Of a stretch of DNA of 64,000 nucleotides, positions 1-64,000 are shown one piece after another; positions within the stretch are counted from its first letter, which is position 1, and every line of letters starts with the position of its first letter. The translations under genes and the position numbers were made by a program. Under the pieces are notes generated by a model. It saw nothing but the letters and a program-made list of their open reading frames with translations. It had not been told where the DNA came from and did no database searches. The stretch is from Anaerostipes sp. MSJ-23 (lineage in GTDB: Bacteria; Bacillota; Clostridia; Lachnospirales; Lachnospiraceae), in contig NZ_JAHLPY010000001.1 of the NCBI RefSeq assembly GCF_018918155.1, positions 1 through 64,000 of the forward strand, in the 5' to 3' direction.

Positions 1-862
1 CTGGAAGAAGCTGATCGTTTCCCATATAATCGCGCTTCAAGCGCATAAAAGTAGCGTCATGATCTGTTTTGGAATAGCTGTTTCTTTCTTCGCCACAAAT
101 TTTTATATGACATGCATAGATTTTCAGACGCTCCTGGTATTCCTGCAACTTTTCGAATTGTTTTTGCCAAATATCTTTTCTATGACCGCGTCCGAAAGCA
201 AACGAGCTTTCATCAAGTTTGGTTGCTTTTTTGTACATCAGTAGTAGTTCAGAAACATAATCAACTGCATACACTTCACGTTTTTCAATCTCTATTCCAA
301 GATACCTAAGCACTTCCTGATTCATGGAATCAATTAAAAGTGAAATTTTTTCAAAAACTTTCTGTCTGTTTTTTGTACAAGATTTTTTCCATACCCAAGT
401 ATAACGATTCGCATTTGCTTCTATTTTTGTGCCGTCAATGTATGTATGCTGCAGATCCACATGATCTTTGGCAAAAATATATGCCTTAATGTCTGTGAAT
501 ATTTGCTCGACAGAATCTGTCAGTTCATTTCGAATTAAGTTACCAAAAGAAGGTGCTTTCATCCCATCAAGAAGATACAGGTAACGAATGTCATTCCGAC
601 AAAACTTTTCAATCTCTCGCAACGAACAGATACCATTTTCCATAAATGCAAAGAGTATTACTTTAAGGAGCTTTTGTTCATCCCATCTTGGACGACCTGT
701 TTTATAGCCTTTCTCTACAAAATATCTTGATAGGTCGATGTGATCCATAACCTCACAAAAAGTATATACCGGATCAGAAATATCAATTAATTTTTCGATT
801 TCCAATGGTAATTTCAGCTGACGAGCTGTATAATTAACATTGGTTTTTTGAGTTAGTCGCAT
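1..862 (-). CDS. IS1182 family transposase, 3' part cut by window edge
   Basis: About 287 codons are visible on the minus strand from an ATG at 862, and the C-terminal part lies outside the window. The N-terminal half resembles the DUF772-type domain of IS1182/ISNCY transposases. A recognisable family block reads TYIDGTKIEANANRYTWVWK, and a later SKTDHDATFMRLKRD segment matches the region that follows in this family. The frame is intact as far as seen. There is no Shine-Dalgarno sequence ahead of the ATG. A TATAAT lies just upstream (868-873, minus), but the sequence where its -35 should lie is now the inverted repeat of the inserted IS150-type element. Expression may therefore be altered. 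Confidence 0.85.
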   Translation of the reverse strand, partial: MRLTQKTNVNYTARQLKLPLEIEKLIDISDPVYTFCEVMDHIDLSRYFVEKGYKTGRPRWDEQKLLKVILFAFMENGICSLREIEKFCRNDIRYLYLLDGMKAPSFGNLIRNELTDSVEQIFTDIKAYIFAKDHVDLQHTYIDGTKIEANANRYTWVWKKSCTKNRQKVFEKISLLIDSMNQEVLRYLGIEIEKREVYAVDYVSELLLMYKKATKLDESSFAFGRGHRKDIWQKQFEKLQEYQERLKIYACHIKICGEERNSYSKTDHDATFMRLKRDYMGNDQLLP

Positions 863-880
863 AACTTATTATACCAAAAA

Positions 881-904
881 GTCGCTCAGACCTGATATGT
901 ACCC
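881..904 (+). repeat. left terminal inverted repeat of IS150-type element
   Basis: The repeat begins GTCGCTCAGACCTGATATGT. It pairs with 2355-2378 with a single mismatch (T versus C at position 6). Adjacent A runs extend the match outward by about five bases. Confidence 0.85.
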
Positions 905-932
905 CTTTTACTGGACATCCAGTAAAAGGGGT
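901..932 (+). promoter_or_regulatory. perfect palindrome at the start of the IS
   Basis: Two 15-base arms (901-915 and 918-932) are exact reverse complements separated by CA. The palindrome starts inside the left inverted repeat and ends six bases before the orfA start codon at 939. In a transcript entering from outside, this would fold over the translation start. It may be a device that limits transposase synthesis from host promoters; that role is inferred. Confidence 0.6.
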
Positions 933-938
933 ATTTTT

Positions 939-1511
939 ATGCGTTATACTTACGAATTTAAGAAAAAAGCTGTTGAATTGTATCGCCAAGGAAAATGGAT
1001 TGATGCACCCAATGATATAATAAATCTAAAAAATTTTCATGACATGATTGTCAGATGGCATCATTTGGAAGAATCAAATACTTCTGATTGTTTAAAACAC
1101 TGTGGTACAAATAAAAAGTGGTCTCCAGAGGAAAAATATGAACTTGTTGCACGAGTTATAGCTGGAGATACTATTACTTCAGTTGCTTATACTGTGGGTA
1201 TAAACAGTGGATTACTTGCTCAATGGATTCGCAAATATAAAATATGGGGTTATAATGGACTTGTAGACCGAAGAAAAGGGCGAAAACCAAAGGAGTCCGC
1301 AATGAAAAAGATGAACATAAATAATCCACGTAAATTAAATGAGTCTGAATATGAAGAACTGATTCGTTTACGAGCTGAAATTACTTATATTAAAGCAGAA
1401 AATGAAGTAATAAAAAAAGAGATCGCCTTGAGAGAAGAAAGGGAAGCTGCGCTACTCAAGGCGAAAAAGCAGCAATCATCAAAGAACTCAAAGAAAAAGG
1501 ATATCTGTTAA
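939..1511 (+). CDS. IS150-type transposase OrfA (helix-turn-helix protein)
   Basis: This is a 190-residue protein from the ATG at 939. The open frame extends upstream to 897, but that part covers the inverted repeat and palindrome. It has two helix-turn-helix units: residues about 1-50 (RYTYEFKKKAVELYRQGKW) and about 60-110 (WSPEEKYELVARVIAGD). A charged coiled-coil or leucine-zipper stretch follows (about 135-175). This is the usual OrfA plan of IS150 relatives, where the protein binds the ends and regulates transposition. OrfB lies in the -1 frame, so a fused OrfAB transposase is expected from programmed frameshifting. Confidence 0.85.
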   Translation: MRYTYEFKKKAVELYRQGKWIDAPNDIINLKNFHDMIVRWHHLEESNTSDCLKHCGTNKKWSPEEKYELVARVIAGDTITSVAYTVGINSGLLAQWIRKYKIWGYNGLVDRRKGRKPKESAMKKMNINNPRKLNESEYEELIRLRAEITYIKAENEVIKKEIALREEREAALLKAKKQQSSKNSKKKDIC

Positions 1512-1516
1512 AACAC

Positions 1517-2329
1517 TTGTTAAAGGCTATGAATATGGCGCGTTCTACATACTATTTTGAAATTAACAAAACAGATCCAGTTGCTATACGAAATAAAGAA
1601 TTACTTCTAGTTATTAAAAAAATATTCGTAGAAAACAAAGGCAGATATGGGGTACGCAGAGTTTATATGGAATTAAAAAATCGTGGCTACAACGTAAATC
1701 ATAAGAGAGTTCAACGTCTTATGCATGACGCTGGATTATTTGGAAAACGTCCAAAAGAAAAATATCATTCTTATAAAGGTGAAGTTGGGAAAGTGGCCGA
1801 CAATGTAATTAATAGAGATTTTTCAACTACTTTACCTCTGCAAAAGTGGACAACAGATGTATCCCAATTTAGTTTTTCGTGGGGAAAATGCTATCTTTCT
1901 CCTATTTTGGATATGAATACAAATGAGATTATTTCATATGATTTAGCGCTAAGTCCTAATTTAGAACAAATAAAAAGAATGCTTGATAAAGCCTTTGATA
2001 AGTATTCTTCTGTAAACGGTTTAATTTTGCACTCTGATCAAGGATGGCAATATCAACATGCTTATTATCGAAATCGTTTGAAAGAACATGGAATAATTCA
2101 ATCTATGTCTAGAAAGGGGAATTGCTACGATAATTGCATCATGGAAACATTCTTTGGAAGAATAAAAACAGAACTGTATTATGGTTTTGAAAAAGATTAT
2201 ACATCATTTGAAGAATTTGCAATTGCTATTGATGAATATATTGATTACTATAATAACAAACGAATCCAGGCAAAAACAAAATGGATGCTTCCTGTAAAAT
2301 ACAGAGAAGCATCCATGATGTCCGCCTAA
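1517..2329 (+). CDS. IS150-type transposase OrfB (DDE integrase domain)
   Basis: The annotated start is a TTG at 1517, but the -1 reading frame is open well upstream across the end of orfA. There it encodes AAIIKELKEKGYLLKHLLKA, which is typical OrfB sequence, so the product is probably made as an OrfAB fusion. The 270-residue part has the HTH_21-like N-terminus and an rve integrase domain. The DDE residues are seen in WTTDVSQF, ILHSDQGWQY and NCYDNCIMETFFGRIKTE. The frame is complete and the catalytic triad intact. It ends 25 bases before the right inverted repeat. Confidence 0.88.
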   Translation: MLKAMNMARSTYYFEINKTDPVAIRNKELLLVIKKIFVENKGRYGVRRVYMELKNRGYNVNHKRVQRLMHDAGLFGKRPKEKYHSYKGEVGKVADNVINRDFSTTLPLQKWTTDVSQFSFSWGKCYLSPILDMNTNEIISYDLALSPNLEQIKRMLDKAFDKYSSVNGLILHSDQGWQYQHAYYRNRLKEHGIIQSMSRKGNCYDNCIMETFFGRIKTELYYGFEKDYTSFEEFAIAIDEYIDYYNNKRIQAKTKWMLPVKYREASMMSA

Positions 2330-2354
2330 CTTATAAATATGCGTCCAGAATTCT

Positions 2355-2378
2355 GGGTACATATCAGGTCTGGGCGAC
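2355..2378 (-). repeat. right terminal inverted repeat of IS150-type element
   Basis: On the minus strand it begins GTCGCCCAGACCTGATATGT and mirrors the left repeat at 881-904. It lies 26 bases after the orfB stop codon. Confidence 0.85.
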
Positions 2379-2426
2379 TTTTTTCTAAGGGAGTTTTTTT
2401 ACAGCCCCTTATTATACACATGAATC

Positions 2427-2948
2427 TTATTCTACATAATATACCCAGTTTTCTTTTCTTTCAGGAGCTTTTGGATATTCTCCATCTACATATCCAAGGA
2501 CACAATGACCAATTCCTTCATAATCTCCTTCAATTCCAAGAGACTTTAATAATTCTTTTCCCTCTTCTGATTCAAATTCTTCTTTTGCTCTGTGAATCCA
2601 ACAGCTTCCGATTCCAAGAGCATGTGCTTCAAGCATTAGATTTCCCATAACAAGACTTCCATCATAAAGGGCTGTTGGGCGTTCCTTATTTGCAAGAACC
2701 ACAAGAACTACTGGAGCTCCATAAAACGGATCGGTATCTGTTCCCATAATTTTGGCATTCCATTCGGACAACTGGTCACGGAGTTCCTTTTTGGTTATAG
2801 CAAGAATGATCGGTGACTGTTTTCCCATTCCTGTTGCCGCATAAGTTCCTGCTTCAATAATTTTTTCCAAAAGATCTTTTGGAATCATATCTGGCTTAAA
2901 TTTACGAATACTTCTTCTTGTTTTGATCGTTTCTAATACATCACTCAT
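2427..2948 (-). CDS. nitroreductase family protein
   Basis: This is a 173-residue FMN-dependent nitroreductase-fold protein. It opens with SDVLETIKTRRSIRKFKPD, the usual N-terminal FMN-binding R-x-S-x-R motif. It also has AATGMGKQSP (residues about 38-47) and a C-terminal GIGSCWIHRA segment. A longer frame begins at 2963, but GGAGGG lies seven bases before the ATG at 2948, so that start is chosen. Such enzymes use NAD(P)H to reduce nitro compounds, quinones or flavins; the substrate here is unknown. It follows trpS by 27 bases and is probably co-transcribed. An IS element has landed just after its stop codon. Confidence 0.85.
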   Translation of the reverse strand: MSDVLETIKTRRSIRKFKPDMIPKDLLEKIIEAGTYAATGMGKQSPIILAITKKELRDQLSEWNAKIMGTDTDPFYGAPVVLVVLANKERPTALYDGSLVMGNLMLEAHALGIGSCWIHRAKEEFESEEGKELLKSLGIEGDYEGIGHCVLGYVDGEYPKAPERKENWVYYVE

Positions 2949-2975
2949 CGTTAGGCCCTCCATGTTTTGTCTTTT

Positions 2976-4067
2976 TTATTTTCCCTGATATTTTTCAATC
3001 TGCTCTGCAATCAGCGCGCTATCTTCAAAATAATTGATCTTCATGGCTTCTTTCATTTTTGCCAAAGTAGCTGCGGCTACACTTTCTGCTTTTTCGCTTC
3101 CTGCTTTCAGAATTTCATATACTTTTGGAATGTTCTGTTCCCAATATTTTCTTCTTTCACGAATTGGCTCAAGTTCCGCTTCCAATACTTTATTTAAGAA
3201 CTTTTTGATTTTTACATCGCCAAGACCACCTCTTTGATAATGTTCCTTTAATTCATCTAAATTTTTATAATCTGGAAGGAACTGAGCAAAATATTCATCT
3301 TTACAAAATGCATCCAGATAAGTAAAAACAGTATTTCCTTCAACCTGTCCAGGATCTGTGATCTTTAAATGATTTGGATCGGTAAACATCGACATTACTT
3401 TTTTCTTTACATCTTCTTTGGAATCTGCAAGATAAATACAGTTATTTAATGATTTGCTCATCTTTGCTTTTCCATCGATTCCTGGTAAACGACGACAAAC
3501 GTCATTGTCTGGAAGTAAAATTTCTGGCATTGTCAGAACATCTTCTCCATAAACAGTATTGAATTTATGAACAATCTCTCTCGTCTGTTCTACCATTGGC
3601 ATCTGATCTTCTCCTGCCGGTACGACATTCGCCTGGAAAGCGGTAATATCTGCTGCCTGGCTGATTGGATAAGTAAAAAATCCAACGGGAATGCTTGCTT
3701 CAAAATTACGCATATGAATCTCACTCTTTACCGTTGGATTTCTCTGAAGTCTTGAAACGGTAACAAGATTCATATAATAAGCCGTCATTTCAAATAGCTC
3801 TGGAACCATTGACTGAATAAAAATTGTAGATATTTCCGGATCCATTCCCGCAGAGAGATAATCAAGTGCTACCTCTACAATATTTTGTCTTACTTTTTCC
3901 GGATGTTCTGCATTATCTGTCAATGCCTGTGCATCCGCAATCATAATATAAATATCACTGTAATTTCCGGAGTTTTGAAGCTCCACCCTTCTTCTTAAGG
4001 ACCCCACATAATGTCCTACATGCAGGCGTCCTGTCGGACGGTCCCCGGTTAAAATTACTTTTCCCAT
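2976..4067 (-). CDS. trpS: tryptophan--tRNA ligase
   Basis: A class I aminoacyl-tRNA synthetase of 363 residues that charges tRNA-Trp. The HIGH-type motif is RLHVGHY at residues 14-20 and the KMSKS motif is exact at 202-206, with a Rossmann catalytic core between. The N-terminus GDRPTGRLHVGHY marks the TrpRS subgroup that is slightly longer than the 330-residue Bacillus type. AGGAGG precedes the ATG by eight bases. A promoter sits inside the terminator of the preceding gene. No T-box leader is present: the 5' untranslated region is only about 50 bases. The nitroreductase gene follows. Confidence 0.96.
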   Translation of the reverse strand: MGKVILTGDRPTGRLHVGHYVGSLRRRVELQNSGNYSDIYIMIADAQALTDNAEHPEKVRQNIVEVALDYLSAGMDPEISTIFIQSMVPELFEMTAYYMNLVTVSRLQRNPTVKSEIHMRNFEASIPVGFFTYPISQAADITAFQANVVPAGEDQMPMVEQTREIVHKFNTVYGEDVLTMPEILLPDNDVCRRLPGIDGKAKMSKSLNNCIYLADSKEDVKKKVMSMFTDPNHLKITDPGQVEGNTVFTYLDAFCKDEYFAQFLPDYKNLDELKEHYQRGGLGDVKIKKFLNKVLEAELEPIRERRKYWEQNIPKVYEILKAGSEKAESVAAATLAKMKEAMKINYFEDSALIAEQIEKYQGK

Positions 4068-4121
4068 GTGTATATTTCCTCCTGTTAATCAAGTATTCTT
4101 TTCTTTTTATTATTGTTTTTC

Positions 4122-4150
4122 ATTATAACACAAAACCGCCTGACTGTCAG
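4122..4150 (-). promoter_or_regulatory. trpS promoter, overlapping a terminator
   Basis: On the minus strand, CTGACA (4145-4150) and TATAAT (4122-4127) are separated by 17 bases. The -35 box lies in the loop and stem of the upstream gene's terminator hairpin (4133-4161). Confidence 0.65.
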
Positions 4151-4161
4151 CCAGACGGTTT
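4133..4161 (-). terminator. terminator of the 4169-4633 gene
   Basis: On the minus strand the arms starting AAACCGTCTGGCTG and ending CAGGCGGTTT pair over 14 positions if two G-U pairs are allowed. A one-base loop region and a modest U-rich tail follow. It lies eight bases after the stop codon of the small membrane-anchored protein. Confidence 0.6.
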
Positions 4162-4168
4162 ATCTTCT

Positions 4169-4633
4169 TTATTTTTTCTTTGCAAGAACAACTGCATTGA
4201 TTTTTTTTATCATTTTCTGTCCGGCATCAGCTCCAAAATACCCGACGTGATAAACTCTATTATTAATTATAATCTCTCCAGAATTACTAAAAATCAGTAC
4301 ATTTTTGTCAAGGATCAGCACCATCTCTGCCTGACTTCTCTGCCCAAATTGCGAAGAATTAGTAAATGTCTTAAAAGTAAAATGATATGACGCATCATCT
4401 AAAATTGCTGCAATTTTTTGAAATTCTTTCGAACCTCTTTTAAAAGTGTAAACATCTTGTTTCTTTTTTCCCTTTGCATCCTTCGACACTGTCAACGAAG
4501 ATGTGACCTGTACTTGTGCTGCACCATCACTATATTTTCCAAAAGAAGAGGGACTTAACATAAAAATAGCCGCAAGGGCAACGATCAAAAGAGCAATACC
4601 AACCTTCATCTTCTTTCCTATGGTAATTTTCAT
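4169..4633 (-). CDS. hypothetical membrane-anchored or secreted protein
   Basis: I do not recognise a family for this 154-residue protein. It opens with charged MKITIGKKMK and then one hydrophobic segment (about residues 11-30), a signal peptide or N-terminal anchor. A soluble, lysine- and threonine-rich domain follows, predicted to be outside the cell. The C-terminal part (IFSNSGEIIINNRVYHVGYF) looks like beta strands. GGAGGA stands eight bases before the ATG. A possible promoter is TCGACA/TATGGT (4667-4695, minus, 17-base spacing, TG extended -10). It is separated from trpS by a terminator and from the CmpB-type gene by about 80 bases. Confidence 0.6.
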   Translation of the reverse strand: MKITIGKKMKVGIALLIVALAAIFMLSPSSFGKYSDGAAQVQVTSSLTVSKDAKGKKKQDVYTFKRGSKEFQKIAAILDDASYHFTFKTFTNSSQFGQRSQAEMVLILDKNVLIFSNSGEIIINNRVYHVGYFGADAGQKMIKKINAVVLAKKK

Positions 4634-4713
4634 AAATTCTTCCTCCGTTTTTCTTTCTTATTTATTACCATAGCAGATACACCCCATCTTGTCGACTGCT
4701 TTTATTCCCTTTT

Positions 4714-5139
4714 TTAGAAGATTTTATAATGCGGTTTTTCCTCGTGAAACAATTTATATCTTAAAAAATCATCCATCACAATGGCCACACTTGACACAAA
4801 AAACCAAAGAACGGAATATAACAGACAAATCTGTCCCATAAAATTATACGGAAGATTTGAATAATCCCAGATATCCATTTTAAGCCATACATTTACAATC
4901 AATCCGGTTATAAATTCTAATGCCGTGATAATCCCAGCGGAAACAACCATCTGGCTGATAAAACTCATCTTCATTTTTACATTTTCATTTAGTAGACCGC
5001 AACATAGGAAACAAGCACCGCCACATAAAAACATCGTATAATGGGAATATCCACGCACAAGCACTTCCAGAAAAAAATAGGCCATTCCGCCTATCATAAA
5101 TAATATCAAGTGTTTTTCTATCTTTAATCGTCTCTCCAT
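4714..5139 (-). CDS. putative membrane protein, CmpB/PF06541-like
   Basis: A 141-residue integral membrane protein with four likely membrane segments (about 10-28, 34-50, 58-82, 100-122). The segment LKMDIWDYSNLPYNFMGQIC is characteristic of the family annotated as putative ABC transporter permease CmpB (PF06541), whose true function is not well established. No ATPase partner is nearby, so a transport role should not be assumed. It is divergent from argH with about 140 bases between the starts. Confidence 0.6.
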   Translation of the reverse strand: MERRLKIEKHLILFMIGGMAYFFLEVLVRGYSHYTMFLCGGACFLCCGLLNENVKMKMSFISQMVVSAGIITALEFITGLIVNVWLKMDIWDYSNLPYNFMGQICLLYSVLWFFVSSVAIVMDDFLRYKLFHEEKPHYKIF

Positions 5140-5281
5140 AATCCCACCTGTTCTTTTTTCTTATTTCTATTGTGTGCACTTACTTTTCCATATATTCTTA
5201 AGAAAATCAAAATTCTATGGAAAAATCAAGAAGTATCATGTAAAATATAAAAGAAAATATACAGAAAAGAGGAATTTATTT

Positions 5282-6664
5282 ATGGCACAATTATGGGGTG
5301 GTCGTTTTACAAAAGAAACAGACCAGTTAGTTTACAATTTCAACGCTTCCATTTCTTTTGACCAAAAGTTTTACCGTCAGGATATCTGTGGAAGCATTGC
5401 CCATGTTACCATGCTTGCAAGCGTAGGCGTTTTGACAGATGACGAAAAAGATCAGATCATCGACGGACTCAATAGTATTTTAAAAGATATCGAAAATGGG
5501 AATATTGAAATTACAAGTAAATATGAAGATATTCATAGTTTTGTAGAAGCAAATTTGATTGACCGTATCGGTGATGTTGGAAAAAAACTTCATACCGGAC
5601 GTAGCCGTAACGACCAGGTTGCCCTTGATATGAAACTTTATACAAGAGATGAGATCGTTGAAATCAAAGAACTCGTAAAAGAACTGATGATGACACTTCA
5701 CCAGATGATGAAAGATAACATTGATGCATTTATGCCTGGTTTTACACATTTACAAAAAGCACAGCCAGTCACTCTTGCTCACCATATCGGTGCATACATG
5801 GAAATGTTTAAAAGAGATTATAGCCGTCTGTGTGATATTTATGAGAGAATGAATTACTGCCCATTAGGAGCTGGAGCTTTGGCTGGAACAACTTATCCTC
5901 TCGATCGAGAACAAACAGCAAAACTGCTTGATTTTTATGGACCAACATTAAATAGTATGGATTCTGTTTCTGATCGTGATTATGTGATCGAACTGCTTTC
6001 TGCATTATCAACCATCATGATGCATTTAAGCCGTTTTTGTGAAGAAATTATCTTATGGAATTCCAATGAATATCAGTTTGTTTCTATTGATGACGGTTTC
6101 AGTACCGGAAGCAGTATCATGCCTCAGAAGAAAAATCCAGACATCGCTGAGCTTGTCCGTGGAAAAACTGGACGTGTTTACGGTGCTCTGACTTCCATTC
6201 TTACCACAATGAAGGGAATTCCTTTGGCTTATAACAAAGATATGCAGGAAGATAAAGAATTAACTTTCGATGCCATTGATACTGTAAAGGGATGTATTTC
6301 TCTATTCCATGGAATGATTAAAACAATGACATTCCACTATGATCGTATGGAAGCAAGTGCAAAACATGGATTTACTAACGCAACGGATGCTGCTGATTAT
6401 TTAGTAAATCATGGTGTTCCATTCCGTGATGCCCATGGAATTGTTGGACAGCTTGTTCTTCTTTGTATCGAAAAAAATATCCCTCTGGATGATCTTTCCC
6501 TTGAAGAATATAAAAAGATCAGCCCTGTTTTTGAAGAGGATATTTACGAAGCTATCAGCATGCAAACATGTGTTGAAAAACGTAATACCATTGGTGCTCC
6601 TGGACATGCTGCTATGGAAAAAGTCCTGGAAGCAAATGAAGCTTACCTTCAAAGTTTAAACTAA
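5282..6664 (+). CDS. argH: argininosuccinate lyase
   Basis: This cytoplasmic enzyme cleaves argininosuccinate to arginine and fumarate, the last step of arginine synthesis. The frame is open from 5174, but the ATG at 5282 gives the canonical MAQLWGGRF start and has GAGG seven bases after which spacing is normal. The product has 460 residues, the usual length. Family signatures seen include TGRSRNDQVA and the fumarase-lyase signature GSSIMPQKKNPD. argG is not adjacent. The downstream lipoprotein gene starts 16 bases after the stop and is probably co-transcribed. A weak promoter candidate is TTGTGT/TATTCT at 5170-5198. Confidence 0.96.
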   Translation: MAQLWGGRFTKETDQLVYNFNASISFDQKFYRQDICGSIAHVTMLASVGVLTDDEKDQIIDGLNSILKDIENGNIEITSKYEDIHSFVEANLIDRIGDVGKKLHTGRSRNDQVALDMKLYTRDEIVEIKELVKELMMTLHQMMKDNIDAFMPGFTHLQKAQPVTLAHHIGAYMEMFKRDYSRLCDIYERMNYCPLGAGALAGTTYPLDREQTAKLLDFYGPTLNSMDSVSDRDYVIELLSALSTIMMHLSRFCEEIILWNSNEYQFVSIDDGFSTGSSIMPQKKNPDIAELVRGKTGRVYGALTSILTTMKGIPLAYNKDMQEDKELTFDAIDTVKGCISLFHGMIKTMTFHYDRMEASAKHGFTNATDAADYLVNHGVPFRDAHGIVGQLVLLCIEKNIPLDDLSLEEYKKISPVFEEDIYEAISMQTCVEKRNTIGAPGHAAMEKVLEANEAYLQSLN

Positions 6665-6680
6665 CAAAAAGGAGACTTTC

Positions 6681-8366
6681 ATGAAGAAAAAAATTTTTCT
6701 GACTAGTTTACTGTTTGCTCTAATCTTCCTTTGCGGATGTGGGGTAGAACTTACAAGTAATGTAAAACTTGACGAAAATTTTTCAGGTACAAGAGTCATG
6801 TCTTGTACCTTTTCTTCCAATGACTTTAAAAAAGCCTTTCAAGGAAATATGAATGATCTTGATAATATCATTGAAAGTTCCTGTCCAAAAGGAATGACGT
6901 GGAAGAAACATACCAAGGATGAACAGACCGTCTATACCTTTTCTCTTTCTTTCTCTTCTTTCAAAGATTATAAAGAAAAAGTGGCAGACATTTTAAACTT
7001 TTCCCCAAAAATTACATGGAAATATAACGATTCTCCTTTTGTATCTGGAGTGATTTATAAGGAAAATTTTTCATCCAAAGATTTAATGACATGGCTTTAT
7101 ACTGCTCTTTATGAGAAAAAATATATTACAAAAGATTCCGTCGATGATCTTTGGGATTTAAAAGAAACTTCTGTCTCGATTGGTCATCAAACTTATTCAT
7201 GTAAGGATAAAATTTCTATTGAAAAAATGAATTATACAGAACTTTCCTCGATCGCCATTGATACGACCAGACAGGAAGACGGATCATTCAAACGAACCAT
7301 TTCCTTTCAAATTCCACAAAAAGTTCTGGACCAGAATGGTGGAAAAATCACAAACTATTTTAAAGGACAAAATCTTTCTTTTCAAGGAGCCAAAGATGGA
7401 AAAACAGCCGTTATCACAATCAATGCTGATCATTTTACAGATCTTGCTGCAAAGACAAGAGATGTCTTACACTCAGATTCATCTTATGGCACAACTTCTC
7501 TTCATCTCAAGAAAGAAGAGCCATTTACTTTTCAAATTCAATATAAGGAAGCCTTGGACTTTTCCAATTTTGTACAAAAAAACGGAACCGTTCCTGTCAC
7601 TTATACTATGAACGGAAAACAAATTGCTAAAGATTCTTTTCGCCAAAAAACATTAGATTTTTCTAATATAAAAAAACAATCTTTATTAAATTATGAAATT
7701 CTTACCTTGTGGCATAATGCAAAAGATATTCGACGCAAATTTATCTTTCATATGGACCATCCATATGAAGAACGAGAAATTGAAAAACTAAAAGAAGCTT
7801 TTTCTAAACCAACGATTTCTGATATAAAAATCAAAGGAAAAACGCTGTCTTTCCTACAGGAGGGCTCCGTAAAAGATTGCACAAAAGACTTATCCGATCT
7901 TTTTCCTGGAAGTTCTTTTCAAGTATCTTCGAAACATTCTATGTTTCGTGGTGCCTTAACATCATTTGAAGATGTTATTACCTTAAAAAATATAGGAAAT
8001 TCTGCAACAGGTACTTATACTTTAGCAAGTGTCAGCAATGATGATTCTACAAAAGTTTCCATGACACCAGAAAAATGTATCTTAGCTATGGATAGAGATT
8101 CCATATCAGAACGTAAAATCTCAAGACTTGCTAACGGAAATGAAACGCTTCAGATTCTGGCTCAGTATAAGATAAAAGGAAATACAATGAAGCTTACTTA
8201 TGAGGGCAACCGATCTGTATCTTACTGGATCTCCTCAGTCAAAATTATCTTGCCGCTTCTTATCTTGATTCTCCTTAGTTTCTTTATTTATAAAAAACAA
8301 AATTGGATTTGCGAACAAGTTGATATCGTAAAAAACTGGATAAAAGAAAAGAAAAACAATCTTTAA
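6681..8366 (+). CDS. hypothetical lipoprotein with C-terminal membrane segment
   Basis: The 561-residue protein opens with a short basic stretch, a hydrophobic signal and a lipobox-like FLCGC, so Cys20 is probably lipidated and the protein exported. The large soluble region is rich in Lys, Ser and Phe and has repeated beta-strand-like blocks. A second membrane segment lies near the C-terminus (ILPLLILILLSFFIYKK), followed by a basic cytoplasmic tail. That would leave the protein tethered at both ends. GGAG precedes the ATG by eight bases. It follows argH closely. I recognise no domain and assign no function. Confidence 0.7.
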   Translation: MKKKIFLTSLLFALIFLCGCGVELTSNVKLDENFSGTRVMSCTFSSNDFKKAFQGNMNDLDNIIESSCPKGMTWKKHTKDEQTVYTFSLSFSSFKDYKEKVADILNFSPKITWKYNDSPFVSGVIYKENFSSKDLMTWLYTALYEKKYITKDSVDDLWDLKETSVSIGHQTYSCKDKISIEKMNYTELSSIAIDTTRQEDGSFKRTISFQIPQKVLDQNGGKITNYFKGQNLSFQGAKDGKTAVITINADHFTDLAAKTRDVLHSDSSYGTTSLHLKKEEPFTFQIQYKEALDFSNFVQKNGTVPVTYTMNGKQIAKDSFRQKTLDFSNIKKQSLLNYEILTLWHNAKDIRRKFIFHMDHPYEEREIEKLKEAFSKPTISDIKIKGKTLSFLQEGSVKDCTKDLSDLFPGSSFQVSSKHSMFRGALTSFEDVITLKNIGNSATGTYTLASVSNDDSTKVSMTPEKCILAMDRDSISERKISRLANGNETLQILAQYKIKGNTMKLTYEGNRSVSYWISSVKIILPLLILILLSFFIYKKQNWICEQVDIVKNWIKEKKNNL

Positions 8367-8395
8367 GCAATCGCTTTTTGATTGTTTTTCTTTTT
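8365..8395 (+). terminator. terminator of argH-lipoprotein unit
   Basis: AAGCAATC pairs with GATTGTTT around a seven-base loop (one G-U pair), followed by TTTTTCTTTTT. It overlaps the stop codon of the lipoprotein gene and lies between convergent genes. Confidence 0.6.
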
Positions 8396-8401
8396 ATCTT
8401 T

Positions 8402-9682
8402 TTATATTGTTTCTCCCAATGGGTATTTTTTTCTTAATTTTTCTCCAGCTGCCAATGCTGCTTTTACACAAATATACAACATTGCCGCAAAAACAGCATA
8501 AAGAACCCATGTAATCTGATAGCCAAAAATCCCTTGCACAATACTTGTTAATACAGATCCCAAAGCTGCTCCAATCAAGAAAAATAAATTTAAAAATGCA
8601 TATATACCTGCATATTCTTTTGTGCCAAACACCGTGGATGTAAGAACGGATGGCAACAGTCGTGGAAGGCACATCGAAAGTCCAAAGAAAACACAATATC
8701 CCCATGCAAACTTTTTATCTGCCTGCGAGAATGCCAAACTTAGCATTCCAAGAATGACAAGCGTAGATGCTGCCAAAACAGTATTGGAAATTCCAACCTT
8801 ATCCATAAAAAATCCACCTAGCAACATTGATACAAGGACAACAATCGAATAAATTGATAGCAGATAGCCAGCTTCCTGTGTTGTCCATCCTATGGAAATT
8901 AAATAATTCGGCACATGGGTTGTAACACCAGAAGCCAATGCCCCAACAAGCAATACGGTTCCTATCATTGCACCAAAGGCTCCTGATCTTGTCCCTGTTC
9001 TTTTGCTGACACCAATCCATGTATTTTCGGTCTGATCTTCTTGCTTTTTCTTTTCTTTTTTGAAAGAATTATAACGATATGGTTCTTGCCCGCATTCCTG
9101 TGGAGAACGTTTTACAAAGAGCACACACAAAACGACAAGCGCTATTGTTACCACTCCTCCACTGAAAATAAATGCATATCGATAGCCATCATTGCCAGAT
9201 GCAATCATTTTAGAAAGAATCGGGGACCATATGGCAGTCCCTATACTAGAGCCGCAAAAAGCAATGGACATTGCAATGGAACGCTTATCTTCAAACCATG
9301 CTGTAATTAACATGGAAACTGGCAGCTGTGTCAATCCTGCCAGAAAAAGATTACTAATCGCAAAAATAATATAAAACTGCCAAATTGCTGTGCAAATACT
9401 GGCCAATGCAAAGAGTATGCCACTTCCTATGATACAAATAAGCATACATACCTTCCAATTCTTTTTTTGATAAAAACCTGCAATAATGATAGCTCCCGCT
9501 GCACTTGTAAATGCCGCAATCAAATTAATCATAGACCATGGCGTTGTGCTTGATAAGTTCAGAGCATTGCATACCGGGTGCATGTACAAAGACAGACAGT
9601 TGCTATAAATGGCAGTTGCAAAAAAGGAAAAGAAAAACATTGCAGCAAGAACACCCCATCCTGAAAATTTACTTCTTTTCAT
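8402..9682 (-). CDS. MFS transporter (oxalate/formate antiporter-like)
   Basis: A 426-residue permease with about twelve membrane segments in two halves. A cytoplasmic linker rich in Lys and Glu lies near residues 205-230. Overall layout resembles the OFA and monocarboxylate branches of the major facilitator superfamily; the substrate is unknown. The frame extends to a TTG at 9724. The ATG at 9682 is preferred because it begins at the usual distance before the first membrane segment; it overlaps the end of the ligase gene by 14 bases. GGAAGG lies rather far (14 bases) upstream, so the start is uncertain. The coupling suggests import of the acid that the ligase activates. Confidence 0.82.
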   Translation of the reverse strand: MKRSKFSGWGVLAAMFFFSFFATAIYSNCLSLYMHPVCNALNLSSTTPWSMINLIAAFTSAAGAIIIAGFYQKKNWKVCMLICIIGSGILFALASICTAIWQFYIIFAISNLFLAGLTQLPVSMLITAWFEDKRSIAMSIAFCGSSIGTAIWSPILSKMIASGNDGYRYAFIFSGGVVTIALVVLCVLFVKRSPQECGQEPYRYNSFKKEKKKQEDQTENTWIGVSKRTGTRSGAFGAMIGTVLLVGALASGVTTHVPNYLISIGWTTQEAGYLLSIYSIVVLVSMLLGGFFMDKVGISNTVLAASTLVILGMLSLAFSQADKKFAWGYCVFFGLSMCLPRLLPSVLTSTVFGTKEYAGIYAFLNLFFLIGAALGSVLTSIVQGIFGYQITWVLYAVFAAMLYICVKAALAAGEKLRKKYPLGETI

Positions 9683-11414
9683 CTTTTTCAAATTTTCCTT
9701 CCATAATTTCTCGTCCAAGTCCAATACGATTGGTTTTATAGTGGAAAAACGGACGTTCCGGTATCTGAATGATTTGTACTGGCTGCATATATTCTTCCAG
9801 GCTCTCCATCACCTGATCTTTTATATCCTCTACACCATAACCTTCTTTCAGCACAACAAATAAATATGGTAAAAAACACCATAGGTGATCGGGATCCGGT
9901 ACAATAACAAAAAACTCATCATCAATTCCAGGAATTTGTGCATCCGCCAGACGATTTTCCATTGGAAGCGTTGCCAAATCTCCGCCACCATAACGAGGTG
10001 CACTTCCTCTTGTTAATGCATAGACCGTTCCATCTTCTTTCATATATCCGATGTCTCCAGTATGAAGCCAGCGTTTTCCATCTGCATGAACCTTAATTGC
10101 TTTTTTTGTAGCTTCTGGATTATCATATCCAATCATCGTTCCCGGACCACTTTGACAAATTTCCCCGAAGGTATTATAAGTAAGTTCCTCCTCTGTTCCT
10201 GGTTTAAAAATAGAAATCAGAGTCAATGGTACAGGTATACCAACATTTCCATCTCCAATTGGTTGTTTCGTCATTGGAAGAGTCATATTAGATCCTGCCT
10301 CACTACAACCATATCCCGTTGTAAAACGTGCTTTACAATTATGATCTTCTAAAAACTTTTGTGCTCTTTTTAACTGTTGATTATTATAAGCTTCTGATCC
10401 AGCCCCTGCAGAAATTAAATGTGACATATCATAATCATCCGGTACACGGCCGTTTCTCATAACATTTTCTATAAACATTGGAATTAATGGCCAGCAATTT
10501 GGACGATACCTCATCATCTCAAGATCCACATCCATTGGATCTACAAACGGACATAAAATCAAAAGTTTATTTGATGCCAGCGGCATTAATATCATTGCGG
10601 CAACGACTGCCACGAGTGTTGGCGGTAACTGTGTCACCATCCAAGTCGGACGGAATTCACCAGATGCCCCATAAAAATTCATCTGATGGATATTTCCAAC
10701 CATTGTATGAGCAGAATGAATCACCTGCTTTGACGGCCCTGTCGAACCACTTGTATAAGCCCGAAACAGCGGACGATGAATGTCTTTTGAAGCTTCCACA
10801 GTTCCATTAAATGCTTCCCCAAGTTTCAAAAACTCATCCCAAGACATCGTGCATGGTCCATAAGCTGGATTTTCTGTATAATGATCATCTAAATATTTCC
10901 AGCTGTAATCTGGAATTTCTGTTCGATCTGCACTACGAATTGGACTTAAAAGGACAGCACCCCTCACGCCTCCTTCTTTTCTGTACACATTTAATTCCTC
11001 ATGAGAAAGAAAATCATGAGCAATCATCATTTTTGCACCACTTTTTTTCACTGCCTCTACATTTTCTTTTAATGTATTGTCGCGACAGAGAAGAGAAGCC
11101 CCTATCTTCTCTGCAGCAAGCAGCAAATAAAGAAACTCTGGAACAGATCTCAAAAAAACTGGAATTTCATCTCCTACCCCAAATCCAATAGCTCTTAATG
11201 AGCAGGCTACCTTATCGACTTGTTCATAAACTTCTTTCCATAAAATTTCATGTCCATAATAATGAATTGCTACGACATCCTCCCCTGGACATCTTTCCTT
11301 AAGATAATCATAAACAGTACTTTCTGGAACTCGCAGCCCCTCTATCATCTGCGGTGGATAGTACTGCATCCATGGACGATCAATACTTGGCTTCCCTGTC
11401 ATTTTTTGTGTCAT
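9669..11414 (-). CDS. AMP-dependent acyl-CoA ligase-like protein
   Basis: A 581-residue member of the adenylate-forming superfamily (acyl-CoA synthetases, NRPS adenylation domains). The phosphate loop YTSGSTGPSKQ is at residues 220-230, TTGYGCSEAG marks the aromatic A5 region, and HTGDIGYMKEDG is the A7 motif. The start at 11414 has GGAG six bases upstream; the frame is open to 11444. The C-terminal A10 region reads HYKTNRIGLGRE. It does not line up with the usual catalytic Gly-Lys, so thioester formation may differ. The acid substrate is unknown. The overlapping MFS gene suggests uptake and activation of an external carboxylic acid. Confidence 0.82.
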   Translation of the reverse strand: MTQKMTGKPSIDRPWMQYYPPQMIEGLRVPESTVYDYLKERCPGEDVVAIHYYGHEILWKEVYEQVDKVACSLRAIGFGVGDEIPVFLRSVPEFLYLLLAAEKIGASLLCRDNTLKENVEAVKKSGAKMMIAHDFLSHEELNVYRKEGGVRGAVLLSPIRSADRTEIPDYSWKYLDDHYTENPAYGPCTMSWDEFLKLGEAFNGTVEASKDIHRPLFRAYTSGSTGPSKQVIHSAHTMVGNIHQMNFYGASGEFRPTWMVTQLPPTLVAVVAAMILMPLASNKLLILCPFVDPMDVDLEMMRYRPNCWPLIPMFIENVMRNGRVPDDYDMSHLISAGAGSEAYNNQQLKRAQKFLEDHNCKARFTTGYGCSEAGSNMTLPMTKQPIGDGNVGIPVPLTLISIFKPGTEEELTYNTFGEICQSGPGTMIGYDNPEATKKAIKVHADGKRWLHTGDIGYMKEDGTVYALTRGSAPRYGGGDLATLPMENRLADAQIPGIDDEFFVIVPDPDHLWCFLPYLFVVLKEGYGVEDIKDQVMESLEEYMQPVQIIQIPERPFFHYKTNRIGLGREIMEGKFEKDEKK

Positions 11415-11536
11415 TTTTTCTCCTTTCCCGGACATCCCCATCACCGGTCAATTGGATCGTCCTCTTTCCTTTTTTTCAAATATTTCAGCCTAGGTTTGAT
11501 GTAACAATATCAGTCTATCATGGAAAAAATGGAACT

Positions 11537-11581
11537 GACAGGAATCAAATGGAGAAAATACAAACCATCTTGATTCCTGTC
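11537..11581 (-). promoter_or_regulatory. long hairpin in the leader of the ligase-MFS operon
   Basis: GACAGGAATCAA (11537-11548) and TTGATTCCTGTC (11570-11581) are exact complements. The stem continues inward with ATGG/CCAT past one bulged base, around a loop of about 12 bases. No U-run follows directly on either strand, so it is not a plain terminator. It lies about 120 bases upstream of the ligase start and could be an attenuator or an operator. The rest of the 11415-11741 gap shows only the promoter candidate at 11673-11702. Confidence 0.5.
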
Positions 11582-11672
11582 TTTCAAAAGAAAAAACTGC
11601 CTTCGTATCTTATTAAAAAATCCACTCAGACAGCCCTATTTACAATTATTAAATTTCTACGATTAATAAAAC

Positions 11673-11702
11673 ATTGTATACATCCTTGAATAACCTTGCC
11701 AA
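11673..11702 (-). promoter_or_regulatory. possible promoter of the ligase-MFS operon
   Basis: Minus-strand TTGGCA (11697-11702) and TACAAT (11673-11678) are 18 bases apart. This would give a leader of about 250 bases before the ligase gene, containing the hairpin at 11537-11581. Other placements are possible. Confidence 0.4.
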
Positions 11703-11741
11703 GAAAGGAATTTTTTACCATGTATTTTGAAAAAAAATGAT

Positions 11742-12368
11742 TCAATCTTTGGTAGAAATAATCCAAAATGGACCTCCCGCACCTGCCTCACTTCTGGCTT
11801 CTTCATAAATCGTATCAAAATTCCACGCTCCGTTTCTCTTACGATCTCCACAATCTGCAACAAGGATTTTTCCATTCTTGGTCATTCCGCGAAGTACAAT
11901 ATAATGTCCCGTTTGTGTAAAATGTCCCTTCTTCATAATTGCTACGACTAATTGTTTCTTCTTTAACGCCCTAATCAATTTTTGTTTATCATCACCAATG
12001 CCCTCACAATTCAATCCATAATGTTTTGCTAATGCTGGAATCACTGTATGCGACCACCCAGAACCTTTGACATAATAACCATGAATCGCTGCCCACTTAC
12101 AGGTTGTTACTGGAGTCACAGTCTTTTTTAATAAGGTAGAAATACAAATGGACATACTCGTTGGTCCACATCCGGATTTTGCAATCGTACTTCCACCAAA
12201 GTTAAGATTTGCCCATCTAGGATCCTTTTGTGAGTAATAGGAAACATGCACACCGCCATTTCCAGACATAGAAAATTGATGATACATCGAACGCCCAAGC
12301 AAAAAAAGGCAAACAATGATACAAATAATTTTTATTCTTTGATACAATTTTCTTTTTCTTCTTTTCAT
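11742..12368 (-). CDS. C39-like cysteine peptidase family protein, membrane-anchored
   Basis: A 208-residue protein with a basic N-terminus, one hydrophobic anchor (about residues 12-29) and an external peptidase_C39_2-type domain. The domain opens with SYYSQKDPRWANLNFGG and contains the catalytic block AKSGCGPTSMSI (Cys near residue 67). The histidine is in TGHYIVLRGM and an acidic residue in VADCGDRKRNG. Such proteins are papain-fold hydrolases or inactive binding domains at the cell surface; the substrate is unknown. AGGAGG precedes the ATG. A promoter TTGTCG/TATGTT is at 12406-12434. Confidence 0.78.
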   Translation of the reverse strand: MKRRKRKLYQRIKIICIIVCLFLLGRSMYHQFSMSGNGGVHVSYYSQKDPRWANLNFGGSTIAKSGCGPTSMSICISTLLKKTVTPVTTCKWAAIHGYYVKGSGWSHTVIPALAKHYGLNCEGIGDDKQKLIRALKKKQLVVAIMKKGHFTQTGHYIVLRGMTKNGKILVADCGDRKRNGAWNFDTIYEEARSEAGAGGPFWIISTKD

Positions 12369-12405
12369 CTCTTGTGCCTCCTAGCCAAATCTTATGTGTA
12401 AATTT

Positions 12406-12434
12406 AACATACACCAAAATTTGTCATTCGACAA
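12406..12434 (-). promoter_or_regulatory. possible promoter of the C39-like peptidase gene
   Basis: Minus-strand TTGTCG (12429-12434) and TATGTT (12406-12411) are spaced by 17 bases. The -35 box is part of the small palindrome TTGTCGAATGACAA. The flanking 12435-12562 stretch shows nothing else I can support. Confidence 0.4.
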
Positions 12435-12562
12435 GCCAAAAAGGTACTAAAAACATTTTCAGCAAAATAACAACATAAATTAACATAACACATGGTACCA
12501 ATCGAAAAACAAATACCCCATTTGATAAACTGTTGGATCCTTTACGATTTCTGTTACATTTA

Positions 12563-12670
12563 CTAATGTATTCGGTGTAAAATTGCAATATAGTGTTCTT
12601 TTACCAGACGCTCCCCAGCTTCCATATCTCCATTTTTTATTTTCTGTATCAACAGGAAATCCATGCTCAT
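12563..12670 (-). pseudogene. possible remnant of an ECF-type sigma factor
   Basis: A 35-codon frame starts at 12670 with GGAGG six bases upstream. It reads MDFLLIQKIKNGDMEAGERL and onward from its third codon, which closely resembles the N-terminus of sigma-70 family ECF factors (KIKNGD-x-x-A-x-E-x-L-V-x-x-Y). It stops after 35 residues, where region 2 should follow, so it looks like a truncated gene. A competing frame over the same DNA is open for about 70 codons (contains KWRYGSWGASGKRTLYCNFT), but it has no start codon or binding site. The sequence between 12671 and 12824 contains no other gene I can support. Confidence 0.4.
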
Positions 12671-12824
12671 CCTTTTCCTCCTCTCTATGCGGTTCTATAT
12701 ACTATAACAATCCATCTTTATAAAATTAGTACAAAAAGAAAAAAACAACCATAAAGCAGCGATAAAGCATATAACAGCACAAACACAAAGATTCGTACTG
12801 TCACATGCAAATCCAAACAAACTG

Positions 12825-13673
12825 CTAAATCGTTGTTTTTTCATTTTTAATACATACGTCAAGTTTCTGATATGGGATTTCAATCCCCTCTTCATCAAAT
12901 TTTAATTTAATTTCTTCATTTAATTGCCATTTTGTGGTGATATAGTCTTCGGTTGGTACCCAGCAACGGATTCCCATCATAACAGCACTGTCCGCTAAAC
13001 TACTCACAAAAATATTCACACCTTCCTCATCGAGAATTCTGGTTTCTTTTGCTGCAATTTCTTTTAAGATTCTTTTTGCTTCCCGAATATCTGCATCATA
13101 GGAAATTCCAACAGAAATATCAATCAGTCGCTTGTCTTGTTTTGTATTATTAATCAAGTTGGAATTACTTAAAGTTCCATTTGGTATAACAATGACACGA
13201 TTATCTACTGTTTTTAGCTTTGTATAGAAAATATCCATCGCTGCAACCTGTCCTTCACATTCTGTCCCAGTCAAAACAATATAATCTCCTACCTGAAATG
13301 GTTTTAGAATTAATAAAAGAACTCCACCAGCAACATTTGATAAAGTACCCTGCAGAGCAAGACCAACAGCTACCCCGGCAGAACCTAATAATGCAACAAT
13401 CGAACTTACTCCAACACCGACATTCGAAACTGCCATAAAAATGACAACACAACGAAGTGCAATCTTAAGAAAAGAACAAGAAAAAGAAATCACACCATAA
13501 TCAATATCTGCCTTTTCCAGTGCTGTTTTTACAATTTTGACTAGAATTTGAATGAGTTTAAATCCAACAAAAATAATCAAAAGTCCAACAATTAATTTCC
13601 CTGCCAGACTGATTGCTACATCCATATATTTCTGAAGCATTTGATTCCAGTCTATGTTTGCTTTTAGTAACAT
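12825..13673 (-). CDS. small-conductance mechanosensitive channel, MscS family
   Basis: A 282-residue membrane channel that opens on osmotic downshock to release solutes. It has three N-terminal membrane helices. The pore helix carries the glycine/alanine pattern ALLGSAGVAVGLALQGTLSN, the MscS hallmark (about residues 95-115). The beta domain (FQVGDYIVLTGTECEGQV) and the C-terminal alpha/beta domain follow. The frame begins at 13733, but GAGGAG lies seven bases before the ATG at 13673 and the earlier part covers a terminator hairpin. Its promoter lies upstream of that hairpin. Confidence 0.93.
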   Translation of the reverse strand: MLLKANIDWNQMLQKYMDVAISLAGKLIVGLLIIFVGFKLIQILVKIVKTALEKADIDYGVISFSCSFLKIALRCVVIFMAVSNVGVGVSSIVALLGSAGVAVGLALQGTLSNVAGGVLLLILKPFQVGDYIVLTGTECEGQVAAMDIFYTKLKTVDNRVIVIPNGTLSNSNLINNTKQDKRLIDISVGISYDADIREAKRILKEIAAKETRILDEEGVNIFVSSLADSAVMMGIRCWVPTEDYITTKWQLNEEIKLKFDEEGIEIPYQKLDVCIKNEKTTI

Positions 13674-13704
13674 ATAAATTCTCCTCTTTTGATAAAATTG
13701 TTTG

Positions 13705-13741
13705 AAAAAAAGAAGCATGTAATTTTCATACATGCTTCTTT
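13705..13741 (-). terminator. terminator of the amino-acid gene run (after asd)
   Basis: On the minus strand AAGAAGCATGTA pairs exactly with TACATGCTTCTT around a seven-base loop and is followed by a run of T. It lies about 33 bases after the asd stop. The mscS promoter is positioned so that its start site falls within the first arm. Confidence 0.85.
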
Positions 13742-13770
13742 ATCATACCTGTTTTATATTGTCACTGCAA
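13742..13770 (-). promoter_or_regulatory. mscS promoter placed in front of the asd terminator
   Basis: Minus-strand TTGCAG (13765-13770) and TATGAT (13742-13747) are 17 bases apart. The expected start, near 13735, is inside the 5' arm of the terminator. A locally started transcript would lack part of that arm. Confidence 0.6.
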
Positions 13771-13773
13771 GGA

Positions 13774-14859
13774 TTATTTCTTTGTAATATAACCTTTTGC
13801 TTTCAGTGTTTCTGCACAAAGAACGGCTCCACCAGCTGCTCCACGAACAGTGTTATGAGAAAGTCCGACAAATTTGTAATCATACACAGTATCTTCTCTT
13901 AAACGTCCAACAGAAATTCCCATTCCATTTTCATAGTTAACATCTAATGTTACCTGTGGACGATTATCTTCTTCCATATACTGGATCATCTGTTTTGGTG
14001 CACTTGGAAGTTCCAGTTCCTGAGGAAGTCCTTTGAAGTTTACTAATTTTTCAATCAGCTGTTCTTTCGTTGGTTTCTTTTTGAATTTTACAAAAACAGC
14101 CGCTGTATGTCCATTTAATACTGGTACACGGATACACTGTGTAGTAATCACTGGAGTTTCTGCTTTTACAATCACTCCATTTTCCACATGTCCCCATAAA
14201 CGAAGCGGTTCCTGTTCGCTCTTTTCTTCTTCTCCACCGATGAATGGAATAATATTTCCTTCCATTTCTGGCCAATCTTTAAATGTTTTTCCAGCTCCAG
14301 AAATTGCCTGGTAAGTTGTTGCTACAACTTCGTATGGTTCAAATTCTTTCCATGCTGTTAAAACTGGCGCATAGCTCTGAATAGAGCAGTTTGGTTTTAC
14401 AGCAACAAAACCTTTTGTTGTTCCAAGACGTTTTTTCTGGCTTTCGATAACTTCGAAATGTTCCGGATTAATTTCAGGAACAACCATCGGTACATCTGGT
14501 GTCCAGCGGTGTGCACTATTGTTTGATACCACTGGTGTTTCTGTCTTCGCATATTCTTCTTCGATTTTTTTGATTTCGTCTTTGGACATATCAACTGCAC
14601 TGAATACAAAATCAACACTTGCTGCTACTTCTTCTACTTCGTTTACATTTTTTACAACGATATTTTTTACAGCTTCCGGCATTGGAGTATCCATTTTCCA
14701 ACGTCCGCCAACCGCTTCTTCATATGTTTTTCCTGCAGAACGTGGGCTAGCTGCTAATGTCTTTACTTCAAACCATGGGTGATTTTCCAGTAAAGCGATA
14801 AATCTCTGTCCTACCATACCTGTGGCACCTAAAATACCAACTCTTAATTTTTCACTCAT
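13774..14859 (-). CDS. asd: aspartate-semialdehyde dehydrogenase
   Basis: A 361-residue enzyme that reduces aspartyl phosphate to aspartate semialdehyde with NADPH, the branch point to lysine, threonine, methionine and diaminopimelate. The NADP-binding motif GILGATGMVGQRF is at residues 8-20 and the catalytic cysteine is in KPNCSIQSYAP. The sequence is of the type shared with archaea and fungi rather than the E. coli type (length about 360, RWTPDVPMVVPEIN block). AGGAG stands before the ATG. It is the last gene of the run, 14 bases after serA, and is followed by a strong terminator. Confidence 0.95.
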   Translation of the reverse strand: MSEKLRVGILGATGMVGQRFIALLENHPWFEVKTLAASPRSAGKTYEEAVGGRWKMDTPMPEAVKNIVVKNVNEVEEVAASVDFVFSAVDMSKDEIKKIEEEYAKTETPVVSNNSAHRWTPDVPMVVPEINPEHFEVIESQKKRLGTTKGFVAVKPNCSIQSYAPVLTAWKEFEPYEVVATTYQAISGAGKTFKDWPEMEGNIIPFIGGEEEKSEQEPLRLWGHVENGVIVKAETPVITTQCIRVPVLNGHTAAVFVKFKKKPTKEQLIEKLVNFKGLPQELELPSAPKQMIQYMEEDNRPQVTLDVNYENGMGISVGRLREDTVYDYKFVGLSHNTVRGAAGGAVLCAETLKAKGYITKK

Positions 14860-14873
14860 TTGTCTCTTTTCTC

Positions 14874-16031
14874 CTATAAAACTCTTACTCGTACAACACC
14901 ATCGACGGCCTTCATCTTCTCGATGACTTCTTTGGATGGTTCTCTTTCAATATCCAACATAGAATAAGCCCAATCTCCTTTAGATTTATTTAACATGTTC
15001 TGGATATTATGATTATCTGCCGCAAGGATTGCTGTCAGCTGTCCGATCATGTTCGGAAGATTTTTATGATGAACGGTAATTCTTGCTGTCTCTACTTCTC
15101 CAAGATCACAATTTGGGTAGTTTACAGAATTGATGATATTTCCATTTTTTAAATAGTTCATCAGCTGATCTACTGCCATCTCTGCACAATTGTCTTCTGA
15201 TTCTTCTGTAGAAGCTCCAAGATGTGGAATTGTAATCACTCTATCTACTCCTGCAATTGTTGGATTCGGGAAGTCTGTAACATAATGTTTGATTTTATTG
15301 GAAGCTAATCCCTCAATGATTGCCTGATCATCTGCAAGTTCTCCTCTTGCAAAATTTAAGATATTTACTCCATCTTTCATCTTCGCGATTGCTTCTTTAT
15401 TGATCATACCCCTTGTAGAATCAATACAAGGAACATGAACTGTGATATAATCACATTTCTCAAAAATTTCATCCAGGGAACTACTGTGATTGACCATTCT
15501 TGACAGGCTCCATGCAGAACGTACGGAAACATATGGATCATATCCATAAACTTTCATTCCAAGGCGATTGCAAATATTCGCTACCAGAACTCCGATTGCT
15601 CCAAGTCCAATGACACCAATGGATTTTCCTTTTAATTCATTTCCTGCATAAGCTTTTTTCTGTTTTTCTACTGCCTTTGCGAGATCTTCATCTCCTGCAT
15701 GTTCTTTCACCCAGTTATATCCACCAATAATATCACGGGATGCAAGTAAAAGTCCTGCCACAACGAGTTCCTTTACACCATTTGCATTTGCTCCTGGTGT
15801 ATTGAAAACAGTGATTCCTTTTGCTGCATATTCGTCAAGCGGAATATTATTCACTCCCGCTCCTGCTCTTGCAACTGCGATCATGCTATCTGGTACTTCC
15901 AGATCATGCATCTTTGCACTTCTTACAAGAACCGCATCTGCAGCACCCAAATCATCAATCACTTCAAATTCACTATCAAATAAATCTAATCCCTGTTTAG
16001 AAATAGGATTTAAGCATTTTACTGTATACAT
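14874..16031 (-). CDS. serA: D-3-phosphoglycerate dehydrogenase
   Basis: A 385-residue enzyme that oxidises 3-phosphoglycerate with NAD+, the first step of serine synthesis. The NAD-binding fingerprint GKSIGVIGLGAIGVLVAN lies near residue 135. The catalytic His is in TIPHLGASTEESEDN. A C-terminal ACT domain (about 315-385, TVHHKNLPNMIGQLTAIL) suggests serine feedback. This is the shorter form with one ACT domain and no intervening domain. It starts ten bases after serC, so the pair is co-transcribed. serB is not in the window. Confidence 0.95.
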   Translation of the reverse strand: MYTVKCLNPISKQGLDLFDSEFEVIDDLGAADAVLVRSAKMHDLEVPDSMIAVARAGAGVNNIPLDEYAAKGITVFNTPGANANGVKELVVAGLLLASRDIIGGYNWVKEHAGDEDLAKAVEKQKKAYAGNELKGKSIGVIGLGAIGVLVANICNRLGMKVYGYDPYVSVRSAWSLSRMVNHSSSLDEIFEKCDYITVHVPCIDSTRGMINKEAIAKMKDGVNILNFARGELADDQAIIEGLASNKIKHYVTDFPNPTIAGVDRVITIPHLGASTEESEDNCAEMAVDQLMNYLKNGNIINSVNYPNCDLGEVETARITVHHKNLPNMIGQLTAILAADNHNIQNMLNKSKGDWAYSMLDIEREPSKEVIEKMKAVDGVVRVRVL

Positions 16032-16040
16032 GATTTCTCC

Positions 16041-17123
16041 TTATTTATTTTCTTCTTCAAATTTCTTCATGAATGCAACTAATTTTTCAACACCTTCTCT
16101 TGGCATTGCGTTATAGATACTTGCACGCATACCGCCAACCGTTCTATGTCCTTTCAGGTTTTCAAATCCCTGTTCTTTTGCTTCTTGAACGAATTTTGCA
16201 TCCAAATCTTTATCTCCAGTTACAAATGGAACGTTCATTAAAGAGCGGTCTTTCTTTTCTACCGTTCCTTTAAACATTTCACTTTCATCAAGGAAATCAT
16301 ATAAGATTTTTGCTTTTTCCTCATTTCTCTTCTGCATTGCTTCAAGTCCTCCCTGAGCTTTCAGCCATTTGAAGACTTTTCCACAAATATAAATTCCATA
16401 GCATGGAGGTGTATTATATAACGAATTGGCATCTGCCTGTGTTTTCCATTTTAACATGGTTGGTGTTCCAGGCAGTACATCGTCTGTAATCAGATCTTCA
16501 CGAACGATGCACACAACAACTCCTGCAGGTCCTACATTTTTCTGTACTCCAAAGTAGATAACGCCAAAGTCTTCTACATTGACTGGTTCAGATAAAATAC
16601 AGGAGGACATATCTGCTACTAAAATCTTTCCTTTTGTATTTGGAAGATTCCAGTATTTTGTTCCATAGATTGTATTGTTATAACAAACATACACATAGTC
16701 TGCATCTTCAGAAACTGGAAGATCACTACAATCTGGGATGTATGTAAATGTTTTGTCCTCGGACGAAGCCAGGATATTCGCTTTCCCATATCTGCTTGCT
16801 TCCTGATATGCTTTCTTCGCCCACTGTCCTGTGATGATAAAGTCTGCAACTTTATTTTTCATCAGGTTCATAGGAATTGCCGAGAACTGCTGCGAAGCTC
16901 CACCTTGAAGGAATAATACTTTATAGTTGTCCGGTATGTTCATTAGATCTCTTAAATCAGCTTCCGCTTCTTCAATGATATCTGCAAACATTTTCGATCT
17001 ATGGCTCATCTCCATAACGGACATACCGCATCCTCTGTAATCAAGCATTTCTTCTGCTGCTTCTTTTAACACTTCCTCTGGCAAAACTGCCGGACCTGCT
17101 GAAAAGTTGTACACTCGTGCCAT
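16041..17123 (-). CDS. serC: phosphoserine aminotransferase
   Basis: A 360-residue PLP enzyme that converts 3-phosphohydroxypyruvate and glutamate to phosphoserine. The frame is open from 17195. The ATG at 17123 follows AGGAG and gives the canonical start MARVYNFSAGPAVLPEEVL. FLQGGASQQF is the phosphate-binding segment and YFGVQKNVGPAG carries the PLP lysine (about residue 195). The C-terminal GHRTVGGMRASIYNAMP is typical. It lies between ilvB (25 bases upstream) and serA. Confidence 0.96.
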   Translation of the reverse strand: MARVYNFSAGPAVLPEEVLKEAAEEMLDYRGCGMSVMEMSHRSKMFADIIEEAEADLRDLMNIPDNYKVLFLQGGASQQFSAIPMNLMKNKVADFIITGQWAKKAYQEASRYGKANILASSEDKTFTYIPDCSDLPVSEDADYVYVCYNNTIYGTKYWNLPNTKGKILVADMSSCILSEPVNVEDFGVIYFGVQKNVGPAGVVVCIVREDLITDDVLPGTPTMLKWKTQADANSLYNTPPCYGIYICGKVFKWLKAQGGLEAMQKRNEEKAKILYDFLDESEMFKGTVEKKDRSLMNVPFVTGDKDLDAKFVQEAKEQGFENLKGHRTVGGMRASIYNAMPREGVEKLVAFMKKFEEENK

Positions 17124-17148
17124 TTCTCTTTCTCTCCTTTTTACGCTA

Positions 17149-18843
17149 CTACTTTGTTTCTTCTTTCTTTTTAAGGTCTGATTCATCAAATGCATCTTCG
17201 ATAGATCCTCCCGGATTTACCATCGGCCATACTTTATCATCCATGCCGATATGACAATCCAACACTACCGGTCTTCCGGCACTAAGAGCTTCTTCGAAGG
17301 CATCTTTGAATTCTTCCATATTGGTGACCTTTCTGGCGATCACGCCAAATCCCTGTGCAACCTTCACAAAATCCACTGGATCCTCAAACGTTGTATAGGA
17401 ATAATGTTCTTCATAGAATAAATCCTGCCACTGTCTTACCATTCCAAGAACACTGTTGTTAATAATAACTTCAATGATTGGAATGTTATAACGGGATGCC
17501 GTTGCCAATTCATTTAAATTCATTCGGAAACATCCGTCTCCTGCAATATTAATGACAACTTTGTCTGGATTTCCAACCTTGGCTCCAAGACTTGCTCCCA
17601 TTCCATATCCCATGGTTCCAAGACCACCAGACGTTAAAAATTTTCGTGGCTTATCATATTTGAAGAACTGAGCCGCCCACATCTGATGCTGTCCGACTTC
17701 TGTCGTAATAATTGCATCTCCTTTGGTTCTTTCATAAATCGCATTTACGATTCCCGGTCCTGTCAAACGGCTCTGATCATAAGATAATGGATATTTTACT
17801 TTATTTTCCATAACCTTTTTTACCCATGCATTATGGTTTTGCTGTTCCAGTCGGCGATTGATCACCGTTAATACTGCTTTTACATCCCCAATGATATGTG
17901 CATAAGTCATAATATTTTTATCAATTTCAACTGGATCAATATCAATCTGAAGAATCTTTGCATTCTTTGCAAAAGTATTCGGATTTCCAAGGACTCTGTC
18001 ACTAAATCTTGTTCCAATCGCAATCAAAAGATCACATTCGGAAACTCCAAGATCGGATGTCTTTGTTCCATGCATTCCAAGCATTCCGGTATACAAAGCG
18101 TCCGTTCCATCAAAAGCACCTTTTCCCATCAAGGTATCACATACTGGGCAGTGAACTTTTTTGACGAATTCTTTTAATTCTTCTTCTGCATTTGAAATCG
18201 AAGCTCCTCCTCCAACAAGAATATATGGTTTCTCGGACTCTTCAATCATTTGAATTGCAGTATAAATATCCAATTCACGGATATGTTCACTAGAACGAAT
18301 GATCTTTGCCGGAACTTCCTTTTCATACATTGCTTTGGCTGCCGTAACATCTTTTGGAATATCAATCAAGACAGGTCCAGGTCTTCCTGATTTTGCAATA
18401 CGAAACGCTCTTCGAATCGTATCAGCTAAATCATTGATATCTTTAACAATGAAATTATGTTTTGTAATCGGAAGGGTAATTCCCGTGATATCTACTTCCT
18501 GGAAACTATCTTTTCCAAGAAGTCCGACACCAACGTTGCAAGTAATGGCAACAATCGGAACAGAATCCATATATGCAGTTGCAATTCCTGTTACGATATT
18601 CGTTGCTCCTGGTCCGCTTGTTGCAAAACAGACACCAACTTTTCCTGTCGATCTCGCATATCCATCTGCTGCATGGGATGCTCCCTGTTCATGAGAAGTA
18701 AGGATATGTGTAATTTCATCTTTTTGTTTATATAATTCATCATAAATATTTAAAATTGCTCCACCTGGATAACCAAAAATCGTATCCACACCCTGCTCTT
18801 TTAAACATTCCAAAACAATCTGAGCACCAGTCAATTGTTTCAT
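17149..18843 (-). CDS. ilvB: acetolactate synthase, large (catalytic) subunit
   Basis: A 564-residue ThDP enzyme that condenses two pyruvates, or pyruvate and 2-oxobutyrate, in valine and isoleucine synthesis. The activating glutamate is in TSHEQGASHAADGYAR (about residue 50), and the FAD/regulatory middle domain includes TRFSDRVLGNP. The ThDP motif runs from GDGCFRMNLNELATA (about 430). No regulatory subunit gene (ilvN/ilvH) is adjacent, so it must lie elsewhere or be absent. It starts 21 bases after ilvD. Catabolic AlsS is less likely given the biosynthetic neighbours. Confidence 0.94.
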   Translation of the reverse strand: MKQLTGAQIVLECLKEQGVDTIFGYPGGAILNIYDELYKQKDEITHILTSHEQGASHAADGYARSTGKVGVCFATSGPGATNIVTGIATAYMDSVPIVAITCNVGVGLLGKDSFQEVDITGITLPITKHNFIVKDINDLADTIRRAFRIAKSGRPGPVLIDIPKDVTAAKAMYEKEVPAKIIRSSEHIRELDIYTAIQMIEESEKPYILVGGGASISNAEEELKEFVKKVHCPVCDTLMGKGAFDGTDALYTGMLGMHGTKTSDLGVSECDLLIAIGTRFSDRVLGNPNTFAKNAKILQIDIDPVEIDKNIMTYAHIIGDVKAVLTVINRRLEQQNHNAWVKKVMENKVKYPLSYDQSRLTGPGIVNAIYERTKGDAIITTEVGQHQMWAAQFFKYDKPRKFLTSGGLGTMGYGMGASLGAKVGNPDKVVINIAGDGCFRMNLNELATASRYNIPIIEVIINNSVLGMVRQWQDLFYEEHYSYTTFEDPVDFVKVAQGFGVIARKVTNMEEFKDAFEEALSAGRPVVLDCHIGMDDKVWPMVNPGGSIEDAFDESDLKKKEETK

Positions 18844-18864
18844 TTGTGTTGACCCTCTTTCTTC

Positions 18865-20529
18865 CTATTTATTGATTTCCAAAACTGCGCCACGGTTTCC
18901 AGAAGTAACCAAGGATGCATATCTTGCAAGATATCCTGTTGTAACTTTTGGTTCTCTTGGTGTCCAGTTTTCTTTTCTCTTTGCTAATTCTTCATCGGAT
19001 ACTTTCAGATTTAATGTATTGGCATCGATATCGATTGCAATAATATCTCCTTCTTCAACCAATGCGATTGGTCCACCTACAGCTGCCTCCGGTGATACAT
19101 GTCCGATACATGCTCCTCTGGATGCTCCAGAAAATCTTCCGTCTGTAATTAAGGCAACGCTTGATCCAAGTCCCATTCCCATGATCGCAGATGTTGGATT
19201 TAACATCTCTCTCATACCAGGACCTCCTTTTGGTCCTTCATAGCGGATCACAACAACATCTCCTGGTTTGATATCTCCACCTTTGATTGCTTTGATTGCA
19301 TCTTCTTCACAGTCAAAGACTCTTGCTGGTCCTTCCATCTTTAACATTTCAGGAGCTACTGCAGAACGTTTTACAACCCCGGAATCTGGTGCTAAATTTC
19401 CTTTTAATACAGCAATTCCACCAGTCTGGCTGTATGGATTGTCGATTGGGCGGATAACTTCCGGATTGCGGTTCTCACATCCTTTAATGTTTTCTCCAAC
19501 AGTTTTTCCTGTTACCGTAATAAGATCTGTGTGAAGAAGTCCTTTTTTATTTAATTCATTCATAACGGCATAAACACCACCAGCTTCATTTAACTCTTCG
19601 ATGTAAGTATGTCCTGCTGGTGCAAGATGACAAAGGTTTGGTGTCTTTGCACTGATAGCATTTGCTTTATCAAGATCCAGACGAATTCCTGCTTCATGTG
19701 CGATTGCAGGAAGATGAAGCATACTGTTAGTACTGCATCCAAGTGCCATATCAACAGTTAATGCATTTTCAAAAGCTCCTTCTGTCAAGATATCTCTTGG
19801 GCGAATATTCTTTTCCAGAAGTTCCATAACCTTCATTCCTGCATGTTTTGCGAGACGAATTCTTTCAGAATATACTGCTGGAATTGTTCCATTTCCACGA
19901 AGACCCATACCAAGAACTTCAGTCAAGCAGTTCATAGAGTTCGCTGTGTACATTCCTGAACAAGAACCACAAGTTGGACATGTTTTATTTTCAAATTCGT
20001 CCAATTCTTCTTTGGAAATTTTTCCTGCTGCATAAGATCCTACAGCTTCAAACATGCTGGAAAGGCTTGTTTTCTTTCCTTTTACGCACCCGGCGAGCAT
20101 TGGTCCGCCACTGACGAACACTGTAGGTACATTGACACGAGCCGCAGCCATTAAAAGCCCCGGTACGTTTTTATCACAGTTTGGTACCATAACAAGTGCA
20201 TCAAACTGATGAGCCATTGCCATACATTCAGTAGAGTCTGCAATCAGATCACGAGTTACAAGAGAATATTTCATTCCAACATGTCCCATAGCGATACCAT
20301 CACATACTGCAATTGCAGGAAATACAACTGGAGTTCCTCCTGCCATTGCTACTCCCATTTTAACAGCTTCTACGATCTTGTCAATATTCATATGTCCAGG
20401 GACGATCTCGTTATAGGAACTAACAATACCAACCAATGGCTTTTTCATCTCTTCTTTTGTGAATCCAAGTGCGTTAAATAATGATCTCTGAGGAGCATAT
20501 GCTTCCCCTTCTGTAAATTTGTTACTCAT
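18865..20529 (-). CDS. ilvD: dihydroxy-acid dehydratase
   Basis: A 554-residue iron-sulfur enzyme that dehydrates 2,3-dihydroxy acids to the 2-keto acids of valine and isoleucine. Cluster-binding cysteines are in PNCDKNVPG (about residue 115) and [18 protein letters not shown] (about 185). The C-terminal signature [12 protein letters not shown] is present. Length is normal. It follows leuB after an 84-base spacer containing a hairpin, and precedes ilvB by 21 bases. GGAGG precedes the ATG. Confidence 0.96.
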
Positions 20530-20554
20530 AACAACCTCCTAATACTACGGACAA

Positions 20555-20598
20555 GTCCTAAGGAAGGCCAAACCCGCTATTTTTCAGCCTTCCTGGAC
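20555..20598 (-). promoter_or_regulatory. intergenic hairpin between leuB and ilvD
   Basis: AGGAAGGC (20561-20568) pairs with GCCTTCCT (20587-20594) around 18 bases, and GTCC/GGAC flank it for a longer stem. On the minus strand no clean U-run follows, so it is more likely an mRNA processing or stabilising element than a full terminator. Confidence 0.5.
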
Positions 20599-20613
20599 AT
20601 TTTTCTTTTTTAA

Positions 20614-21699
20614 TTATTTTAATTTTTCGATGATCTTCTGACCCATTTCTTTACATCCGACCTGTTTCATTCCATCAGACATAATATCAACTGTACGATA
20701 TCCATCAGAAAGAACAGCCTTCACCGCATTTTCGATGGCATCTGCTTCTTGATCTAGGTCAAAAGAATAACGAAGCATCATGGCAGCAGATAAAATCGTA
20801 GCAATTGGATTTGCAATATCCCGTCCTGCGATATCTGGTGCTGATCCATGACTTGGCTCATATAATCCGAATTTTCCTTCTGCAAGACTTGCGGAAGAAA
20901 GCATACCAATCGAACCTGTAATCATACTTGCTTCATCGGATAAAATATCACCAAACATATTTTCTGTAAGAATGACATCAAACTGTTTTGGATTATTCAC
21001 AAGCTGCATTGCACAGTTGTCAACTAACATATGTTCATATGTGACATCTTCGTAATCTTTTGCCACTTCCTCTACGACGCTTCTCCATAATCTAGAAGAG
21101 TCTAATACATTGGCTTTGTCTACGCTAATCACATGTTTCTTTCTTTTTCTTGCAATGTCAAATGCTTTAATCGCAATTCTTCTAATTTCTTCTTCACTAT
21201 AAGTTAAAGTATCTGTTGCTACGCGAACTCCATCTACTTCTTCTGTATGGCGTTCTCCAAAATACAGACCTCCGGTCAGCTCACGCATAATGACCATATC
21301 AAATCCGTCACCAATGACCTCATCTCTTAAAGGACATGCCTTTTTTAATTCTTCATATAAATATGCCGGACGAATATTCGCAAACAATCCTAAAGATTTT
21401 CTAAGGGCAAGAAGTCCTGCCTCCGGTCTTAAGTTTGCAGGAAGTTTATACCATGGAGAAGTACTTGTATTTCCTCCAATAGATCCCATTAAAACGGCAT
21501 CACTTTTCTTTGCGATTTCCAGTGCTTCCTCTGTCAGAGGTTTTCCATAAGCATCAATGGATGCACCTCCCATCAAAATTTGTGTGTAAGAAAATGTATG
21601 CCCAAACTTTTCTCCCACTGCGTCCAGAACGTTCATTGCCTCTGTTACAATTTCTGGTCCAATTCCGTCACCTTTAATGACTGCTAAATTACAATTCAT
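20614..21699 (-). CDS. leuB: 3-isopropylmalate dehydrogenase
   Basis: A 361-residue NAD-dependent decarboxylating dehydrogenase of leucine synthesis. It opens NLAVIKGDGIGPEIVTEAMN, contains the substrate block LRKSLGLFANIRPA (about 95-110) and the signature NMFGDILSDEASMITGSIGM (about 245-265). YEPSHGSAPDIAGRDIANP binds NAD. It starts the metabolic part of the run, about 50 bases after azlD. leuA and leuCD are not in the window, so the pathway is split in this genome. GGAGG precedes the ATG. Confidence 0.96.
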   Translation of the reverse strand: MNCNLAVIKGDGIGPEIVTEAMNVLDAVGEKFGHTFSYTQILMGGASIDAYGKPLTEEALEIAKKSDAVLMGSIGGNTSTSPWYKLPANLRPEAGLLALRKSLGLFANIRPAYLYEELKKACPLRDEVIGDGFDMVIMRELTGGLYFGERHTEEVDGVRVATDTLTYSEEEIRRIAIKAFDIARKRKKHVISVDKANVLDSSRLWRSVVEEVAKDYEDVTYEHMLVDNCAMQLVNNPKQFDVILTENMFGDILSDEASMITGSIGMLSSASLAEGKFGLYEPSHGSAPDIAGRDIANPIATILSAAMMLRYSFDLDQEADAIENAVKAVLSDGYRTVDIMSDGMKQVGCKEMGQKIIEKLK

Positions 21700-21748
21700 A
21701 AGTTCCTCCTTTTATCGAATCAGAGTTTTAATCACTCTGTCTCTTACT

Positions 21749-22057
21749 TTATAATATAACCAAAACAGCAAATGCTGCCAGACATCCCACACATGCAACT
21801 GTTACCATATTCTTCTCCCATAATGCAAGGATCACTGCTGTTGCAAATCCCGCTGTGGATGCACGCCAGTTCCCGGTTGCAAAAAATACATCCGGAATAA
21901 TCATAGAAGCTAATGCTGCGTATGGTACATAATATAGAAATGATCTGAAAAAATGGTTATCTATCTTTTTTTGTATGGCTACAAGCGGAATCATTCTAAT
22001 TAAATAAGTAGAAACTGCTGTCACCACAATATAAATCAACAATCTATGAATGCTCAT
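21749..22057 (-). CDS. azlD: branched-chain amino acid exporter small subunit, AzlD-like
   Basis: A 102-residue membrane protein with three or four hydrophobic helices (RLLIYIVVTAVSTYLIRMIP, YVPYAALASMIIPDVFF, VACVGCLAAFAVLVIL). The Arg-Met-Ile-Pro block and PYAALASMI segment are typical of AzlD. The start at 22057 has GGAGG in the end of azlC and overlaps it by 14 bases, a normal arrangement for this pair. AzlCD exports branched-chain amino acids and related compounds in Bacillus; position beside leu/ilv genes supports that role. Confidence 0.88.
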   Translation of the reverse strand: MSIHRLLIYIVVTAVSTYLIRMIPLVAIQKKIDNHFFRSFLYYVPYAALASMIIPDVFFATGNWRASTAGFATAVILALWEKNMVTVACVGCLAAFAVLVIL

Positions 22058-22763
22058 CCTCTTCCTCCTCATCTATCGGAAAACAAATCGCTCCGATGGC
22101 TGCCGCTGCCAGCGTACAAATGATAATTACAAATCCACTGGATACAAAGGAAAGTGCTTTTACAAAATGGAATAAAAGACTAATCCCAGCTGAAAGAAAA
22201 ATCACAACAATAATGTGTCGATCATGCTTTGCCGGTGGAATAATAATCGCAAGAAGCATTCCATAAATGGCAAGTCCAAGAGCATCTCTTAAAATTAATG
22301 GCAAAATTCCTCCAGCTGCTGCCCCAAGGAATGTTCCAACGGTCCAGCTAATCCATGGAATTGTCATTAACGCATAAAAATATTTTGGTGTAATCTGCCC
22401 TGGTCTTCCACAAGAAACAGCAAAAATTTCATCTGTTACTTCAAATGCCATTGTCAGACGGTTTAAAATGGTTGCTTTTTTTGTTAATTTCTGTCCAATG
22501 GCAATCGACATAATGGAATATCTCAAATTGATAATAATTTGAGATAAAATCAATTCTACCAAAGATCCTCCTGCGGTTATAGAAATAATTGCCGCAAATT
22601 GACCTGCCGAAGTTACACAAGTTGCTGAAATCAACGTCAGAGCCCATAACGGAATTCCTTTCGATGCACCCGAAATCCCAAAAGCGAAGGAAACAGCTAC
22701 ATAGGCAAGTCCGATAGGGATTCCATCAATCAAACCTTGTTTAAAATCATCATGTGCTTTCAT
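22044..22763 (-). CDS. azlC: branched-chain amino acid exporter large subunit, AzlC-like
   Basis: A 239-residue membrane protein of the AzlC family with about six to eight helices. The N-terminal GIPIGLAYVAVSFAFGISG and the SAGQFAAI block near residue 55 are family hallmarks. It pairs with AzlD to export branched-chain amino acids, relieving excess when peptides are consumed. The end is unusually acidic (EEEEDEH), because this stretch doubles as the purine-rich ribosome binding site of azlD. The 233-base gap upstream holds the amidase promoter on the other strand; no T-box is seen. Confidence 0.9.
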   Translation of the reverse strand: MKAHDDFKQGLIDGIPIGLAYVAVSFAFGISGASKGIPLWALTLISATCVTSAGQFAAIISITAGGSLVELILSQIIINLRYSIMSIAIGQKLTKKATILNRLTMAFEVTDEIFAVSCGRPGQITPKYFYALMTIPWISWTVGTFLGAAAGGILPLILRDALGLAIYGMLLAIIIPPAKHDRHIIVVIFLSAGISLLFHFVKALSFVSSGFVIIICTLAAAAIGAICFPIDEEEEDEHS

Positions 22764-22928
22764 TTTTTACCCTCTACTACAAAAAATGGCCCGGTTTTAT
22801 AAAAAATCTTAAAGTACACCGAAGCATACTCGATGCTGCGATAAAATATCCAAAAATCGAGCTTATATATTAGGATAACACATTTGTTTTAAGAATGGAA
22901 ACTATTTTTGATGAAAGTTGGCATTTCA

Positions 22929-22957
22929 TTGAATTTCCAGACATTTTATCTTATAAT
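22929..22957 (+). promoter_or_regulatory. promoter of the amidase gene
   Basis: TTGAAT (22929-22934) and TATAAT (22952-22957) are 17 bases apart, 40 bases before the amidase ATG. The remainder of the 22764-22996 gap has no gene. A small CGCAGCAT...ATGCTTCG hairpin (minus) is seen near 22818-22840. Confidence 0.65.
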
Positions 22958-22996
22958 AGAAGTATCACTGAATATGTAAAGGGGTTATAATTTATT

Positions 22997-24415
22997 ATGA
23001 TTAAAAAAAATATGATTTGTCTTGGATTATCTGTTGTGCTTTTCAGTAGCAGTATCATTCCAGCTCGGGCTACTGTTTCAGCCGGTGATTCTTTTAAAAT
23101 GAAAGATTACAGTACAAACAAGGTTTCTACAAAAACCGCCATTAATGCTAAATTTGATAACAAAGTCATCAAAACGAATATGCCGGGATTTATTGATCAA
23201 AACACTGCTTTTTATTCCGCCTACTGGGTTTTTGATCGCTGTTCTGAACTTGGTACAACTTATTCTTATTCCAGCAACACAAAAAAGATTACTTTTAAAC
23301 GAGGATCTTCTACGGTGGTAATGAAGCTTGGCAGCACTTCCGCTACTTTAAACAATAAGACATTCAAATTGTCTGCTGCTCCAAAAAAAGTGTATTATTA
23401 TGGAAATAAGAAAAACTATATCATGGTACCAGGTGGTATTTTAGCTGAAAAACTTGGTTTTTCTTACAAATGGAATAAAGATGCAAAAACTGGAGAGATC
23501 ACAAAGAAATCTTCTAGTTCCAATGCACCAACTCCAAATACTAATAATAACAATCAGACTGCTTCCATTACACCAAGTACAAAAATCACTGCTTCGGCAA
23601 ATAATTATTCTGTTCGGATTAAAAAACCTTCTGGTCTGAATACTTCCAGTATCACTGCAGATGATGATTACCATAACAAACGTCTTCGCCTCGTGATTAA
23701 AGGAAATTATAAATCACATTTTGCCGCATCATCTAATCACAATGTAAAGGCTTCGATAAACTATAGTGTTTCTTACAGTGGTGGAAAAACTTATGTAAAC
23801 TTAAAAACTTCAACAATCAAAGGATTTAGTGTTACACAGAATTCTTCCTATATTTATGTAAAATATGCTTCTCCACAAAGTATGTTTTCCCGTGTTATTG
23901 TCGTTGATGCAGGACATGGCGGAAAAGATTCAGGCGCAGTCGGAAATGGTTATGTTGAAAAAAATATGACGTTAAAAATCGTACAGGCTATCAAAAAGAA
24001 TTTTGATAAAGATGCAAAATATAAGGTTTATTATACACGCCTTTCTGACACTTATCCAAGCTTGTCCGAACGTTACCGCCTGGCAAATGAAGTTGATGCA
24101 GACCGCTTTTTAAGTGTACATATTAATTCTTCTGATAATTCTGCCAGTGGAACAGAAACCCTATATAAGACTTACAAAACTTATGCAGGAATTCTTCAGA
24201 AACAGGCATTAAACGGAATGGGTTATAATAGTAGAAGTTCTCATGACCGTGGCTTAAAATATCGTTCAGACCTTGCAGTGCTTAATGGTCCGAAAATGAC
24301 AACCGCACTTGTTGAAATGGGATTTATTACAAATAAAACAGAGGCATCTAGAATTAATTCTCGTACTTCAACCATTGGTGCAGATCTTTATCGTGGAGTT
24401 TGTAATTCTTTCTAA
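22997..24415 (+). CDS. secreted N-acetylmuramoyl-L-alanine amidase
   Basis: A 472-residue exported cell-wall hydrolase that cuts the bond between MurNAc and L-Ala. A signal peptide ends near RATVSA (about residue 29). A copper-amine-oxidase-N-like beta domain spans about 45-165, then a Ser/Asn/Thr-rich linker (173-195), an AMIN-like domain (about 200-290), and an amidase_3 catalytic domain (298-472). Zinc ligands are His307 in DAGHGGKDSGA, Glu321 and His375 in FLSVHINS. The catalytic Glu is in LVEMGFITN. It has its own promoter and a perfect terminator. A sporulation or separation role is possible. Confidence 0.93.
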   Translation: MIKKNMICLGLSVVLFSSSIIPARATVSAGDSFKMKDYSTNKVSTKTAINAKFDNKVIKTNMPGFIDQNTAFYSAYWVFDRCSELGTTYSYSSNTKKITFKRGSSTVVMKLGSTSATLNNKTFKLSAAPKKVYYYGNKKNYIMVPGGILAEKLGFSYKWNKDAKTGEITKKSSSSNAPTPNTNNNNQTASITPSTKITASANNYSVRIKKPSGLNTSSITADDDYHNKRLRLVIKGNYKSHFAASSNHNVKASINYSVSYSGGKTYVNLKTSTIKGFSVTQNSSYIYVKYASPQSMFSRVIVVDAGHGGKDSGAVGNGYVEKNMTLKIVQAIKKNFDKDAKYKVYYTRLSDTYPSLSERYRLANEVDADRFLSVHINSSDNSASGTETLYKTYKTYAGILQKQALNGMGYNSRSSHDRGLKYRSDLAVLNGPKMTTALVEMGFITNKTEASRINSRTSTIGADLYRGVCNSF

Positions 24416-24437
24416 GAACGAAAAAGAAAACCATTTA

Positions 24438-24477
24438 GACAGAATATGATATTAACCTCATATTCTGTCTTTTTTTC
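24438..24477 (+). terminator. terminator of the amidase gene
   Basis: GACAGAATATGA pairs exactly with TCATATTCTGTC around an eight-base loop and is followed by TTTTTTTC. Confidence 0.9.
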
Positions 24478-24493
24478 TTCGAAAATCTGTTCG

Positions 24494-24529
24494 CGAACGC
24501 TTGTTTCTTCCTATGGTTTATGCTATGAT
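24494..24529 (+). promoter_or_regulatory. lexA promoter with SOS-box-like operator
   Basis: TTGTTT (24501-24506) and TATGAT (24524-24529) are 17 bases apart. CGAACGCTTGTTTC (24494-24507) resembles the Gram-positive LexA site CGAAC-N4-GTTCG, with two mismatches, and overlaps the -35 box. A perfect GTTCGCGAAC also lies just upstream (24489-24498). Autorepression by LexA is the likely meaning. Confidence 0.6.
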
Positions 24530-24560
24530 AATCATATTAAACAGGATGGAGGAATAGCCT

Positions 24561-25181
24561 ATGCCAAAAGAACCATTAAGTGACAAACAACAGCAGATTC
24601 TGGAATTTATTAAACAGAGAATTTTAGAAAAAGGATATCCGCCGGCCGTTCGTGAAATATGCCAGGCTGTTCATCTTCGTTCTACTTCTTCTGTTCATTC
24701 TCATCTGGAAACATTAGAGCGCAAAGGATACATCCGAAGAGACCCAACAAAACCAAGAGCTATTGAGATTATCGACGATGAATTCAATCTTTCCAGAAGA
24801 GAGATCGCTCATATCCCGATCGTTGGAACAATCACCGCCGGAGAACCAATTCTTGCCGTTGAAAATGTAGAAGATTATTTTCCAATCGAACCAGGTTTGA
24901 TTCACCACAAAAAAGATACTTTTATGCTGCATGTTCGCGGAAATAGTATGATCAATGCAGGAATTTTTGATGGAGACCTTGTAATTGTTGAACGTCAGAC
25001 AACTGCAGACAATGGAGAAATTGTCGTTGCTATGATAGATGATTCTGCCACTGTAAAACGTTTCTTTAAAGAAAAAGATCATTATCGCTTGCAGCCGGAA
25101 AATGATTCGATGGAGCCAATCATTGTATCAGAACTTACCATCATTGGAAAAGTCATTGGATTATATCGTTCGATTCAGTAA
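24561..25181 (+). CDS. lexA: LexA repressor
   Basis: A 206-residue SOS repressor with a winged helix DNA-binding domain (1-65) and an S24 peptidase domain (85-206). The self-cleavage site is Ala93-Gly94 in GTITAGEP, the nucleophile is Ser129 in RGNSM and the general base is Lys166 in TVKRF. All are intact, so RecA-stimulated cleavage is expected. GGAGG precedes the ATG. The promoter holds a probable LexA site. It converges with the rsfS operon and shares a terminator hairpin with it. Confidence 0.97.
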
Positions 25182-25186
25182 CAAAG

Positions 25187-25222
25187 AAAAAACTCCCAAA
25201 GCTTTTGCTTTGAGAGTTTTTT
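25187..25222. terminator. bidirectional terminator between lexA and rsfS
   Basis: AACTCCCAAAGC pairs with GCTTTGAGAGTT around TTTT (one mismatch), with A and T runs on both sides, so it can act on both strands between the convergent genes. Confidence 0.85.
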
Positions 25223-25223
25223 C

Positions 25224-25583
25224 TTATTCAGAAATCAATTCTTCCACATTGACTTCTTTTCCATCTTTCCAAATTCTTTCCAGATCATAAAAAAGTCTGT
25301 TTTCTTTATCAAAAATGTGAATGATGATATCATTAAAGTCTAGTAAAACCCAGCTTCCTGCCCGGTATCCTTCCATCTGTTTCATTGGGTATCCAGCCTT
25401 CTCAAGCTCTTCTTGTACGTTGTCTACCATTGCCTGCACCTGATTTTTATTTGTTCCATCTGCAATGATAAAATAATCAGAAACAACGGAAACTTCCCGG
25501 ATGTCAATGACTTTGATATCTTCTGCAAGCTTATCATCCAATGCCTGATAAGCAATTTTTACCATATCTAATGCCTGTTCCAT
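25224..25583 (-). CDS. rsfS: ribosomal silencing factor
   Basis: A 119-residue RsfS/YbeB/Iojap protein that binds uL14 and blocks joining of ribosomal subunits in poor growth conditions. The block VVSDYFIIADGTNKNQVQAM and the C-terminal YRAGSWVLLDFNDIIIHIF (about residues 75-95) are diagnostic. A longer frame begins at 25616, but AAGGAG stands before the ATG at 25583. It is the last gene of the rplU-to-rsfS run, 10 bases after yqeK. Confidence 0.95.
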   Translation of the reverse strand: MEQALDMVKIAYQALDDKLAEDIKVIDIREVSVVSDYFIIADGTNKNQVQAMVDNVQEELEKAGYPMKQMEGYRAGSWVLLDFNDIIIHIFDKENRLFYDLERIWKDGKEVNVEELISE

Positions 25584-25593
25584 ATTTTTCTCC

Positions 25594-26157
25594 TTACAGT
25601 TTTCGATAATACTCATAGGTTTCTATTGTCTGGTGGCCAATCTTATTCCCTTGCGATTTCAAATAATCGATCGTCTGTTTTAAAATAAAACATGTACAAT
25701 CATTCAAATCTGTAAATGCAAGTTTTCTTGCTCTTGTAAGTCCCGGTATCATCTTCCGGTTTGGCTCAATATAATCTGCGATAAAAATAATTTTTTCAAG
25801 ATTTGTCATCGCTGGTTTTCCTGTCGTATGACATTGAATCGCAGAAAGAATTTCTTCATCGCTTTCTTCATAAAATTCCCTGGCAATATAAGGTGCCAAA
25901 GCAGAATGCATCAATTGTGGACTATCATGAAAAAGCTGTTCATCCATAATGTTATACTGTTCACATAATCGGCTTTGTTCTTCCAAAGCGTATCCTTTGG
26001 CACAGTCATGCAAAAGCCCCGCACGATAAGCTTTTGATAAATTTTCTTCAAAAGCCATCGCCATGCTTGCAGCTGTATAGGCAACACCGACTGTATGACG
26101 ATATCTGCTCGGTTTTAAATGTTCTTTGAGTTTTTGTTCTATCTCATTTGTGTTCAT
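25594..26157 (-). CDS. yqeK: HD-domain hydrolase YqeK
   Basis: A 187-residue HD-superfamily phosphohydrolase; the YqeK family splits Ap4A to ADP. Metal-binding residues are visible as RYRHTVGVA (His), LLHDCAKGY (His-Asp), HSALAPYIA and a later IADYIEPNR Asp. The start at 26157 overlaps the end of nadD by 14 bases; an in-frame ATG at 26166 is the alternative. The nadD-yqeK-rsfS order is conserved in Firmicutes. Confidence 0.9.
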   Translation of the reverse strand: MNTNEIEQKLKEHLKPSRYRHTVGVAYTAASMAMAFEENLSKAYRAGLLHDCAKGYALEEQSRLCEQYNIMDEQLFHDSPQLMHSALAPYIAREFYEESDEEILSAIQCHTTGKPAMTNLEKIIFIADYIEPNRKMIPGLTRARKLAFTDLNDCTCFILKQTIDYLKSQGNKIGHQTIETYEYYRKL

Positions 26158-26749
26158 ATAAACCATTTCTTTCTATATAATCAATGACTGCTTCCGGAAG
26201 GAAAAAGTGAATGCTTTGCCCTGAAATATTTTTTTTCCGAATTTCATTAGACGATATTTCAATACTTGGGCTGCTCAGATGAAAAATTTTTCCATGATAT
26301 TTTTCTTCCAGATACTCGATCTGTGCATCAAGTGCACTTCTAGAATCATTTCTTGTTGCCACAAGTACATTGACCATTGATAAAATTTTATCCGGATCTT
26401 TCCATGTTTCAATCTGATACAGAGAATCCGCACCCATAATAAAATAATACTGATCTTCTTTGTTTTTCCTTTTTAATTCTCTTAATGTATCTACGGTATA
26501 GGTCGCACCTTCCCTTCGAAGTTCCATATCGCTGAATTCAAAATACGGAAAATCACGGATGGCTAGCTTAATCATATCAATTCTATTTTGCTCGGTAACT
26601 CCGCCACTGATTGTTTTGTACATTGGATTCTTATTTGGCATAACAAGAATTTTATCCAAACCAAATTCCTCTTTTGCAGATTGTCCAAGAATCAAATGTC
26701 CAAAATGAATCGGGTTAAATGTGCCCCCAAGAATTCCTATCTTTTTCAT
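26144..26749 (-). CDS. nadD: nicotinate-nucleotide adenylyltransferase
   Basis: A 201-residue nucleotidyltransferase that makes deamido-NAD from nicotinate mononucleotide and ATP. The motif GILGGTFNPIHFGHLIL at the N-terminus contains the GTFNPIHxGH signature. The second signature SPSIEISSNEIRK is near the C-terminus. GGAG lies seven bases before the ATG at 26749; a TTG four codons earlier is not needed. It is 15 bases after yhbY. Confidence 0.95.
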   Translation of the reverse strand: MKKIGILGGTFNPIHFGHLILGQSAKEEFGLDKILVMPNKNPMYKTISGGVTEQNRIDMIKLAIRDFPYFEFSDMELRREGATYTVDTLRELKRKNKEDQYYFIMGADSLYQIETWKDPDKILSMVNVLVATRNDSRSALDAQIEYLEEKYHGKIFHLSSPSIEISSNEIRKKNISGQSIHFFLPEAVIDYIERNGLYEHK

Positions 26750-26764
26750 TTTTTTCTCCAAAGA

Positions 26765-27064
26765 TTATTTCTTTACTTTTGGAAGTTCAATTCTTTTATG
26801 ATTTTTTGATTCCTTATATAATACAATTTTTTTGCCAATCACCTGTACAACCTGTGATCTTGTTCTTTCTGCCAGTACTTCTGCCAACTGTTTTGGATCA
26901 TCCATACAGTTTTGCAAAACTCCTACTTTGATCAGCTCTCTGGCTTCCAAAGCATCTCTGACTCCTGCGATCAGCTCTGGAGAAAGACTTCCTTTTCCGA
27001 TATTAAAGATCGGGTCAATCTTCATCGCCAAACTTTTTAAATATGCTCTTTGTTTGCTTGTCAT
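26765..27064 (-). CDS. yhbY: YhbY-type RNA-binding protein (CRM domain)
   Basis: A 99-residue single-domain CRM protein. It begins TSKQRAYLKSLAMKIDPIF and has the GxxG-like block FNIGKGSLSPELIAGVRDAL. YhbY homologues associate with pre-50S ribosomal particles. It lies between obgE and nadD in the usual ribosome-assembly gene order. Confidence 0.93.
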   Translation of the reverse strand: MTSKQRAYLKSLAMKIDPIFNIGKGSLSPELIAGVRDALEARELIKVGVLQNCMDDPKQLAEVLAERTRSQVVQVIGKKIVLYKESKNHKRIELPKVKK

Positions 27065-27082
27065 CTGTTCTCTCCCTTATTT

Positions 27083-28739
<1,657 letters not shown>

Positions 28740-28743
28740 TTTG

Positions 28744-29070
28744 TTACACCTCCTCAAAAATTACATCTAGATACTGTCCATGATCTTCCTCAATACTTGT
28801 AAGACCAAGGATCAGTGATTTCAATAACAAACTTCCCTCATTGGAAAGTTCTTCCGTAAATATCACGTTGATTTTCGCATTCTGCTGGTCAACATCTACC
28901 TGATAGTGATCATCAGTAAACTCTTCCAGAGAATTCACGAAATTGATTACCAATGCAGATACTGCAGAACAGACAATATCCTGTCCTTCTTCCGCATATC
29001 CTGCATGGTCACTGGAATCAAATCCCTGAAAGGACCCGTCTTCCCTTTGATAGAACGTTATCTTTGTCAT
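28744..29070 (-). CDS. prp: cysteine protease Prp, processing bL27
   Basis: A 108-residue protein of the YsxB family. The catalytic pair is His22 and Cys34 in the block [20 protein letters not shown], exactly as in Prp, which removes the N-terminal extension of bL27. It sits between rplU and rpmA, the conserved Firmicute location. GGAG precedes the ATG. The catalytic residues and the matching cleavage site in rpmA indicate a working system. Confidence 0.94.
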
Positions 29071-29087
29071 AACTCTATCTCCGAATA

Positions 29088-29396
29088 TTATCCAACGATA
29101 CTATCGATTTTAACCTGTGTAAATAACTGTCTATGTCCGTTTTTCTTATGGTATCCAGTTTTTCTCTTATATTTGTAAACGATAACTTTTTTTGCTTTTC
29201 CTTCGCTTACAACTGAAGCTTCAACTTTCGCACCATCAACGGTAGGTGTTCCAACTTTCACAGTATCTCCACCAACTAAAAGTACATCATCAAATGTTAC
29301 TTTAGCTCCTACTTCAGCGTCAAGTTTTTCAACTTTGATTACGTCGCCTTCGCTTACTTTATACTGTTTTCCACCTGTTGCGATAATTGCGTACAT
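29088..29396 (-). CDS. rplU: 50S ribosomal protein bL21
   Basis: A 102-residue ribosomal protein that binds 23S rRNA. It starts [20 protein letters not shown] and ends with the conserved [25 protein letters not shown] lies seven bases before the ATG at 29396; the frame runs to 29417. It is the first gene of the ribosomal protein operon and is preceded by a leader of about 70 bases likely to be the bL21 leader RNA. Confidence 0.96.
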
Positions 29397-29468
29397 TACG
29401 GCACCTCCTATTATCAATCTCGCCAGCTTTGGTGATTTTTCATACTTATACCTCGCTGTGCGGCATAC
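29397..29468 (-). ncRNA. likely ribosomal protein L21 leader RNA
   Basis: The short leader between the rplU promoter and start codon contains TATGCCGCACAGCGAGGTAT, a block I recognise from Firmicute L21 leaders. The protein is thought to bind this RNA to control its own operon. Boundaries are taken from the promoter position; the fold was not computed. Confidence 0.55.
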
Positions 29469-29474
29469 TATGAT

Positions 29475-29503
29475 ATAATAACAGTTGTTTTATAAATTGT
29501 CAA
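29475..29503 (-). promoter_or_regulatory. promoter of the rplU-prp-rpmA operon
   Basis: Minus-strand consensus TTGACA (29498-29503) and TATTAT (29475-29480) are 17 bases apart. The -35 box lies within the last codons of the upstream RNase G/E gene. Confidence 0.8.
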
Positions 29504-30623
29504 GGCTTATTTGACAATTTATTGGATTTCTTTCTCTTTTTCGTGTAATTTCCATTAATCCTAATTTCGTAATATCCACTGCAACCGCTTTTTTCGAATC
29601 TTTATTTAAATATTGCTGCATTTCCTGAAGAAGCATTTCCTGATCTTCCTTTGATGTCATATCAATAAAATCTACAAGAATAATTCCTGATAAATTTCGA
29701 AGTCGAATTTGTCGTGCAATCTCTCTGGCAGCTTCGAAATTTGTTTTTCGAATATGAGTTTCTTTTTTCTCTTTCCCGATTGATTTTCCCGTATTTACAT
29801 CAATTACAGCCATAGCCTCTGTCTGCTCCACATATAAAAATCCTCCGGATTTCATCCATACCTTTTTGCTAAGAGCCTCTTTCAAATAGTGTAGGACTCG
29901 GTAACGGCGATCAATGTCTCCTGCTTGTTCAGACAAACGTTCCACAAAATAACCATCCATTTCAAATTCATGTGCAACCTCTTCCTGATCCGTAATAACT
30001 TTTTCTACCTGCTTAGCATCAAGTCCAAAAGAAAGTATTTTTTTTAAATCCTGGTTTGTTCCAAGCATCTGAAGAGGTGTTCGATACGCACCTTTTTTTA
30101 AAATTTGCTCATATTTTTCTGCAAGCATCTTTGCCTCTGCAACAACATCCTCTTTTTTTGCTGTAGCGGCACTTGTTCTTAAAATAAATCCATAATTTTG
30201 TGTTATAAGCGGTTGTGTAAGACTTTTCAATTCTTGACGCTGTTCTTTTTGTTGAATTTTATTAGAAATTCCAATCGAAGTTTTATCACTCGTCAAAACA
30301 AGATACTTTCCCGTCAACTCAATCTGTTGGGTTAACATCGCCTTCTTTTCTCTTGTTGCCTCTTTTTTTACCTGAACAATAATTTCCTGTCCAATGACAA
30401 GATTCTTTTTCCGTATCGGAAGAAATCCAATGACCCCCTTCTGAAATTCCACAAAGGCACCATTAATATTTTTCACAATATTTTTTACAATGCCAAGATA
30501 AATATTTCCAACTGCATCTTCCCTGTCTATACGATTGCATACAAACTCTACTATTGTTGCATTTTGCATCCAGGCACTGACCATATGCTCTTTCACTTTT
30601 GTAATTACAATCTGCTGTGACAT
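29490..30623 (-). CDS. ribonuclease G/E family protein, short form
   Basis: A 377-residue endoribonuclease-type protein. It has an N-terminal S1-like RNA-binding region (AVGNIYLGIVKNIVKNINGAF, about residues 35-55) and the catalytic domain with metal ligands in AVIDVNTGKSIG and GIILVDFIDM. It ends soon after KLGLMEITRKRERNP. It lacks the CPxCxG zinc-link found in E. coli RNase E and G, so oligomer assembly may differ. The ATG at 30623 has GGAAGGG upstream, formed by the last codons of fabV. The rplU promoter overlaps its 3' end. Confidence 0.88.
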   Translation of the reverse strand: MSQQIVITKVKEHMVSAWMQNATIVEFVCNRIDREDAVGNIYLGIVKNIVKNINGAFVEFQKGVIGFLPIRKKNLVIGQEIIVQVKKEATREKKAMLTQQIELTGKYLVLTSDKTSIGISNKIQQKEQRQELKSLTQPLITQNYGFILRTSAATAKKEDVVAEAKMLAEKYEQILKKGAYRTPLQMLGTNQDLKKILSFGLDAKQVEKVITDQEEVAHEFEMDGYFVERLSEQAGDIDRRYRVLHYLKEALSKKVWMKSGGFLYVEQTEAMAVIDVNTGKSIGKEKKETHIRKTNFEAAREIARQIRLRNLSGIILVDFIDMTSKEDQEMLLQEMQQYLNKDSKKAVAVDITKLGLMEITRKRERNPINCQISLDNL

Positions 30624-30629
30624 CAAATG

Positions 30630-31820
30630 TTACCCTTCCATACTAGAAATCGATACGACTGGATCCACATCCGCCTCATAATCAACACCTTCTTCACCGA
30701 ATCCGAACATGTGATAAAAATCTTCCCAATAACCTTCAATATCACCAAGCTCTTTGATATTATCCGTATCTACCAATTCCCAACGTCTTTTTACTTCTGT
30801 CTGTACATCTTTGGATAATTCTAAATCATCTAAACGAATCCATCCATGTTCATCAACCTCTGGTTGATCCAAAAGCTGTTTTTGTAAAAACAGTCGATCA
30901 ATCTGCTCAATACACCCTTCATGTACCTTCTTTTCTTTCATCACTTTATAAAGAATTGCCATATATAAAGGCACAATCGGAATTGCAGCACTTGCCTGTG
31001 TTACCAGCCCTTTGTTCACAGAAATATAAGCGTGCACTCCTTTTTCTTTCATTTCCTCTGTAATTTCCTGTGCTGTCTTATGAAGATCTTTCTTGGCTGC
31101 ACCTATCGTTCCTTCAAAATAGATCGGATATGTAAGTTCTGATCCAATATAAGAATACGCAACTGTCACTGTATTTTCTTCCAAAACATCAGCTTTACTT
31201 AACGCTTCCATCCATAATTTCCAGTCTTCTCCACCCATAACCTTTACAGTATCATGAATTTCTTCTTTCGTTGCTGCAGGGATTGTCTTTGTTCCTACGG
31301 TATTATCTTTTAGGTTAAGATTCTTGTTTGTAAACTCTTCTCCTGTTGTTTTAAGGACCGAACGATAAGTTACCTCATCGGGTGCCGTTCTTCTTGGAGC
31401 TGCCAGACTATATATCACCAAATCCACTTTTCCAAAATCTTTGCGAATCATTTCAATTGTCTGGTCTTTTACTTCCTGAGAAAAAGCATCTCCATTAATT
31501 GTCTTTGCATAAAGATTTTCTTCTTTTGCAAATTTCTCAAACGCAGCTGTATTATACCACCCTGGTGTTGCAGTTCTTTTCCCTTTTGCCGGCTTTTCAA
31601 ACATAATTCCAATCGTATCTGCATGACAGCCAAACGCAGCCACAATTCTGGAAGCCAATCCATATCCGGTAGAACATCCAATCACTAATACTTTTTTTGC
31701 CTGTCCTGGGATTTCTCCTTTAGAGCGAACATATGCAATCTGATTGGATACATTCTTTTTACATCCCTCCGGATGAGCTGTTAAGCATAAAAAATCTTTT
31801 ACTTTTGGAGCTATGATCAT
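30630..31820 (-). CDS. fabV: trans-2-enoyl-CoA/ACP reductase, FabV type
   Basis: A 396-residue NADH-dependent enoyl reductase of the FabV/TER family. The nucleotide-binding block is VIGCSTGYGLASRI (about residues 46-59). The family active site Y-X8-K is YFEGTIGAAK (about 235-245). The N-terminal IIAPKVKDFLCLTAHPEGC and a C-terminal FAD-like NADH motif region are typical. It could complete fatty acid synthesis or reduce crotonyl-CoA without electron bifurcation; which one cannot be told from sequence. It has its own consensus promoter. Confidence 0.93.
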   Translation of the reverse strand: MIIAPKVKDFLCLTAHPEGCKKNVSNQIAYVRSKGEIPGQAKKVLVIGCSTGYGLASRIVAAFGCHADTIGIMFEKPAKGKRTATPGWYNTAAFEKFAKEENLYAKTINGDAFSQEVKDQTIEMIRKDFGKVDLVIYSLAAPRRTAPDEVTYRSVLKTTGEEFTNKNLNLKDNTVGTKTIPAATKEEIHDTVKVMGGEDWKLWMEALSKADVLEENTVTVAYSYIGSELTYPIYFEGTIGAAKKDLHKTAQEITEEMKEKGVHAYISVNKGLVTQASAAIPIVPLYMAILYKVMKEKKVHEGCIEQIDRLFLQKQLLDQPEVDEHGWIRLDDLELSKDVQTEVKRRWELVDTDNIKELGDIEGYWEDFYHMFGFGEEGVDYEADVDPVVSISSMEG

Positions 31821-31891
31821 AATCTTCTTCCTTTCAAACTAAACTTCACTACCCGTTTGGCAATTATTTTTATTATCAAACGATTCCATTA

Positions 31892-31921
31892 ATTATAATA
31901 TGTTTTTCTTAACCCTGTCAA
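31892..31921 (-). promoter_or_regulatory. fabV promoter
   Basis: Minus-strand TTGACA (31916-31921) and TATAAT (31892-31897) are 18 bases apart. The -35 box lies just beyond the U-run of the preceding terminator. Confidence 0.75.
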
Positions 31922-31923
31922 AC

Positions 31924-31959
31924 AAAAAAACAGGATATTCCGCATTCGGAATATCCTGT
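31924..31959 (-). terminator. terminator of the NlpC/P60 gene
   Basis: ACAGGATATTCCG and CGGAATATCCTGT are exact complements around a four-base loop, followed on the minus strand by a run of seven T. Confidence 0.92.
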
Positions 31960-31974
31960 GATTTCATGAATTTC

Positions 31975-32436
31975 TTATTTTACAAGTCTTCTGATCGCTA
32001 CAATTTTTCTGTATCCTGCATTGTTAGAAATTTTAATTCCACCTTTTGGATAAGGTGCTGAGTTACTTGCATGTACAATCTTATTTCCACCCATGTATAA
32101 AGCTACATGTCCATCATAACAAATCAGGTCTCCGGCTTTTGCATTTTTTAAACCGTTTACTCTTGTTCCAACACTTCTCTGTCCGCTTGAAGAATGAGGA
32201 ATGCTTTTCCCAAACTTTCTGTAAACTGACATTGTGAATCCAGAACAATCTGTTCCATTTGTAAGGCTTGTTCCACCCCATTTATATTTATTTCCAACAA
32301 ACTGTTTTGCATAACTTACAACCTGTTCTCCTGTGGTTGCTGCCTGTGCCTCTTTTTCTTTATTATGTACGGTAAATGTTAAAGCGCTAACTGCCAGTGT
32401 AAATACTACTAATGTTTTTGCTAATAAACGTTTCAT
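31975..32436 (-). CDS. secreted NlpC/P60 family peptidoglycan hydrolase
   Basis: A 153-residue protein with a signal peptide (hydrophobic 5-20, cleavage near EAQAA) and a single NlpC/P60 domain. Such enzymes cut D-gamma-glutamyl-meso-diaminopimelate bonds in cell wall peptides. The catalytic Cys is in GTDCSGFTMSVY, the His in DGHVALYMGG and the third residue in IVHASNS. No binding domain is attached, so it is a minimal catalytic form. It has its own promoter and terminator. Confidence 0.93.
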   Translation of the reverse strand: MKRLLAKTLVVFTLAVSALTFTVHNKEKEAQAATTGEQVVSYAKQFVGNKYKWGGTSLTNGTDCSGFTMSVYRKFGKSIPHSSSGQRSVGTRVNGLKNAKAGDLICYDGHVALYMGGNKIVHASNSAPYPKGGIKISNNAGYRKIVAIRRLVK

Positions 32437-32499
32437 TCTTATCTCCCTAATAATTATTTCTTTTATATTTCATCTTTAATTCTGTCTTTTTTATTTCAT

Positions 32500-32515
32500 T
32501 TGTTGCTTTCAACAA
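32500..32515 (-). promoter_or_regulatory. small hairpin at the 5' end of the NlpC/P60 mRNA
   Basis: TTGTTG and CAACAA are exact complements around four bases, located within about 20 bases downstream of the -10 box. It could be an operator or a 5' stabilising stem. Confidence 0.4.
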
Positions 32516-32520
32516 TTCAT

Positions 32521-32549
32521 ATACTACATGAAACAGAAACAATTGTCAA
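32521..32549 (-). promoter_or_regulatory. promoter of the NlpC/P60 gene
   Basis: Minus-strand TTGACA (32544-32549) and TAGTAT (32521-32526) are 17 bases apart, about 85 bases before the start codon. Confidence 0.75.
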
Positions 32550-32594
32550 GAGTTTTTTAAGATTTTTTCACTTTATGTAATATTTTCGTAACAT

Positions 32595-34616
32595 TTAAGA
32601 TTTTTTCTTTAATAAATCAAGATATCTTTTTACTGCAAAAACCTCTTGTTTTGTCATTTCATGTGGGCTATACCTCGCTTTATCAATGACTTTTGACACA
32701 AAAATTTCCACAGATCCCACATTTTCATGGTTTTTTTGAAGCTGTTTCTCAATTTTTTGTGCATACCACAAAATTTTTTCCCGATTAGACATTCTTTTCC
32801 ATTGTTGTTTTTTTTGTAACATTTTCGTAAAAATCCAAATAGAAAAACCGAGAAAAAGTATCAACATAATTGTTACAAATTTCTTTACATTTATTACAAT
32901 TTGTTTTTTACGACTTAAAACTTCTTTTCTTTGATTTCTCTTCTGAATCTTATGATAAAATTTTTTTCCTGTATCATTCCCTGTGGTATCTATTGGTATC
33001 CACCCTGTATTTTCTAAATAAATTTCTGCCCAGGCATGTACATTATAATCCGTAACATCTGCCCGTGTCCCTTGAAATTCATTTTCAGAAATTTTATATC
33101 CTTCTACATACCTTGCTGGAACTCCTGCCATGCGAAGCATCATAACGGTTAAAGAAGCGTATTGCGTACAAAATCCCTTTTTACTTTTCCCATAAAAATA
33201 TAAAATTGGATCCATCCCTTTTGGAGTTCCTCCAGGTTGATATGTATAATGATAATGTGTTTTTATGTATTTTTTCACCCAGTCAATTTTTTGTTCCAGC
33301 GTTTTTCCATTCAAACTCGTTTGGATTTCTTTTTCTAATTCTTTCTGAATATTTTTAGGGATAAAAAGATTATGTTCTTTTACATAAGTGTTATATTCTT
33401 TCATCGCCTTTAAATAATAATCTTTTGGACTTCCTTCTTCGATGCTTTTTTTCACTTTTTGTTTGATCTTTCCGTTAGCTTTTAATAAACGTTGTAAATT
33501 TTTTACTTCATAATACTGAACCCGATACTCCAAACGTCCCTTTTCCAAAACTACAGAACCATCTCCAGATACGATCCCTGCTATATTATTCAAATCTGCA
33601 AAATAAGGAACCGGAAGATATCCATATGTATCCTTTTTCTGTGGATACTCAATGATTACTTCTCTCTGGCGACTAAAGTTTTTTTTCTGAAATCCAAGTT
33701 CTGAAAAAGCAAACGGAAGTGCTGCAGACACTTCTCCTTTACATAAGTTTGTTTCCTTTTGTGTATTTTCCCATCTTCCATTACGATAATCACTGCTAAT
33801 ATATTCTCTTAAATAAAGTGTTTTTTTACTTTCTGTCGTAATAGAAAATAAGTGTTTTCCTGTTAACGATAAAACATTGATCTTTCCAATCTCCCCATTT
33901 CCAATTCCACCAACACCAGAAGTATTATTTTCTTTTCCCTGCATCAGTTTTTTCATAACAATCCATGCATTTTTCTTACACTCGGTTACATGCTGTAAAG
34001 CTGATTGATCATATAAAAACAATGCACTAGATGCAACTGCAAAAATCACAAAGAATATCCCTCCAAAATAATACCGCTGTTTTTTAAAAGAATAACATGC
34101 AAACCAAATACCAAGGAAAAAGAAAAAAGGCGATGTAATGCTATACGGAACAATCAATGCTAAAAAACTTTCCAATATTCCAGTAAATAAAAACAAAAAT
34201 AACAGATGATTTCGAAATAATGCGATCAAAAAACAAGCACATAAAAGGATAAAACAACCGGCAAGAAAACAATCCATCCTGCTTTGTTCCAAACGAACCG
34301 GAACATAATAATAAAACCCAAGCCCTGTATTTTGATTTAGCATGTCAATCATTTTATTACTGATCGTATAAAATCCATTGATGAATGCTACTCTTTTTAT
34401 AATTCCAAATACAATAAATATTGGAATTGAGAGAAAAATGGTCCATTTTGTACGCTCCATAAATGCACAATACAGCCATAAAATAATTCCTCCGGCCATC
34501 ACAAACATCCAATCATAGGATTGAATATAAAATCCTGCAAAGACACTATAAATCATCGTAGCAAAAACTAGGGCAAGCATCGTGTTTTGTATTTTTTTTC
34601 TTGTTGTTTCTTCCAT
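32595..34616 (-). CDS. membrane-bound transglutaminase-like protein
   Basis: A 673-residue protein with about six N-terminal membrane helices (to about residue 205), a large external region and a transglutaminase-like cysteine protease core. The triad is Cys483 in GFCTQYASLT, His527 in NVHAWAEIY and Asp543 in PIDTTG. A further membrane helix (about 580-598) and a cytoplasmic tail follow. Its start codon overlaps the stop of the DUF58 gene by one base (TAATG). The trio MoxR-DUF58-transglutaminase is common in bacteria; its substrate is not known. Confidence 0.88.
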   Translation of the reverse strand: MEETTRKKIQNTMLALVFATMIYSVFAGFYIQSYDWMFVMAGGIILWLYCAFMERTKWTIFLSIPIFIVFGIIKRVAFINGFYTISNKMIDMLNQNTGLGFYYYVPVRLEQSRMDCFLAGCFILLCACFLIALFRNHLLFLFLFTGILESFLALIVPYSITSPFFFFLGIWFACYSFKKQRYYFGGIFFVIFAVASSALFLYDQSALQHVTECKKNAWIVMKKLMQGKENNTSGVGGIGNGEIGKINVLSLTGKHLFSITTESKKTLYLREYISSDYRNGRWENTQKETNLCKGEVSAALPFAFSELGFQKKNFSRQREVIIEYPQKKDTYGYLPVPYFADLNNIAGIVSGDGSVVLEKGRLEYRVQYYEVKNLQRLLKANGKIKQKVKKSIEEGSPKDYYLKAMKEYNTYVKEHNLFIPKNIQKELEKEIQTSLNGKTLEQKIDWVKKYIKTHYHYTYQPGGTPKGMDPILYFYGKSKKGFCTQYASLTVMMLRMAGVPARYVEGYKISENEFQGTRADVTDYNVHAWAEIYLENTGWIPIDTTGNDTGKKFYHKIQKRNQRKEVLSRKKQIVINVKKFVTIMLILFLGFSIWIFTKMLQKKQQWKRMSNREKILWYAQKIEKQLQKNHENVGSVEIFVSKVIDKARYSPHEMTKQEVFAVKRYLDLLKKKS

Positions 34617-35557
34617 TATAACTCCATATCATACAATGCATCTTCTGCTGTCTTGTATTTCGAATCCAGATGAATCCAGATTACCTTCCGCTTTCCAAGT
34701 TCCGGGACATGTTCTAATGACTCTCGGAAAATAAAATAAAACAGCTCTTCATATTGTTCCATTGACTCAAGAAAATAGCTGCGATTTCCAAAATAAATTT
34801 CCTGTGAAATACCATGTTCTATAAAAAAGGCCGAAAGAGAATAAAATATCGAAAAATAATCTGAATATCGTTTAGGAGAAACACCATGAAGCGTTAAAGC
34901 GATCTTTTGTGGTGTTTTCTTTTCTTCCTCGTACTCTCTTACATATAGTTCTCTTTTCCCAGCGAAAATTTTCCAATGAATATTCGAAAGTCTATCTCCC
35001 GGTCGGTAAGATCGAATTCCATCATAGTCCGAAAAAAATCCTTGTGTTCTTTTTTTCAATTTTTCTTCCATAAATTCCAATGGATAACGTTTAGGAAGAA
35101 CGAGGATAGAGCCACATGCATTTAATTCAACCTTAGCTGTATAAACTCCCGTCACATCTTTCCATTTTAATGTTTTAAATTCAATTTCATAAAAATCACA
35201 AGCAAGCACTCCAAGTTTTAAAGAAATTTCCTCAGATGCCTTGCTTCCAACAAAAAATTTTACACTACACCGTTTCTTTTTTTTGCGAAGCCCTGCCTTT
35301 ACAAAATAAACAAGTTCTGCCTCCCTTTGGTTATAAAACGTTTTCCCTGAAAAATTTCCAAAAAACTCTGCCTTCTCGCCTTCTACAAAAATCTGTGTTC
35401 CTTCTTTAAAAGAAAATTTCATAACATTCCCATCTTTTTTTGAAAAATAAATAGAAAAAAAGAGAACTAGAAACAGGGATGTCACAAGACATCCCCCAAT
35501 CCAATTCCCATATATTATCCAATAAAAAATTGCAAACAATATCGTAAAAAGATACAT
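34616..35557 (-). CDS. DUF58 domain protein
   Basis: A 313-residue protein with two short hydrophobic segments at the N-terminus (residues 1-35) and a beta-rich middle region. The DUF58 signature GIRSYRPGDRLSNIHWKIFA lies near residues 187-206, followed by ELYVREYEEEKK. DUF58 proteins resemble von Willebrand type A folds and work with MoxR ATPases. It starts nine bases after moxR and overlaps the transglutaminase gene, indicating translational coupling. Confidence 0.88.
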   Translation of the reverse strand: MYLFTILFAIFYWIIYGNWIGGCLVTSLFLVLFFSIYFSKKDGNVMKFSFKEGTQIFVEGEKAEFFGNFSGKTFYNQREAELVYFVKAGLRKKKKRCSVKFFVGSKASEEISLKLGVLACDFYEIEFKTLKWKDVTGVYTAKVELNACGSILVLPKRYPLEFMEEKLKKRTQGFFSDYDGIRSYRPGDRLSNIHWKIFAGKRELYVREYEEEKKTPQKIALTLHGVSPKRYSDYFSIFYSLSAFFIEHGISQEIYFGNRSYFLESMEQYEELFYFIFRESLEHVPELGKRKVIWIHLDSKYKTAEDALYDMEL

Positions 35558-35566
35558 AAAATAACC

Positions 35567-36517
35567 TCATCGGTTTCCTTTTGGCAAAGGAGTCGCCTCT
35601 AAAATTTCTTTTAAGATTTCTTCTGCTGCTTTCTTTTGAATTTTTGCTTCTTTACTTAATAAAACTCTGTGCCCTGCAGTCACATAAAAAATATCTTTAA
35701 GATCTCCCGGCACGACATAGTCTCTATCACAAAGATAAGCATTTGCTTTTGCCATCTGAAGCATGGCAATTGTTCCTCTCGGGCTGATTCCAAACGCAAG
35801 AAATCTAGACTTTCTCGTTGCATTAGCAATCGATACGATGTAATTTAATACATCATCATGTACATAGACCAATGCCACTTCTCTCCGCATCAATCTCAAT
35901 TCTTCCATCGTTACCTTTTCTTCAATCTGATCAATGGAAAGATTCACTTGCTGTTGTTTTAGCATGGCAACTTCACTTTCCTGATCTGGATATCCAATGG
36001 ATGTACAAATCATAAAACGATCCAGCTGTGATTCCGGAAGAGACTGTGTTCCAATCGATCCCATAGGATTTTGCGTGGCAATAACCACATAAGGATCCGG
36101 AAGCATTCTTGTTTTTCCATCCGTTGTAATTTTTCCTTCTTCCATTGCTTCTAGAAGCGCTGCCTGTGTTTTTGGCGATGTACGATTAATTTCATCTGCT
36201 AACAAAAGATTGGTCATCGCCGCACCTTCCTGAAACTGAAATTCTCCTGTATCTGGCTGATAAACAGAAAAACCAACGATATCAGATGGCATAACATCCG
36301 GCGTAAACTGAATTCTCTTATACTGAAGATCTAAAACCTTTGAGAAGGCAAGGGCAAGTGTTGTCTTGCCGACTCCTGGAATATCTTCAATCAAAATATG
36401 TCCACCGGCAAGAATTGCTGTCATCATTTGTCTTATAACGCGATCCTTTCCTACCATGACTTTTTTAATTTCATCCATAGCTTCCTGAGCCTGACTGGAC
36501 GCAAATACTTCTTTCAT
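35567..36517 (-). CDS. MoxR family AAA+ ATPase
   Basis: A 316-residue ATPase of the MoxR class, thought to act as a chaperone that assembles or activates partner complexes. Walker A is DIPGVGKTTLA (about residues 40-50), Walker B is LLLADEINRTSP (about 105-117), and sensor-type TQNPMGSIGTQ follows. The C-terminal lid is complete. It lies six bases after nhaC and ahead of the DUF58 and transglutaminase genes, its usual partners. Confidence 0.92.
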   Translation of the reverse strand: MKEVFASSQAQEAMDEIKKVMVGKDRVIRQMMTAILAGGHILIEDIPGVGKTTLALAFSKVLDLQYKRIQFTPDVMPSDIVGFSVYQPDTGEFQFQEGAAMTNLLLADEINRTSPKTQAALLEAMEEGKITTDGKTRMLPDPYVVIATQNPMGSIGTQSLPESQLDRFMICTSIGYPDQESEVAMLKQQQVNLSIDQIEEKVTMEELRLMRREVALVYVHDDVLNYIVSIANATRKSRFLAFGISPRGTIAMLQMAKANAYLCDRDYVVPGDLKDIFYVTAGHRVLLSKEAKIQKKAAEEILKEILEATPLPKGNR

Positions 36518-36523
36518 TCGCTT

Positions 36524-38005
36524 TTATCCTCGCTTTGTCTTTGCCACAATCACTGCCATACATCCGATCAAAGCTGCAATCGCGAACCCAAAACCAATAT
36601 ATCCATTAAATGTCACTCCTGCTACAATATAGCCAACGATTGCACATCCCGCAACAAGGAAAGCATAAGGCATCTGTGTAGATACATGATCAATATGCTT
36701 ACACTGTGCTCCTGCAGAAGAAAGAATGGTCGTATCTGAAATCGGTGAAATATGATCTCCACAAACAGCTCCTGCAAGAATAGAACCAACACACACAGTC
36801 ATCATCATCAAATTTCCTCCAAGAATGGTTACTGAAATTGGAATCAAAATTCCAAAAGTTCCCCACGAAGTTCCTGTTGCAAAAGCAAGTCCAAGAGCAA
36901 CCAGGAAAAATACAACCGGCATAATTGCTACTGCCATTGTGCTTCCCCCAATGGCTGTTTTTACAAATCCTTGAATATTTAAATATTGTTCACTACAAAT
37001 TCCAGAAAGAGACCATGCTAAACATAAAATCATAATTGCAGAGGTCATTGCCTTAAATCCCTGCACAAAACTTCCGCAAAAATCAACAAATGCAATGACT
37101 TTTCTTGGAATATATAAAAGAAATGTAAAAATCAATGTGAGAAAAGATCCAAGGACAAGACTTCTTGCGCTGGAACAATTCGCAAATGCTTTTACAAGTG
37201 AAACTCCACGGAATGCTCCTCCTGTATAAAGCATAAATGTAATACAAGAACCGATCAAAAACAAAATTGGCAAAATCAAATCGATCACTTTTCCGTGTCC
37301 AACAATTGGAACTTCATCTTCTTTATCAATCTGCAGTTCTTCTTTTTCATGTGTTTCTTCATATTTTTTCATTTTTGAAAAATCAGTATCAACGATGATT
37401 AAAAATATAAGAAAAATCAATGTCATTAACGCATAAAAATTGAATGGAATAGCTTTCAAAAATAGAGAAAATCCATCAATATGTGACCCTTCTGGTAAAG
37501 AAGATCCAACAGCTGCTGCCCAACTTGAAATCGGTGCGATGATGCATACTGGAGCTGCCGTCGCATCAATAACATAGGCAAGCTTTGCTCTTGTAATTTT
37601 ATATTTATCTGTCACCGGCCTCATAACCGTTCCAACTGTCAGGCAATTAAAATAGTCATCTACAAAAATAACAACACCAAGGCATACCGTAGCAAATAAT
37701 GCCTGCCTTTTTGTTTTTATTGCTCTGGATGCCCATTTTCCATAGGCCCTGGAAGCCCCTGATTTTGTAATCAGGGCTACCAGGATTCCTAAAAGGACAA
37801 GAAATATCAAAATATCACAATTATCTCCGATTTTTTGCGACATAATCGTAAAAATCGTATCCATTGCTTTGATTGGATGAAAACTGTTAAACATCAGGGC
37901 ACCTGCAGCAATCCCTACCATCAATGATAAATAAACTTCTTTTGTGATTAATGCCAATATAATGGCGATTACTGGTGGCATAATTGCCCAAAATGTACCT
38001 GTCAT
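36524..38005 (-). CDS. NhaC-type Na+/H+ antiporter family permease
   Basis: A 493-residue membrane protein with about twelve helices of the NhaC family. The blocks VIFVDDYFNCLTVGTVMRP (about residues 110-128), AFATGTSWGTFGIL and GDHISPISDTTILSSAGAQC are characteristic. The family exchanges Na+ for H+, and some members move organic anions or amino acids. Placed directly after an aconitase-like hydratase (13-base gap), it might transport that enzyme's substrate; this is inference. Confidence 0.9.
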   Translation of the reverse strand: MTGTFWAIMPPVIAIILALITKEVYLSLMVGIAAGALMFNSFHPIKAMDTIFTIMSQKIGDNCDILIFLVLLGILVALITKSGASRAYGKWASRAIKTKRQALFATVCLGVVIFVDDYFNCLTVGTVMRPVTDKYKITRAKLAYVIDATAAPVCIIAPISSWAAAVGSSLPEGSHIDGFSLFLKAIPFNFYALMTLIFLIFLIIVDTDFSKMKKYEETHEKEELQIDKEDEVPIVGHGKVIDLILPILFLIGSCITFMLYTGGAFRGVSLVKAFANCSSARSLVLGSFLTLIFTFLLYIPRKVIAFVDFCGSFVQGFKAMTSAIMILCLAWSLSGICSEQYLNIQGFVKTAIGGSTMAVAIMPVVFFLVALGLAFATGTSWGTFGILIPISVTILGGNLMMMTVCVGSILAGAVCGDHISPISDTTILSSAGAQCKHIDHVSTQMPYAFLVAGCAIVGYIVAGVTFNGYIGFGFAIAALIGCMAVIVAKTKRG

Positions 38006-38018
38006 TTGTAATTACTCC

Positions 38019-40298
38019 TTAACCTCTATAATAATTAATCAGACATCCTTTCAGGATAATCTCTCTCTCATCATCGGTGAGTTCACCGAGTTTTAATGTA
38101 ATTTCTTTCATTCCCTTGTTTACAACATAAGCTGGAATTTCAGAAAGTTTATCTTCAATAGCCTTTTTTATCTGTGGCACAAAGATATAATCTTTATTTT
38201 CAAACGGAAGTTCTCCTTTATCGATGATAAATGGAACCATTCCCCAGTTAATCAGATTCGAACGATATCTCTTTGTTGCATATTCGTTTGCAATATTAGC
38301 CCATCCGCCTAATACTTTCTGACAAGATGCAGCCTGTTCACGTGCAGAACCATCTCCAGGTTTTACTGCAAAAATTGTACTTCCAATTCCAAGATTATCG
38401 TTTGCTACACCTGGATACTTCTTCTGTACTTCCTCCAGAATTTCTTTTACTTCTGGGAATGCTTCCTGTGGTTCTTCTCCTGATTCAATCGCTCTCTGCG
38501 CTTTCTGCACTTCTTTTGCAAGACCCACATAAGCAGGATCCTTTCTTGACAATGCAAATTCTGCAAGTCCTAACGGATTAGAACGATAAGAAGATGTCTC
38601 TCCAGAAGGAATCAATTCATCCGTTGTTGTTACCGGATCATGAATTTCTGATACAACCTTTAAAAGCATATTTTCTGGAAGTGCTGACATTTCCGGCCAG
38701 TCTTTGATGTTTGGTCCAAACTGAATTTCTACAGATGGATCTGCAATTCCTTTGCTGTCAAAGACACGATTTTCATAAATTCCTTTATCAAAATGATATT
38801 TTGGAATGAAGTCACTGGCTTCCACATCCGTTGCTGGTGTTAAATATCCTTTATTCGCAGCAGTTGCCGCAATAGAACGCGCGTCCATCAAAGCGACAGA
38901 AGCAATCTGTCCACTCTGAAGTTTTGATCCTTCACGGTTCGGGAAGTTTCTTGTCGAATGGCGAATACTAAAGGCATTATTTGCCGGTGTATCTCCTGCA
39001 CCAAAGCAAGGTCCGCAAAATGCAGTTTTAACGATTGCACCTGTCTGCATCAGATCTGCAACTGCTCCATTCTTCACAAGTTCCATAAAAATTGGTGTAC
39101 TTGCCGGGTAAACACTTAACGTAAATTCATCAGAACCAATACTTGTTCCTTTCAGAATATTTGCTGCGGCGCAGATATTTTCATATCCACCTCCTGCACA
39201 TCCTGCGATGATTCCCTGATCAACATAAAGTCTTCCATCTCGGATCTTATCCTGCAGAGAATATTCTACCGCACCATCAAGACTTACCTGTGCACATTTT
39301 TCTACATCTGCAAGAATATCAGAAAGATTTGCATTTACTTCTTCAATTGTATACGTATTACTTGGATGGAATGGCATTGCAATCATTGGTTTTACCTTAT
39401 CAAGATCGACTTCCACGATTCCATCATAGTATGTAACAGCTCCAGGATTTAATTCCTTATAATCCTGCTTTCTTCCATGAATTTCATAAAATTCCTTGAT
39501 CGTATCATCCGTTCTCCAGATAGATGACAAACAGGTCGTCTCTGTCGTCATAACATCCACACCGATTCTAAAATCTGCGCTTAAAGAAGAGACACCAGGT
39601 CCTACAAATTCCATTACTTTATTATTAACATAGCCTTTTTCAAAAACTGCTCCGATAATTGCCAACGCAACATCCTGAGGCCCAACACCTTTTACCGGTT
39701 TTCCTTTCAGATAGATTCCAATCACTCCAGGCATATTAATATCATAAGTACGATTTAATAACTGTTTTACAAGTTCCGGTCCACCTTCACCCATTGCCAT
39801 TGTTCCTAATGCTCCATAACGAGTATGGCTATCTGATCCAAGGATCATTTTTCCTCCGCCTGCAAGCATTTCCCTTGCAAACTGATGAATAACCGCCTGA
39901 TGAGGTGGCACATACATTCCGCCATATCTCTTTGCAGCAGTCAGTCCAAACATATGATCATCTTCATTAATTGTACCGCCAACTGCACAAAGACTGTTAT
40001 GACAGTTTGTTAATACATATGGCACAGGGAATTTTTCAATTCCTGAAGCTCTGGCCGTTTGGATAATTCCTACAAAAGTGATGTCATGAGAAGTCAGTTT
40101 ATCAAACTTAATCTGAAGCTTCTGCATGTTCCCGGATATATTATGTTCTTTTAAGATACCATAAGCAATCGTATTTTTAGCTGCCTCTTCTTTCGACGGA
40201 ACAGATCCTGTTAGTTGTTTTAATTTTTCTTTTTCTGATTCTTTTACCAGAGTTGTTCCATTTACAAGATATGCGCCTTCTGAAAACAAATGAATCAT
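38019..40298 (-). CDS. aconitase-family hydratase (YbhJ-like)
   Basis: A 759-residue member of the aconitase superfamily. The three 4Fe-4S cysteines are Cys367 ([12 protein letters not shown]) and Cys428/Cys431 ([10 protein letters not shown]), the classical spacing. The C-terminal swivel domain is present ([16 protein letters not shown]). Two active-site blocks differ from true aconitase, for example AGGG in place of NSS after the first cysteine. E. coli YbhJ is a comparable homologue of unknown substrate. GGAGG precedes the ATG at 40298; the frame runs to 40322. It heads the operon with nhaC. Confidence 0.85.
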
Positions 40299-40333
40299 GT
40301 CTTTTCTCCTCCTGCAATACATTTTTTCTAGTA

Positions 40334-40362
40334 ATTATACCATAATCCGTCATACAATGGAA
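40334..40362 (-). promoter_or_regulatory. promoter of the hydratase-nhaC operon
   Basis: Minus-strand TATAAT (40334-40339) with an extended TG motif; a weak TTCCAT -35 lies 17 bases upstream (40357-40362). It sits directly after the terminator of the MraY-type gene. Confidence 0.6.
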
Positions 40363-40368
40363 GAAAAA

Positions 40369-40425
40369 AAGACCGGGGAGCCATTCTGAATTAGAATATT
40401 AGGATAGTTTCCCCGCGAATTTTTT
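40369..40425 (-). terminator. terminator of the MraY-type gene
   Basis: On the minus strand CGGGGA and TCCCCG form the base of a branched hairpin that contains an inner ATTCT/AGAAT stem. GTCTTTTTTTC follows. Confidence 0.75.
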
Positions 40426-40434
40426 ATATATTTT

Positions 40435-41403
40435 TTAAATCAAAATCAAATAAATTGTCGCGATTGATATGACAATCTGAATAATGGCAAAACGAAAAAC
40501 TGTCTGTGTGTTTGACCATTTAAATTTTTCATTTTTACGGACATGATCGTGAAGCGGCATTGTAGTATTTTTGAAAATATGTATTTTCAGGAATCGAAGC
40601 AGAGAAACTTTTACAAGTCCAAGTCCTCCATCCACGATTAAAACAGCTGCTACTAGTAAAAATAAGAATGGACTTCCTGTTTTTAACACTGCAATACTAA
40701 TAAAAATTCCCATAGCACGAGATCCTGCATCTCCCATCATTAACTTACTTGGTGCTGCATTATACCAAAGATATCCAAGAATACATACAACAAATAATAA
40801 AATGATATAAGCAAAATCCATATCCGCCTTCTTTAGCTGATCGATGACATAGATTGTAACTAAAGTAATAATTGTCAAAGTACCAGAAAGACCATCGACT
40901 CCATCGGAACAGTTTGTTACATTAATCGCTGCCCATACAAGAATGATCGTCAAAATAAAGAATAATACTTTTGGAATTTCAAAGTGAACCCCGATCGTTG
41001 CAAGACTAACCTTGGTTGAATTGAAATGTATAAAGTTCAGTGCAACAACAGCTGCTACAAGGAAATCAAGAATTCCCTTTTTATATTCTCCCCAAGGTTC
41101 ATCTGCTGCATCATCCATATATCCCGTAATCATTTCAATAAATACAAGAACCAAATAGATAAATATCTCCAGAGACATCTGTCCAAAAATCAATGCTGCA
41201 ACAGTAAAAGAAGCAATGAAAATAATTCCAGCTCCTCTTGGTTTCCCTGCAGATAGTTTTCCATCATGGGCAAATGCACGCCCCATATCTCTTGGAAGAA
41301 ACTGGTTCAGTCCGGATGTCAGCGTACATGTAAGTGCAAATGCAACAATGACACCAAGAAATGCCATAACCGGAAACGTTTCTCCCGTGATTAAATAAAT
41401 CAT
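40435..41403 (-). CDS. MraY/WecA-type phospho-sugar transferase
   Basis: A 322-residue polytopic membrane enzyme of glycosyltransferase family 4, with about ten helices. Catalytic Asp pair is in ITGYMDDAADE, the NxxNxxDGxDGL motif reads VTNCSDGVDGLSG, and the C-terminal loop has MPLHDHVRK. MraY makes lipid I from UDP-MurNAc-pentapeptide and undecaprenyl phosphate. The N-terminal motif is SAGKPRGAGIIF instead of the textbook GTPTMGG, so it is a divergent MraY or a relative. It is not beside other mur or fts genes. AGGAGG precedes the ATG. Confidence 0.8.
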   Translation of the reverse strand: MIYLITGETFPVMAFLGVIVAFALTCTLTSGLNQFLPRDMGRAFAHDGKLSAGKPRGAGIIFIASFTVAALIFGQMSLEIFIYLVLVFIEMITGYMDDAADEPWGEYKKGILDFLVAAVVALNFIHFNSTKVSLATIGVHFEIPKVLFFILTIILVWAAINVTNCSDGVDGLSGTLTIITLVTIYVIDQLKKADMDFAYIILLFVVCILGYLWYNAAPSKLMMGDAGSRAMGIFISIAVLKTGSPFLFLLVAAVLIVDGGLGLVKVSLLRFLKIHIFKNTTMPLHDHVRKNEKFKWSNTQTVFRFAIIQIVISIATIYLILI

Positions 41404-41484
41404 TGGTAATCCTCCTAATTTTTCTTTTGATTTTATCCTTTCCCTTTAAGAATCCAGCTTTTTTCTGAAATTCTGCCGGTATCT

Positions 41485-41512
41485 AGTATAACACTCAAAA
41501 AAAATAATTCAA
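41485..41512 (-). promoter_or_regulatory. possible promoter of the MraY-type gene
   Basis: Minus-strand TTGAAT (41507-41512) and TATACT (41485-41490) are 16 bases apart, directly after the thiE stop codon. Confidence 0.5.
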
Positions 41513-41513
41513 C

Positions 41514-42155
41514 TTATTTTTCTTTGATTTTAGAAACTTTTGCAAAAAGTTCTCTTGCTGCTTCTTTAATATCTTTTGCTGCAAAAATAGCAGATACAAC
41601 AGCAATCCCGTCAACTCCTGTATTTTCTAGCATCGAAAGATTATCTTTATGGATCCCACCAATCGCAACAACCGGTATCGATACACTCTCACAAATTTTT
41701 TTCATTTCTTCCATGGAAACAACCGATGCATCACTTTTGGTTGCTGTTTGACAAACAGCTCCAACTCCAAGATAATCTGCACCACCTTTTTGTGCTTTCA
41801 ATGCCTCCTCCACATTATGAGCAGAAACCCCGATGATTTTATCTTCTCCAAGAATTTTTCGAACTTCTTCTACCGGCATATCATCCTGCCCAACATGGAC
41901 TCCATCTGCTCCAGATTTCTGTGCGATTTCAATATTATCATTGATTACAAACGGAACCTTATACTTTTCTGCCAACTGTTTCATTTCTTTAGCTTCTTGT
42001 AAAAACGCCTCTTTTGACAATTTTTTTTCTCGAAGCTGCAAAAAAGTAATTCCTCCCTCCAATGCTTCTTTTACTTGTTCCATCAGACTTTTCTCTCCTG
42101 TCCACGCTCTATCTGTTACCGCGTAAACAGTCATTTGTTCAGATTTTACTTTCAA
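41514..42155 (-). CDS. thiE: thiamine-phosphate synthase
   Basis: A 213-residue TIM-barrel enzyme that joins HMP-pyrophosphate and thiazole phosphate. ITFLQLREKKLSKEAFLQEA, FVINDNIEIAQKSGADGVHVGQDDM and the phosphate-binding VAIGGIHKDN (about residue 170) are diagnostic. It overlaps the end of thiM by 17 bases. With ThiM it forms a thiazole-salvage pair; thiD is not visible. Confidence 0.95.
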   Translation of the reverse strand: MKVKSEQMTVYAVTDRAWTGEKSLMEQVKEALEGGITFLQLREKKLSKEAFLQEAKEMKQLAEKYKVPFVINDNIEIAQKSGADGVHVGQDDMPVEEVRKILGEDKIIGVSAHNVEEALKAQKGGADYLGVGAVCQTATKSDASVVSMEEMKKICESVSIPVVAIGGIHKDNLSMLENTGVDGIAVVSAIFAAKDIKEAARELFAKVSKIKEK

Positions 42156-42969
42156 TGTTTAACTTCCTTTCTATTTCTTCTATTGTAAGTGTACTCATTG
42201 CATCCATCAGATGCATCCGGAAAGATCCCGTTCCACTGCATTTTTGTTGTGCGATTTCTCCGCAAATTCCCATGGAGATCACTGCCAAAGAAGCTGCTTC
42301 CCATAAATTTTCCTGATTTGAGGCAACAAAGGATGCGATCACTCCATCCAGCATACAACCAGATCCTGTGATTCTTGCCATCATTGGGCTTCCATTATAA
42401 ATAATACATGCTCTATCTTCATAAGCCACAAGATCAATCTCTCCTGTAATCACAATGACACATTTTGCTTTTTTTGCAGCACTTTTTGCCAATTCAATCA
42501 TCTCTTGTAAATTTTCTCTCGTTACACAGTCAGAAGATGCCGCATCTACTCCCATTTCCGCTGCATTCCCCTGAAAAATAGCCTTAATTTCTGAAAGATT
42601 CCCGCGAATCACAGAAAAATCAATTTCTTCAAACAGTTTTTTTACTGCTTCTTTTCGAAAGGAAGATGCTCCAACTCCTACTGGATCTAAAATCACCGGA
42701 TGTCCCAGTTCATTTGCTTTTTTTCCCGCAAGAAGCATTGCCTCTAGCTTTCGTTCATTTAAAGTTCCCATATTCAAAACAAGATCTGTTGTCAGCGCTG
42801 TAATTTCCTGTACTTCCTTTGGATCATCTGCCATAATCGGAGATGCACCACAGGCAAGAATGATATTTGCTACATCATTAACCGTCACATAATTGGTCAT
42901 ACAATGAACCATTCCAGGATGTTTTTCTTTTTTTTGAAAAATCTTTCGATACTCCGGATTTTTCATCAT
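42139..42969 (-). CDS. thiM: hydroxyethylthiazole kinase
   Basis: A 276-residue ribokinase-fold enzyme that phosphorylates the thiazole alcohol in thiamine salvage. HCMTNYVTVNDVANIILACG (N-terminal), VILDPVGVGASSFRKE and ITGSGCMLDGVIASF (catalytic and anion hole, about residue 205-220) are conserved. The frame extends to 43050. Three ATGs in a row (42972, 42969, 42966) follow AAGGAG; the middle one is best spaced. No TPP riboswitch is seen upstream, but a palindrome abuts the -10 box. Confidence 0.94.
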   Translation of the reverse strand: MMKNPEYRKIFQKKEKHPGMVHCMTNYVTVNDVANIILACGASPIMADDPKEVQEITALTTDLVLNMGTLNERKLEAMLLAGKKANELGHPVILDPVGVGASSFRKEAVKKLFEEIDFSVIRGNLSEIKAIFQGNAAEMGVDAASSDCVTRENLQEMIELAKSAAKKAKCVIVITGEIDLVAYEDRACIIYNGSPMMARITGSGCMLDGVIASFVASNQENLWEAASLAVISMGICGEIAQQKCSGTGSFRMHLMDAMSTLTIEEIERKLNIESKI

Positions 42970-43000
42970 CATTATCTCCTTTTTCTTTTTGTATCTTTGC

Positions 43001-43030
43001 ATTATACCACAAATCTTTCGATCTTTGTGG
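43001..43030 (-). promoter_or_regulatory. thiM promoter -10 with adjoining palindrome
   Basis: TATAAT (43001-43006, minus) is preceded directly by CCACAAA...TTTGTGG (43007-43030), with exact seven-base arms around ten bases. No good -35 box is seen. The palindrome fills the spacer, as an operator or activator site would. Confidence 0.5.
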
Positions 43031-43104
43031 AATCTTTGCAATTGTTTCACATCTTATGACTTTTCGAATAGTATAAACTGTAATCAAATCTAGGAGGATT
43101 TAAC

Positions 43105-43329
43105 ATGAGTGATTTAGCTGCAACTGGCTGCGGAAATTCCTGCAATTCAGGATGTGGAGGAAATGGATGCCTTCTTCTTCTAATCTTACTTTGCTGCTGC
43201 AACGGCTGTGGAGACGGATTTGGATTTGGAGGAGATAACGGATGTGATAATATCATCTGGATCATTATTCTTCTATGCTGCTGTGGAAATGGATTCGGTA
43301 ATAATGGCGGATGTGGATGCGGATGCTAG
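43105..43329 (+). CDS. small Cys/Gly-rich hydrophobic protein
   Basis: A 74-residue protein with 17 cysteines and many glycines. Two hydrophobic leucine/isoleucine blocks (GCLLLLILLCCC near 21-32 and IIWIIILLCCC near 50-60) alternate with Cys-Gly-Asn stretches, and the end reads GGCGCGC. AGGAGG is eight bases before the ATG, and a perfect terminator follows 25 bases after the stop, so it is a real gene. Similar Firmicute proteins are sometimes annotated by name as chorion-class high-cysteine proteins, without known function. A metal-binding or spore-surface role is a guess. Confidence 0.8.
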   Translation: MSDLAATGCGNSCNSGCGGNGCLLLLILLCCCNGCGDGFGFGGDNGCDNIIWIIILLCCCGNGFGNNGGCGCGC

Positions 43330-43353
43330 AATCCTTTTTCTAAAATTAATGCA

Positions 43354-43377
43354 AACCGGGGCAATTGCCCCGGTTTC
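43354..43377. terminator. perfect bidirectional terminator
   Basis: AAACCGGGGC and GCCCCGGTTT are exact complements around AATT. It lies between the Cys/Gly-rich gene and the convergent 64-codon gene, directly abutting the latter's stop codon. Confidence 0.9.
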
Positions 43378-43572
43378 TTATTTTGTACAAAGCAAACATA
43401 AGATAATGATCCAAAAGAAATTTTGATTTCCTTTTTTTTGCATTCCCTGACTTTTGTATGATTTTGATTTTTCTTCTCTTTTTTCTGTTTTCTTTTGTTT
43501 TTCCTTTTCTTTGAGACATTCACTGTCTACTTCGTAAACTGTATTTTCTTCTTCTACAAAAATTTCACTCAT
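43378..43572 (-). CDS. small hypothetical protein with C-terminal membrane segment
   Basis: A 64-residue protein. Acidic N-terminus (SEIFVEEENTVYEVDSECLK), then a highly charged Lys/Glu helix (about 22-45), then a hydrophobic tail FFWIIILCLLCTK. AGGTGGAG precedes the ATG by about eight bases. The tail resembles the IIWIIILLCC blocks of the convergent Cys/Gly-rich protein, which suggests the two are related in origin or role. I recognise no family. Confidence 0.6.
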   Translation of the reverse strand: MSEIFVEEENTVYEVDSECLKEKEKQKKTEKREEKSKSYKSQGMQKKGNQNFFWIIILCLLCTK

Positions 43573-43602
43573 AATTTACTCCACCTCTTAATACTATAGG
43601 AT

Positions 43603-44130
43603 ATGAGAAGAAACATGAAGGTTGTGACGAAATTGGAACAAAAAAAGGAAAATTGGGATCATTTTTTTCGAGATGATTCTTCAAATATGCTGGAAGATGC
43701 CCTTCCTTATTTACCTGCATCACTAAAAAAAACGGCCGCTGTTTATATTAAATTTACAGAACTTATAAAAATCATGCAACAATTTGATCAACAGGAAACT
43801 CTGTCCGCTTGTGGCCTTGATGAAGATCATGCCTCTCTTGAACTTCTTTTAAACGCCATGAAACTTCGTGCGCCAAAAGAAACCGCTGCCCAAATCAATC
43901 AGCTTCTTCAAATGATGCAAATGATGCGTTTTTACCAAACATATCAGTCTTTGATTCAATCAAACCCTTCTCTTGCCTCTTCTGTTTCTAAAGCAACAGA
44001 AAATAATGATATGCTTACAAAACTTATGCCTCTTTTGATGCAACAAAATAAAAATCCAAAAACATCTTCTGTATCAGACACGCCAAATCATGATTTTTTA
44101 AATCAGCTAAATCAGATCTTAAATAAATAA
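43603..44130 (+). CDS. hypothetical protein, Gln/Met-rich
   Basis: A 175-residue soluble, mostly helical protein without signal or membrane segment. The N-terminal half is charged (LEQKKENWDHFFRDD), the middle contains INQLLQMMQMMRFYQTYQSL and the C-terminus is Asn/Gln/Ser-rich. No family recognised. Start could be 43603 or the ATG at 43615; neither has a strong binding site. It is divergent from the 64-residue gene with only 30 bases between and lies ten bases before the next small gene, with which it is likely co-transcribed. Confidence 0.6.
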   Translation: MRRNMKVVTKLEQKKENWDHFFRDDSSNMLEDALPYLPASLKKTAAVYIKFTELIKIMQQFDQQETLSACGLDEDHASLELLLNAMKLRAPKETAAQINQLLQMMQMMRFYQTYQSLIQSNPSLASSVSKATENNDMLTKLMPLLMQQNKNPKTSSVSDTPNHDFLNQLNQILNK

Positions 44131-44140
44131 AGGAGTCTCT

Positions 44141-44404
44141 ATGAATCAAAACTGGAAAAATCATCCTGCTTTAAAAACAATCGACCAAAAGAAGCTTGAA
44201 ATTATGGAACTACTTGTCTCACAATGCCAAGGAAAATCTTTGGAGAGTGTTCTTCCAGATCTAATGGCCACATCAAGCCGACTTTCTGAACTTGGTCTTT
44301 CCTTTACCAATACAGAAACTTCTATCATCATCGATGCTCTAAAAGAAGGAATGACGCCCGAAGAACAACAGCGGATTGATATGATTCGAAATCTGATCAT
44401 GTAA
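44141..44404 (+). CDS. small hypothetical protein
   Basis: An 87-residue helical, soluble protein (MNQNWKNHPALKTIDQKKLE ... IDALKEGMTPEEQQRIDMIR). AAGGAG precedes the ATG by eight bases and a strong terminator follows. It is paired with the 43603 gene. The shape resembles other short, conserved clostridial proteins of unknown role; no function assigned. Confidence 0.65.
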   Translation: MNQNWKNHPALKTIDQKKLEIMELLVSQCQGKSLESVLPDLMATSSRLSELGLSFTNTETSIIIDALKEGMTPEEQQRIDMIRNLIM

Positions 44405-44406
44405 AA

Positions 44407-44438
44407 AAGAAGGGAAATAAAATTTCCCTTCTTTTTTA
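44407..44438. terminator. bidirectional terminator
   Basis: AAGAAGGGAAA pairs with TTTCCCTTCTT around five bases and is flanked by A and T runs. It serves the small-protein pair and overlaps the 3' end of the convergent dehydrogenase gene. Confidence 0.85.
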
Positions 44439-45389
44439 AGAAAGCATTTTTTCTGCCTTATTCAAATATCCACGAATCACTTCACAAGAATGCATAAACT
44501 CTTCTTGTTCCCGTTCATCAAGTGAAATTTCTACAATTTCTTCTATTCCATTACGTCCAATGACCGTTGGAACACCTACTGCAACTTCTTTTTGTCCATA
44601 TTCCCCATTTAGGTGAACAGATAATGGCCAAATTTTCTTTTCATCATGAAAAATGCTATTGACAATTTCACTAAAAGCAATTCCAATCCCAAATTCTGTA
44701 CTTCCTTTTCCCTCAATAACCGTCATACCCGCATCTCTGACTGCCTGTTGTAATTCTTCCAACGTAAGTTCTTCGGAAAGTTTTGGCTGCTCTTTTTTCA
44801 GTTGATCAAGACTTTTTGCCCCAAAACGAACTTGAGAAAGCGGAACCATCTGGGAATCTCCATGCTCTCCCATACAAAATGCCTGAATAGAATTACGGCT
44901 ATAACCAGTTTTTTCTTCTAAGATACGTTTCATTCGAAGAGTATCAAGACTTGTTCCAGTACTGAAACAACGAAAACGATCCATTCCAAGTTCTTTTCTT
45001 AAACATTCTCCAACAACATCTGCCGGATTCGTAATACTAATTAAAATTCCATCAAAATGACTATTTTTAATCTTTGGAATAATGTCTTTCAGACGCTCCA
45101 TGGAATCCTCAAACATATCGAGTCTTGTTTCTCCTGGACGTCTGCTTCTTCCAATTGCATTTACAAGAATTTGCGTATCTTTAAGATCCTCATAATCTCC
45201 TGCACGAATTACTGTTTTTGTTGGAAGACAAGCCCCCATATCATTCAAATCAAGCGCCTGACTGGCTGCTTTTCCAGGATGGCTGTCAATCAATACAATT
45301 TCATCTGCCAGCCCACGGAACATAAGACTTGAAGCACAATGTGTTCCAACATGACCTGCTCCAAGAATCGTAATTTTACGTTTTTCCAT
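44436..45389 (-). CDS. lactate/malate dehydrogenase family protein
   Basis: A 317-residue NAD-dependent 2-hydroxyacid dehydrogenase. It has the Rossmann start ITILGAGHVGTHCAS, proton-relay His in GEHGDSQM and substrate Arg in PGETRLDM and LDTLRM. At the specificity position (residue 102 in LDH numbering, Arg83 here) the sequence GRSRRPGETR has Arg, where lactate dehydrogenases have Gln. Arg there is the mark of malate dehydrogenase. Activity on malate/oxaloacetate or another dicarboxylic or bulky acid is possible, so no gene symbol is given. It follows the thioesterase gene by 32 bases. Confidence 0.85.
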   Translation of the reverse strand: MEKRKITILGAGHVGTHCASSLMFRGLADEIVLIDSHPGKAASQALDLNDMGACLPTKTVIRAGDYEDLKDTQILVNAIGRSRRPGETRLDMFEDSMERLKDIIPKIKNSHFDGILISITNPADVVGECLRKELGMDRFRCFSTGTSLDTLRMKRILEEKTGYSRNSIQAFCMGEHGDSQMVPLSQVRFGAKSLDQLKKEQPKLSEELTLEELQQAVRDAGMTVIEGKGSTEFGIGIAFSEIVNSIFHDEKKIWPLSVHLNGEYGQKEVAVGVPTVIGRNGIEEIVEISLDEREQEEFMHSCEVIRGYLNKAEKMLS

Positions 45390-45421
45390 AAATATAAGTC
45401 CTTCCCTTTCTGTCTTTTGTG

Positions 45422-46126
45422 TTATGCTCGGAACTCGACAATCGCATATGGTTTTTGATCCTTATCACACAAAGCAACGACAATCCGTCCTTCCTCTTTT
45501 GCATATCTTGGATATAAAAGATCTCCTTCCAACGCCTGTTTTCGATACTCTACACGAATTCTTCGGATATTGCTTCCCTCTGGTAATTCGTTATAGGCCG
45601 CTTTGACATATCGACTGTTATTAACATGACGATTACTATCAATCCAACTTTTTCGAACAAGAATCGGCTCTCGTTCCTCCCATTCTGCTTTGATACGAAT
45701 CTTTTTGCTCTGTTTTTCCATTATAATCGGCGGTTCCGGTTTGTATCGGTCGATTTCTTCCTGTGTTGGCTTTACTGGAATTTGATGTTCCAGATCCATA
45801 TAGGCCCATATAGAATTCGCATAAGCAAGCATTTCTCCATCTTCTGTTTCCATCGTAAAATTTCTACTTCCATGAAATTTTTCAAAACCAGAAGCCCACG
45901 TACTAACTGCGATCTTTTCACATTCTGCCGGAAGGCGATTGATCACGATTTGCCAAGCACTTAAAAGCCAGGCACGTTTATGCTGGGCCAAATATGCCAC
46001 ACCCACACCAAGTTCCTCGGACTGGAAGACACTGCAATCTTGAAAATAATCAACAATACCTCCTGGCGCCAATTTTCCTGTCGGATCCGTCTCACTGTAT
46101 CTGATTCTGCTCTTAAATGTATACAT
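45422..46126 (-). CDS. acyl-ACP thioesterase
   Basis: A 234-residue double hot-dog protein of the FatA/FatB-like family (PF01643), which releases fatty acids from acyl carrier protein. N-terminal hot-dog: YTFKSRIRYSETDPTGKLAP and GIVDYFQDCSVFQSEELG. The catalytic Asn-His block is DSNRHVNNSRYVKAAY (about residue 160-175). In gut Firmicutes these often set medium-chain acid release. It precedes the Arg-type dehydrogenase gene and is separated from leuS by a terminator. Confidence 0.88.
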   Translation of the reverse strand: MYTFKSRIRYSETDPTGKLAPGGIVDYFQDCSVFQSEELGVGVAYLAQHKRAWLLSAWQIVINRLPAECEKIAVSTWASGFEKFHGSRNFTMETEDGEMLAYANSIWAYMDLEHQIPVKPTQEEIDRYKPEPPIIMEKQSKKIRIKAEWEEREPILVRKSWIDSNRHVNNSRYVKAAYNELPEGSNIRRIRVEYRKQALEGDLLYPRYAKEEGRIVVALCDKDQKPYAIVEFRA

Positions 46127-46150
46127 ACTTTTCCTTCCGATTTTCTTAAA

Positions 46151-46195
46151 AGAAAACAGTATAAACAGCGTATTTCACTGCCTATACTGTTTTGG
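46151..46195 (-). terminator. terminator after leuS
   Basis: AAACAGTATA (46154-46163) pairs with TATACTGTTT (46183-46193) around about 20 bases; on the minus strand TTTTCTTTTAAG follows. Confidence 0.7.
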
Positions 46196-46200
46196 TCTTT

Positions 46201-48612
46201 TTATTTTACAACGATATTTACAATACGTCCAGGTACATAAATTTCTTTTACAATATTTCCAGAAAGCTTATCTCCAAGAACTTCTTTTGCTTTTGTAAGA
46301 ACAGAATCTTTATCTTCCTCTGCTCCAACTACAAGTTTTCCTTTAACTTTTCCATTGACCTGAACAACGATTTCTACTTCGTCTTCTTTCATAGCTTCTT
46401 CATCATATTTTGGCCATCTTTGAGCAAAGACACTTTCTTCATGTCCAAGTGCCTCCCATAATTCTTCTGCAATATGAGGTGCAAATGGTGCAATCAGAAT
46501 AACAATTGTTTCCAGAGTTTCTTTATCAACTCCTTCTTTTTTCGCCATAGCAGTCAGTTTATTTGTGTGCTCCATGAATCCACTGACAACTGTATTTAAA
46601 CTAAAGTTATCCAGACGAGTGGTAATATCATAAATCAATTTATGACGTTCTTTTAACAGTTCTTTGTCTGCTTTTACATTCTGATCTTTTTGATCAATCA
46701 CTAATTTATATAGTTTAGTGAGGAAACGATGCACACCATCAATTCCACTTTCATCCCATTCCGCATCTAATTCTGGTGGTCCTACAAATAATTCATACAT
46801 TCTTAAAGAATCACATCCATAATCACGAACAAGATCATCTGGTGAAACAACATTTCCTTTGGACTTGCTCATCTTGATTCCATTTTTTCCTGTAATCATA
46901 CCCTGGTTAAACAGTTTATGGAATGGTTCATCAAAGTCAATAACTCCGATGTCACAGAGGAATTTTGTATAGAATCTTGAATAAAGCAGATGCAGTACTG
47001 CATGTTCTACACCACCGATATACATATCAACTGGTAAATATTTATCTGCTTTTTCTCTAGAAACAAGTTCTTCACTGTTCTTATTATCAATATATCTTAA
47101 GAAATACCAAGAAGATCCAGCCCACTGAGGCATTGTATTGGTTTCACGTTTTGCAGGTTTTCCACATACAGGACACTTACAATTTACCCAGTCTTCAATA
47201 TCAGCAAGTGGAGATTCTCCAGTTCCTGTTGGTTCATATTTTTCAACTTCTGGAAGTGTCAGTGGAAGTTCTTCTTCTGGCACTGGAACAGCTCCACAAT
47301 CTGGACAATGAACAATCGGAATTGGTTCTCCCCAATAACGCTGACGGCTAAATACCCAGTCACGTAATTTATAATTTGTTGTTTTCTTACCAACGCCCAT
47401 TTTTTCAATGATTTCTGGTGCTTCTTCTTTCAGCTGTGCAGATTCTTTTCCATTCCATTCTCCAGAATTGATCATAATACCTGAAGCATCAGTATAAGCT
47501 TCTTCCATGTTTTCAATTTCTTTTCCATCTTTTGCGATAACCTGAATGATTGGAATATCAAATTTCTTTGCAAATTCAAAGTCACGATCGTCATGCGCAG
47601 GTACACACATAATTGCTCCAGTACCATAGTCTGCCAGTACATAATCAGATAACCAGATTGGTACTTTTGCTCCGTTAATCGGATTGATCGCATAACTTCC
47701 GGTAAACACACCCGTTTTCTCTTTATCCTGCATACGATCAACAGAGGATTTTAAGGATGCCTGATAAATATAATCTTCCACTGCATCTTTTGTTTCTTCT
47801 GTTGCAAGATCTTTTGCAAGTTCATGTTCCGGAGCCAGTACCATGAAAGTTGCTCCATATAAAGTATCTGGACGTGTTGTATAAACTGTAATTGTCTCAT
47901 CTTTTCCATCGACTTTGAAATCTACTTCTGCACCATGGCTTTTTCCAATCCAGTCAGCCTGCATTTTCTTTACTTTTTCTGGCCAATCCAGCTTATTAAG
48001 ATCTTCTAAAAGACGATCTGCATACGCTGTAATCTTTAACATCCACTGTCTTAAATTCTTCTTTGTAACATCTGCACCACAGCGTTCACATTTACCATTG
48101 ACAACTTCCTCGTTTGCCAATCCTGTCTTACAAGATGGACACCAGTTGATTGGCATCTGTTTTTCATATGCCAAACCTTTTTTAAACATTTTCACGAAGA
48201 TCCACTGTGTCCATTTATAAAATTCAGGATCTGTTGTATTTACTTCCATATCCCAATCATAAATTGCAGAGATTTCGTTGATCTGACGCTTAATGTTTTT
48301 AATATTTGCTTCTGTAGAAATTCTTGGATGTGTTCCCATCTTAATTGCATAGTTTTCTGCAGGAAGTCCAAATGCATCCCATCCCATTGGATGAATGATG
48401 TAATATCCGTTTAATAATTTGTAACGGCTCCATACATCACTGATTACATAACCTCTCCAATGTCCTACATGAAGACCGCTTCCTGATGGATAAGGGAACA
48501 TATCCAGACAGTAATATTTGGGTTTCTTCCCATCATTTACATTAACGGGATGTTCTTCCCAATGCTTTCTCCATTTTTGTTCAATTGCCTTATGATTATA
48601 AGGTGTTGCCAT
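46201..48612 (-). CDS. leuS: leucine--tRNA ligase
   Basis: An 803-residue class I synthetase. HIGH-type motif GSGLHVGHWRGY (about residue 42-53), zinc-like cysteines CPSCKTG...CERCG, the CP1 editing domain with the TTRPDTLYGATF motif, and KMSKS in GIKMSKSKGNVV (about 568-579). GGAGG precedes the ATG. There is no T-box and no room for one: only 35 bases separate it from the upstream L,D-transpeptidase gene, so it seems to rely on that promoter. Confidence 0.97.
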   Translation of the reverse strand: MATPYNHKAIEQKWRKHWEEHPVNVNDGKKPKYYCLDMFPYPSGSGLHVGHWRGYVISDVWSRYKLLNGYYIIHPMGWDAFGLPAENYAIKMGTHPRISTEANIKNIKRQINEISAIYDWDMEVNTTDPEFYKWTQWIFVKMFKKGLAYEKQMPINWCPSCKTGLANEEVVNGKCERCGADVTKKNLRQWMLKITAYADRLLEDLNKLDWPEKVKKMQADWIGKSHGAEVDFKVDGKDETITVYTTRPDTLYGATFMVLAPEHELAKDLATEETKDAVEDYIYQASLKSSVDRMQDKEKTGVFTGSYAINPINGAKVPIWLSDYVLADYGTGAIMCVPAHDDRDFEFAKKFDIPIIQVIAKDGKEIENMEEAYTDASGIMINSGEWNGKESAQLKEEAPEIIEKMGVGKKTTNYKLRDWVFSRQRYWGEPIPIVHCPDCGAVPVPEEELPLTLPEVEKYEPTGTGESPLADIEDWVNCKCPVCGKPAKRETNTMPQWAGSSWYFLRYIDNKNSEELVSREKADKYLPVDMYIGGVEHAVLHLLYSRFYTKFLCDIGVIDFDEPFHKLFNQGMITGKNGIKMSKSKGNVVSPDDLVRDYGCDSLRMYELFVGPPELDAEWDESGIDGVHRFLTKLYKLVIDQKDQNVKADKELLKERHKLIYDITTRLDNFSLNTVVSGFMEHTNKLTAMAKKEGVDKETLETIVILIAPFAPHIAEELWEALGHEESVFAQRWPKYDEEAMKEDEVEIVVQVNGKVKGKLVVGAEEDKDSVLTKAKEVLGDKLSGNIVKEIYVPGRIVNIVVK

Positions 48613-48647
48613 ATTTCTCTTCCTCCTCGCCGTACTTGACGTCTTTT

Positions 48648-50150
48648 TTATTCATTTTGAGCCGTTGTCTGTGTTGATGCCGGCTGTTCTGTCGTTGTCT
48701 GTGCTGTTGTAGATTCTGTTGTTTCTTCAAACTGAACCGTTTTACATATGATATCAAACTGTTTTGTCACTGTATATCCACTCTTTCCTTTATAGGAAAC
48801 CTCGGCTTTTACTACTTGTTTTTTATCATTTTTTACAAGCGTTACATTTGCCGCTGTGATCTTAACCGTTTCTCCATTGTCCTTTACGGAAACAGCTTCA
48901 ATAACTGCCTGTGTGATCTGCGCATCACTTGCCCCTTCTTTTACGACAATATCTTTAATATCTTTTTTCTGTGTAATCTGTGCATCGCTATAGCAAGTAA
49001 TCGTCACCGTCTTTGTTGAAGAACGATAAGGTTTATTCGCACTTTTTACTGTATATTGAACGCTATAAGTACCTGCTTTTGCAAATTTATAAGCTTTTGC
49101 CTGGCTATAAGTATAAGAAGTGTAAGTTTTTGCACCTGGTGCCTTGATCTTCACATTCATTGCTGTTGTTCGATCCTGTCCAGATACCGTCTTTGCACTT
49201 ACTCCAGAAACTGCATTAACTTCATTCACTCTTACTGTACGATTCTTTGCAGAAATTACTGGTGCTTTTGTATCAACCACACTCATTGTAAAGTCTTTAG
49301 AAGCGCTTGTACCGCCAAGACTCTTTACTGTATAAGTAAACTTATAAGTACCTGTTGTCTTTGTTGAGAAAGAAGCTTTTACATAAGCTTTCTTCTTGCT
49401 GTCATATTTCTTCACAGAATATTTTATCTTGCTTGTCAAAGAAATTCCTGTTGTCTGCTGTTTTGCACTTACTCCTGCCATCACATTATAATTTGATCCA
49501 TATTCTGCTGTCCTTGCCTTTTTGCTTGAAATTGTGATCACTGGTTTCTGTTTATTGTATGGATTGTTTTTATCTGGATCTGTTGGATCCCAATACATTT
49601 TTCTTGCGGTAGAAACCTTAATTCCTTTTGGTTTTCCAAGAGGTCCCGGATTTTTACTGCTATAAATTGTTACCTTTGTCTTTAATGGACAATGATCATA
49701 AATCCACTTTGCATCAATAACAGCCAGTCTGACACATCCATGAGATGCTGTCGTTCCAAGTTTATTAAATTCCTTTGTAGCCTGACTTGCTTTGCTGTGA
49801 GAATAGTACCATACAGAATGGAATAAGACTCCTTGATGAATTCTTGTACAATACTGTCCATAGCTTGGTCCCTGTAATGTGTGCCAGCGATATTTTGCCG
49901 GTGTATAATACGTACCGCTTGGTGTGTTAGCTCCACCACATGAGACAAGAAATGCTTTGATCGGTTTATATTTTCCATCTTGTAGTTGATAAACCGTCGC
50001 AACATTTGCCTGTTTGTTAACTTTGATCCAGTACTTTGTATTTCCCGCCGCATGAACTGTATCAGAACTTGCCACGGATACCCCAAAGGCCATCACAAGA
50101 ACCAGCATCAAAGCACACAACTTTTTCATTGTTAACGCTAATTTTTTCAT
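48648..50150 (-). CDS. secreted L,D-transpeptidase with repeated C-terminal domains
   Basis: A 500-residue exported protein. Signal peptide ends near TVHAAG (residue about 35). The YkuD catalytic domain follows (about 38-165) with the motif ASHGCVRLAVIDAKW; the Cys forms 3-3 cross-links or attaches proteins to peptidoglycan. Two or three Ig-like or bacterial-surface repeats follow (SAKQQTTGI, VSAKTVSGQ, VKEGASDAQI), then a Thr/Gln-rich tail. AAAGGAAAG precedes the ATG. The promoter overlaps the divergent glyoxalase-fold gene's promoter. Confidence 0.9.
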   Translation of the reverse strand: MKKLALTMKKLCALMLVLVMAFGVSVASSDTVHAAGNTKYWIKVNKQANVATVYQLQDGKYKPIKAFLVSCGGANTPSGTYYTPAKYRWHTLQGPSYGQYCTRIHQGVLFHSVWYYSHSKASQATKEFNKLGTTASHGCVRLAVIDAKWIYDHCPLKTKVTIYSSKNPGPLGKPKGIKVSTARKMYWDPTDPDKNNPYNKQKPVITISSKKARTAEYGSNYNVMAGVSAKQQTTGISLTSKIKYSVKKYDSKKKAYVKASFSTKTTGTYKFTYTVKSLGGTSASKDFTMSVVDTKAPVISAKNRTVRVNEVNAVSGVSAKTVSGQDRTTAMNVKIKAPGAKTYTSYTYSQAKAYKFAKAGTYSVQYTVKSANKPYRSSTKTVTITCYSDAQITQKKDIKDIVVKEGASDAQITQAVIEAVSVKDNGETVKITAANVTLVKNDKKQVVKAEVSYKGKSGYTVTKQFDIICKTVQFEETTESTTAQTTTEQPASTQTTAQNE

Positions 50151-50203
50151 ATGCTTTCCTTTCTATGAATATCCTTCCTTTATTGATTCAAACGTTCTTT
50201 TCT

Positions 50204-50253
50204 ATTATATATTTCCAGCTTTCACTTGTAAATAGAAAACAATATGATATTAT
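50204..50253. promoter_or_regulatory. back-to-back divergent promoters with shared -35 region
   Basis: Leftward: TTTACA (50227-50232, minus) and TATAAT (50204-50209), 17 bases apart. Rightward: TTGTAA (50226-50231) and TATTAT (50248-50253), 16 bases apart. The two -35 hexamers overlap almost completely, so only one polymerase could bind at a time. Confidence 0.6.
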
Positions 50254-50295
50254 AAAAATAAAAGAATTTTCATAGAAAAGAAAAGGAGAATTTTT

Positions 50296-50661
50296 ATGAT
50301 TACTTTTAACCATTTTAATTTCAATGTTTTAAACCTTGAAAAAAGCTTGGATTTTTACAAAAAAGCTCTTAATCTTTCCGTTGTCCGTGAGAAAGACGCT
50401 TCTGACGGAAGTTTCCGTCTTGTTTATCTTGGAGATGGAAGCAGCGATTTTACGCTGGAACTTACCTGGCTTGCTGATCGTAAAGACCCATACAATCTTG
50501 GAGACGAAGAATTCCATCTTGCTTTTATGACTGATGAATTTGATAAGCTTCATAAACTTCATGAAGAAATGGGATGTATCTGTTTTGAAAATCCGGATAT
50601 GGGTATTTATTTTATCAATGACCCAGACGGATACTGGATTGAAATCGTTCCTCAAAAATAA
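50296..50661 (+). CDS. glyoxalase/VOC superfamily protein
   Basis: A 121-residue vicinal-oxygen-chelate protein resembling glyoxalase I (lactoylglutathione lyase). Candidate metal ligands are His6 (FNHFNFNV), Glu near 55 (TLELTW), His near 76 (FHLAF) and Glu near 116 (YWIEIVP), all in the expected positions. Methylglyoxal removal is likely, but many VOC proteins have other roles and the thiol partner is unclear in this organism. GGAG precedes the ATG. Confidence 0.85.
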   Translation: MITFNHFNFNVLNLEKSLDFYKKALNLSVVREKDASDGSFRLVYLGDGSSDFTLELTWLADRKDPYNLGDEEFHLAFMTDEFDKLHKLHEEMGCICFENPDMGIYFINDPDGYWIEIVPQK

Positions 50662-50665
50662 ACAT

Positions 50666-50705
50666 AAAAAAGTCAGCATGAATTAAAATCCTGCTGACTT
50701 TTTTC
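50666..50705. terminator. bidirectional terminator
   Basis: AAAAAAGTCAGCA pairs with TGCTGACTTTTTT around 13 bases; it serves both the VOC gene and the convergent aminopeptidase gene. Confidence 0.85.
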
Positions 50706-50709
50706 TTTT

Positions 50710-52092
50710 TTATTTACAATGTGTTAGAAATGCTTCATAACCTTTTTCCACTTCATAAATATCAGATTTGCTTGTAATTTCCCATGGTGCGTGCATATTT
50801 AAAACGGCAACGCCACAATCAATAACATTCATTCCATAAGATGCTGGAATATATGCGATTGTTCCGCCTCCTCCAATATCTACTCTTCCAAGTTCTGCTG
50901 TCTGGAAAGCAACACCTTCCTCATCAAAAATCTTGCGAAGTTTTGCAATGAATTCTGGATTTGCATCATTTGATCCAGATTTTCCCCTTGCTCCTGTATA
51001 TTTATTTAATACCAATCCTTTTCCGAAATAAGCACTGTTTTTCTTTTCCATAACTGCTGGATAATTTGGATCAAAAGCGGCACTGACATCTGAAGATAAC
51101 ATATAGGAATTTGCAAGCGTTCTTCGTAAAACAAGGTCGTTATAATCCCCGGAAAGTGCCAGAATTTCTGCAACTGTATTTTCAAAAAACTTAGAATGCA
51201 TTCCTGTCGCACCAACACTTCCGATTTCTTCCTTATCAACCAGCACACAACAAGAAGTTCTTTGTGGAGCCTCTACATTTAACATTGCCACAAGAGATGT
51301 ATATGCGCAAACACGGTCATCCTGTCCATAAGACATCACCATGCTTCGATCCAATCCAAAATCTCTTGCCTTTCCTGCAGGTACAACTTCAATTTCTGCA
51401 GAAAGAAAGTCCTCTTCTTCTATATTATATTCTTCTTTTAAAAGATCCAGCATCTGTTTTTTCACTGCATCTTTTTCTTCTCCCTTTAATGGACGACTTC
51501 CGATGAGAACATTTAAATCTTCTCCTTCAATGACAACACTCGCCTTTTTTTCCATCTGTTTTCCAGATAAATGAATCAAAAGGTCCGTAATTCCCACAAC
51601 TGGTTCATCTTCTTTTTCTCCAATGGAAAGTTCAATTTTCGTTCCATCTTTTTTCACAACAACTCCGTGCAATGCCATTGGAAGTGTCACCCATTGGTAT
51701 TTTTTCACTCCACCATAATAATGAGTATCCAAAAGTGCCATTTCTGTATCCTCATATAATGGATTCTGTTTTAAATCAAGTCTTGGAGAATCAATATGAG
51801 CCCCTAAAATATTCAATCCAGCTTCTAGCGGTTCTTTTCCAATCTGAAATAACACAATCGTTTTTTCCATCCAAACACGGTAAACCTTGTCTCCCGTTTT
51901 CAACGGTGTCTTTGATGCAATCATTTCATTAAGATCTTTATATCCTGCCTTTTTGGCCAGTGCTACAGATTGTCTAACACATTCACGTTCTGTTTTTCCA
52001 TTGGACAAGAATTCTTTATAATCTTCATTAAGATCTGTCAGTTTTACAAGATCTTTTCCTTCATAAGTTGTCCACGCATTTGCTTTTTCCAT
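50710..52092 (-). CDS. M18 family aminopeptidase
   Basis: A 460-residue zinc aminopeptidase of the aspartyl aminopeptidase family. Metal ligands are in ILGAHIDSPRLDLKQNPL (His-Asp, about residue 79), VDKEEIGSVGATGMHS (about 275-290) and NMHAPWEITSK (C-terminal His). The start at 52092 has GGAG nine bases upstream; the frame runs to 52140. It is cytoplasmic and works in peptide breakdown. A promoter TTGCCG/TAAGAT lies at 52131-52160. Confidence 0.93.
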   Translation of the reverse strand: MEKANAWTTYEGKDLVKLTDLNEDYKEFLSNGKTERECVRQSVALAKKAGYKDLNEMIASKTPLKTGDKVYRVWMEKTIVLFQIGKEPLEAGLNILGAHIDSPRLDLKQNPLYEDTEMALLDTHYYGGVKKYQWVTLPMALHGVVVKKDGTKIELSIGEKEDEPVVGITDLLIHLSGKQMEKKASVVIEGEDLNVLIGSRPLKGEEKDAVKKQMLDLLKEEYNIEEEDFLSAEIEVVPAGKARDFGLDRSMVMSYGQDDRVCAYTSLVAMLNVEAPQRTSCCVLVDKEEIGSVGATGMHSKFFENTVAEILALSGDYNDLVLRRTLANSYMLSSDVSAAFDPNYPAVMEKKNSAYFGKGLVLNKYTGARGKSGSNDANPEFIAKLRKIFDEEGVAFQTAELGRVDIGGGGTIAYIPASYGMNVIDCGVAVLNMHAPWEITSKSDIYEVEKGYEAFLTHCK

Positions 52093-52130
52093 AACTGTAT
52101 CTCCTTCCTTTGCGTTTTTCTTCAACAGAT

Positions 52131-52160
52131 ATCTTACCACAAAATAACAAAAAACGGCAA
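52131..52160 (-). promoter_or_regulatory. possible promoter of the M18 aminopeptidase gene
   Basis: Minus-strand TTGCCG (52155-52160) and TAAGAT (52131-52136) are 18 bases apart. Confidence 0.45.
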
Positions 52161-52182
52161 GGCGTATCTATCGATTCAAATC

Positions 52183-53328
52183 TTACAAAGAAAATTCCTC
52201 TAATATCTTTCCAAAATACCACCAGTAATCTTTTTTCTGTACCGATTGTAAAGCCGTAATTGCACTTGTTTTTATGCATTTTCCATTTGACATGTATCGA
52301 ATGGCCCCAATCCGTTGTCCTTTTTTTACCGGTGCTTCTATTTGATCTGGTATCTGGCAACGAATCTCCACCTTATCTGTCTTTTTCAAAAGAAGTCTTA
52401 CTTTCTTTTCTTTTACCTTCAAAGGAAGAGTCTCCTTCATTCCCCCGTTTACATAAATCTTAGAAATTTTGGTTATATCCGGTATAATTTCCTGATAATC
52501 ATAATACATTTCTCCATACTGTGCCAATGCACGTATGTCACTCCATTTATAACTTTTATGCGGCGGCCATCCACTTGCCAATACAACTGCGATCATTTTC
52601 AATTTCTTTTTTTGAAAAGCCCCAACATAACAATATCCAGCCTTGGATGTATAACCTGTTTTTCCTGAAATAGCTCCTGGCATAGAAGATAACAATGCAT
52701 TGTGATTATTACATGTAAATGTACGATTCCCGGAAAAATCTTTAAAATGGTAACTTTTTGTCCTTGTGATCGTGAGAAAATCTTTGTTTTTTATGCATTG
52801 TCTCATAATCATTGCAAGATCTATCGCATTTGTCTGATGGGCACCCTTTTCATCACTAGCATCTAATCCATTCGGTGAAACAAAATGTGTTTTTTTTGCA
52901 CCGATCTTTTTTGCTTCCTTATTTAATTCCTTGGAAAATGATGCAACAGATCCTTTCGCATACTCTGCAAGTACGACTGCACAATCATTAAACGATTCCA
53001 ACATCAATCCATAAAGAAGATCTCTTACTTTATATTTTTCTCCTCTTTTTACACCAAGATGCACTTTCGGTTGATTTTGTGCATTTTGCGAAACTTCTAC
53101 CCAATCATCCAGATTACAATGTCTTACAATATAAAGACAGGTCAAAATTTTTGTTGTACTGGCATTGGCCATCGGCGTTTCCTCTGATTTCCCATATAAG
53201 ATTTTTCCACTGTCTGCATCCATCAATACTGCTGCTTTTGCATATAACTTCGGCTCTTCAGCAAAAACAGGAAGATCTATAGAGAATATGAGACAGAGCA
53301 CAGACAAAAATACCATGCATTTCTTCAT
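52183..53328 (-). CDS. D-alanyl-D-alanine carboxypeptidase, PBP5 type
   Basis: A 381-residue exported penicillin-binding protein that trims the terminal D-Ala from peptidoglycan stems. Signal peptide ends at VFAEEP (residue about 25). The three active-site motifs are STTK (ANASTTKILT, about residue 57), SFN (LESFNDCAVV) and KTG (SGKTGYTSKAGY). The C-terminal PBP5_C-like beta domain follows. DacF or DacA are both possible names; it may have a sporulation role. Confidence 0.93.
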   Translation of the reverse strand: MKKCMVFLSVLCLIFSIDLPVFAEEPKLYAKAAVLMDADSGKILYGKSEETPMANASTTKILTCLYIVRHCNLDDWVEVSQNAQNQPKVHLGVKRGEKYKVRDLLYGLMLESFNDCAVVLAEYAKGSVASFSKELNKEAKKIGAKKTHFVSPNGLDASDEKGAHQTNAIDLAMIMRQCIKNKDFLTITRTKSYHFKDFSGNRTFTCNNHNALLSSMPGAISGKTGYTSKAGYCYVGAFQKKKLKMIAVVLASGWPPHKSYKWSDIRALAQYGEMYYDYQEIIPDITKISKIYVNGGMKETLPLKVKEKKVRLLLKKTDKVEIRCQIPDQIEAPVKKGQRIGAIRYMSNGKCIKTSAITALQSVQKKDYWWYFGKILEEFSL

Positions 53329-53387
53329 TTTTCTTGTCCTTTCTATTCCAAGATATTATATGAAAAAATACATGGCATTATTCATGA

Positions 53388-53945
53388 CTATTTTAATTTT
53401 ACAAGAAATACTGGCATCGGCGGATGGTTTTTCTTCGTTGGAAAATCTTCTTTTATAACAAAATATGTTCGATCATCCAACTCTTCCAGCCAGTCAAGTA
53501 CCTGATCACGTTCTTCAAACCCACTATCTCCTCCGCTATAAATGCAAATGCTCATAATTCCTCCAACTTTTAACAGCCGAAGTCCTGCCTCAAAAGCTTC
53601 AATACTTGTTTTTGGACGAGTTACCAGCTGATGGTCTCCCCCGGGAAGATACCCTAGGTTAAACATAATACACTGAATGGTCCCTGAAGCAAAATAATTT
53701 GCCATATGTTCATGTCCATCTTGTATTAATTTAGCCTTAACTCCATGTTTTTCTAATTTTTCTTTTGTCATCTCTAATGCCTGCTTTTGAACGTCAAACG
53801 CAGTGACTTTCCCACTTTGTCCAGTCCTTTGACAAAGAAATAACGTATCTCCGCCTTTTCCCATGGTTGCATCAATACAATGATCTCCTTCTTTGATCTG
53901 CCCTTCCAATACTTTATGAATCCAGTCTGTAATTGTGATTCGCAT
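53388..53945 (-). CDS. mnmM: tRNA methyltransferase MnmM (YtqB family)
   Basis: A 185-residue class I SAM methyltransferase. The SAM site is CIDATMGKGGDTLFLCQ (about residues 25-41) and the second block is IMFNLGYLPGGDHQL (about 95-109), which is diagnostic for the YtqB/PF06962 family. Bacillus YtqB (MnmM) methylates nm5s2U to mnm5s2U at tRNA position 34. GGAGG lies seven bases before the ATG at 53945, directly after the U-run of the preceding terminator. The frame continues to 53978. Confidence 0.9.
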   Translation of the reverse strand: MRITITDWIHKVLEGQIKEGDHCIDATMGKGGDTLFLCQRTGQSGKVTAFDVQKQALEMTKEKLEKHGVKAKLIQDGHEHMANYFASGTIQCIMFNLGYLPGGDHQLVTRPKTSIEAFEAGLRLLKVGGIMSICIYSGGDSGFEERDQVLDWLEELDDRTYFVIKEDFPTKKNHPPMPVFLVKLK

Positions 53946-53956
53946 ATCATTCCTCC

Positions 53957-53995
53957 AAAAAAAGAAGCTGCATATCAAATGAAGCTTCTTTTTTA
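53957..53995 (-). terminator. terminator of the second L,D-transpeptidase gene
   Basis: On the minus strand AAGAAGCT pairs with AGCTTCTT around 13 bases and is followed by TTTTT. The GGAGG of mnmM follows the U-run without a gap. Confidence 0.8.
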
Positions 53996-54002
53996 TTTTC
54001 CT

Positions 54003-55388
54003 TTAATAATAAGTTACAACCGGGTCTCCCTTACTTACTAGTTTATACAATGCTGCTGCAGAAGAAACTGGTAAATTGACACATCCATGAGATCCGCCAG
54101 ATATGTATTCGCTACCTCCAAAAGAACTTCTCCATGGGGCAGAATGGAATCCTACATTTCCATTAAACGGCATCCAATACTGCACTGGTGAACTATAACC
54201 TTGCCCATTTAAGGTTGCTTTTGGCTGTTTATATAAAATATAAGAAACGCCTTCTGGAGTTTTACGTCCTGCTGTCATCATCCCAGTGACACAAGATGTT
54301 GTGTATTTAAGCTTTCCTTTTTTATAATAGTAAACGGTCTGTGCTCCAATATCAACTTCTACATAAGTATCTCCAATATCACCGTTAATACCATCATATA
54401 CTCTTCCTTTTTCTCTCCAATAAGGCTGTCTTGTTTCAACAGTTCCTTCTTTCAACATTTTCTTTACAGATGCTAATTCTTTATCTTTATTCATACGCCA
54501 TCCATAAGTTCCACCATAAATCTTTTTCTTACGTCCATCATGCGTTTTAAACTTATGCCATCCATACTGCGTATTATATTTGTACATAAATTTTAGTACC
54601 CAATTTTCCATTGCATTTTCATCAATAGAATAACTTGTTCCATCTTTACTGATCTTAAGCCATTTGTTGTAGATATCTTTGTTCAAAACAACCTTTTGTT
54701 TTCCAAACTCATAGGTAATACTTCCTTTTAAAATACCATTCATTTTATTAGCAAGATCTTTGATTTTTTTGCTATCTGATGTATATTTTGGATTATAATA
54801 GCATCCTGCTTTTTCAAGGTCAATCGTACTAATACCACTTTTGATTGCTTGTGTTACCTGCTGTAATGTACGAGCTTCGTTAAGCTCTGTTCCTTTTTCT
54901 TCTTTTTGTATTACATATTTTCCATCTTTGTAAACAGGTCTCGCGTCAACTCTTTTTACAATATGTTTTTTGTCAAAACATCCAAGTTTTTTATAAGCTT
55001 CCTCAAAAGAAGTCTTATCATAAGAAAACATGGTAATATGATTGTATTTTTCTGCTCCCAAAATTCCTTTAATCCATAAAAAAGCATTTTGTCCATTTTT
55101 GATTTTCTGAATATTTTTGGCACCCTCAAATTTTGCTTTAATCTGATCGCTTTGAATCACTTCTTTTTGATTTTTACGTTCCTTTAAAGTCAGATTATAA
55201 TCATCTGCCTTTTTTTGAAAAATTGCAGTTGCCTGCTGGACTGTCTTCCCGGACACATCAATTCCATTAATCTTTGTTCCCTGAACAAATCCTTTGCTGT
55301 TATATACGGCAAGAAGACAATAAATTACAAGAACTGCCACTATGACGATTCCGACATAATGTTTCCATGTTAATTTTTTTGTTTTCAT
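54003..55388 (-). CDS. membrane-anchored L,D-transpeptidase with PG-binding domains
   Basis: A 461-residue protein. One N-terminal membrane anchor (about residues 11-30), two putative peptidoglycan-binding domains of the PG_binding_4 kind (about 45-200 and 200-320) and a C-terminal YkuD domain (about 340-461) with SGGSHGCVNLPVSSAA, containing the catalytic His and Cys. It makes 3-3 cross-links, giving beta-lactam-resistant linkage. The layout matches Enterococcus faecium Ldt. AGGAGG precedes the ATG at 55388. Confidence 0.92.
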   Translation of the reverse strand: MKTKKLTWKHYVGIVIVAVLVIYCLLAVYNSKGFVQGTKINGIDVSGKTVQQATAIFQKKADDYNLTLKERKNQKEVIQSDQIKAKFEGAKNIQKIKNGQNAFLWIKGILGAEKYNHITMFSYDKTSFEEAYKKLGCFDKKHIVKRVDARPVYKDGKYVIQKEEKGTELNEARTLQQVTQAIKSGISTIDLEKAGCYYNPKYTSDSKKIKDLANKMNGILKGSITYEFGKQKVVLNKDIYNKWLKISKDGTSYSIDENAMENWVLKFMYKYNTQYGWHKFKTHDGRKKKIYGGTYGWRMNKDKELASVKKMLKEGTVETRQPYWREKGRVYDGINGDIGDTYVEVDIGAQTVYYYKKGKLKYTTSCVTGMMTAGRKTPEGVSYILYKQPKATLNGQGYSSPVQYWMPFNGNVGFHSAPWRSSFGGSEYISGGSHGCVNLPVSSAAALYKLVSKGDPVVTYY

Positions 55389-55494
55389 TACTAAACCTCC
55401 TAGATACAATTCCCTATTATAATACAGACACTTTAAAATAACCACTCTTTTTTAGACTTTTTTTCAAAGATTGATAAATTTTTCACATAAAACC

Positions 55495-55523
55495 TTGTCT
55501 TTCTTCATGCAAAATGATAAAAT
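55495..55523 (+). promoter_or_regulatory. promoter of the butyryl-CoA transferase gene
   Basis: TTGTCT (55495-55500) and TAAAAT (55518-55523) are 17 bases apart, about 65 bases before the start codon. A TTAAT...ATTAA inverted repeat occurs in the leader (about 55535-55555). No clear Rex site was found. Confidence 0.6.
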
Positions 55524-55588
55524 ACAGTTAGTGTGTTAATCACGCAACGTATTAATCTCATCTATATTTTAGGGAGGAATTTATTATT

Positions 55589-56932
55589 ATGTCATTCACT
55601 CAAGAATATCAAAAAAAATTAACAACTGCTGATGAAGCGGTAAAAGTTGTAAAATCAGGAGATCGTCTGGAATACGGATGGTGTGTTACAACACCTGTTG
55701 CCTTAGACGAAGCTCTGGCAAAACGTATGCCTGATCTTGAAAATATTCAGATCCATGGTGGTATCGTCATGCGTCCGCTGGCAATTACTCAGATTGAAAA
55801 TCCAGCAGATCATTTTACATGGAATTCATGGCATATGGGCGGACTGGAAAGAAAATGGATCAACGAAGGTTTTTCTTTCTATGCACCAATCCGCTATTCT
55901 GAATTACCAGGATATTATCGTGACTATCTTCCAGCAACAGACGTTGTTATGATGCAGGTTGCACCAATGGACAAGCACGGATATTTCAATTTTGGTCCAA
56001 GTGCTTCTCATACAGCTGCTATGCTTGAAAAAGCAAAATGTGTTATCGTTGAAGTTAACGAAAACATGCCTCGATGCCTTGGAGGATTTGAAGAAGGAAT
56101 TCATATTTCTAAAGTTGATATGATCGTAGAAGGAACAAATCCTGCCATCGATGAATTAGGTGGCGGCGGTGCTGCAACAGAAGTCGATCAGGCTGTAGCA
56201 AAATTAATCGTAGATCAGATTCCTAACGGTGCATGTCTTCAGCTTGGAATCGGCGGAATGCCAAACGCTGTTGGATCTCTGATTGCAGAATCTGACTTAA
56301 AAGATCTTGGTGTTCATACAGAAATGTATGTAGACGCATTCGTTGATATTGCAAAAGCCGGAAAAATTACAGGTGCTCATAAGAATCTTGACCGTTATCG
56401 TCAAACTTATGCATTTGCAGCTGGTACAAAGAAACTGTATGATTATCTTGATGACAACCCTGAATGCATGAGTGCTCCTGTTGATTATACGAATAATATC
56501 GCAACAATTTCTGCTCTTGATAACTTCATCTCCATTAACAATGCCGTTGATGTTGACCTTTATGGACAGATCAGTGCAGAATCTTCAGGAATCCGTCAGA
56601 TCAGTGGTGCCGGCGGACAGCTCGATTTCGTTATGGGTGCATATCTTTCAAACGGTGGAAAGAGCTTTGTATGTCTGTCTTCTACTTTCACAAACAAGAA
56701 AGGAGAAACATTCTCAAGAATCCTTCCAACCTTACATGCAGGTTCCGCTGTAACAGATACTCGTGCAAATGCACATTATATTGTTACAGAATATGGCATG
56801 GCAAACATGAAAGGTCTTTCTTCATGGGAACGTGCGGAAGCACTGATCAATATTGCTCATCCAGACTTCAGAGATCAGCTGATCAAAGATGCAGAAGCTG
56901 CTCACATCTGGAGAAAATCAAATCGTCGATAG
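55589..56932 (+). CDS. but: butyryl-CoA:acetate CoA-transferase
   Basis: A 447-residue class I CoA-transferase closely resembling the But enzymes of Roseburia and Anaerostipes. It moves CoA from butyryl-CoA to acetate, giving butyrate and acetyl-CoA. The catalytic glutamate is expected at Glu245 in [11 protein letters not shown], and the oxyanion region [15 protein letters not shown] precedes it. GGAGG lies eight bases before the ATG. 4-hydroxybutyrate CoA-transferase is the close alternative, but the butyrate operon nearby favours But. It is followed by a strong terminator that overlaps the ldh ribosome binding site. Confidence 0.92.
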
Positions 56933-56942
56933 ATTTTTGTAT

Positions 56943-56987
56943 AAAAAACCTCCTTTTCCGGATACTAAACGGAAAGGAGGTTTTTTT
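56943..56987 (+). terminator. terminator of but, containing the ldh ribosome binding site
   Basis: Bases 56943-56960 pair with 56970-56987 with one bulged base, followed by a run of T. The 3' arm contains AGGAGG (56975-56980), seven bases before the ldh ATG. A transcript reading through from but would hide the site in the stem. Confidence 0.85.
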
Positions 56988-57941
56988 ATGTTAAATATGA
57001 GAAAAGCTGCAATCATTGGATGTGGATTTGTCGGTTCTGCGACTGCTTTTAGTCTGATGCATCAAGGTCTTTTTACAGAACTTGTATTAATCGATGTCAA
57101 CCATGAAAAAGCAAAAGGAGAAGCCATGGATTTAAGCCACGGACGCCCTTATGTTGATACCGCAAAAATCTATGCAGGGTCTTATGATGATATTTCTGAC
57201 TGTTCCATGATTATTATCACTGCCGGAGCAAATCAGAAACCTGAAGAGACAAGACTAGATCTCGTCCAGAAAAATGTTGCAATCTTAAAAACAATCATAC
57301 CAGAAATTACAAAGCGAGGCTATGATGGCATTCTTCTTATCGTTTCCAATCCTGTTGATATTTTAACATATGCGGCTTATTGTCTCTCCGGGTTCGAACC
57401 AGGACGAGTTCTTGGTTCCGGTACTGTTCTTGACTCTGCACGCTTGCGTTATCTTTTAAGTGAACATTTAAAAGTTGATACAGAAAGCATCCACGCTTTT
57501 ATTATTGGAGAACATGGAGACAGTGAACTTGCTGTTTGGAGCAGTGCTCATGTTGCTGGAATTCCAATTCATGATTTTTGTGAATTTCGCGGACATTTTT
57601 GCCACCATGATGCCATGGAAAACATCTATCAAAACGTCCGTGAAAGTGCTTATGAAATTATTCACCGAAAAGGTGCTACTTACTATGGCATCGCAATGGC
57701 TGTCAATCATATCACAGAAAGCATGATCCGTGACAAAAATTCTGTTCTTCCGCTATCTACCCTTTTAACTGGACAATACGGACTTCAAAATCTTTACATG
57801 AGCGTACCAACCATTGTCAACCAAAATGGTGCCGGTCCAGTATTAGAACTCCCATTGAATGAACAAGAACAATCTCATTTACAGCAATCTGCACAAACAT
57901 TAAAAAAAGTAATTCAAACACTAGATATCCCTCAGAGATGA
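56988..57941 (+). CDS. ldh: L-lactate dehydrogenase
   Basis: A 317-residue NAD-dependent enzyme interconverting pyruvate and L-lactate. Rossmann start AAIIGCGFVGSATAFSLMHQ; the specificity loop TAGANQKPEETRLDLV has Gln83 at the lactate-determining position (LDH 102). The relay His is in GEHGDSELAVWS and Thr in KGATYYGIA. The ATG at 56988 has a perfectly placed AGGAGG, which is inside the upstream terminator hairpin; ATG 56997 is an alternative. It could support lactate formation or use, beside the butyrate genes. It converges with the NA37-type gene at a four-base gap. Confidence 0.94.
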   Translation: MLNMRKAAIIGCGFVGSATAFSLMHQGLFTELVLIDVNHEKAKGEAMDLSHGRPYVDTAKIYAGSYDDISDCSMIIITAGANQKPEETRLDLVQKNVAILKTIIPEITKRGYDGILLIVSNPVDILTYAAYCLSGFEPGRVLGSGTVLDSARLRYLLSEHLKVDTESIHAFIIGEHGDSELAVWSSAHVAGIPIHDFCEFRGHFCHHDAMENIYQNVRESAYEIIHRKGATYYGIAMAVNHITESMIRDKNSVLPLSTLLTGQYGLQNLYMSVPTIVNQNGAGPVLELPLNEQEQSHLQQSAQTLKKVIQTLDIPQR

Positions 57942-57946
57942 GGGAT
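57927..57946. repeat. hairpin shared by convergent ldh and NA37-type gene ends
   Basis: ATCCCTCA and TGAGGGAT are exact complements around four bases. The hairpin spans the ldh stop codon and reaches the last base of the opposite gene's stop. It may be a compact shared end signal; U-runs are weak. Confidence 0.5.
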
Positions 57947-58965
57947 TATCTTAATCTTACCTGTTCGATATTTTTGATAATGATTGTACTTGTACCACCA
58001 GGTTCTTCTATAATCTCAATATTATTCTTCGTATTATATTCTTCCATTGGAATTTTTATTTCAATTCCTGTATCCGTCTCAATCATTTGATATTCCAACT
58101 TCTTTACCGTATTTTCCTTTGCAACGGTAAAAGTATCATACTGCAGATCATATCGTTCAATTTTATCATCAAACTCTTGCTTTTTCCCCTGATGATTGCC
58201 AAACAATTTATCTCCAATCTCATTAATCTTAAACGCTTGATTCTCTTCAAATTCATTTCGAAGCTGACTTTTAATATCCATTCGCTTTTTAATTCCATCT
58301 TCCGGATAATGATTGTTAATATCATTAATAACTTTATTTAAAATTTGAAATTTCTTTTTCGGTGCCATATCGGCAGAACATTGAAGAAAACGTTCTGACA
58401 AATAATTCATTTTATCCCCATTTAGCATTTCATATTTCTTCTCAACAAGTTGTATTTTATATTCTGCAAGATCGATAATGACCGCTTCTGTTAACTTTGA
58501 AGAATCCGTCGGCATAACTCTCTGCTTTACAATATCATTTCCTTCGTGCTCATCTTGATGATGCACATAAGTCATTTTATAATTCATTTTCAACATAGCA
58601 AGATAAACAACACTTTGAAGCTGGAAAGTTACACACAAAAGATCCGCTGCTGGAATAGTAACACTATTACACATAATATCAAATAGACTTTCTCCAAGTA
58701 CTCTCGTTGCCTCAATAAAGCTGTCATCATCAGTTTCTTCCATCGTTTCTAGAAGGCTCAAAACTGGCGAAATGCTCCCATCAAATTTACATTTCTTTGT
58801 ATCATCACTCTCTAAAATTTTAAAAATATGCCCTCGCACAAATTCCATCAAATCCGGTCCCATCTCAAGAAGACTCCCAGAAAGACCAAGATATCCATTA
58901 TGGCTGTCTAATATATGTAAAATTCCCTTTCTGATGATAATATCATCTTTTTGTATATTTAACAT
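57946..58965 (-). CDS. nucleoid-associated protein homologue (NA37/YejK family)
   Basis: A 339-residue protein that resembles PF04245 (37-kDa nucleoid-associated protein, NdpA). Supporting features are the N-terminal DDIIIRKGILHILD and SGSLLEMGPDLMEFVRGHI block, and a charged C-terminal half. Family members bind DNA in bulk, though phage and plasmid homologues exist. Function here is unproven. GGAG precedes the ATG. A promoter TTGAAA/TAAAAT is at 58990-59018. Confidence 0.8.
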   Translation of the reverse strand: MLNIQKDDIIIRKGILHILDSHNGYLGLSGSLLEMGPDLMEFVRGHIFKILESDDTKKCKFDGSISPVLSLLETMEETDDDSFIEATRVLGESLFDIMCNSVTIPAADLLCVTFQLQSVVYLAMLKMNYKMTYVHHQDEHEGNDIVKQRVMPTDSSKLTEAVIIDLAEYKIQLVEKKYEMLNGDKMNYLSERFLQCSADMAPKKKFQILNKVINDINNHYPEDGIKKRMDIKSQLRNEFEENQAFKINEIGDKLFGNHQGKKQEFDDKIERYDLQYDTFTVAKENTVKKLEYQMIETDTGIEIKIPMEEYNTKNNIEIIEEPGGTSTIIIKNIEQVRLR

Positions 58966-58989
58966 TAAAACACTCCTTTCTTTCGCAAC

Positions 58990-59018
58990 ATTTTATCATT
59001 CAGACAATCATCTTTCAA
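58990..59018 (-). promoter_or_regulatory. promoter of the NA37-type gene
   Basis: Minus-strand TTGAAA (59013-59018) and TAAAAT (58990-58995) are 17 bases apart. Confidence 0.6.
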
Positions 59019-59079
59019 CTTACAATTTTTTCTTACATCCTCATATCACATTTGTATGATACCCTTTGTTTTTTCATAT

Positions 59080-59116
59080 AAAAAAACAAAGGTCTCACAG
59101 AGAGATCTGTGAGACC
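59080..59116 (-). terminator. terminator of the butyrate operon (after etfA)
   Basis: GGTCTCACAG and CTGTGAGACC are exact complements around six bases. On the minus strand TTTGTTTTTTT follows. Confidence 0.9.
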
Positions 59117-59141
59117 AAGGATTAAATTCTATAAAAGTTGA

Positions 59142-60176
59142 CTATTTTACAACAGCTTTTAACTTTTCTGTTAATGCTGGTACAATTTTATTTAAATCAC
59201 CAACAATACCGTAATCAGCTACATCAAAAATAGGAGCTGTTTCATCTTTGTTAATTGCAATGATGATGTCAGATTCTTCCATACCTGCAACGTGCTGGAT
59301 TGCTCCAGAAATACCGATTGCAAAGTATACATTTGGACGTACTGTTTTTCCTGTCTGTCCAACCTGAATGTCTCTTGGCTGCCATCCATTATCTACAACA
59401 GCACGAGAGCAGCTAACTTCTCCACCGAGAACTTCAGCTAATTCTTTTAACATTCCGAATCCTTCTTCTCCAACTCCACGTCCACCGGATACAAGGATCT
59501 TAGCATCCATGATATCTACAGTGTCTGTTACGGATTTCACAATGTCAACAATTTCAACATATTTGTTATCTGGAGTAAATCCAGGATTGTATTCAATAAC
59601 TTCTGCCTTTGCTCCTTCGATAGGATCAATCTTCTGCATAACACCTGGACGTACTGTTGCCATCTGAGGACGGTTGTCTGGGCAAGCGATTGTTGCGATC
59701 GTATTTCCACCGAATGCTGGACGAGTCATTAATAACTGATTGTGTTTCTGTTCTTTTCCTGGGATTGCTCTTAATGGGAAATCACCGATTTCAAGAACTG
59801 TACAGTCAGCTGTCAGACCTGTCTGAACACGTGCAGATACACGAGGTCCAAGGTCACGACCGATTGCTGTCGCACCAACTAACATGATCTCTGGTTTGTA
59901 TTCATTGATCACAGATGCTAATGCATGTGTATATGGTTCTGTTCTGTATTCTTTTAATTCTGGATCGTCAACTACGATAACTTTATCAGCACCGTATTTT
60001 GCAAGATCATCTACTAATCCTTTAACGTCAGAACCTACAAGAACAGCAGTTACGTCTGTATCTAAGTCTTTTGCTAAGTCTTTTGCTTTTCCAAGTAATT
60101 CGAATGCGATTCCGCTTAATTCGTTATCTACCTGCTGTGCAAAGACGTATACGCCTCTATATTCTTCTAAACCCAT
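59142..60176 (-). CDS. etfA: electron transfer flavoprotein, alpha subunit
   Basis: A 344-residue subunit of EtfAB that works with butyryl-CoA dehydrogenase. The C-terminal FAD domain includes VSGGRGVGEEGF, WQPRDIQVGQTGKTVRPNVY and GISGAIQHVAGME. In related anaerobes the complex bifurcates electrons from NADH to crotonyl-CoA and ferredoxin; this is inferred here. The ATG at 60176 follows a GTGGTG-type site. It is the last gene of the operon, 24 bases after etfB. Confidence 0.95.
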   Translation of the reverse strand: MGLEEYRGVYVFAQQVDNELSGIAFELLGKAKDLAKDLDTDVTAVLVGSDVKGLVDDLAKYGADKVIVVDDPELKEYRTEPYTHALASVINEYKPEIMLVGATAIGRDLGPRVSARVQTGLTADCTVLEIGDFPLRAIPGKEQKHNQLLMTRPAFGGNTIATIACPDNRPQMATVRPGVMQKIDPIEGAKAEVIEYNPGFTPDNKYVEIVDIVKSVTDTVDIMDAKILVSGGRGVGEEGFGMLKELAEVLGGEVSCSRAVVDNGWQPRDIQVGQTGKTVRPNVYFAIGISGAIQHVAGMEESDIIIAINKDETAPIFDVADYGIVGDLNKIVPALTEKLKAVVK

Positions 60177-60200
60177 TTTATTCACCACTTTTCCTTTTCA

Positions 60201-60983
60201 CTAAATTACATGTTTTTCAGCTAATTTATCCATGATATAATCTACTGCTTCTTCTGGATCAAGTGTAACTTTTTCTCCAGCACCTTTTCTTACTTTGTCA
60301 GATGCTTTTGCGATCTTAGTTGGAGATCCAGCAAGACCAAGGTTAGAATCCTCTACATCTTTAAGGTCTTTTCTTCCCCAAACAGTTACTTCTGCATCAT
60401 ATGCATCAAAAATTCCACCTGGAGTCATATATCTTGGCTCGTTTAATTCAGCTAATGCTGTAACTAAGCAAGGCATTTTAGCTTTTAAGATGTGGTATCT
60501 ATCTTCATACTGACGCTGTACAACTACGCTGTCACCGTCAATTTTAATGTCTTCTGCATAAGAGATAACTGGAATATCAAGATGTTCAGAAATCTGTGGT
60601 CCAACCTGAGCTGTATCACCATCGATAGCCTGACGTCCTGTGATGATCAGATCATAGTCAAGATTTCTTAATGCTCCAGCTAATGTAGTAGAAGTTGCCC
60701 ATGTGTCAGCTCCTCCTAATACTCTGTCAGTTACAAGGATACCTTTATCAGCACCCATTGCCATAGCTTCACGAAGAACTTCGTCAGCTTTTGGAAGTCC
60801 CATTGTAAGAACTGTAACTTCAGCTCCATATTCATCTTTAATTCTAAGTGCTGCTTCTAATCCAGCTTTGTCATCTGGGTTCATGATAGTAAGCATAGCA
60901 CCTCTGTCTAATGTACCATCTGGGTTGAATTTAACTCCACCTTTTGTATCTGGTACCTGTTTTACACAAACAACTATCTTCAC
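60201..60983 (-). CDS. etfB: electron transfer flavoprotein, beta subunit
   Basis: A 260-residue nucleotide-binding subunit. It opens MKIVVCVKQVPDTKGGVKFN and has the AEVTVLTMGLPKADEVLREA and GRQAIDGDTAQVGPQISEHL blocks typical of EtfB. It binds AMP or a second FAD in bifurcating types. It starts 13 bases after bcd and precedes etfA, the order etfB-etfA. Confidence 0.95.
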   Translation of the reverse strand: MKIVVCVKQVPDTKGGVKFNPDGTLDRGAMLTIMNPDDKAGLEAALRIKDEYGAEVTVLTMGLPKADEVLREAMAMGADKGILVTDRVLGGADTWATSTTLAGALRNLDYDLIITGRQAIDGDTAQVGPQISEHLDIPVISYAEDIKIDGDSVVVQRQYEDRYHILKAKMPCLVTALAELNEPRYMTPGGIFDAYDAEVTVWGRKDLKDVEDSNLGLAGSPTKIAKASDKVRKGAGEKVTLDPEEAVDYIMDKLAEKHVI

Positions 60984-60996
60984 GGTAAGTACCTCC

Positions 60997-62148
60997 CTAT
61001 TTCAATAAGTTTCCAGAAATAACCATACGCTGAACTTCAGATGTTCCTTCGTAGATTTCTGTGATCTTAGCATCGCGCATCATACGTTCTACATCATATT
61101 CTCTGATGTATCCGTAACCACCATGTAACTGAACAGCTTTTGTTGTTACTTCCATAGCAACTTCTGCTGCATATAATTTAGCCATAGCAGCTTCAACACT
61201 GTATACTTTCTGAGTAGCTTTAGCCATAGCAGCTTTGTATACTAACTGTTTTGCAGCTTCTACTTTTGTTGCCATATCAGCTAACTGGAACTGTGTATTC
61301 TGGAACTGTCCGATAGAACGTCCGAACTGTTTTCTTTCTTTTACATATTCGATTGTTCTTTCTAAAGCACCTTCTGCAAGTCCAAGAGCCTGAGAAGCGA
61401 TACCAATACGTCCTCCATCAAGAGTATGCATTGCGATACCGAAACCTTTACCCTGTTTTCCTAACAGATTTTCTTTTGGAATACGGCAGTCTTCAAAAAT
61501 TAATTCATATGTAGCTGATCCGCGGATACCCATTTTCTTTTCTTTTGTTCCGAATGTGAAACCTGGAGTTCCCTTTTCTACGATGAATGCAGAAATTTCT
61601 TTCATCTTTCTTCCGCGTTTTTCAACAACACCTGTTACTGCGATTACGATATAAACGTCTGCGTAGCTACCATTTGTAATGAAGCACTTAGATCCGTTTA
61701 ATACCCATTCGTCTCCGTCTAATACGGCTTTTGTCTGCTGTCCCTGTGCATCTGTACCAGCACCTGGTTCTGTCAGACCAAAAGCTCCTAATTTCTTACC
61801 AGATGCTAAATCTGGGATATATTTTTTCTTCTGTTCTTCTGTACCAAAAGTCTGGATTGGATCGATACAAAGAGATGTATGTGCAGAAACGATAACACCT
61901 GTTGTACCACAAACTTTTGATAATTCTTCAACACACATAACGTATGTTAATGGATCGCATCCCTGTCCACCATATTCTTTAGGAACTGGAATACCTAAGA
62001 ATCCTGCTTTAGCCATTTTTGCTACAGTTTCAACTGGGAACTGTTCGTTCTCGTCAACATCCTGTGCAAGAGGCTTAACTTCTTTTTCGGCAAACTCTTT
62101 AAAAAGAGTTCTTGCCATTTCATGTTTCTTACTTAATGTGAAATCCAT
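60997..62148 (-). CDS. bcd: butyryl-CoA dehydrogenase
   Basis: A 383-residue FAD acyl-CoA dehydrogenase that reduces crotonyl-CoA to butyryl-CoA. The FAD block is FGLTEPGAGTDAQGQQT (about residues 123-139), the substrate loop is QLHGGYGYIREYDVER, and the catalytic Glu is in EIYEGTSEVQRMV near residue 367. Length and context favour a short-chain, Etf-linked enzyme. An 88-base spacer with a perfect 12-base hairpin separates it from hbd. Confidence 0.95.
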   Translation of the reverse strand: MDFTLSKKHEMARTLFKEFAEKEVKPLAQDVDENEQFPVETVAKMAKAGFLGIPVPKEYGGQGCDPLTYVMCVEELSKVCGTTGVIVSAHTSLCIDPIQTFGTEEQKKKYIPDLASGKKLGAFGLTEPGAGTDAQGQQTKAVLDGDEWVLNGSKCFITNGSYADVYIVIAVTGVVEKRGRKMKEISAFIVEKGTPGFTFGTKEKKMGIRGSATYELIFEDCRIPKENLLGKQGKGFGIAMHTLDGGRIGIASQALGLAEGALERTIEYVKERKQFGRSIGQFQNTQFQLADMATKVEAAKQLVYKAAMAKATQKVYSVEAAMAKLYAAEVAMEVTTKAVQLHGGYGYIREYDVERMMRDAKITEIYEGTSEVQRMVISGNLLK

Positions 62149-62183
62149 TCTTTATTCCTCCATAAAAAAATGTATAAAGTAAT

Positions 62184-62223
62184 CCATCCGCATCCAGTCA
62201 TTCACCATTCCGGATGCGGATGG
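62184..62223 (-). repeat. intergenic hairpin between hbd and bcd
   Basis: CCATCCGCATCC (62184-62195) and GGATGCGGATGG (62212-62223) are exact complements around 16 bases. No U-run follows on the minus strand, so it is likely an mRNA processing or stabilising element rather than a terminator. Confidence 0.7.
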
Positions 62224-62236
62224 AGAGCTCTAACTT

Positions 62237-63076
62237 TTATTTGCTGTAATCGTAGAATCCTTTACCAGTTTTACATCCTAATAATCCTCCACGAACCATC
62301 TTTCTTAATAATGGATGTGGACGATATTTTGTATCACCAAATTCATTGTAAAGTACTTCCATGATTGCAAGGCAAACGTCTAATCCAATTAAATCACCTA
62401 AAGCTAAAGGTCCCATTGGATGGTTTGCTCCTAATTTCATAGCTGTATCAATACCTTCTACAGAAGCTACTCCATCAGCATAAATTCCGATTGCTTCGTT
62501 GATCATAGGGATTAAGATTCTGTTAACTACGAATCCAGCACCTTCTTCAACCTGTACAGGTGTTTTACCGATTTCTTCAGCGATTGCTTTGATCTTATCA
62601 ACAATTTCTTTTGGTGTGTTGATACCAGCGATAACTTCAACCAGTTTCATAACAGGAGCTGGGTTAAAGAAATGCATACCGATCATTGGACGATCAAGTC
62701 CTGCACCAATTTCTGTGATTGATAAAGAAGATGTATTTGTAGCAAAGATAGCATCTTTTTTACAGATATCCTGTAATTCTTTGAATGTCTGTTTTTTGAT
62801 TTCCATGTTTTCAATAGCTGCTTCTACGATTAAATCGCAGTCTGTACAGATATCTTTTACACCTGTTGTGATCTTTGCTAAGATAGCATCTACAGCTGCC
62901 TGTTCCATTTTTCCTCTTGCAACACGTTTTTCTAAACCTTTTGCGATTTTAGCTTTTCCGTTTGCTGCAAATTCTTCATTAATATCACATAAGCATACTT
63001 CATATCCTTCTGTCTGTGCAAATGCCTGTGCGATTCCGCTACCCATTGTTCCAGCGCCGATAACTCCAACTTTCAT
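62237..63076 (-). CDS. hbd: 3-hydroxybutyryl-CoA dehydrogenase
   Basis: A 279-residue enzyme that reduces acetoacetyl-CoA to 3-hydroxybutyryl-CoA. NAD site [19 protein letters not shown] at the start, catalytic His in [19 protein letters not shown] (about residue 135-150) and the C-terminal dimer domain with [20 protein letters not shown]. Length equals the clostridial Hbd. It lies between crt (100-base spacer with a hairpin) and bcd. Confidence 0.96.
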
Positions 63077-63114
63077 TGTATTTCCTCCTAAAAATTTTAA
63101 GTAATATCATCTCG

Positions 63115-63142
63115 CTGCACACAGATTTTCATCTGTGCACAG
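63115..63142 (-). repeat. GAAA-tetraloop hairpin between crt and hbd
   Basis: On the minus strand CTGTGCACAGAT and ATCTGTGTGCAG pair over 12 positions, two of them G-U, around a GAAA loop. The two arms cannot pair fully on the plus strand, so the signal is specific to the crt-hbd mRNA. Confidence 0.65.
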
Positions 63143-63176
63143 GAGAAGATTGTTTTAACAAAATGAATTTATACGA

Positions 63177-63968
63177 TTATTTATTCTGGAAAGGAACCAC
63201 TTTGAGTTTCTTTGATTTATCTTTCTCAAGGAAGTTACCCATTCCTGCTTTCTGATCTTCTGTTTCGAAGCAGCTTCCGAAAGCTTTTTCTTCTACAACA
63301 ATCGCCTGGTCCATATCTACCTGAAGACCTTCGTTGATTGCTTTTTTACTTGCACGAACTGCGATTGGTGCGTTCTTTGCAATTTTAGAAGCTAATTTCT
63401 TTGCAGCATCCAGAAGTTCTTCCTGTGGATATACTGCATTAACAAGACCGATTCTATAAGCTTCATCTGCTTTAATGTTAAATGCTGTATAGATCATTTC
63501 TTTTGCTTTTCCAGCCCCAACCAGACGTGCAAGTCTCTGTGTTCCACCAAATCCTGGTGTAATTCCAAGACCTACTTCAGGCTGACCGAAAATAGCATTT
63601 TCAGCACACAGTCTAATATCACAGCTCATGGAGATTTCGCATCCTCCACCTAAAGCAAATCCATTGACTGCAGCAATAACAGGAATTGGGAATGTTTCGA
63701 TCTTACGGAATACATCGTTTCCTGTTTTACCGAAAGCTTCTCCTTCTGCTTTTGTTAATGTGCTCATTTCTCCGATATCAGCACCGGCAACAAAAGATTT
63801 ATCTCCTGCACCTGTCAGTACGACAGCTCTTGTTGCATCTAAATCGATGGCATCAAATGTTGCTTCGATTTCTTTTAATACTTCACTGTTTAATGCGTTT
63901 AACGCTTTTGGACGATTGATTGTAACGACACCTACGAATCCATCCTGTTCATATGTAACGAATTCCAT
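63177..63968 (-). CDS. crt: crotonase (3-hydroxybutyryl-CoA dehydratase)
   Basis: A 263-residue enoyl-CoA hydratase that dehydrates 3-hydroxybutyryl-CoA to crotonyl-CoA. The oxyanion blocks KSFVAGADIGEMSTL (about residue 58-72) and NGFALGGGCEISMSCDI (about 103-119) are present, and the two catalytic Glu lie in the second and in QPEVGLGITPGFGGTQRL. AAAGGAG lies eight bases before the ATG. It is the first butyrate gene in the window; thl is not seen and may lie beyond the right edge. Confidence 0.95.
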   Translation of the reverse strand: MEFVTYEQDGFVGVVTINRPKALNALNSEVLKEIEATFDAIDLDATRAVVLTGAGDKSFVAGADIGEMSTLTKAEGEAFGKTGNDVFRKIETFPIPVIAAVNGFALGGGCEISMSCDIRLCAENAIFGQPEVGLGITPGFGGTQRLARLVGAGKAKEMIYTAFNIKADEAYRIGLVNAVYPQEELLDAAKKLASKIAKNAPIAVRASKKAINEGLQVDMDQAIVVEEKAFGSCFETEDQKAGMGNFLEKDKSKKLKVVPFQNK

Positions 63969-64000
63969 CTTAGAATTCTCCTTTCATAAAGTATTCAGAT

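Follow-up and report, generated by a model that had tools for sequence, protein, structure and literature searches.

A conserved hairpin between the but and ldh genes of Anaerostipes combines a terminator-like structure with the ldh ribosome-binding site and probably an ldh promoter

The short gap between the genes for butyryl-CoA:acetate CoA-transferase (but) and L-lactate dehydrogenase (ldh) in Anaerostipes sp. MSJ-23 holds a hairpin that recalls several described systems and departs from each of them in some respect. Like an intrinsic terminator, it has a G/C-containing stem that runs directly into a U7 tract just past a stop codon; unlike one, it lends its 3′ arm and U-tract to the next gene as Shine–Dalgarno site (SD) and spacer, and its loop carries a −10-like element. 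The TPP riboswitch platforms (before thiT-like genes) and THF riboswitch platforms of Lachnospiraceae likewise have a CCTCCT...AGGAGG[A/T]TTTT...ATG hairpin adjoining the start codon and are caught by the same sequence pattern, whereas but–ldh is devoid of an aptamer, has the end of another gene upstream and bears a promoter-like element in the loop. Promoters within or overlapping the terminator of an upstream gene are also known as a general kind. They share with the present locus the placement of the downstream gene's start signals inside the upstream terminator; however, at but–ldh the overlap reaches the ribosome site, so that whether the SD can pair would depend on where the transcript begins. 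Literature searches for the combined terminator, promoter and SD architecture returned no matching paper. The hairpin design thus belongs to a known type of expression platform; what sets but–ldh apart is that it lacks an aptamer and has a promoter-like element inside the loop.

The window, i.e., the whole stretch of 64,000 nucleotides that was analysed, contains the following features at this locus:

55589–56932, plus strand: but, butyryl-CoA:acetate CoA-transferase, 447 aa (NCBIfam TIGR03948, 892 bits against a cutoff of 674.8)
56937–56942, plus strand: −35-like TTGTAT, within a WTGNATA-like block (nine-species alignment); a weak −35 in MSJ-23, a good one (TTGATA) in G002 and G007
56943–56960, plus strand: 5′ arm of the hairpin (folding), containing the anti-SD CCTCCTTT (56949–56956), which is invariant in 10/10 genomes with the arrangement
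56961–56969, plus strand: loop GATACTAAA, 9 nt, with the −10-like GATACT (56961–56966) entirely inside it (promoter ranking; ANA[C/A]TA in the loop of all species)
56970–56986, plus strand: 3′ arm of the hairpin (sequence and folding), containing the ldh SD AAAGGAGG; probable region of the ldh RNA start (expected at ~56973)
56975–56980, plus strand: AGGAGG, the ldh SD, 7 nt before the ATG (sequence)
56981–56987, plus strand: U7 tract, both terminator U-tract and SD-to-start spacer (sequence; a T-run of 6–8 in all species)
56988–57941, plus strand: ldh, L-lactate dehydrogenase, 317 aa (NCBIfam TIGR01771, 406 bits against a cutoff of 303.55)

The but stop codon (56930–56932) and the ldh ATG (56988–56990) are thus separated by 55 nt, most of which is taken up by the hairpin (56943–56986). 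The original prediction, made from the sequence of this stretch, had placed the AGGAGG of ldh in the 3′ arm of an 18-base stem lying 3′ of but; its coordinates for the SD were exact and the stem itself is upheld, although it comprises 17 pairs rather than 18 and is interrupted by one bulged T, at 56957. From the stem-loop to the ATG the predicted fold energy is −22.1 kcal/mol, as against a mean of −8.8 (sd 2.5) for shuffled versions of the 55-nt intergenic region, and 0/5000 dinucleotide shuffles fold as low; the hairpin is therefore far beyond chance. Its structure is that of an intrinsic terminator (17 bp, −22.1 kcal/mol, GGAGG and then U7) and is conserved in 10 genomes. A scan for consensus promoters and terminators nevertheless missed it, since the rules of the scan permit no bulge and only loops of up to 8 nt, whereas the actual loop is 9 nt; the same scan listed no promoter at the locus. 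Searching the whole MSJ-23 genome with the pattern CCTCCN{4,30}GGAGGTTTTT recovered the but–ldh locus alone (a second match is this palindrome read from the opposite strand), and among 319 SD-bearing genes in a 403-kb sample, called with a crude gene caller, ldh alone has a strong hairpin with the SD in its 3′ arm followed by a T-run. Both the pattern and the survey thus rule out the arrangement as a genome-wide habit of MSJ-23.

Comparison of eleven genomes of the genus, four of which have named matches that come mostly from Anaerostipes, A. butyraticus among them, shows but directly upstream of ldh in ten, and CCTCCTTT...AAAGGAGG followed by the T-run and ATG is kept in 10/10 of these; hence, the check for conservation in other strains that had been proposed at the outset, run here across congeners, found the whole arrangement in every genome with this gene order. 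Nine of the eleven genomes match the search pattern, each at but–ldh; in G010 this match comes from the opposite strand of the palindrome, and G003 has a single extra match elsewhere. G009 escapes the pattern only because of a longer loop, which gains 12 nt between CCTCC and the ATG of ldh, forms an inner hairpin of its own (TATACC...GGTATA) and shifts the −10-like element to −43. Fourfold-degenerate sites in the flanking genes are nearly saturated (invariant in 0/75 ldh columns and 5/138 but columns), so the conservation of the cassette does not stem from shared ancestry alone. The outer eight stem pairs do not vary among species and are uninformative on pairing, their 3′ side being the SD; the conserved 5′ partner of that arm, however, has no role in SD function itself. 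Further in, the pairs switch between C–G, G–C and U–A (A–U in G003) and remain paired in most species; pairing stands at 93%, as against 44–71% in slid controls. Covariation is modest, with two pairs alone changing on both sides, a count that 197/500 shuffles reach. The intergenic length ranges from 55 to 104 nt across species, on which ground translational coupling of ldh to the but stop codon was rejected. An alternative ldh start at the second ATG (56998) was also rejected, as it is not conserved and the other species have AAT or GCT there.

One member of the genus, G006, has neither ldh nor the SD hairpin next to but (locus L108). Its but protein is 95% identical to that of MSJ-23 and is its sister in the but tree (support 0.999), and the gene ends in an ordinary hairpin and T-run ahead of a convergent gene. 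G006 has thus lost both ldh and the SD hairpin from this place, a loss specific to its lineage. The hairpin therefore travels with ldh, as would be expected of a fused but-terminator and ldh start region. The gene that follows ldh in MSJ-23, a convergent gene for a 37-kD nucleoid-associated protein (57946–58965; PF04245), still has its end adjoining but in G006.

Beyond the genus, the terminator-plus-SD pattern occurs in 75/299 genomes at the level of the family Lachnospiraceae, as against 7/299 for a control pattern equal in composition but not complementary (~ten times), implying that the pairing is favoured over chance in the family. A scan of 20 of these loci identified TPP riboswitches at 14, where a thiT-like transporter gene follows, and a THF riboswitch at one more. 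At but–ldh, on the other hand, the only Rfam matches to a riboswitch or other known RNA are sub-threshold (E up to 1), and the congeners yielded no Rfam riboswitch, their single match being an unrelated group II intron.

What the hairpin does to the ldh SD depends on the RNA in which it is found. When folded with the upstream but sequence, i.e., as read-through RNA, the SD core has a predicted unpaired probability of 0.00–0.02 in all ten genomes, which bears out the earlier proposal that the site would be locked away in any transcript continuing from but. Folding likewise offers no competitor for the 5′ arm: the best alternative partner reaches P ≤ 0.033 in all species, and no alternative pairing is conserved. 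With no aptamer and no competing pairing there is no visible device for opening the stem, and the parsimonious function would hence be insulation, whereby most but transcripts are stopped and the rest are kept from giving rise to Ldh. On the short RNA expected from an ldh promoter, other weak pairings make the predicted openness of the SD differ from one species to the next.

Such a promoter is probably furnished by the −10-like element in the loop together with the −35-like element upstream, judging from the alignment of nine species. In species that have the arrangement, the WTGNATA-like block precedes CCTCC by 12–13 nt, and the loop retains its −10-like motif throughout. In G002 and G007 the two elements read TTGATA-18-TATAAT and TTGATA-18-TATACT, respectively, and are the top promoter match of the upstream region. 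In MSJ-23, TTGTAT-18-GATACT is a weak to moderate match that ranks fourth of 1250 placements; the match is moderate in G008, G004 and G009 and weak in G001, G003, G010 and G005, all by an approximate matrix. Transcription from here would start 6–8 nt past the −10, at ~56973 and inside the 3′ arm, and the resulting RNA would consequently not include the 5′ arm. The original prediction had allowed ldh to be translated only when the stem opens or when transcription starts inside it. The latter is the better-supported route, given the conserved −10-like motif and the TTGATA-18-TATAAT/TATACT matches in two species; for the former, no conserved competing pairing came to light.

Hence, we consider that the hairpin probably represents a fusion of terminator, promoter and ribosome site that insulates ldh from but at the levels of both transcription and translation, this being the likeliest reading of the locus. 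Briefly, we advance the following mechanism. As a compressed form of punctuation, the 55-nt gap would hold three signals on shared bases: the hairpin and U-tract would terminate but transcription in a factor-independent manner, the 3′ arm and U-tract would double as the SD and spacer of ldh, and the −10 element of ldh's own promoter would sit in the loop. Most but RNA would stop at the U-tract, and in any read-through RNA that leaks past it the SD would stay paired and ldh would be poorly translated. RNA from the loop promoter would instead start at ~A56973–A56975 in the 3′ arm, where the stem can no longer form, leaving a leader of ~13–15 nt whose SD would be free of the 5′ arm. The net outcome would be that ldh is insulated from but twice over, while the promoter of ldh itself would set its level. 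What the analysis shows is the hairpin, the conservation of that hairpin and, by prediction, the pairing of the SD; actual termination, use of the promoter in MSJ-23 and the effect on translation are what we infer.

This anatomy argues for uncoupling, the opposite of the coupling between butyrate and lactate enzymes that had been ascribed to the hairpin. That proposal found no support in our comparison, since a terminator with a sequestered SD would separate ldh from but transcripts, and neither an aptamer, nor a conserved competing pairing, nor a constant distance from the but stop was found that would turn the stem into a switch. A regulated attenuator would restore the coupling: ldh expression would depend chiefly on read-through from but, with some condition, protein or RNA opening the stem and thereby relieving termination and freeing the SD at once, so as to link butyrate and lactate metabolism. 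The same-family hairpins that are mostly riboswitch expression platforms (15/20 loci), the conservation of the cassette across the genus and the weakness of the promoter in several species lend this some credence. Yet, no riboswitch is found at the locus or in any congener, the gap spans merely 55–104 nt, the 5′ arm has no conserved alternative pairing and a strong promoter would bypass the stem in two species; we accordingly deem an attenuator unlikely. A related conjecture, that the genus possesses an aptamer-free switch in which the origin of the transcript decides translation (read-through RNA being locked and loop-initiated RNA open), with the metabolic state setting the read-through fraction and one hairpin thereby tuning the butyrate/lactate balance, strikes us as speculative and improbable.

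An explanation that dispenses with translational control altogether is that the overlap merely saves space, terminator and SD sharing bases as both suit a G-rich arm followed by U's, with the sequestration in read-through RNA being of no real effect. Indeed, AAAGGAGG and the T-run are already half of a good terminator, termination needs a pairing partner whether or not the SD is hidden, and termination alone would account for the conservation of the 5′ arm. Against this, hiding of the SD follows automatically from the pairing, and the explanation differs from the insulation model in measurable effect alone; we hold it to be possible, if rather doubtful. The symmetry could also reside in the DNA, where a redox or metabolic repressor such as Rex would bind an operator centred on the ldh promoter, the RNA hairpin being incidental. 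The centre of the palindrome does coincide with the −10-like element, and G008 and G004 read TTGTTAAACTACTTAATACAA, which resembles a Rex half-site. However, pairing persists even though the inner palindrome letters vary by species (TTTCCG, TTTCCC, TTTGTC), as befits an RNA structure and not a fixed operator; moreover, MSJ-23 has no TTGTTAA, and the symmetric part spans the SD exactly and is then followed by the U-tract. An operator is thus highly improbable, and Rex in particular was rejected, the half-site resemblance being confined to G008 and G004 (and G009).

If the insulation reading is right, but–ldh would be a clear and conserved example in which a single hairpin acts as terminator, as ribosome-binding site and probably as promoter, set between two genes central to fermentation in abundant butyrate producers, and it would show how tightly packed neighbouring genes can stay independent. 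It would also caution against taking every SD sequestered in a hairpin for a sign of a regulated switch. Anyone who builds reporters from but and ldh, or engineers these genes, should likewise bear in mind that altering the terminator alters the ldh ribosome site.

Finally, the surroundings of the locus offer a few further observations. The central butyrate genes, which we judge from their ORF sequences to be etfA, etfB and those for an acyl-CoA dehydrogenase, a 3-hydroxybutyryl-CoA dehydrogenase and a crotonase, lie at 59142–63968 on the opposite strand, ~2.2 kb from but; this spacing contrasts with most colon butyrate producers, in which but is reported as separately encoded (PMC8914356). 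A second lactate/malate dehydrogenase homologue, ~34% identical, is encoded at 44469–45383 on the minus strand, and most congeners have one too. Lastly, a hairpin over the final codons and stop of ldh (ATCCCTCAGAGATGAGGGAT, 57927–57946) may be the terminator of that gene.
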